This document shows, piece after piece, positions 1-23,767 of a DNA stretch of 23,767 bases. Within the stretch, counting starts at the first letter, position 1. Each line of letters opens with the position of its first letter. A model generated the notes under the pieces. That model was given only the letters and a program-made list of their open reading frames with translations, had not been told where the DNA came from and searched no databases. Position numbers and translations under genes: made by a program. Source of the DNA: a virus; the IMG/VR virus record IMGVR_UViG_3300005915_000115, positions 1 to 23,767 of that record; one strand, written 5' to 3'.

Positions 1-263
1 AGGCCAGAATGCCAATCGAATTTCGAACAACGATACAGGCTGATGCACCATTCAATAGGCTCTGTGATCTTCCAATCGGAACAATATTCAGCGGCCGCCT
101 GCATGTTTGATCCGTCTTTGATCTCCCAATCCTGCAATGGGGAACTTAAACCGTGGTGTTGTCTGACAGCATGGACAAACTCCCAACAAACAACCGTCTT
201 CTGTCTCGCTTCTTTCATAATGCGTTTTGCAATATCGCGGTATTCGATCAGATAATCAGCCAT
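1..263 (-). CDS. NlpC/P60-like tail protein, partial (runs off the left edge)
   Basis: An open frame starts at ATG 263 and has no stop through position 1, so only the first 87 residues are visible. Residues 24-36 read VVCWEFVHAVRQH followed by HG, which resembles the catalytic-cysteine motif of phage NlpC/P60 peptidases (DCWGLV followed by a Gly). The last visible residues, DWHSG, resemble the family's histidine motif (HxGI or HxGL). The start overlaps the end of the gpL-like gene by 8 nt, which matches the lambda order L then K, where K carries an NlpC/P60 domain. In that family the protein acts at the tail tip and may cut peptidoglycan during entry. The assignment rests on two short motifs and gene order; the rest of the protein is outside the window. 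Confidence 0.6.
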   Translation of the reverse strand, partial: MADYLIEYRDIAKRIMKEARQKTVVCWEFVHAVRQHHGLSSPLQDWEIKDGSNMQAAAEYCSDWKITEPIEWCISLYRCSKFDWHSG

Positions 264-912
264 TCGCAATCGCCACCTTCAGGCCGTCGTTGTGCAGCGT
301 AGGATTGCCGCCAAAGTGTTCTGTGTTGCTACCCCCTGTCCGATTCCTGCATGAATCAAGCAATCCGTTGCAGGTCGTGTCAGTGCCTACGTATTGACAC
401 TCAGCACCTTTGAAGTTATGCGGTGCCCATTCACATTGAAGAGTTGAATACAGCCGTGGTGGGTGCCTCTGGATGACCAGCGTCTCGTCACCAAGGGAAA
501 ACTCAACATCCTGAGAATCGACCTTGAAATTCTGTATTGTATAATTGACTTCCAGCGAAGAATGGTCAACTTCTGTCAGCCCGGCATTTACAAATATAAG
601 TTTCACCGCTGAACCAATTACATCATCAGGGTCCATCAGATAGTCTATCAGTACCCGGCCAACATTCGTAATTACAATAGACACCTCTGACAGCGCCCCC
701 TGTTGTGCGTTTTCCATGCTGGAAGGACGTATTCCTATTGCGGTCCACATAATACCAGAATCTCTTGGGTACTCAAAGTCCTGTGTGTTAGCCGCATACC
801 TAAGGATGGTCGAATCGTCATCCAGTAGATCGATTTGGACCAATACAACCCATGGGTTTTTGTCGCTCCATACGTTCTTCTGTAGTACGAGTTCGCCGGG
901 CAGGTTTTTCAT
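256..912 (-). CDS. Minor tail protein, lambda gpL-like (tail tip)
   Basis: This 218-residue protein has the size and position of lambda gpL, a tail-tip component. The C-terminal part holds four cysteines at residues 160, 172, 181 and 188 in the context CEW, ECQY, TCNG and SCRN. Lambda gpL carries four C-terminal cysteines that bind an iron-sulfur cluster, so the same role is inferred here. The N-terminal 150 residues are beta-rich with no membrane segment. The start ATG at 912 overlaps the TGA of the upstream membrane protein (ATGA junction), and the gene is followed by an NlpC/P60-like gene. The family call is fairly secure from cysteine pattern, length and order; the cluster itself is inference. 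Confidence 0.72.
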   Translation of the reverse strand: MKNLPGELVLQKNVWSDKNPWVVLVQIDLLDDDSTILRYAANTQDFEYPRDSGIMWTAIGIRPSSMENAQQGALSEVSIVITNVGRVLIDYLMDPDDVIGSAVKLIFVNAGLTEVDHSSLEVNYTIQNFKVDSQDVEFSLGDETLVIQRHPPRLYSTLQCEWAPHNFKGAECQYVGTDTTCNGLLDSCRNRTGGSNTEHFGGNPTLHNDGLKVAIANG

Positions 913-1148
913 TTACTGGCCTCGACCGTGAGGACTTCGTCGCTATGCAAAATGTCTATAACGTCTTTGGTGACCTGAGTGATAACAGTCCCGAACATGA
1001 TCACACCAATCCATAACACAACCTTTAGGATGCGCTCCGTCCTGTCAAGTCTGGTCTGGATACATGGTTTGCCATTATCAACAAACAGCCTCTGATTAAT
1101 GTTGTCTAGCTTTATGTGGATTCGGTTAAATTCTTCCTTCTCGGTCAT
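909..1148 (-). CDS. Small phage membrane protein, XhlA/holin-accessory-like
   Basis: This 79-residue protein begins with a charged helical region (MTEKEEFNRIHIKLDNINQ), then has one strong hydrophobic segment at about residues 42-59 (LKVVLWIGVIMFGTVITQ) and a short polar tail. A helical coil followed by a single membrane span, with the text RLDRTERILK just before it, resembles small XhlA/hemolysin-type proteins found beside phage lysis genes. A role in lysis or membrane anchoring is possible but not shown. A good AGGAG ribosome binding site lies 8 nt upstream. It sits between the tailspike and the gpL-like gene, which is an unusual place for a lysis gene. No endolysin is visible in the window. 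Confidence 0.55.
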   Translation of the reverse strand: MTEKEEFNRIHIKLDNINQRLFVDNGKPCIQTRLDRTERILKVVLWIGVIMFGTVITQVTKDVIDILHSDEVLTVEASK

Positions 1149-1162
1149 GTCACTCTCCTAAG

Positions 1163-2728
1163 CTATCCAACCCTAAGCGTTTTCATTCTGCCGTAATTTA
1201 TGTAGGTAACCATTATAAGCCAACGACCAGAAGTCAATGTGTCCCAGTCTGCTGTTGGCGTGAAATTTATGTAAACTGTATTAATAGAACTAGTCGCCGC
1301 AATCTTTGGTCCATTGCCTGATGCCGTACTAGATACATCATTGGCGGTATCAATATTCGCCGCTGCCAACAATTGATCACCTCCCGAGGCATTGCCAACA
1401 TCAACAGACATCACGGCCGATCCTGATCCCACCACAGTTTCATAACATCGCAAATGCACTGATAATATTTCGCCATAAGCAGGTATTGCATCAACTATGG
1501 TGACTACCTGTTCAGTAGTATTTGCCACGGTGTTGTCTAATACATAATCGATATCTGTACCAGTTTCAGCAGCATCGACATCAATAGACTTAATGAGAGT
1601 TACCGTTGAGTAAAACCGCTTTGAATCATGCATAAAAGCCACATCAAGTGGATAGCTATCCCCTGCTAGATTACGTAGGTTTCCGAATTTGCCAAATTTC
1701 GACCGAATATATGCTTGGTTGCCATCAGTTCCAATCTGGATGTTATTTTCACCTGTTGAATTATCCGTATAGCCAGCAGTAAAAAACTGTGACAATATTA
1801 AATTCTTAATACAGGTTGCACCTATGATCATAGGAGGTTTACTACTCTCGTGACGACACTGGAAAGTGTTTGAATTTGCCGAAGTACTCAATTCGATATC
1901 TGATGCAACTCCAGCAGATGCCATACCCTCGAAATCTCCAGAATAAAACATTCCCGCTGTCCGGTAAACATACAGACCGTGAGTGTCACAGTTGGTCATT
2001 ATGATATCGTGAAACTTGTTTGCGTTGGGGGCATTTAAGGCTGAGATTCCCGTCGATGCATTGAAATCATACCCAACACTGATGCCTACATCCCATTTAG
2101 CGACAAGGATATGGTCAAACTTATTATCATAAACAGTTTTACCGGTTGGATATAATTCGATACCTGTGCTATCCGCTATGGAAACAGCCTTGCCCTCAAT
2201 CAACATGTCTCTGAACGTGTTTTTGTACACACCCATTCCGACTATTTGTAATCCGACCGCTGCTGTGGTTGACTCTAAAGCTAACCCATGTACACCACCA
2301 TATTGACATCCGAATGGACCCGTGTTGTCTCCTACTCTCAGTATGGAACCTGTCGTAGTCGATAGGATGGTTGCACCATACCCCCAGATACTGATGTCAT
2401 CTATTCTTGCCAGGGGATTTGCCAACACAATCTCATCAGTGGTAGCGTATATTCCAGGGGGCAAGAGAACAATCCCCTTACCGGCGGCAATGGCCGCGTC
2501 AATAGCTTTCTGGATCGGGACCACGTCATCCGTGGTACCATCACCGGCCGCGCCGAAATCATCGTGCATCACGTTGAATACGGGGCTTGCACTACTGTAC
2601 ATCGTGTCCAACTGCAAAGCAGCAATCGAAGACAAATCATGTGTGCCCGTGGCAGAATGGTCAGTCAACAACCATGCTTCTAATTCTGCCCACCAATCCC
2701 AATCACCTTTTGAGGGTAAATCAGTCAT
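1163..2728 (-). CDS. Tailspike with pectate-lyase-fold beta-helix
   Basis: This 521-residue protein has a clear pectate-lyase-superfamily entry motif at residues 57-80 (DFGAAGDGTTDD, then PIQKAIDAA). It is followed by a long stretch of short beta repeats to about residue 370, as in right-handed beta-helix tailspikes and capsule depolymerases. Residues 393-512 form a separate C-terminal domain that also occurs in the 508-residue repeat protein at 14790-16316, so it is probably a trimerisation or shared attachment domain. The N-terminal 50 residues are rich in Trp and may anchor the spike to the tail. The gene starts 1 nt after the gpM-like gene. Polysaccharide binding or cutting is inferred from the fold; no catalytic residues can be assigned by eye. 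Confidence 0.8.
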   Translation of the reverse strand: MTDLPSKGDWDWWAELEAWLLTDHSATGTHDLSSIAALQLDTMYSSASPVFNVMHDDFGAAGDGTTDDVVPIQKAIDAAIAAGKGIVLLPPGIYATTDEIVLANPLARIDDISIWGYGATILSTTTGSILRVGDNTGPFGCQYGGVHGLALESTTAAVGLQIVGMGVYKNTFRDMLIEGKAVSIADSTGIELYPTGKTVYDNKFDHILVAKWDVGISVGYDFNASTGISALNAPNANKFHDIIMTNCDTHGLYVYRTAGMFYSGDFEGMASAGVASDIELSTSANSNTFQCRHESSKPPMIIGATCIKNLILSQFFTAGYTDNSTGENNIQIGTDGNQAYIRSKFGKFGNLRNLAGDSYPLDVAFMHDSKRFYSTVTLIKSIDVDAAETGTDIDYVLDNTVANTTEQVVTIVDAIPAYGEILSVHLRCYETVVGSGSAVMSVDVGNASGGDQLLAAANIDTANDVSSTASGNGPKIAATSSINTVYINFTPTADWDTLTSGRWLIMVTYINYGRMKTLRVG

Positions 2729-2729
2729 A

Positions 2730-3164
2730 TCAATATCCTAACCGGCCTTCGCCTAATCTTCCACCTGGCCATGCGTATGCGTGTGTCTGGCCCGATTCTA
2801 CAAATGTCATTGTGGCGTTCCATCTCATTTCAGGGAGCATTCTAGTCACAAGACGGAAATCTATATCACCCAGAAACTTGAACTCATACGTTTGGAAATC
2901 TTGCGTGTTGAAATACAAGAATGGCAATGATCCATGACCAACGGTATCCTCAAAAAACGCCTGAAGGTCAAGACGGTCTTGGTTATCCATTCCTGATATC
3001 TTGATTCCAGGGAATACGTTTGGCGTCCATGTATGCCTGGCCCTAGTTGACCGAAGGCCATTCTCCATTTTTGATTCGATAATATGCGATGAAGCTGGTT
3101 TGAATCTCCAACTATTCGCATCAATACCAATCGACAGAACCGGGAAACTTGAAGGATCAGCCAT
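2730..3164 (-). CDS. Minor tail protein, lambda gpM-like
   Basis: This 144-residue protein lies directly after the tape measure, the position of gpM in lambda-like tails. Its core (residues about 35-125) has the pattern of that family: a basic ENGLRSTRARHTW segment, a central segment with DLQAFFEDTVGHGSLPF, and a C-terminal strand-rich part ending near WNATMTFVE. The ATG shares one base with the stop codon of the tape measure gene (TGATG), so it is probably translationally coupled. The likely role is in tail-tip assembly at the end of the tape measure. The Gly/Tyr-rich end (GGRLGEGRLGY) is probably disordered. A distal-tail-type protein is the main alternative. Confidence 0.6.
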   Translation of the reverse strand: MADPSSFPVLSIGIDANSWRFKPASSHIIESKMENGLRSTRARHTWTPNVFPGIKISGMDNQDRLDLQAFFEDTVGHGSLPFLYFNTQDFQTYEFKFLGDIDFRLVTRMLPEMRWNATMTFVESGQTHAYAWPGGRLGEGRLGY

Positions 3165-5704
3165 CAGAACCCCGCCATTCTCGGATCTCTCCGTCTCTTT
3201 GCTCTAACGAATACATCAATCACCATACTATCCATTGCCTGTCTGATGCCCGTCACTTCGGCCTCAATTGGCACGTCAGGACTAGTCACATTGATATCTA
3301 CATTCGGTTCCGATCCAGCGGGCGTTACCTTCTCACCCCTGTGCAGTATGGCCGGGAAGGCATCAGGATCAAGCCCATTCTGGAAACTCGGAGCGCCAGC
3401 GAATGCAAGCGGAGGAACACGGATTTGTGCCGCCGTTTGACCGACGATGCCACCCGTCGCATAGGAATCAGATATCCCTGTTGACCCCGTAGCTGTAACG
3501 GCCATCGGATCAACCGGAACAGGTGCGGAAAGGCTTGGAAATAATCCGGTCACCGCCTTCAACATCTGCAATCTTATAATCATCTGCATGACATCTCTGA
3601 TGATAGATTCTGCCATACTATGAAAATCGGCTTTTCCAGTCATGGCCAAATCAGTAAGCGATCCGCTTATCTCGCCCATCGACCTACTTACAACGCTCGA
3701 TATCTGCTGAAAACTCGTGCCAACACTATTAGCCCAATCCTGGAAATATTCGCCTGGTTTCCTTCTTTTCTTTTTCTCATCAGGTCCACCCGGTTTTTTC
3801 TCAGGCTTAAATGCCGCTGTCATTTTGTTCTTGATATTGATCAGTGTGTCAACATAAGGCTGGGCAGAATCTTTTATCTCCTGCCACATAGCCGTAAACT
3901 TTCTTACGTTATCTTTAAGGGCCAGGTCTCCCATTCGTTTTTCTATGATGTCCATTGTTTCGCCATTGGTAGCAGCGATATCGGTAAAGGCTTTGTTAAA
4001 ATTAGTCTTTATCTCTTGTGCAAACCCATCAAAAATTCCAGATATATTAGCCCGTCGCCAATTTTGTTGGGCTTGCTCGCCTGCTCTTTTATATAATGCA
4101 GGGTCAGAGATTTCTCTTTGTATTCCAAATGCAGCACCTGTTTGACGACTGCCTGTTGGTGCGGGCAGGTTATTATCTGGTCCAAAAAGTCTATCTTGTC
4201 GTTTTTGTAATTCATCCTTATATATCTCATTCGTTGCTTGCCGTAGTGCTTCGCCGCTCAATCCCTTGTTAAACATTCCCTGTTTAATGGCTTTCCAAAC
4301 ACCTTCGCCTATGCGGAATCCCAACTCAATTAAAGACACTCCAAAGGCCTGCATTATCTGGATGATCGAATTAGTAATAGCCTGGAATCCTCTGTGATAA
4401 TCAGTTTTTAAGAGTGCCAGGAAATCAACCATCACACCCGTTACAAAACCAACTCTATCCGCAAAAGCCATAGCCCAGTCTTCAATCTCACGTCTGTTTT
4501 CCCTTATCCATAAACCTATCTTTGCGATTGTAGGTGCAAGGCGTTCTCCGATTGCCATCGAGACACCGACGATATTATTCCATGCGATCTTCAACTGAGA
4601 CGTGAATGATTTCAATTGCTTTTCCGCAACCTCATCTGTAATACCCTTCATGCCAATAAGTTTATCACGATAGTTTTCAATTGCATCGCCCAAACCCAAC
4701 AACGGCAATATCGCCTGTTGACTTCTAGCCTTAAAACCAAGCAAGTCCAATGTTGCTACCTTTTGCTGTACAGACATCCCTTCCAGTACAGATGTGATGT
4801 CCCTCACAATAACACCCATAGACTTTAGTTCGCCTTGAGCATCAAATATATTTATTCCAAACTTATCCCATTCTGCCCTATTCTTTTTAAAGCCAGCAGT
4901 CAACAGTCTAATCATTCGACTGAACATTGTACCCGCCTGCTGTCCCTTTACGCCCTGGTCAGCATAAGCCGCTAAAACTGCAACGCCATCCTCTACCTGA
5001 ATATTATATGCTTTGATTGCTGCACCGGCTTGAGTAGTCAATGCGAGTGAAAATTCTTCTGTCGTGGCATTAGCTAGACGATTTGCACCAACAAGTATAT
5101 CAGTGACTTTTATCAGGTTTGTTCTGTTCTTTACTGCATCCTTTTCCTTGAGGCCCAATGCACTTAAAGCGTCAGTTGATAAGTCAGTGGCTCTTGACAT
5201 ATCAAACATGCCTGCAACTGCGAATTTATTAACAACATCCAATGCAGCGATCGATTGTTTTGCGTCTAATCCAGCCGAAGCAAGAAAGAAATACGCGTTT
5301 GCTAATTCTTTGGCAGAGGTAACACTCACGAAAGATATCGTCTTCGCAGTTTCCTCCATTTGTTTCTGCATTTGAGTAGATACATCACCCATGATAGCAA
5401 GTGACTTTGTCATAGCACTATCGAAGTTTGCAAATGCTTTAACTGATGCCAATAGAAAAGCACCGAAAGCCACACCCATTAGTTTTGCGAAACGTGTTAC
5501 CGTCGCCAACATTCTTTTCATTGAATTGAATATTGCAGTACCTAGTTTTTTGAACTGAGCAGCTATCATGAAAGTTAACTTTTTCATCATAGCACCAACT
5601 TTAACGCCGAAAGTTTTAAACATCCTCCCTGCTTTAGCAAGGCCGGCTGCCAATTCTTTAGTCGCTACCGTTATCCGTACTGATATTTTTCCTAGGTCTG
5701 CCAT
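3164..5704 (-). CDS. Tail tape measure protein
   Basis: This 846-residue protein is the longest in the window and follows the tail chaperones, as tape measures do. The first 70 residues are basic and helical; a hydrophobic segment lies near residues 75-95 (LMGVAFGAFLLASV). Residues about 95-330 match the TP901-type tape-measure core (FDSAMTKSLAIMGDV, then ASAGLDAKQSIAALD and VAVLAAYADQGVKGQQAGTMF). Alanine- and glutamine-rich helices follow. It sets tail length and is thought to be ejected into the host during infection. The size is modest for this family, implying a fairly short tail. I chose ATG 5704 (MADLGKIS); an in-frame extension to 5758 adds a non-conserved segment. The chosen start lies 44 nt inside the end of the GT frame. 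Confidence 0.9.
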   Translation of the reverse strand: MADLGKISVRITVATKELAAGLAKAGRMFKTFGVKVGAMMKKLTFMIAAQFKKLGTAIFNSMKRMLATVTRFAKLMGVAFGAFLLASVKAFANFDSAMTKSLAIMGDVSTQMQKQMEETAKTISFVSVTSAKELANAYFFLASAGLDAKQSIAALDVVNKFAVAGMFDMSRATDLSTDALSALGLKEKDAVKNRTNLIKVTDILVGANRLANATTEEFSLALTTQAGAAIKAYNIQVEDGVAVLAAYADQGVKGQQAGTMFSRMIRLLTAGFKKNRAEWDKFGINIFDAQGELKSMGVIVRDITSVLEGMSVQQKVATLDLLGFKARSQQAILPLLGLGDAIENYRDKLIGMKGITDEVAEKQLKSFTSQLKIAWNNIVGVSMAIGERLAPTIAKIGLWIRENRREIEDWAMAFADRVGFVTGVMVDFLALLKTDYHRGFQAITNSIIQIMQAFGVSLIELGFRIGEGVWKAIKQGMFNKGLSGEALRQATNEIYKDELQKRQDRLFGPDNNLPAPTGSRQTGAAFGIQREISDPALYKRAGEQAQQNWRRANISGIFDGFAQEIKTNFNKAFTDIAATNGETMDIIEKRMGDLALKDNVRKFTAMWQEIKDSAQPYVDTLINIKNKMTAAFKPEKKPGGPDEKKKRRKPGEYFQDWANSVGTSFQQISSVVSRSMGEISGSLTDLAMTGKADFHSMAESIIRDVMQMIIRLQMLKAVTGLFPSLSAPVPVDPMAVTATGSTGISDSYATGGIVGQTAAQIRVPPLAFAGAPSFQNGLDPDAFPAILHRGEKVTPAGSEPNVDINVTSPDVPIEAEVTGIRQAMDSMVIDVFVRAKRRRDPRMAGF

Positions 5705-6328
5705 ATTCTTTGAAGAACTTTTGTGGTGGCGAAGGCATGCCAGCCTTGTGCCACGCATCCATCATTTCTTTTGTAACACTGTTTACTGGTATCGGCATTT
5801 TTGCCAATTGCGATTCAACGTCTTCGTCCTTAATTCCCATGAATGCATACAACGCTTGCCTTAGTTCTACAAGCGTCACATCAGGGTTATTCACTTTTTC
5901 TCTGCGTTTATCTAACTGCTTTAGGTAAGAGCAGGCTGTAGGAAATTCGATCACATCAAGTTCGTCCGGAGTCCACCCGAACTCGTGACTTAAGGTGAAA
6001 TAGATTTCTTCCCATCCTGCTCCATCAGGTTTCCCACTTTTGAGCTTTCATCACCATCGCTTTGCGGAAAACTACGCGATATCCATGTATTGAAATTATT
6101 CATCACTACTTTGAAGTCATCAATTGGTATCGCATCAACTTTATGTGCTACATCTTTCATCTTAGGATTTGCGTCACTGACCATCACAATCAACACACGG
6201 GCAAATTCATCAACGCCCATATTATTCCAATCGATCTTGTCAATTTTCTTATTAAACTCGGTTTGGATCTTGCGTACAAATCCAAGGGTGACTTTCTCGC
6301 CAACCTCTAATCCTTGGTAGATTTCCAT
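5658..6328 (-). CDS. Tail assembly chaperone frameshift product (gpGT-like)
   Basis: After a -1 shift at GGGAAAC the frame reads on through PDGAGWEEIYFTLSHEFGW to the end at 5658. This gives a 223-residue fusion: 100 residues of the G-like part and 123 of the T-like part. The -1 frame has TGA codons just upstream of the slippery site and no usable ATG before the overlap, so the T part is best explained as frameshift output, not a separate gene. EIYFTLSHEFGWTPDE is typical of GT chaperone C-terminal domains in siphoviruses. The T part is helical and charged and overlaps the start of the tape measure gene by 47 nt. The efficiency of shifting cannot be judged from sequence. Confidence 0.78.
5990..6328 (-). 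CDS. Tail assembly chaperone (gpG-like)
   Basis: This 112-residue acidic helical protein lies between the tail tube genes and the tape measure, where lambda encodes tail assembly chaperone G. It begins MEIYQGLEVGEKVT with a GGAG ribosome binding site 9 nt upstream. The key evidence is the slippery heptamer GGGAAAC at 6035-6029, in the correct phase across codons 98-100, allowing a share of ribosomes to move to the -1 frame and make a longer GT-like product. In the zero frame translation ends 12 residues later (LMEQDGKKSISP). In lambda, G and GT keep the tape measure soluble and recruit tail tube subunits; the same job is inferred here. Confidence 0.8.
   Translation of the reverse strand: MEIYQGLEVGEKVTLGFVRKIQTEFNKKIDKIDWNNMGVDEFARVLIVMVSDANPKMKDVAHKVDAIPIDDFKVVMNNFNTWISRSFPQSDGDESSKVGNLMEQDGKKSISP
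6029..6035 (-). promoter_or_regulatory. Programmed -1 ribosomal frameshift site GGGAAAC
   Basis: The minus strand reads G GGA AAC in the zero frame of the G-like gene, a canonical X XXY YYZ heptamer that differs from lambda's GGGAAAG only in the last base. Both tRNAs can re-pair in the -1 frame as GGG AAA. The shifted frame stays open for 123 codons. Confidence 0.85.
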
Positions 6329-6334
6329 TGTTTT

Positions 6335-6907
6335 TTACTCCTGTATCATTGTCATTCCAACCCGGTCGCCTTGCGCCCGGTCATTGTCTACGACTGCATT
6401 CCATTCACAGTCTGAAATTACTATGTCTCGTTTGCCAAAAACCAGATCGAACTTGGACGGGCAGAAAACACGGTATAGGATCAAAGCAATCTTTTTGTTT
6501 GTGCCTGGCACAATATGTTCGAACAAAAGGCTTTGGTAATTGGCCACGTTTACCCTGTTGTGGCCGAATCTGATCGCATCATATGAAGTGCTGGACGTGG
6601 CCGGGCTGAATGATGCCGGGTTATATGACGGGGATCCGGACACGGTCGAGAGGTCGCCGGTATCGATCCCCATCGCAAGCCGCAAAGCGGATTGGCTCAG
6701 TTCAGCCTGTGAACATTTAAGGACCAACTGTTCGTCAACGTCAAAATACCGGACGCCGTCATAATTGATCAGCGATACGTCAGAGGGGGGGAGACGCAGC
6801 CCTAGCCGCTTATAGCGGAGAGTGACCGGCCCATGTAGGTATCCGGTCTCGATGGCATTCAAAGACAGCGTGCCACCGCCAAGAGTGACCAGGTCGCGGT
6901 CAGACAT
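6335..6907 (-). CDS. Tail tube protein paralogue 2
   Basis: This 190-residue protein is clearly related to the product of the gene just upstream. Both open with a D-[LN]-x-TLGGG-x-L-x-LN segment followed by GYL and a basic strand, both have a mid segment of the type xALRLAMG or xMRLALG, then a Pro/Ser-rich FDP/YNP-SP stretch, and both end with RAxGDRxG or RSAGDQLG. A gene of this size directly before the tail chaperones is normally the major tail tube protein. The ATG overlaps the TAA of the upstream copy (TAATG). Which of the two copies is the main tube subunit cannot be told; one may form a distal or decorated part. Confidence 0.68.
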   Translation of the reverse strand: MSDRDLVTLGGGTLSLNAIETGYLHGPVTLRYKRLGLRLPPSDVSLINYDGVRYFDVDEQLVLKCSQAELSQSALRLAMGIDTGDLSTVSGSPSYNPASFSPATSSTSYDAIRFGHNRVNVANYQSLLFEHIVPGTNKKIALILYRVFCPSKFDLVFGKRDIVISDCEWNAVVDNDRAQGDRVGMTMIQE

Positions 6908-7479
6908 TACCCTGCGTCCTGGACCTGTCGTGCGATGAATCCGAGTTGATCGCCAGCCGATCGGGCCGGTTGGATTATAGCTTCAAATTCCACATCGGTA
7001 AACGTCTGAGTCGTTCGATCAAACGGCAGATTCATATTGAAATTGCTCACCGATTCGTAGAACACAACCACAATAGCAAATGCGTTACTGTCGGAATCGG
7101 TCGGCATGATATGAGCAAACTGCAACGAAACCTCATTGACTGACTTGTCGCCGCCAAGGTTGATGATATCCCACGAACTGGATGCCGCCGGCGAATAGCT
7201 GGATGGATCAAAGTTCGGGAAACTCTGGCTCCCGTCAATCGCAGTAGATTGGCCCAGGGCCAGCCGCATGTTGGCCGCTGTAATCTCGGCAATGCTCGCG
7301 GTTAGACGCATCCGCTCTAAGGCCTTGAACCGCCGGACAATGCCCTGCTTGTTATTGGGGATGAAATCAACCGGTTCACCCTCGTAAATCAGGTTTACCG
7401 TACCATCGAGATAACCCACATCGACATTGTTCAGCTTAAGAATACCGCCGCCCAACGTGGTCAAATTTCTATCGCCCAT
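6907..7479 (-). CDS. Tail tube protein paralogue 1
   Basis: This protein of 190 residues from ATG 7479 (191 if the adjacent in-frame ATG 7482 is used) is the first of two tandem tail-tube-like paralogues. It starts MGDRNLTTLGGG, has the shared AANMRLALG segment near residue 85, a Pro/Ser-rich middle (FDPSSYSPAASS) and the RSAGDQLG C-terminal motif. Its start overlaps the last codons of the glycosyltransferase gene by 11 nt. Position before the chaperones and tape measure supports a virion tube role. The two copies have diverged well beyond a recent duplication, so they probably have distinct roles. The family is inferred from context, not from a diagnostic motif. Confidence 0.68.
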   Translation of the reverse strand: MGDRNLTTLGGGILKLNNVDVGYLDGTVNLIYEGEPVDFIPNNKQGIVRRFKALERMRLTASIAEITAANMRLALGQSTAIDGSQSFPNFDPSSYSPAASSSWDIINLGGDKSVNEVSLQFAHIMPTDSDSNAFAIVVVFYESVSNFNMNLPFDRTTQTFTDVEFEAIIQPARSAGDQLGFIARQVQDAG

Positions 7480-8431
7480 CATTCAGCCTTTCAAATACGC
7501 CCTGGAACACTTCATCGTATTTCCGGGCTATCACATTAATGTCATGATGCTTTTCGGCAAATTCTCTGCCGTTTTCGCTGATCGTCTGCCAAAGATATGG
7601 ATCATCTTTCAACATTTTGATCTTTTCCTTAATATCGGCTGAATTGCGACAAATGAACAAACAATCCTCCATGTGCCGTAATCGCTCGCCATGGAAACCA
7701 ACTGGCGTAGTGAGTACGGGAACCCCACAGGCAAGGGCCTCCATGGTCACATTCGAACATCCCTCACCCAGGGAAGGGAGAACAAGGCAATCAATTTTGT
7801 GGTAGAATCCCTCTACCATATCCTCGTGTTCAAGCTGATTATGCGCGTGCAACCGCTTGATATGGTTCACTTCTGAATACAGATCAATCACGGCCTGAGT
7901 GAAATACTTGTACCCCTTGTATTCCATCCCTGGCCCGTGGATATTCCCCGCGAATCCCACAGTGAACTTGCGATCCGGGCGTTCGGCTTGAGGCCTAAAT
8001 TTGTCAAGATCAACCCCATTGGGAATCAGAATAGTGTTTTCATTGGCAGCAATACCGATATTCATCAGGAAATCGTTCGTTGCAATTACGGCCGGGCATT
8101 GTTCAAGCCATTCGTCATACCGGTGGGTACTTTTTTCGTCCATAGCAAAGCCGCCTATTCTGCATATTGTGTTTTCAAAAGTATCCATCAGTGGGAGCGT
8201 GCATAGGTTCTGCAGTAGAACCAGGTCAAAATGCTCCAACAAAGACGGGTTGAGCCTGATCGGTGCCAGCGTGCGTTGGTTAAACTCACCACATGTGCCG
8301 CAAATCAGCCTCACGTCAATTTTAGGCTGTCTGATGATCCTGGTGATGTCGTAATCCCATTGGGCCATGTAACCGGGCATGCACAGGCCCCAGGACCATG
8401 TAAGAGCGTTTTCAATGGATAGTATATTCAT
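7469..8431 (-). CDS. Glycosyltransferase, GT4/GT-B fold
   Basis: This 320-residue protein (from ATG 8431) is a full-length retaining-type GT-B enzyme. The N-terminal Rossmann-like half starts MNILSIENALTW. The linker has IPNGVDLDKFRP at residues 136-147, the nucleotide-sugar half starts GFAGN near 159, and the signature GEGCSNVTMEALACGVP near 222-238 contains the EX7E pair (E223 and E231) typical of GT4 enzymes. It should transfer a sugar from a nucleotide-sugar donor; the acceptor is unknown. The ATG overlaps the TGA of the methyltransferase (ATGA). Lying inside the tail module, it may modify a virion protein or a host surface glycan. An upstream in-frame extension to 8533 would lie inside the methyltransferase gene and is unlikely. 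Confidence 0.88.
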   Translation of the reverse strand: MNILSIENALTWSWGLCMPGYMAQWDYDITRIIRQPKIDVRLICGTCGEFNQRTLAPIRLNPSLLEHFDLVLLQNLCTLPLMDTFENTICRIGGFAMDEKSTHRYDEWLEQCPAVIATNDFLMNIGIAANENTILIPNGVDLDKFRPQAERPDRKFTVGFAGNIHGPGMEYKGYKYFTQAVIDLYSEVNHIKRLHAHNQLEHEDMVEGFYHKIDCLVLPSLGEGCSNVTMEALACGVPVLTTPVGFHGERLRHMEDCLFICRNSADIKEKIKMLKDDPYLWQTISENGREFAEKHHDINVIARKYDEVFQGVFERLNDGR

Positions 8432-8949
8432 TTCACAAATCCGTCCGTCTTCATCCCTACGCAAAGTATAGTTGTCTCGGGCCTGGCCGGTTGCCGGTCG
8501 ATTACCAATCCGCGTATTACCCTGAATCCGCAAAACTCAAACAACATAGACAACGTTCTTAGGCTGAATGCGTGGAAGTGTTCCATCTCCCGCTCAGGCT
8601 TCACTAGACGCCCTGGCACGCCCCTATCACCGGTCATTGACCAGATACCGTATTCAGCATTCGGAACCACTACCGCCGCAGTACCGCCCACCTTTAGGCA
8701 CCTGGCCCACTCTCTCAGGGTGATCACGGGCGCCACCTGGACATGCTCAAATGAGTTGCAAGCCACGATATAATCCAGGGTGTCGTCGGCAAATGGTAGG
8801 CTCTGGGCCTCGGCCCGGATCACTGCCGCCGGCGTGTCGGCCATGTCCACGCCCAGGGAATTGCCAATCTGAACGGATCCGCACCCGATGTTTATGCCAA
8901 ATCCCTTGCAGTGTTCAGCCAATAGATGTGTCTCTTTTGGTATGCTCAT
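8428..8949 (-). CDS. Class I SAM-dependent methyltransferase
   Basis: This 173-residue protein (from ATG 8949, with a GGAG site 10 nt upstream) shows the class I methyltransferase pattern. Motif I is INIGCG at residues 19-24, an acidic residue follows in GVDM, and a motif typical of Methyltransf_11 enzymes reads AEAQSLPFADDTLDYIV near 47-62. CNSFEHV comes next. It is short for the family but looks complete, since the following strand pairs (LKVGGTAAVVVPN) are present. The substrate is not evident; next to a glycosyltransferase, sugar or glycan O-methylation is the simplest guess. Such small enzymes often sit beside glycan genes in phages and capsule loci. The frame can be extended upstream to 9009 but the ribosome binding site argues against it. 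Confidence 0.85.
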   Translation of the reverse strand: MSIPKETHLLAEHCKGFGINIGCGSVQIGNSLGVDMADTPAAVIRAEAQSLPFADDTLDYIVACNSFEHVQVAPVITLREWARCLKVGGTAAVVVPNAEYGIWSMTGDRGVPGRLVKPEREMEHFHAFSLRTLSMLFEFCGFRVIRGLVIDRQPARPETTILCVGMKTDGFVK

Positions 8950-8971
8950 TCTTTTTTCTCCTTTGGTAGGG

Positions 8972-9214
8972 TTATTCAAACGCTCTTTTGCTCTTGACGC
9001 ATGATACAACGTTGTGCAGTGATTTAAAGCACTTTAACCACGGCGGGTATGGGCAGACGAATACATCGGCCTCAATCTCAGCCAGTGCACCATGGTTGTC
9101 GTTCAGTTCCTTGGTGGTCAGGTATACGTGTTCGTTTTCAGACTTTGAGGCAATCCATTTCAGAGATACACAGAAAGCCCAACTTGGATCATCAATCAAC
9201 CAACATATTTTCAT
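8972..9214 (-). CDS. Orphan GT-B N-terminal-domain-like protein (short)
   Basis: This 80-residue protein starts MKICWLIDDPSWAFCVSLKWIA, the beta-strand, loop and helix start seen in GT-B glycosyltransferase N-terminal domains, and continues with a second alternating unit (EADVFVCPYPPWLKCFKS). No nucleotide-sugar-binding half follows, so it cannot be a complete enzyme. Its ATG overlaps the TGA of the preceding short gene (ATGA), and the methyltransferase starts 22 nt after its end. It may be a decayed glycosyltransferase, a separately encoded half, or an acceptor-binding or partner subunit. I do not recognise a specific family. Confidence 0.5.
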   Translation of the reverse strand: MKICWLIDDPSWAFCVSLKWIASKSENEHVYLTTKELNDNHGALAEIEADVFVCPYPPWLKCFKSLHNVVSCVKSKRAFE

Positions 9215-9513
9215 GTAAGTATCTCCATCTCCACTCCGTTTGATTTCATCCCAAGCCTACCCACCGCATTTAACATCATCCCAGGTTCCAGTGCCGCTAT
9301 ATGCATGGCCATGATTATATCGCAATCTATTTTACTCACTCTCTCCAAAAATACATCCATACGTTCCATCAGGTATCCACTCCTGGCAGCAGGAAAGGGG
9401 TGTCTTTTGCGGGATATGAAGTGATGATCGTAATTCGGTAATCGTTCGGCTATCTGCTCAGACTGGATATCATGACCCCATCCGTGGCCGTCAACTATCC
9501 ATAAAATTCTCAT
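9211..9513 (-). CDS. Orphan GT-B N-terminal-domain-like protein (short)
   Basis: This 100-residue protein begins MRILWIVDGHGWGHDIQSEQIAERL, closely matching in style the starts of the next short gene and of the full GT4 enzyme in this cluster (strand, WxxD or DGxxW loop, helix). It continues with helices and a strand ending CDIIMAMHIAALEPGMM. The C-terminal donor-binding domain is absent, so sugar transfer by this protein alone is unlikely. It overlaps the previous ORF by 23 nt and the following gene by 4 nt (ATGA). The conserved order and coupled starts argue against random decay. The likely role is in the same glycan pathway as the GT4 enzyme, but this is inference. Confidence 0.5.
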   Translation of the reverse strand: MRILWIVDGHGWGHDIQSEQIAERLPNYDHHFISRKRHPFPAARSGYLMERMDVFLERVSKIDCDIIMAMHIAALEPGMMLNAVGRLGMKSNGVEMEILT

Positions 9514-9835
9514 ACCATATCCTTTGGTATTTCAACCCGTCTACTAATTTCCTGCGTTCATCTCTAAGGTCTTTTCGTTCTTTCCAATCCACCGTTGAAT
9601 CAGGGTACAAATCGTCTATTGCCTCAATCCTGCGCTCGGTTAATCGGATATGCATTTTGATACCCATCATAAACGCGGTCTCAAGGTCTTTAACAATTGG
9701 CTTTAGTTTATCAGGTTGATCATGCAGTGCAATGATAATTTGGTCGTAAATCTGGCGGTGAATTTCACAGATTGTTTTTCGTAGGCATGTTTGCTGGCCC
9801 TTGGTAGATTCGAATATCTTGCTTAGGTTTTCCAG
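9491..9835 (-). CDS. Hypothetical helical protein without a canonical start
   Basis: Between the tail-completion gene and the glycan genes the minus strand holds an open frame ending with TGA at 9493-9491. From CTG 9835 it encodes 114 residues (LENLSKIFESTKGQQTCLR and onward), charged and helical, with TERRIEAIDDLYPDS and KERKDLRDERRKL near the end. There is no ATG, GTG or TTG in frame until ATG 9670, which would leave 59 residues (MMGIKMHIRLTERRIEAID). Overlap with the tail-completion stop suggests translational coupling from a rare start such as CTG. I recognise no family. It may be a real coupled gene, or only the 59-residue form is made. Confidence 0.4.
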   Translation of the reverse strand: MENLSKIFESTKGQQTCLRKTICEIHRQIYDQIIIALHDQPDKLKPIVKDLETAFMMGIKMHIRLTERRIEAIDDLYPDSTVDWKERKDLRDERRKLVDGLKYQRIWYENFMDS

Positions 9836-10233
9836 GATTTCACCAGGAACCGGTCAACGCGTGCGTATGACTCAATATCTTCGTCCCATATTTCCTCTGA
9901 ATGCCAATCCCATATCAACTGTAGGAACCGGTAATCTGTCAACCCTCCCAACTGTTGACGGTCGAGTAAAACGTGTATGCGGTTGGCAATCGTCGCCAGG
10001 TCATCGGCCCATGTGGTGAACTTGACCTCAGTCTGTCTGGGCTGTTCTCCGGTGGCAAATCCAATGTGGTATGTGATGAACGGCGCCACAGGCTTGGCAG
10101 GGGGATGGTGATAATAGATTCCATATGGGGATGTTGCGTACTTGCTTCCCAGCATGCCTCCCAGATTCGCCGCGTTGTTGATCTGGGCGTCAGTGTTCAG
10201 GATTGTCATTAAGGCCGCTTTGATCGATGCCAT
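9823..10233 (-). CDS. Tail completion protein, DUF3168/gpU-like
   Basis: This 136-residue protein has the DUF3168-type pattern: a short N-terminal helix with an ILNTDAQI segment, YGIYYHHPPAKPVAPFITYHI, then EVKFTTWADDLATIANRIHVLLD and a final alpha/beta part. Proteins of this family close the head-proximal end of the siphovirus tail. It follows an HK97-gp10-like gene, as in many siphoviruses, and shares a TAATG start-stop junction with it. Tryptophans near the end (WDWHSEEIWDED) are consistent with a packed beta-sandwich. The call is by pattern and order; a similar minor tail protein is possible. Confidence 0.68.
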   Translation of the reverse strand: MASIKAALMTILNTDAQINNAANLGGMLGSKYATSPYGIYYHHPPAKPVAPFITYHIGFATGEQPRQTEVKFTTWADDLATIANRIHVLLDRQQLGGLTDYRFLQLIWDWHSEEIWDEDIESYARVDRFLVKSWKT

Positions 10234-10670
10234 TATTTACCCCCGGGCGTCAACGCCTCTTTCACGCGCTGTTTGAATCTAACCGCCACAGACATTGCTG
10301 CTGGCCACATATAAGGATAGGCCGCCGTACCAGGATGAAAGTACGATTTACCACCTCGGCCTTTTCGCATCCCTGGTTTTGTTCCTTTTTCAACGAATAT
10401 ACCATATTCCATATTGGCGGTATACGATCCCTCAACCAATACGCCCGGAATAACAACTGTTTTGTTTGGTAATATCGATGGAACCAGATGAGTAAATCGT
10501 GACTGAAATCTCTGCATAGCATGTGCCCCTGGGGCGTGATTTGACCTTGCGTGTATGATTGCATCATTGACCGTAAGATCAACGGCCAGCACTACCTTGG
10601 CAAGCATCTCCTGAGTTGCACGCTCAAGGTTCTTGTTGACTACGTCTATTCCTGTTACGCTTTTAGGCAT
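10233..10670 (-). CDS. HK97 gp10-like head-tail connection protein
   Basis: This 145-residue basic protein has an N-terminal helix (NLERATQEMLAKVVLAVDLTVNDAI) and a central GSYTANMEYGIFVEKGTKPG motif, followed by YPYMWPA and a C-terminal helix (VRFKQRVKEAL). The YAxxVExGT-like motif and PxMxPA ending are typical of HK97 gp10-family proteins, which take part in joining head and tail or in tail completion. It overlaps the upstream stop by 8 nt and is coupled to the DUF3168-like gene downstream. Length fits the family. Confidence is good because motif, length and order agree. Confidence 0.75.
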   Translation of the reverse strand: MPKSVTGIDVVNKNLERATQEMLAKVVLAVDLTVNDAIIHARSNHAPGAHAMQRFQSRFTHLVPSILPNKTVVIPGVLVEGSYTANMEYGIFVEKGTKPGMRKGRGGKSYFHPGTAAYPYMWPAAMSVAVRFKQRVKEALTPGGK

Positions 10671-11160
10671 TGCGTAATTTCCTCACAAATGCGATCCGGT
10701 GTTCTTCGTGGTCTTTGATGTAGTTGACATGCCAGTATGTAATGACGCTTGAAACTTCACCCGTGCTCGGCCAATACAATCCTGCTATCATAGCCAAGTC
10801 AAACAAACTGAAAGATGCATCTGCAACCGGAAACCAAAAACCTTGTGCGGCCCTTCGTTTGTTTTCCGTGTTAATGAGCAACCCGGATCCACGAACGATC
10901 CTATCCCCAGACAGAATATCCTCATCAAACACAGTGTATACCTTTGCATCTGATTTATCAGTTCTGCCCTCTTCGGCCCTGATATCGCTTCCGGTCATCG
11001 GCTGATAGTCGCCGGTCAACTCAATAGATTGCGTTGTCCAGTCTTCAACGGCTTTTTTCTCAGAGTCGTAGGTAACCGTTAGACGACTTCTGACGAGTGT
11101 CTCACCCCACCCAACCAAGAAGGTGTCCATATCAGTTTTCATCTGAGCTAAAAGAGTCAT
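10663..11160 (-). CDS. Head-tail adaptor-like protein
   Basis: This 165-residue protein lies just before the HK97-gp10-like gene, where a head-tail stopper or joining protein is expected. Residues about 47-90 read ELTGDYQPMTGSDIRAEEG and VYTVFDEDILSGDRI, a beta pattern with the Gly-Asp turn seen in head-closure proteins. The N-terminus is a helix (MTLLAQMKTDMDTFL). An AAGGG ribosome binding site precedes the ATG. The C-terminus has SSVITYWHVNYIKDHEEHR. Function is inferred from context and the closure-protein pattern; no diagnostic motif was found. Confidence 0.5.
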   Translation of the reverse strand: MTLLAQMKTDMDTFLVGWGETLVRSRLTVTYDSEKKAVEDWTTQSIELTGDYQPMTGSDIRAEEGRTDKSDAKVYTVFDEDILSGDRIVRGSGLLINTENKRRAAQGFWFPVADASFSLFDLAMIAGLYWPSTGEVSSVITYWHVNYIKDHEEHRIAFVRKLRNA

Positions 11161-11173
11161 TCGCTATCCCTTA

Positions 11174-12067
11174 TCAGTCAGCCGCCCCTGCAGCACTTCG
11201 TGTGAAAAGTGTTCCGTCATCATTTATTGGTTGTTCCATCAGTTTCGTCGTACCGTTGGCTTTGTAGACTTCAACCTCACCGTTCGTGGTGTTCGTTATT
11301 ACCTTGTGAAAGTTGTATTCCCACAGCCGGGCAATTCCGTCTAATACCGATTCCGTGGTCACGTCTGGTGCGCCTGCTGCCAGGTCTGACAATGTCTGTG
11401 CCCATATCTCTGTAACGGTGGGGATGGTTTCATCAGTTATTGCGTGTGCAACAGTCACGTCCGTGGGTGTTGCAAACCCAGTCGCCTTTGAGGCCGTTCT
11501 GGAAGACGCATCCGTCACAACAGCATTAGTAACTTTCGTAGTTGTAGTCGCCAGTGTCACACCGGCAATCGTGTCGCCTACCACAACATAGTCAGCCGAT
11601 GGTAAGGATCTGGATTCAAACTGTGTATTAGTCGGAACAATGGTGGCAGCACCTACAGACGGATTGATCGTTACTCCTGCGGCAGCAGTAACAGCCTGCG
11701 TTTTTATCGTTTCAACATCAACTTTTTGTGTGGCGGTATCCAAATCGAACGCATGTTGTGCCGACGCATTGCCGTAAGTCTCTACAATTATGACTTTGTC
11801 AAGGAATACTTTTGTCGCTGCATCCACTACTTTAATAACAAGCCGAGCCGCTTCAGCCTCAGTAGCTGTGATGACAATAGAATAGGTTGACCCCTCATCA
11901 GTGGCCGTGTTCGTACACTGTGTGCTTGCTCCGCCATCTTTCATAACTTCGCAGTCAGCGGCAGCAGGAACCCAATCAGTACGAAGGTCAACTCCGTCAA
12001 CTTCGTAAAGATCAAAGTCAACTATAAACTCTACGCCATATTTCCGTAAACATATTCCTTGGCTCAT
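11174..12067 (-). CDS. Virion-associated protein with MSQGI N-terminus (fibre or neck-like)
   Basis: This 297-residue protein starts MSQGICLRKYGVEF at ATG 12067. The first 110 residues look like a beta-sandwich (VDFDLYEVDGVDL, then STYSIVITATEAEAARLVIKV), followed by a low-complexity Thr/Ala/Val section and a C-terminal strand-rich part (NGEVEVYKANGTTKL, then DDGTLFTRSAAGAAD). This layout resembles phage adaptor or fibre proteins in structural operons, but I cannot name a family. A second, diverged copy of its first eight codons lies at 12639, on the far side of the HNH gene, so its 5' end was apparently duplicated or rebuilt by that insertion. The start overlaps the TGA of the chimeric frame that crosses the insert (ATGA). 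Confidence 0.6.
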   Translation of the reverse strand: MSQGICLRKYGVEFIVDFDLYEVDGVDLRTDWVPAAADCEVMKDGGASTQCTNTATDEGSTYSIVITATEAEAARLVIKVVDAATKVFLDKVIIVETYGNASAQHAFDLDTATQKVDVETIKTQAVTAAAGVTINPSVGAATIVPTNTQFESRSLPSADYVVVGDTIAGVTLATTTTKVTNAVVTDASSRTASKATGFATPTDVTVAHAITDETIPTVTEIWAQTLSDLAAGAPDVTTESVLDGIARLWEYNFHKVITNTTNGEVEVYKANGTTKLMEQPINDDGTLFTRSAAGAAD

Positions 12068-12078
12068 ATTTTTAACCC

Positions 12079-12107
12079 TTGACAATCAACCGAATACTTA
12101 GTACAAT
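12079..12107 (+). promoter_or_regulatory. Sigma70-like promoter of the HNH gene, leaderless layout
   Basis: TTGACA at 12079-12084 and TACAAT at 12102-12107 are separated by 17 nt. The expected transcription start, about 7 nt past the -10 box, is at 12114-12115, which is at or next to the ATG at 12115. No ribosome binding site lies upstream of that ATG. The promoter points against the surrounding operon. Confidence 0.7.
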
Positions 12108-12114
12108 ACCCTGT

Positions 12115-12621
12115 ATGAAATATACTAATAGAACAGGGCAAAGATTTGGATCTCTTATAGTGTTGGACCGTACCGCTGATATTATACGATCCAGAAATTG
12201 GGTAGCTTTTAATTGTGTGTGTGATTGTGGATCCGCTAAGGTCGTCAAAAGCAACGATTTGCAAAGCGGTAATGTTACTTCTTGCGGGTGTAAGTCCAAC
12301 AGAAGCAAACTTACTATTGATTTTAAGTCTGAGTTTCACACATGGGCCGATTTTCGGGCTAGATGTGGCAATCCTAAACATAGGGCTTATAAATGGTATG
12401 GTGCTAGAGGAATAAGTGTTTGTAGTAGATGGGAGAATTCGTTCGCTAGCTTCCTTCACGACATGGGCGCTCGTCCCAATGGATTGACTCTTGACCGTAT
12501 CGACAATAACGCTGGATACTGTCCTGATAATTGTAGGTGGGCTACCCGAAAGGAGCAGGCCAACAATAGACGCAAAAGAAATAGCTATAATCGCGGCCTT
12601 GATGGTCAATTTTGCTCGTAA
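12115..12621 (+). CDS. HNH-family homing endonuclease
   Basis: This 168-residue protein is on the strand opposite to its neighbours. The N-terminal part has the phage HNH zinc-binding pattern: [10 protein letters not shown], then NCVCDCG (C34, C36, C38) and TSCGC (C57, C59). The C-terminal part has [20 protein letters not shown] near 94-113, [19 protein letters not shown] near 126-144 and EQANNRR, the HNH nuclease core of this family. Such genes spread by cutting alleles that lack them. It lies between two copies of an MSQGI gene start, and its TAA stop is formed by the antisense of the Leu-Arg codons of the displaced copy. I chose ATG 12115 because the upstream part of the frame overlaps the promoter. 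Confidence 0.9.
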
Positions 12622-12638
12622 TTGAATGCCCTGGCTCA

Positions 12639-13634
12639 TTATGCATTCTCCATTCGTCGTCTTAAAATTACTATTCCACTTGCTGCTACAAACTCAAACG
12701 CCCCAATGTCAGTAGTTGTGTCTTGAGGCCGTGATGTCCCTATGATGTCATCCGAGGGTGCCCCTGAGTTCGTTCCGTTATCTATACAATTACCACCAGC
12801 TTTAAGTGAGAAATCACCATTAGCTGGATCGTTAAACTCATTAGTCCAATCACCTCCCAAAGGACCCACCGCATTAGTCCCATCCCCATCATCCGAAGCA
12901 TTATAGTCTGCTGTTATAGTTCCGTTGAAATCGTTTGAAGTATTTCCAATCGCACAGTTAGTTGCTGTAACAGTTCCACTAGACCGATTAATGCCATAAA
13001 AGCCTCCATATATAGTGGAATTATATAAATTCATTGTTCCTGTTGTCCATAATATGGATCTTTGACCAGATGTTTCAGTAGCAGGTAGACCAAAGAATAT
13101 AGAATTATATATATCAACAGTACTGACCCAGCCAGAATCACTAATTAACAGATAAGTATTAGCCGTTCCTGAAGCCGATCCCTTAATTATTACATCTGAG
13201 AATATTAATTCACCACCACTAGTTCCTGTAGCTAACCAAAATCCTCTCCTTTCTACTGTAGAAGATTGTACTAACCCTTGTAATCCATCGACATGTATGA
13301 AATCTTCATGGAATTTTATGAGATACGAGTTAGAATCATTATTATTTAATAGGTACTTTGTCTCATCAAATATTCCATCCGCAGGAAAGTCATCCTGAAT
13401 AATGGTAATCAAATGAGTGGTGTCTGTAGTCCATCCAAGTATATCAACTAAAGTAGTATCATCGGTGCCAGCCGAAGCCCTTAAATGAACAGTATGAGTA
13501 TTTCCATCACTAACCAAGTTTGTCTGCTCACCAGCTTCCCAAGCATTTAAAGAGGCATAGGCATTAACCCACGAATCACCCGAGCCATCTCCAGCCACTA
13601 CATCAGGATCTACATATCTTGTGACTTCAGCCAT
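12639..13634 (-). CDS. Right-handed beta-helix protein (accessory fibre or spike)
   Basis: This 331-residue protein starts MAEVTRYVDPDVVAGDGSGDSW, the opening of many secreted parallel beta-helix proteins, continues with short strand repeats (VDIYNSIFFGLP, MNLYNSTIYGGFYG, VTATNCAIGN) and ends with DIIGTSRPQDTTTDIGAFEF, a typical closing motif. This fold is common in surface-binding or polysaccharide-active phage spikes. I chose ATG 13634, which lies 2 nt after the upstream stop; a frame start at 13649 is inside that gene. The gene is visibly more AT-rich than its neighbours, which suggests recent arrival. No catalytic residues are assignable. Its position between capsid and connector genes, not with the tail tip, is unusual. 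Confidence 0.65.
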   Translation of the reverse strand: MAEVTRYVDPDVVAGDGSGDSWVNAYASLNAWEAGEQTNLVSDGNTHTVHLRASAGTDDTTLVDILGWTTDTTHLITIIQDDFPADGIFDETKYLLNNNDSNSYLIKFHEDFIHVDGLQGLVQSSTVERRGFWLATGTSGGELIFSDVIIKGSASGTANTYLLISDSGWVSTVDIYNSIFFGLPATETSGQRSILWTTGTMNLYNSTIYGGFYGINRSSGTVTATNCAIGNTSNDFNGTITADYNASDDGDGTNAVGPLGGDWTNEFNDPANGDFSLKAGGNCIDNGTNSGAPSDDIIGTSRPQDTTTDIGAFEFVAASGIVILRRRMENA

Positions 13635-13636
13635 TG

Positions 13637-14050
13637 TTAAGCACTCCACGCAACAGGTTTAATCTTAGCCGTGATGACCAAGTCTTTCAACAGGACTGAT
13701 TTTATTTGATCCGTTTCAAACACAGTAATTTTGTGTTCTCGACGCTTGATGATCTTTTCCGTCTGCAACTCACCAGTACCCTCAGTCTCAGTCAGTGGTT
13801 TGGCTTTTTCCAAAGCATCCTCGTACTTCATTTCAGGACAAGCCACAACACGGAATGCTTTAGTGTTATGACCTTTTGCTTTGGCACCAGTCCAAAATCC
13901 ATCTGGGCGCACTTCAACAATGTCGCCCTTTTGGTAGCGAGAATCATACTTGTCTTGAAAGTGCTTATTTGTTACTGTACGGGCGGCTAGCTCTTCGGGT
14001 GTGAGTGAATCCATCCAATGGGCCTTGTTGTATATTAGAAATTCAGCCAT
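13637..14050 (-). CDS. Hypothetical protein of the structural operon
   Basis: This 137-residue protein starts MAEFLIYNKAHWMDSLTPEEL with an AGAGG site upstream. A beta-rich middle reads YQKGDIVEVRPDGFWTG and FRVVACP, which resembles a small OB- or SH3-like barrel, followed by a charged linker and a C-terminal strand pair (HKITVFETDQIKS). I do not recognise a family. It is tightly packed between the 80-residue gene and the beta-helix gene and shares their orientation, so a virion or assembly role is likely. There is no signal peptide or membrane span. Confidence 0.6.
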   Translation of the reverse strand: MAEFLIYNKAHWMDSLTPEELAARTVTNKHFQDKYDSRYQKGDIVEVRPDGFWTGAKAKGHNTKAFRVVACPEMKYEDALEKAKPLTETEGTGELQTEKIIKRREHKITVFETDQIKSVLLKDLVITAKIKPVAWSA

Positions 14051-14066
14051 TTATTACCTCTTATTT

Positions 14067-14309
14067 CTACTGTGGTACGCTTCTTTGTGTGAAGTCTTGC
14101 CCGAATTCATTGACGTCGGATATGTCAATGCTTACCGTTTCAAAATCACCTAATGGATACTGTGCCAGGAACTTTGCCTGGTCAAGTAACAACTTTGATT
14201 TCTGGGAGTTTCTGACTTCCTTATCTCCGACCTTGTAATCAACAGCCGTTTCAGGAGCTGCCACAAAACCAGATAAAGCTGTGCAAACCTCGTCATAGGT
14301 AAAAGACAT
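14067..14309 (-). CDS. Hypothetical small acidic protein
   Basis: This 80-residue protein begins MSFTYDEVCTALSGFV with a GAGG site 8 nt upstream. It contains a helical middle (NSQKSKLLLDQAKFLAQYPLGDFE) and an acidic strand (TVSIDISDVNEFGQD). I recognise no family; the size and neighbours would allow a connector or accessory structural role, but nothing in the sequence proves it. A 28-nt gap separates it from the secreted protein gene upstream. Confidence 0.5.
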   Translation of the reverse strand: MSFTYDEVCTALSGFVAAPETAVDYKVGDKEVRNSQKSKLLLDQAKFLAQYPLGDFETVSIDISDVNEFGQDFTQRSVPQ

Positions 14310-14337
14310 ATTATGCCTCGTGATTAAATTATCGTGT

Positions 14338-14793
14338 TCATCGTGGTCTAGTCGGCGGTGCCGTTGGAATTACTGATATTATCCTGCATCCACCCACGGA
14401 TATTTTCCAAGGTTTCTTTTGCGGATGCACGGTTACACGGATGATCTTGTTCACACGCAAGGGTTGATATGATTCGTTGGGGTCTTCTTTCGCCGTGATC
14501 GTAATGTCATGCGTTCCCACGTCAAGCTCTGTCGGTATCCACGTAAACCCCCAGTGAAGTTCCATATTAGGGTCAGTGGCGTATTCCCACTCCACGCCCA
14601 TCGGACTATTTACGTCCAAGCTGGACGTGTAGGGCATGGTCTCACAGGGGTCATTGGCCGCAAACCCATTACAAGCCATCTGTTGGCCGGCCCGGATGTC
14701 AAACTCATAAACGGGCGTTTCCACGATATAGAAGATAGTCCCGTTGACAACCAACGGGACCATCACGATTGCCAGAAATAGCCATTTTTTCAT
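14338..14793 (-). CDS. Secreted Ig-like or cadherin-like protein
   Basis: This 151-residue protein opens with a classic signal sequence: MKKW, then a hydrophobic core LFLAIVMVPLVV. The mature part is strand-rich and reads like one Ig-, PKD- or cadherin-type domain (VEWEYATDPNMELHWGFTWIP, then ELDVGTHDITITAKED and IIRVTVHP). Two cysteines (near 41 and 50) could form a disulfide outside the cytoplasm. The C-terminus is Pro/Arg-rich. Its ATG overlaps the TGA of the 508-residue secreted protein (ATGA), so the two are probably made together. A cell-surface or periplasmic role in the infected or lysogenic host is plausible, but a virion role is not excluded. Confidence 0.55.
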   Translation of the reverse strand: MKKWLFLAIVMVPLVVNGTIFYIVETPVYEFDIRAGQQMACNGFAANDPCETMPYTSSLDVNSPMGVEWEYATDPNMELHWGFTWIPTELDVGTHDITITAKEDPNESYQPLRVNKIIRVTVHPQKKPWKISVGGCRIISVIPTAPPTRPR

Positions 14794-16316
14794 AATGCAC
14801 TCGATGCCGCACTATTATCAACGTATGTCACAAGGACAGTCCACATTCCTGCAGACATGTCTGCCCATGTATTATCGTCTGGATCACCATTGACCCATAC
14901 ATTACTTGCCGAGTTATTGATTGCCACAAACGGAGTTCCGGCAGCGGCCCCGGCAATTGAGTTGTTTATCGTATCGCAATCAGTTGAGGCGATAAACTCT
15001 GTACCGGCACTTTGATTGCCGAGAACCAAGAGCATGTTCGTTTGACCGACCATCGTTTCAGTACAGATTACAGTCACATCAAGAACTCGGGCAAATGCCG
15101 GTACAACAGCCCCAAGGTCAATATTCTGGGCAGTATGATCAGCGGCCGTGGTCCACTGGAAATCAGCAGTTGCATCACCGACATGACCAATCGTTACCTT
15201 GCGAGTTTTTAGGAAATATCCAATTGTAGCGGTGGCGTCGTCGCGGATCGTGTCCACATCAATGATGCCCACATTCGTGACGTTTTTATCTGACATTGAA
15301 ACCGAAGCATTCGGCACCAGAATGATATCACCGCCGGTTGCCGTGGCTGTAATATCGCCCGAACCGGAATTTATCGTGGTCGTCGATGTGGTGTTGACAG
15401 ATCCTAGACTTGTGGTCTTTGCTCCTTCCCCGTCATTGATGGCGACTGTCTGTGCCCCTGAACCGCCAATCGTTACCGTACCCGTGGACGCGCCCGTTGC
15501 GATATTGACAGGATCATCTACCGCACCTGCGTTAATTACCACACCACCAGATCCAGACTTTATCGTTGTCGTTGAACTGGTGTTTTCAGATCCAAGTGCT
15601 ACAGTCTTGGCCGCTGCCCCATTGCCAATAGATATCGACTGAATGCCAGTACCTCCAACTGTGACCGTTCCTGTCGATGTGCCAGTCCCAACATTTACAG
15701 CGAAATTGCTCGAAGCGTTCAGATTGACGGCCGCTCCTGATACGTCTGCTCCAAGGGCCAATGTCGCCAGTCCATCTGTAGTTACAGCACCGATCCCTGT
15801 CATAATACCAGTGGTACCGATAGCCCAATCGCTGGAGGTGATTGCAGCCGTCACGCTTGCAGACCCCATCACGATGGCAGGGGTATTTCCGTTCGTTACA
15901 CCGAATGCGTTCACGTATCCAGGGCCTGTATCATTGTCGTAGACACTGATCCCGGTAGTGTGGTCCGTGGTGGTTGTGCTTCTCATGACCTTGGTTGATG
16001 TCATGGTCATGTTGTCTGTGACCGCACCCCCGGCAAATGTTCCGCCACCCAGGGCAACCCAGGACGACCCGTCGTATTGTTTCAATCCGTTTTCTGAATC
16101 ATCCCAATACACCATGCCTTCGGTTGTGCCTGGCTCGGTATCAGTCGCAGTAAAATCAAGATCTTCGACAGTGGTGGAACCGAAGATCGTCATGTCCTCA
16201 AGCGAATAATTCTTGAGACGTGAAATAAACTGTGCATCTACTGGATCGAGCGAAAAAATACCGATGATTCCGAGAATCATCACAATTGTTAGAATTGAAA
16301 ATACTTTCGTTTTCAT
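14790..16316 (-). CDS. Signal-peptide-bearing repeat protein, fibre or adhesin-like
   Basis: This 508-residue protein has a signal peptide (MKTKVFSILTIVMILGIIGIF, cleavage likely near VDA-QF). The next section has YWDDSENGLKQYDGSSWV, a motif found in phage and adhesin proteins. Two Gly/Thr/Ser repeats of about 50 residues follow at 207-260 and 270-320 (GTGTSTGTVTVGG, then KTVALGSENTSSTTTI; and GASTGTVTIGG, then KTTSLGSVNTTSTTTI). The C-terminal 115 residues are a domain shared with the tailspike at 1163-2728. I chose ATG 16316 because GGAG lies 6 nt upstream; the frame's TTG at 16328 is weaker. The intrinsic terminator ends just upstream. It is probably a trimeric fibre or surface adhesin, which is odd for a phage virion because of the signal peptide. 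Confidence 0.65.
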   Translation of the reverse strand: MKTKVFSILTIVMILGIIGIFSLDPVDAQFISRLKNYSLEDMTIFGSTTVEDLDFTATDTEPGTTEGMVYWDDSENGLKQYDGSSWVALGGGTFAGGAVTDNMTMTSTKVMRSTTTTDHTTGISVYDNDTGPGYVNAFGVTNGNTPAIVMGSASVTAAITSSDWAIGTTGIMTGIGAVTTDGLATLALGADVSGAAVNLNASSNFAVNVGTGTSTGTVTVGGTGIQSISIGNGAAAKTVALGSENTSSTTTIKSGSGGVVINAGAVDDPVNIATGASTGTVTIGGSGAQTVAINDGEGAKTTSLGSVNTTSTTTINSGSGDITATATGGDIILVPNASVSMSDKNVTNVGIIDVDTIRDDATATIGYFLKTRKVTIGHVGDATADFQWTTAADHTAQNIDLGAVVPAFARVLDVTVICTETMVGQTNMLLVLGNQSAGTEFIASTDCDTINNSIAGAAAGTPFVAINNSASNVWVNGDPDDNTWADMSAGMWTVLVTYVDNSAASSAL

Positions 16317-16329
16317 GTTGTTCTCCAAT

Positions 16330-16359
16330 AAAAAAGGGACGGGACAAACGCCCGTCCCT
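16330..16359 (-). terminator. Intrinsic terminator after the major capsid gene
   Basis: On the minus strand, AGGGACGGG and CCCGTCCCT form a 9-bp GC-rich stem with a 7-nt loop, followed directly by five further T residues (16334-16330). It lies 34 nt past the capsid stop codon and just before the signal-peptide gene, separating head genes from the fibre-like genes. Confidence 0.92.
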
Positions 16360-16392
16360 GAGTCATTACTTTAACCAGGTCAATGCCTAATG

Positions 16393-17520
16393 TCAAGCAG
16401 ATCCGTCAGACTTGGCCACGAACCGGTAATCGGTCGAGCCGAAGAACGAATCATACCGCACCTTGTAGCTGGCGACGATATCACGGTTAAATCCTTCGGC
16501 TGTATCACGGCCACGGTTGACGACCTGTGGAGGAATGACGACCTTCTCAAGGAATTGTTTCTTGAAATCTCCAAGGAACCAGTCGGTCGTGTCCTCTTCA
16601 TCAAGATCCGGCGAACTAACAATATTGAAAGCGTTGGCGAACGGATTCATTTCCGAGTTTGCCGCGCCTGACAATATCGTGTTCTTGATGATCCGGGTAG
16701 CCGTAACAAACAGCGTTTCCGGTACCAGCAGGATCTTGGGATCGACAACCATGGGCTCGCCTTTGTCGTCTTTCATCAACTTCAGCACGAGCCGGGCCGC
16801 GTCGATGTCCGTGTAATTAGCCAGGATGTTCGTGACCAGGTTGTCATACTCATGGGCATCACCTGAACCCTGAGCATTTTGATACAGATCAGCATTCGTG
16901 CCAGACGGATACCATGCCTTATAACTGGTGATATCCAGTACGGTTTTGATTGCCCGTACTTCACGGTCTCGGGCCATTCTCGTGCCGAGTTTGGTCGCTT
17001 CACGCATCACGATTCCTGTACGATCAAACCGGATTGCTTCCTCGGTTACATCCAGGATTAAACCACGTTTTCCGTGGCTCATCGTGACGTATTTTTCCAT
17101 GATGTCAGCCGTATGCGGATAATTTCCGGCCTCGGGCACATCCTCAAGCGTCCCATTCAGGTAACCGCCAGGAATCCTGTCGAGTTCCAACGAAGATGTG
17201 AACTTGTCATACAGCAGATCCGCAACCCGGGCCTCTGCCTGGTATGCGTCCATAACGATCTTGGACACCAGCGTACCGACCAAGGTCTGAAACTGGCTGG
17301 CCGTTACCGCTTCACTGAACACGGGTAGGCCCTGAAGGTACGAAGACTGCGAGGTGTCGCCGCCGCATGCCTCGGCAATTTCTTTCAGGCTGAAATCTTC
17401 TTTGACCCATCGCTTTGGATCGGTTTCGGGAAGGCCAAAACGATGCTCCATTACCTGGCAGGCCTTCGCCGTACTGCCCGATTCTTTCAGGAGCTTGATG
17501 ATTTGATTTTTGTGCAACAT
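16393..17520 (-). CDS. Major capsid protein
   Basis: This 375-residue protein is in the position of the major capsid protein: after protease, scaffold and decoration genes and before a strong terminator. The first 90 residues are helical and charged (MLHKNQIIKLLKESGSTAKACQ), consistent with a delta-domain-like part. Residues about 115-190 hold GGYLNGTLEDVPEAGNYPH and KRGLILDVTEEAIRFDRTGIV, an E-loop and spine-helix pattern of HK97-fold capsid proteins, as in Mu gpT-like families. The C-terminus has FLGDFKKQFLEKVVIPP and DIVASYKVRYDSFFGSTDYRF. An AGGAG site lies 8 nt upstream. A hairpin related to one in front of the minor head gene precedes it. The fold subtype is inferred. Confidence 0.85.
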   Translation of the reverse strand: MLHKNQIIKLLKESGSTAKACQVMEHRFGLPETDPKRWVKEDFSLKEIAEACGGDTSQSSYLQGLPVFSEAVTASQFQTLVGTLVSKIVMDAYQAEARVADLLYDKFTSSLELDRIPGGYLNGTLEDVPEAGNYPHTADIMEKYVTMSHGKRGLILDVTEEAIRFDRTGIVMREATKLGTRMARDREVRAIKTVLDITSYKAWYPSGTNADLYQNAQGSGDAHEYDNLVTNILANYTDIDAARLVLKLMKDDKGEPMVVDPKILLVPETLFVTATRIIKNTILSGAANSEMNPFANAFNIVSSPDLDEEDTTDWFLGDFKKQFLEKVVIPPQVVNRGRDTAEGFNRDIVASYKVRYDSFFGSTDYRFVAKSDGSA

Positions 17521-17549
17521 GGGTACTTTCTCCTAATGTTAAGATAGTT

Positions 17550-17577
17550 AATAAACGTCCGATTTAGGACACTTATT
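17550..17577 (-). repeat. Hairpin upstream of the major capsid gene (copy 2)
   Basis: An 11-bp inverted repeat (arms 17550-17560 and 17567-17577, 6-nt loop) lies 30 nt upstream of the capsid ATG. Two positions are G-U wobbles in the minus-strand RNA but mismatches in the opposite RNA. It shares 17 identical bases (17563-17579) with the hairpin at 20875-20907. There is no T tract, so it is not a normal terminator. Confidence 0.75.
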
Positions 17578-17589
17578 GCCTAAATTAAC

Positions 17590-18057
17590 TTACGGGTCTG
17601 TGCTAGTGAAAATCTTTTGCGGGAACAATCTCGCCCTTTGCTGTGCCTGGCTCGACTGGTCTTTGGTGACCACTGCAACGGGGCTTGTGGTCCCGGCCAC
17701 TAGGGTATTCCGGCTCACGGCCGCCGTAGTGGCGTAGATTTCCAACAGGTCACCAACGGAGTGTGCAGCGGCCGATTCCAGGTCAAGATTGAACTGGGCA
17801 AGCTCGCTGATATCCACCATGATGGGATCTGTTTTGCCCGTGGTCGTCGATGTCATTGCGATTCCAGCAAATGCGTCGGCTGCAGCTTCACGGTTTGCGG
17901 CCTCGTTACCGGCGTCTGAAATATCAGAGGCAGGAATTGCATACCCAGAAATCAGGCACACAAAATCACCCTTATCAATAATGGTACCGGTCTCAACAGG
18001 ACACTCTACAACGCTCTGAGGCCCGTTGAAGTACCGTTCTTTTTCATTCCTAGCCAT
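17590..18057 (-). CDS. Capsid decoration-like protein
   Basis: This 155-residue protein lies between the protease-scaffold and the major capsid genes, the usual position of a head decoration protein. It has a perfect AGGAGG ribosome binding site, which fits high-level production. The N-terminal part includes GTIIDKGDFVCLISGYAIP, similar in style to decoration or stabilisation proteins with a small beta-barrel, followed by Ala/Ser-rich segments and a strand DPIMVDIS. The C-terminus is basic (QQRARLFPQKIF). The assignment is by position, size and beta pattern. A similar GDFV-type motif occurs in the plus-strand protein at 19320-19661. Confidence 0.7.
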   Translation of the reverse strand: MARNEKERYFNGPQSVVECPVETGTIIDKGDFVCLISGYAIPASDISDAGNEAANREAAADAFAGIAMTSTTTGKTDPIMVDISELAQFNLDLESAAAHSVGDLLEIYATTAAVSRNTLVAGTTSPVAVVTKDQSSQAQQRARLFPQKIFTSTDP

Positions 18058-18100
18058 TGTAATGGCCTCCTACAAATTACGTTTCAGTTTCAGGCAAGTC

Positions 18101-19027
18101 TTAGATGTCAAGGCTTTCGGAAATCTCTTTAGCCGTTTTCTTGCTGCCAGCATCCTGCTTGCCTTCGCCCATACCCTTGACGCCGCCGGTGGCATTGGCT
18201 ACGAGTTCCTTGCGGTCCTCGATAAGCTTTTGCATGTCTTCCGGTTTGGCATCCATGAGTTGGGACGTAAAGACGTCGGTGATTGCCTTCTCGGGAAGTT
18301 TCGACTCTTTCAGTGCCTTTGCCACATCCGTTTCTTTCTGGCGGATAGACTCTTTCACGGTGAGTTCATCTGAAACCTTCTCGGCGGCATCCTTCGCCTC
18401 TTTGAGCTTGTTTACTTCGTCGTTTCGACCGTCTGCACCCTCTTTAATCAGGGCTTCGTAGATGTCGGCACGATTGATTTTCATGTCTGCAATGTTCAGT
18501 TTAGACCAGTCCATTAGGACCTCCATTTCTTCGTTTTCGTGTATTCCGTTTGTCGTGGCGGGATCGCTCACCAGGTCCACGCTGATCACGCGCGTGATCT
18601 CGTCCACAAAATCAGTTCCCTTGTCATGACGCATTTTTCCTTGAGCGTTATGGGAGAACCCGGCAACGTCTGGCATCTGTTCAGCAATGACCTTCAGCTT
18701 GTTACCGGCGGGATCGTTTTCCAGTATCTTCATGTTTCCCCTGATCTGGATACGAGCCGCGTCAAATGTGACTCCCTCAAATCGTCCTGCTATTTTTTCC
18801 ACATCCCGGCCAGATGACATTGCCTCTGCGTGCGTGATATGGTTTAAGAAACACTTTGCACCCTCATACAAAGGAACCGCATTGGCCATGGCCTCAGACA
18901 TGTATTCCCGGTTGTTACGACTCTTTTGTCCCAGGATCAAGACATCGGTGATGATACCCAGGTTCTCGTCAAACTTGGATTCAGCGAAACACGATTCAGT
19001 CAATGTGATGAACTTTTCAGTCTTCAT
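18101..19027 (-). CDS. Prohead protease fused to scaffold-like tail
   Basis: This 308-residue protein has a herpesvirus-type head maturation protease pattern: LILGQKSRNNREYMSEAM near 30-47, FLNHITHAE with H63, GRFEGVTFDAARIQIRG, then AGFSHNAQG with S125 as the likely nucleophile, and SVDLVSDPATT near 149-159. Residues about 200-280 are a charged coiled coil (NKLKEAKDAAEKVSDEL, then EDMQKLIEDRKEL), which fits a fused scaffold. It should cut scaffold and capsid termini during head maturation. I chose ATG 19027; an in-frame extension to 19234 lies in the antisense of the plus-strand HTH gene and is unlikely. No good ribosome binding site precedes 19027. Confidence 0.8.
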   Translation of the reverse strand: MKTEKFITLTESCFAESKFDENLGIITDVLILGQKSRNNREYMSEAMANAVPLYEGAKCFLNHITHAEAMSSGRDVEKIAGRFEGVTFDAARIQIRGNMKILENDPAGNKLKVIAEQMPDVAGFSHNAQGKMRHDKGTDFVDEITRVISVDLVSDPATTNGIHENEEMEVLMDWSKLNIADMKINRADIYEALIKEGADGRNDEVNKLKEAKDAAEKVSDELTVKESIRQKETDVAKALKESKLPEKAITDVFTSQLMDAKPEDMQKLIEDRKELVANATGGVKGMGEGKQDAGSKKTAKEISESLDI

Positions 19028-19067
19028 GACATTAAAATCGGGATAATCTGAAAATATGATAAAGATA

Positions 19068-19097
19068 TTGACAACGTGCGTATTTGGTGCGTATAAT
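19068..19097 (+). promoter_or_regulatory. Consensus sigma70 promoter of the plus-strand cassette, leaderless layout
   Basis: TTGACA at 19068-19073 and TATAAT at 19092-19097, both perfect consensus, are separated by 18 nt. The predicted start is 19104, which is the A of the HTH gene's ATG, so the mRNA would have no leader. Two copies of GTGCGTAT (19076-19083 and 19087-19094) lie 11 bp apart across the spacer and -10 region. Confidence 0.85.
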
Positions 19098-19103
19098 TCA
19101 AAC

Positions 19104-19286
19104 ATGGATAAAAGTTCAATAACTAAACTCAGGAAGAGTACAGGATTGACAGTTGAGCAATTCGCAAAGAAATATAAATTCAACAGCAGGACATTCGAAG
19201 GATGGGAGCAAGGCCGGCAACCTGGGATATTCAATATGATGCGACTGAGACAAATAAGATCAGTCAGAAAAAGGCATGGACACTGA
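19104..19286 (+). CDS. Small XRE-type HTH DNA-binding protein
   Basis: This 60-residue protein is one helix-turn-helix domain. SITKLRKSTGLTVEQFAKKYKFNSRTFEGWEQGR matches the XRE/HigA-type pattern (L-R-x-x-x-G-L-T-x-x-x-F-A, turn, T-x-x-x-W-E-x-G). A basic tail (SVRKRHGH) follows and there is no second domain. It is transcribed from a consensus promoter against the surrounding head operon. The start ATG 19104 is at the predicted transcription start; an in-frame frame opening at 19056 would lie upstream of the promoter. It could control its own promoter, where two 11-bp-spaced repeats lie, or act on another phage or prophage promoter. No toxin partner is evident. Confidence 0.75.
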   Translation: MDKSSITKLRKSTGLTVEQFAKKYKFNSRTFEGWEQGRQPGIFNMMRLRQIRSVRKRHGH

Positions 19287-19323
19287 TATTGCTATCAAGG
19301 CTATTAAGAAGGGGATAGGATGA
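19276..19323 (+). CDS. Possible 15-residue leader ORF coupling HTH and next gene
   Basis: ATG at 19276 starts a 15-codon frame (MDTDIAIKAIKKGIG) that overlaps the end of the HTH gene and stops at TGA 19321-19323, overlapping the next ATG at 19320 (ATGA). The same last seven residues (AIKKGIG) and ATGA junction recur at 19675-19698. It may only be a coupling device. Confidence 0.3.
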   Translation: MDTDIAIKAIKKGIG

Positions 19324-19325
19324 AA
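19298..19325 (+). repeat. 28-bp direct repeat carrying a ribosome binding site, copy 1
   Basis: Identical to 19673-19700. It includes CTATTAAGAAGGGG, the spacer GATAGG and ATGAAA, so it supplies the ribosome binding site and start codon of the 113-residue protein. Confidence 0.9.
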
Positions 19326-19661
19326 CGAAGAGGATTTCTACAATTACTCGGGATTGCTCCGATAGCCATAAAAGAGGCATTGAAACCAGAGAACCTAGAC
19401 CAAAAGGCCAAAGACTTCCACAATGCCTCATCACCATCGAAACAGGTTTCATCTTATATAGATGGATGCATGGCGTCATCGTGTGCTTATGTAGACACTA
19501 CACATATACGAGATGTTATTGCGGGTGAAAGACTCAGTTCTGGCGATTTTGTTTCAATCACAAATGGTAAAGCATACAAAACCACTGATATAAATTCGCT
19601 GTCCGCTGGTGTTTGCTTTAATTCATGCGTAAAAGGTAAAAATACCATAGTTCAACTTTAA
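19320..19661 (+). CDS. Plus-strand cassette protein with Tat-like start and decoration-like C-terminus
   Basis: This 113-residue protein starts MKRRGFLQLLGIAPIAIKEA. The RRGFLQ start and following hydrophobic stretch resemble a twin-arginine signal, though the hydrophobic part is short and no AxA cleavage site is clear. The C-terminal half (RDVIAGERLSSGDFVSITNGKAYKTT, then AGVCFNSCVKGKNTIVQL) reads like the small beta domain found in phage decoration proteins, including this phage's own at 17590-18057. Four cysteines are present. A strong AGGGG ribosome binding site lies inside the 28-bp repeat. Function is unknown; a surface or virion-decorating cargo protein is one reading. Confidence 0.5.
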   Translation: MKRRGFLQLLGIAPIAIKEALKPENLDQKAKDFHNASSPSKQVSSYIDGCMASSCAYVDTTHIRDVIAGERLSSGDFVSITNGKAYKTTDINSLSAGVCFNSCVKGKNTIVQL

Positions 19662-19672
19662 AACTGAGCAGC

Positions 19673-19700
19673 AGGCTATTAAGAAGGGGATAGGATGAAA
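19673..19700 (+). repeat. 28-bp direct repeat carrying a ribosome binding site, copy 2
   Basis: Perfect copy of 19298-19325 at the start of the second small ORF. It is preceded by a 13-bp segment (AAAACTGAGCAGC, 19660-19672) that recurs at 19905-19917 at the end of that ORF's unique part, inside the 3' end of the minor head gene. Confidence 0.9.
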
Positions 19701-19943
19701 AATCCATTTACTGTATGGGATTTACGGTTATGTCAATTATGGGCAATTCGTAAATCTATACAATATCGACTTGGTATTCTACAAGGGTTTCGAACCTGCG
19801 AAAAAATTACTCAGCCTTCTTATGAATACTGGAAATCGTTCTCAGGCTGTCAAAAGTTGTTTTTTAGGTCATTTGAACGAAAGATACACTCTATTCTCAC
19901 ACAGAAAACTGAGCAGCCACAGCAGGATCAACATGAGGGATAA
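19695..19943 (+). CDS. Second plus-strand cassette ORF, frame uncertain
   Basis: From ATG 19695, with the repeated ribosome binding site, the frame encodes 82 residues (MKNPFTVWDLRLCQLWAIRK and onward) rich in aromatic and basic residues, ending antisense to the last codons of the minor head gene. The +1 frame has no stop from 19699 to 20070 and reads YGYVNYGQFVNLYNIDLVFY, then FEPAKKLLSLLMNTGNRSQ, which looks more like a natural protein. Removing one A from AAAAA (19698-19702) would join this frame to the ATG. So the gene may be frameshifted, may use slippage, or the 82-residue frame may be real. I do not recognise either product. Confidence 0.35.
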   Translation: MKNPFTVWDLRLCQLWAIRKSIQYRLGILQGFRTCEKITQPSYEYWKSFSGCQKLFFRSFERKIHSILTQKTEQPQQDQHEG

Positions 19944-20841
19944 TCCAACACATGCAATGCGGATGGGCTGGATAGCCTGGCTCAAGGGCTTCGAATTCCT
20001 CAAGTGTATAAAATTCATTATCCCGTCCAGGGCATACATCACAGCACGGCTTACTTTTCGATACATCTGAAAAGTGCCACACAACCCCGTCAGACCATGT
20101 TTTATTCTGCGCGTACCGTTGAATCCCTTCTCCCCATGCCCTGGTCAATTCTGTCCTTGCCAAGCGTAGAGCGTTCTTTGAAGCTGATTTGTACACCCCT
20201 GATCCCGGCCTGAAATCCTTCAAAGCTTTACCCATCCGAAAGTTATCATCGATGAGGAATTTACGTAGGTCCCTTGACAGCCTTGCCGCCGACCGGCCCT
20301 CTATTACAGCGGCCTTGACCTGCACCATCATTTGACGTCGGGCCTGGTATGTGAAATTCCATATCCGATCTGAAAATGACTGGCCACCGGGATTCCACGC
20401 CATCACCGCATCAAACGCGTCTTTGTTCATTCGCGCCCACATGGAGTCAGCGAATACTTCCTTGGCTGCGTTGTACCGGATTATCTGGCCGCTCTTGGCC
20501 GTGAAGCTCGTGCCGATGTGAACTTTGTACCTCTCGCCAATCCCCGCCGCCTCAGCCGAGTGTATGGAGTTCTTGAACGACATGTCTATGGTGTTCTTGA
20601 CCCCCCGTTGAATGGTGGCCCTGATCTTGGGGCGTACCGCGTTCATCTCATCCTTGACCTGCTGAAGTAGGGCCAACTCACGGCCAGGTGGGATCTTACC
20701 GGCTTTCTCAAACTTCAGAATCTTCTGAGTCAGGCGGTTGGCCGCGAGGTCAAGGGCCTCAAGAATCTGTCGATACTGCAAAAGGCGGTATTGCTCAAAA
20801 TTCCTTATGCCCTTCAGGAATGTTTCATCGTATTTACTCAT
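19897..20841 (-). CDS. Minor head protein, Mu gpF-like (head morphogenesis)
   Basis: This 314-residue protein has a helical N-terminal half and a C-terminal Mu-gpF-like domain. The domain contains RLSRDLRKFLIDD, ALRLARTELTRAWGEG, WHFSDVSKSKPCCDVC and PAHPHCMCWIIPH, where Cys and His residues form the probable metal-binding pattern. This family sits next to the portal and helps head assembly or DNA ejection. The start ATG 20841 has only a weak ribosome binding site; a perfect 15-bp hairpin lies 34 nt upstream. At the 3' end the gene is overlapped on the plus strand by the small cassette ORF. The protease gene would normally follow directly but is separated by the cassette. Confidence 0.85.
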   Translation of the reverse strand: MSKYDETFLKGIRNFEQYRLLQYRQILEALDLAANRLTQKILKFEKAGKIPPGRELALLQQVKDEMNAVRPKIRATIQRGVKNTIDMSFKNSIHSAEAAGIGERYKVHIGTSFTAKSGQIIRYNAAKEVFADSMWARMNKDAFDAVMAWNPGGQSFSDRIWNFTYQARRQMMVQVKAAVIEGRSAARLSRDLRKFLIDDNFRMGKALKDFRPGSGVYKSASKNALRLARTELTRAWGEGIQRYAQNKTWSDGVVWHFSDVSKSKPCCDVCPGRDNEFYTLEEFEALEPGYPAHPHCMCWIIPHVDPAVAAQFSV

Positions 20842-20874
20842 TAATCTGGGATATCTGTCTCTGTATTAAGATAG

Positions 20875-20907
20875 GCAATAAGTGTCCTATTTTAGGACAC
20901 TTATTGC
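20875..20907 (-). repeat. Perfect 15-bp hairpin upstream of the minor head gene (copy 1)
   Basis: Arms 20875-20889 and 20893-20907 are perfect inverted repeats with a 3-nt loop. Together with the flanking TTAAGATAG it matches the element at 17539-17579 in front of the capsid gene. No T tract follows in either direction, which argues against a standard terminator. Confidence 0.85.
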
Positions 20908-20929
20908 GATTCGGGCCTAATAACGGCTA

Positions 20930-21304
20930 TTATTTCTTAAGTTTGGCCAGCAAGCGATCACCGAAACGATTACCGATGATCTGCTTTTTACCATTGGTAA
21001 CGCGGAATGCCTCGCTTCGTGTTTCCTTGGTGCCCCGGGCATAACCGTCAATCTTGTACTCACGGATGTAATGCGGAACGCCATTAAGCGATCCCATGTA
21101 CTTTGAACCGGGAAACTCCGGAACATCCCCTTTCGGCTCTTTTTCCTTCTTGGCCTTGGCCGGGCCTGGTACCGCTTCTTTTTCAGACAATTCAGACAAT
21201 TCAGTCAATTTGTCGATTTCGGCGTCAGGCAGGGGCATGGCGTCATCATCCAGGCATGTTTTCTTCAGGTATGCCAACCTGTTCTTTTCAGCTTTGTTCA
21301 GCAT
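20930..21304 (-). CDS. Hypothetical charged protein
   Basis: This 124-residue protein begins MLNKAEKNRLAYLKKTCLDD with AAGGA 8 nt upstream. Helical acidic and lysine-rich segments (LTELSELSEKEA, KAKKEKEPKG) lead to a C-terminal part with YMGSLNGVPHYIREYKIDGY and NRFGDRLLAKLKK. The first half is likely disordered or linker. I recognise no family. It overlaps the preceding gene by 17 nt, and a hairpin follows the stop codon. A short direct repeat, ATTCAGACAATTCAG-like, encodes LSELSE. Confidence 0.5.
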   Translation of the reverse strand: MLNKAEKNRLAYLKKTCLDDDAMPLPDAEIDKLTELSELSEKEAVPGPAKAKKEKEPKGDVPEFPGSKYMGSLNGVPHYIREYKIDGYARGTKETRSEAFRVTNGKKQIIGNRFGDRLLAKLKK

Positions 21305-21542
21305 CTGTTAATCCTTGTAGAATTCCAATTACTTCAGGTTCAGTTTTCACCACAACGACCTCAAACGGGGTCTTGCAGCTTTCGACGTATATGCTCACGA
21401 AATCCCCTATTTCAAGCGGGATCTCAGGTTGACGGAATGCCAGGGATGGGAGATGTACCTTTTCCTTGCGACCGTTCGTTCTCCAATACCGGCCCTGCTC
21501 AATAGGGGCTACCTCACTGGCGTTTACTGTGCGTCGTTTCAT
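21288..21542 (-). CDS. Hypothetical small protein with beta-barrel-like middle
   Basis: From ATG 21542, which overlaps the zinc ribbon stop (ATGA), this 84-residue protein reads MKRRTVNASEVAPIEQGRYWR and then a strand-rich segment EIGDFVSIYVESCKTPFEVVVVKTEPEVIG. An earlier in-frame start at 21593 would lie inside the zinc ribbon gene. I recognise no family; a small beta-barrel accessory protein is a reasonable description. Confidence 0.5.
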   Translation of the reverse strand: MKRRTVNASEVAPIEQGRYWRTNGRKEKVHLPSLAFRQPEIPLEIGDFVSIYVESCKTPFEVVVVKTEPEVIGILQGLTDAEQS

Positions 21543-21727
21543 AGGTGAAGATCCTTGATGTTGAATACCTTTTGGCATTGGGCACATTTGCACTGATGGA
21601 AGGTTCTAAGGCCGGTTTTCAGTTTACCTATCCCGATTAACAGGTATTCCTTTACCGCATTAAATGATTCCCATCCGATCTGCCAGTCTGAATTACAACT
21701 TGGGCAACACATTCTAATCTCTACCAT
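21539..21727 (-). CDS. Small zinc-ribbon protein
   Basis: This 62-residue protein has two Cys knuckles: MCCPSCNSDW at residues 6-15 and CKCAQCQKVF near 46-55, the layout of a zinc ribbon. The middle is a helix and basic segment. The start overlaps the end of the portal gene by 7 nt and an AGGAGG site lies about 10 nt upstream of the ATG. Small zinc ribbons of this type are common between phage structural genes; the role is unknown but nucleic-acid or protein binding is usual for the fold. Confidence 0.6.
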   Translation of the reverse strand: MVEIRMCCPSCNSDWQIGWESFNAVKEYLLIGIGKLKTGLRTFHQCKCAQCQKVFNIKDLHL

Positions 21728-23340
21728 GATTCCTTGGCCTCCTTCTTTTGGCGTTCTTGGTCCGTGTCGAATTGATCATCATCATCTTTTTTGATCAATT
21801 CATTTTCATCCTCAAAATCATACCCCAACTTTGCCGACGCAGTTCTACGGCTCACCAGCTTTCTCTCCATTTGCATACTGATGGCCTCGGTATCATGCTT
21901 GACGTCCCTGTGGATCAATGGCGGGTATTCGCGGGTGACCGTGGTCTGTGTGGGGATTGGCTCTGTTTTCTCAGAGATGGCTGCAATGACCTGGTCACAT
22001 AGGCCAGATCGATAGTCATCAAGACGTTTCCGGCATTCGTCAATAAGGCCCTTCATTGCCTTTACCGATTCGGGTGTGGTGGTCTTGGTACTCATGGCAG
22101 GCAGTTGGCCGGTTCTGATCCCATAGCCCAGTACCATGCCGCTGATCATGTTCGTATAGGAATTGTGTCGGTCGCGTAGGGCCTCAAATTCCTTTACCAT
22201 GGGGCTCTCAGATACCATGGTACTCGCATAATTTGAGTTACTTGCGTCGGCGCGTACCACGTATTCAGCCAGACGCACGGCCGCCGCAATCTGCAGTTGT
22301 ATGGCCCGGCCATCGTCCTTGGTGTCCTGGGCCTTAATGTTTAGGTCTTTGTATTCCCATTCTATGCCCCGGTGCAACATGACGGCCGGATTCCGCAACG
22401 CCTTTTTGGGTGTGCCCTCACCTGATGCTGTCTTTCCCTCGGTGTCGTTATTGATCTTAGCTTTCAATGCGGTCAGGTCCGTGGCCGGGTTATCGACCTT
22501 TCCGAATAATCCGTACAAAGTGCGGATCTTGTTTAGCTTGATCCGATCGTCAAGCCATTCCTCGTATTTAACGATGTACTCGGCAGCGCCCACCAGGTGA
22601 GTAATTCCCCGCTTCATGTTGCTGTCGGATCCGATCTTGAAGAACACCATGTCGCTGGGATCTATGTGTGTGTCTTCCTGTTGGCCATCCTGTTTGGTTT
22701 GCCGTCTCAAAAATGAGATAATCGTCTCAATGTCGTCTGGATCCGTTTCGATGCCATAGGTTGAGTTAAGACCACCATCATGATTCAATATTTCCAGCGG
22801 TTCCACAAAACGAGTGTACAGGTGACTGTATTTGTTGGGCGGTATCGCATTATTTGATTTCGGATTGAAAAACCGACTGAACACCTCACCGTCCCGGATG
22901 TACCGCCGGAAACTCTCTTTGTCCTTCATGTCCCATTTAGAGATTCTGAACCATTCATCCCAATATTCCTGGACCTCTGGATTCTCATCATCACACCGGA
23001 TTATCGATTCTTGCCCGATCACGAAATTCTCAAGCGTGCCAATGATGGCCCTGGCCCCAGGTCGATAGGAGAGTTCCAGGGCCTTGCGTTGCATATCCCG
23101 CAAATCCTCTTCGGTGTACCGGTGGGGGATCCGCTGGCCGTTGATCATCTGCCAGCTTGTTTCGTCCTTATCCTTTGCCCACTCGGGTAAACCCTCTGAC
23201 ATGATCGGACTATGTAACCCACCGGTCAGGCCCCGGATATGTTCGTTGACTGTTCTCTGGCTGATTTCATGGGCAAGAGTACTACGGAGTTTTTCCTGCT
23301 TAATTTGATGATTCAGTTTTATTTGACTGAATGGCCACAT
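21721..23340 (-). CDS. Portal protein
   Basis: This 539-residue protein has the phage portal pattern: a helical N-terminus, YRPGARAIIGTLENFVIGQE near 92-111, KESFRRYIRDGEVFSRFF near 140-157, then TRFVEPLEI, and IDPSDMVFFKIGSDSNMKRGI, AADASNSNYASTMVS-like text near 365-380, and a long acidic C-terminus (DDDDQFDTDQERQKKEAKESW). It forms the dodecameric DNA gate at one capsid vertex and binds terminase. Its length is close to lambda-type portals. A GGAG site lies 9 nt upstream, and the gene begins 1 nt past the previous stop. Placement between terminase and head morphogenesis genes is as expected. Confidence 0.9.
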   Translation of the reverse strand: MWPFSQIKLNHQIKQEKLRSTLAHEISQRTVNEHIRGLTGGLHSPIMSEGLPEWAKDKDETSWQMINGQRIPHRYTEEDLRDMQRKALELSYRPGARAIIGTLENFVIGQESIIRCDDENPEVQEYWDEWFRISKWDMKDKESFRRYIRDGEVFSRFFNPKSNNAIPPNKYSHLYTRFVEPLEILNHDGGLNSTYGIETDPDDIETIISFLRRQTKQDGQQEDTHIDPSDMVFFKIGSDSNMKRGITHLVGAAEYIVKYEEWLDDRIKLNKIRTLYGLFGKVDNPATDLTALKAKINNDTEGKTASGEGTPKKALRNPAVMLHRGIEWEYKDLNIKAQDTKDDGRAIQLQIAAAVRLAEYVVRADASNSNYASTMVSESPMVKEFEALRDRHNSYTNMISGMVLGYGIRTGQLPAMSTKTTTPESVKAMKGLIDECRKRLDDYRSGLCDQVIAAISEKTEPIPTQTTVTREYPPLIHRDVKHDTEAISMQMERKLVSRRTASAKLGYDFEDENELIKKDDDDQFDTDQERQKKEAKESW

Positions 23341-23341
23341 G

Positions 23342-23503
23342 TTAAATCTCCATACCTAAGAAGTCTGACCAAAGATCGGCCAATTTGTTTTCAGCTTTTT
23401 TGCGGTATTCAGTTCCATAAACGTATTCCCAACGTTTTCCGGCCCTCTTGTAAACATAAAAGCGGCCGCATGGAAAACATCTTATTCTGAATCTGACTGC
23501 CAT
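23342..23503 (-). CDS. Hypothetical small basic protein
   Basis: From ATG 23503 the product is 53 residues, MAVRFRIRCFPCGRFYVYKR and onward, very basic, with one CxxC (RCFPCG). The C-terminus is helical (RKKAENKLADLWSDF). The frame can be extended to 23557, but that would overlap the terminase stop, so I prefer 23503, 16 nt after it. No family is recognised. Small basic ORFs at this position sometimes resemble head-tail or packaging accessory genes, but nothing proves this. Confidence 0.45.
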   Translation of the reverse strand: MAVRFRIRCFPCGRFYVYKRAGKRWEYVYGTEYRKKAENKLADLWSDFLGMEI

Positions 23504-23519
23504 AGAGATATCGGCTCTT

Positions 23520-23767
23520 TTAGTCAAAAACCACAGACTCCGCTTCGAAAGTCTCATTTAACATTCTGAATGCACCTGATGTAAAATCGACCTGATCGTC
23601 GTTAGGGTCATCGTGCCCGGTGAATTCAACCAACTCGTCAACGTATTCCGCCACCCCATCACCGGCCAGGATGTGGAAGAGTCCTTCTTCTGTTCTGGCG
23701 ATCCATGGTAGGGCTCGAGTTAGTTTATCAGCGTCCACTGATTGTGCAACGATTAAGTGGGACAGGC
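23520..23767 (-). CDS. Terminase large subunit, C-terminal fragment (runs off the right edge)
   Basis: The frame is open from the right edge and encodes the last 82 residues, including SVDADKLTRALPWIARTEEG, a glycine turn (ILAGDG), VDELVEFTGHDD and a final DQVDFTSGAFRMLN. This is the C-terminal nuclease end of large terminases, whose usual pattern is K-x-x-R-A followed by E-x-G and a DDQxD motif. The codon for residue 73 from the end is GTG, which could be mistaken for a start, but the frame continues upstream without a stop. The ATPase part is outside the window. The protein packages DNA through the portal encoded next. Confidence 0.85.
   Translation of the reverse strand, partial: LSHLIVAQSVDADKLTRALPWIARTEEGLFHILAGDGVAEYVDELVEFTGHDDPNDDQVDFTSGAFRMLNETFEAESVVFD

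Follow-up and report, generated by a model that had tools for sequence, protein, structure and literature searches.

Introduction

Mobile ORFs (mORFs) of fungal mitochondria are the closest precedent that we found for the locus described here. In Glomus/Rhizophagus, atp6, atp9, cox2 and nad3 are known to carry mobile ORFs that supply a foreign C-terminal end; an endonuclease ORF lies in the gene end, the synonymously diverged foreign end is the working one, and the native end is stranded beyond the insert (PMC3630166). The foreign and native atp6 ends share 63.5% nucleotide and 91% amino acid identity (PMC3630166), and an Allomyces atp6 mobile ORF with a foreign gene end is cited in the same paper. 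All of these fungal elements are mitochondrial, encode LAGLIDADG or GIY-YIG enzymes, and replace C-terminal ends on the same strand (PMC3630166). In Ophiostoma mtDNA, according to a mention in PMC4019555, a homing endonuclease gene (HEG) at the end of rps3 displaces the short coding end downstream, so that the C-terminus is duplicated.

In phages, the free-standing homing endonucleases of T4-like viruses (seg, mob) are intronless, sit at gene boundaries and are associated with co-conversion of their flanks (PMC2988022). The start of mobE overlaps the stop of nrdA (UAAUGA), and mobE is coupled to nrdA (PMC2988022). Phage nuclease genes have also been placed at the boundaries of genetic exchange (available excerpts of PMC10448857). 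For the HNH enzymes of Skunavirus, the available excerpts of PMC12724721 describe replacement of the recipient target by the donor allele, and donor alleles are thought there to be resistant to cleavage in free-standing homing generally.

Here we describe an HNH homing endonuclease gene in a whole viral contig of 23.8 kb (IMG/VR record IMGVR_UViG_3300005915_000115; 'the window'). As in the fungal mORFs, the window holds a native gene end left on the far side of the insert and, bordering the insert, a diverged working end. Unlike the fungal elements, ours is an HNH gene in a phage; related layouts occur at gene starts as well as gene ends and in both orientations, and the complement of the HNH gene forms an open antisense 'bridge'. 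The Ophiostoma rps3 case, as far as it is described in PMC4019555, likewise differs in concerning a mitochondrial gene end invaded in the same orientation. With T4 seg and mob the locus shares an intronless homing gene at a gene boundary, but the T4 account includes no stranded host gene start and, although segD is antisense, no bridge is described (PMC2988022). It also resembles the systems of PMC10448857 and PMC12724721, in which an HNH or other homing gene lies at a recombination boundary; the excerpts of those papers describe neither a stub and a donor start resolved to the base in one locus nor an antisense bridge. The searchable phage literature, which leaves most subscription journals outside it, yielded no gene-start replacement and no antisense bridge, and priority is thus not established.

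Results

An HNH gene lies antisense in a phage structural operon

The minus strand of the window carries portal, head protease, major capsid, neck/tail completion, tape measure and minor tail genes. Within this series lies an HNH gene on the plus strand and, as the initial annotation had reported, the start of the same minus-strand gene is present on both sides of it: MSQGIQLR, with the A of its ATG at 12639, and MSQGICLR, with the A of its ATG at 12067. The features of the region are:

11174 to 12067, minus strand: working gene, 297 aa; begins with MSQGICLR, the replacement start, and has a weak Ig-like match to phage neck/connector proteins
12064 to 12639, minus strand: bridge ORF, 191 aa, complement of the whole HNH gene; runs from TAATG to an ATGA that overlaps the new start
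12076 to 12080, minus strand: Shine-Dalgarno-like sequence AAGGG, 8 nt ahead of the new ATG; overlaps the HNH −35 box
12079 to 12107, plus strand: sigma-70-like promoter, TTGACA-17-TACAAT (11/12 matches), lying 7 nt ahead of the HNH start codon
12115 to 12621, plus strand: HNH homing endonuclease gene, 168 aa (phrog_374, E 7.5e-53); last codon and stop within the stranded start
12616 to 12639, minus strand: native start left behind, 8 codons, ATGAGCCAGGGCATTCAATTACGA (MSQGIQLR); closest to uninvaded alleles such as L126
12639 to 13634, minus strand: upstream gene with C-terminus GIVILRRRMENA; stop TAA and old start codon overlap (TAATG), and motif and abutment match those of uninvaded relatives

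Along the minus strand, TAATG leads into ATGAGCCAGGGCATTCAATTACGA and then, in reverse, into the HNH gene from its end; on the far side of that gene, ATGAGCCAAGGAATATGTTTACGG opens the working gene. The last codon and stop of the HNH gene (TCG TAA) are supplied by the reverse complement of the 8-codon stub.

The HNH protein matched a second profile (phrog_3377, E 1.6e-39) and has hundreds of relatives in phages. In the long ORF, homology to other HNHs sets in only at about residue 13, which makes ATG 12115 the most likely start of the gene, in preference to TTG 12079. In an alignment, the 10-mer TTGTCAAGGG is common to the window and to a second invaded locus, L131 (see below), at the same spacing of 8 nt before the new start. 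This box can be read in two ways, as the −35 end of the HNH promoter and, on the opposite strand, as the Shine-Dalgarno-like sequence. A pattern search for further TTGTCAAGGG boxes before a start returned only the L131 contig, plus matches without the family start.

An Rfam search of positions 11500-13200 gave no match at E <= 1, so no intron RNA was matched; on this ground, and because the gene restarts with its own ATG, we rejected a homing gene borne on a group I or group II intron. An intein was rejected since the HNH gene lies on the opposite strand and is not an in-frame, same-strand insertion. Pfam searches of the HNH and target genes gave no match, and NCBIfam gave no meaningful match.

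The target gene had no match among named phage records. Its N-terminal domain of ~112 residues is conserved and the rest is variable. A model of this domain reached a mean pLDDT of 65 (modest confidence), and in a PDB search with the model the top matches were neck/connector proteins of phage Bas63, none below E 0.001, followed at lower ranks by Sf14 and P74-26 neck proteins and many Ig domains. The predicted likeness to neck/connector proteins fits the position of the gene in the operon, without being proof.

Elsewhere in the window, an adjacent pair of paralogues (MSDRDLVTLGGGTLSLN... and MMGDRNLTTLGGGILKLN...; 6335-7482, minus strand), possibly duplicated tail tube genes, lies ahead of the tape measure region. 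Glycosyltransferase-like and methyltransferase-like genes are found within the structural operon (7469-9513, minus strand), and two small ORFs, one of them HTH-like, lie antisense within the head gene region (19056-19661, plus strand).

Uninvaded relatives have a single start, and the site has been invaded repeatedly

HNH-free relatives of the target gene have the same layout with a single start at the position of the 12639 copy. In the nearest of them, L002, which has no insert, the junction reads ...IVILRRRREAA-TAATG-AGCCAAGGAATCCAG... Of 70 family members, 63 have an ORF of at least 50 aa that ends no more than 25 nt from the gene start, and in 45 an RR motif lies close to the ORF end. The view taken in the initial annotation, that the HNH gene was inserted at the start of a structural gene (here, one of the head-neck region) and that the 12639 copy is the native start, is borne out by these relatives. 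The doubled start is not due to chance: each uninvaded relative has a single copy, directly adjoining the upstream gene.

Just before the invaded gene, different upstream genes share the C-terminal motif G-I-V/P-I-L/F-R-R-R-x-E-x-A/G (12641-12680 in the window; relatives L123-L207), which is perhaps a docking tail.

Invasion is sporadic, and affects three of ~76 distinct family starts (the window, L131 and L177). In L131 the HNH is a sister of that of the window (57% protein identity; tree support 0.983) and lies in the same antisense orientation, behind a promoter that matches the consensus at 12/12 positions (TTGACA-17-TATAAT); just 5-6 nt of the native start are retained. The HNH of L177 belongs elsewhere in the tree and has the opposite (sense) orientation. 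The L177 stub, ATGGGAAGCATTTACCTACGCAAG (MGSIYLRK), is paired with the working start GTGGGATCTATCTATCTTCGCAAA, read as GTG-GSIYLRK, and the serine codons differ (AGC vs TCT). The stubs of the window and L177 end at codon 8, no more than one codon apart on the LRK motif, which suggests that this is the region of the cut.

The two starts are diverged alleles

The stub and the working start of the window are identical at 17 of 24 nt. Their differences had been described as synonymous, which is correct for four codons but not for codon 6, where CAA (Q) is opposed to TGT (C). The 12067 copy is therefore best described as a diverged, mostly synonymous replacement start. Uninvaded alleles are nearer to the 12639 copy, as predicted: the stub matches L126 at 13/15 nt and the working start matches it at 9/15, with 11/15 nt as the best match of the working start to any uninvaded allele. 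A stub drifting freely would keep seven of its eight residues with P ~0.001 in the window, in agreement with the earlier statement that this is not a recent duplication, and with P ~0.0004 in L177. Taken together, the low probability under drift and the nearness of the stub to uninvaded alleles suggest that the two copies more likely diverged in separate genomes before coming together. We found no donor genome, and the working start could be matched to no donor lineage. Measured by nearest-neighbour identity to uninvaded alleles, the working start is ordinary in all three invaded loci.

The same layout recurs at other HNH loci

Across 211 distinct HNH loci, we looked for peptides that recur, encoded on the same strand, in both flanks of the HNH gene; mismatched flanks served as the control. 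Thirteen loci scored at least 40 (1.1 expected) and four scored at least 50 (0.14 expected). The cases that we inspected lie at the starts or ends of unrelated genes (L262, L363, L239, L101, L232, L276 and L073/L082) and are scattered across the HNH tree. L262 concerns the start of a glycosyltransferase-like gene. L363 concerns a long gene to which no identity was assigned, with an empty site in L382 and ATC at the start codon position of the stub. In L073/L082 and L276 the layout occurs at gene ends. We set aside an assembly chimera because the layout recurs in independent contigs.

In the pooled pairs, 82 of 128 changed codons are synonymous against 14% expected; the screened pairs were chosen by peptide similarity, which accounts for part of this excess. 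The screen played no part in finding the window and L177. Several of the weaker matches will be due to chance, and matches such as L065, L119, L122, L356 and L369 look like chance and were set aside.

At L101 (2955-3540), the HNH is an in-frame continuation of the stranded start of a RuvC-like gene and so uses the start of the host gene; the working gene restarts at TAATG.

The first eight HNH regions taken from named phage records showed no duplication. In 16 HNH loci from named phage records (L208-L215 and L396-L403), the HNH gene runs in the same direction as its immediate neighbours, unlike in many environmental contigs. Prokaryote genomes gave few HNH matches and made a poor replication set.

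The complement is open more often in antisense than in sense HNH genes

The bridge frame stops wherever the HNH gene has TTA, CTA or TCA. None of these occurs among the 8 Leu and 15 Ser codons of the window HNH, and its complement is therefore open, an outcome with probability 0.003 under host codon usage and 0.009 under the gene's own. The L131 bridge (1935-2504) is likewise open, from the old ATG to an ATGA at the new start.

The open-frame hypothesis was stated before a second set of HNH loci was collected. Of 239 HNH genes, 228 could be classified by the orientation of their flanks, with gene orientation taken from simple ORF calls. The complement is open in 12/32 HNHs with both flanks antisense, in 1/104 with both flanks sense, and in 9/92 with mixed flanks. 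Host codon usage predicts 4.4 open antisense and 5.6 open sense cases; own synonymous usage, fitted on non-antisense genes, predicts 0.42 and 1.18. Under this second control the antisense genes are ~28-fold above expectation and the sense genes match it. Without the window and L131, 10/30 antisense complements remain open (P 0.004 from host usage; Fisher 8e-7 vs sense genes), although the very small P values depend on the fitted model and simple gene calls, and the effect size is the safer statement. Identity among the 22 open HNHs is at most 58%. Thus, antisense-lying HNH genes avoid TTA, CTA and TCA, so that the complementary strand stays open, and this is the new observation here.

The open frames also tend to end where the next gene begins. 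With start distances read by a caller that seeks starts near the HNH, the frame ends −5 to +13 nt from the next start in 17/21 open cases with antisense or mixed flanks, vs 3/18 non-open antisense cases (p 9e-5), and the junction is exactly ATGA or GTGA in eight of the 21. The bridge products of the window and L131 are 36% identical, less than their HNH proteins (57%), so openness, and not the product, seems to be kept; on these identities, and with no family match, we rejected a functional antisense protein. With only 12/32 antisense HNHs open, the bridge is not obligatory, and the working gene has its own Shine-Dalgarno-like sequence, so that coupling might be dispensable. A separate locus, L059, contains two different HNH genes, both antisense to their neighbours and both with an open complement.

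On balance, we think it somewhat probable that antisense HEGs in phage operons are selected for a stop-free complement, which would serve as a translated linker coupled to the upstream stop and the next start. Codon composition could leave the frame open as a functionless by-product, and indeed GC-rich HNHs are open more often and open complements occur among mixed-flank HNHs. We regard this explanation as rather unlikely, however, because the window and L131 are AT-rich, because the excess over own-usage expectation is confined to antisense genes, with sense genes at expectation, and because the frame stops fall at the start of the next gene.

Discussion

Several other histories could leave two similar gene starts around an HNH gene. 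The initial annotation proposed that the 12067 start had been specially recoded, by selected synonymous changes that destroy the nuclease target and keep the protein. The mostly synonymous differences agree with this, and some barrier to self-cleavage is to be expected of a free-standing homing nuclease (available excerpts of PMC12724721). Ordinary divergence between homologues yields the same pattern, though; codon 6 alters the amino acid; and the working starts of all three invaded loci are unexceptional among uninvaded alleles, so that a donor allele copied during homing fits better and special recoding seems unlikely to us. A short target-site duplication that arose at insertion and later drifted would be simpler, and the stub and working copy of the window do share their first codons. 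We nevertheless hold it to be very unlikely, since a stub free of protein selection should not differ mostly synonymously (P ~0.001 in the window and 0.0004 in L177) and should not be nearer to the alleles of other phages than to its neighbouring copy.

It is still less probable, and in our judgement hardly credible, that the HNH gene was inserted between tandem paralogues, the first of which has since been lost but for eight codons. The initial annotation had named tandem MSQGI genes in relatives as the finding that would point this way, and a second family gene is present in just one of 98 family loci (L128). There, the two target-family genes (within 1535-4492) are separated by another reading frame and do not abut, and their starts differ. 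In addition, the stub of the window lies exactly at the only start position of uninvaded relatives, and the same layout recurs in unrelated genes.

The explanation that we favour overall, and consider likely, is that a free-standing HNH gene entered a phage neck/structural gene at its start, antisense to it, bringing a donor-derived start and a translational bridge. On the evidence of the stubs, the HNH nuclease would cut the recipient gene start near codons 8-9. The gene-side end would then be repaired by homologous recombination from a donor that has the HNH gene before the homologous gene, copying in both the HNH gene and the donor start. At the other end, a join without extended homology may have linked the insert to the broken native start, which remains as the stub. 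Comparison with the relatives shows that the native 8-codon start is still coupled to the upstream gene. The new start, by contrast, would be out of reach of ribosomes from that gene if the insert could not be translated. The statistics and anatomy of the open frames suggest that ribosomes arriving from the upstream gene start at the old ATG, cross the insert and are handed to the new start by the ATGA overlap. With no TTA, CTA or TCA in the HNH gene, ribosomes could translate across the insert, and translation of the operon could be preserved. The open complement and the ATGA junction would in this way restore translation over the insert and protect against Rho-dependent polarity.

If this is true, one stretch of DNA encodes a nuclease on one strand and serves as a ribosome bridge on the other. 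Each such locus may preserve the donor allele next to the old one, the latter interrupted close to the cut site, and nuclease targets could then be readable from sequence in uncultured phages. The layout suggests a route into an essential gene without host death, which is to bring a new gene end and to keep the other strand translatable. It would also offer a strong and testable example of a coding sequence whose antisense strand is under selection.
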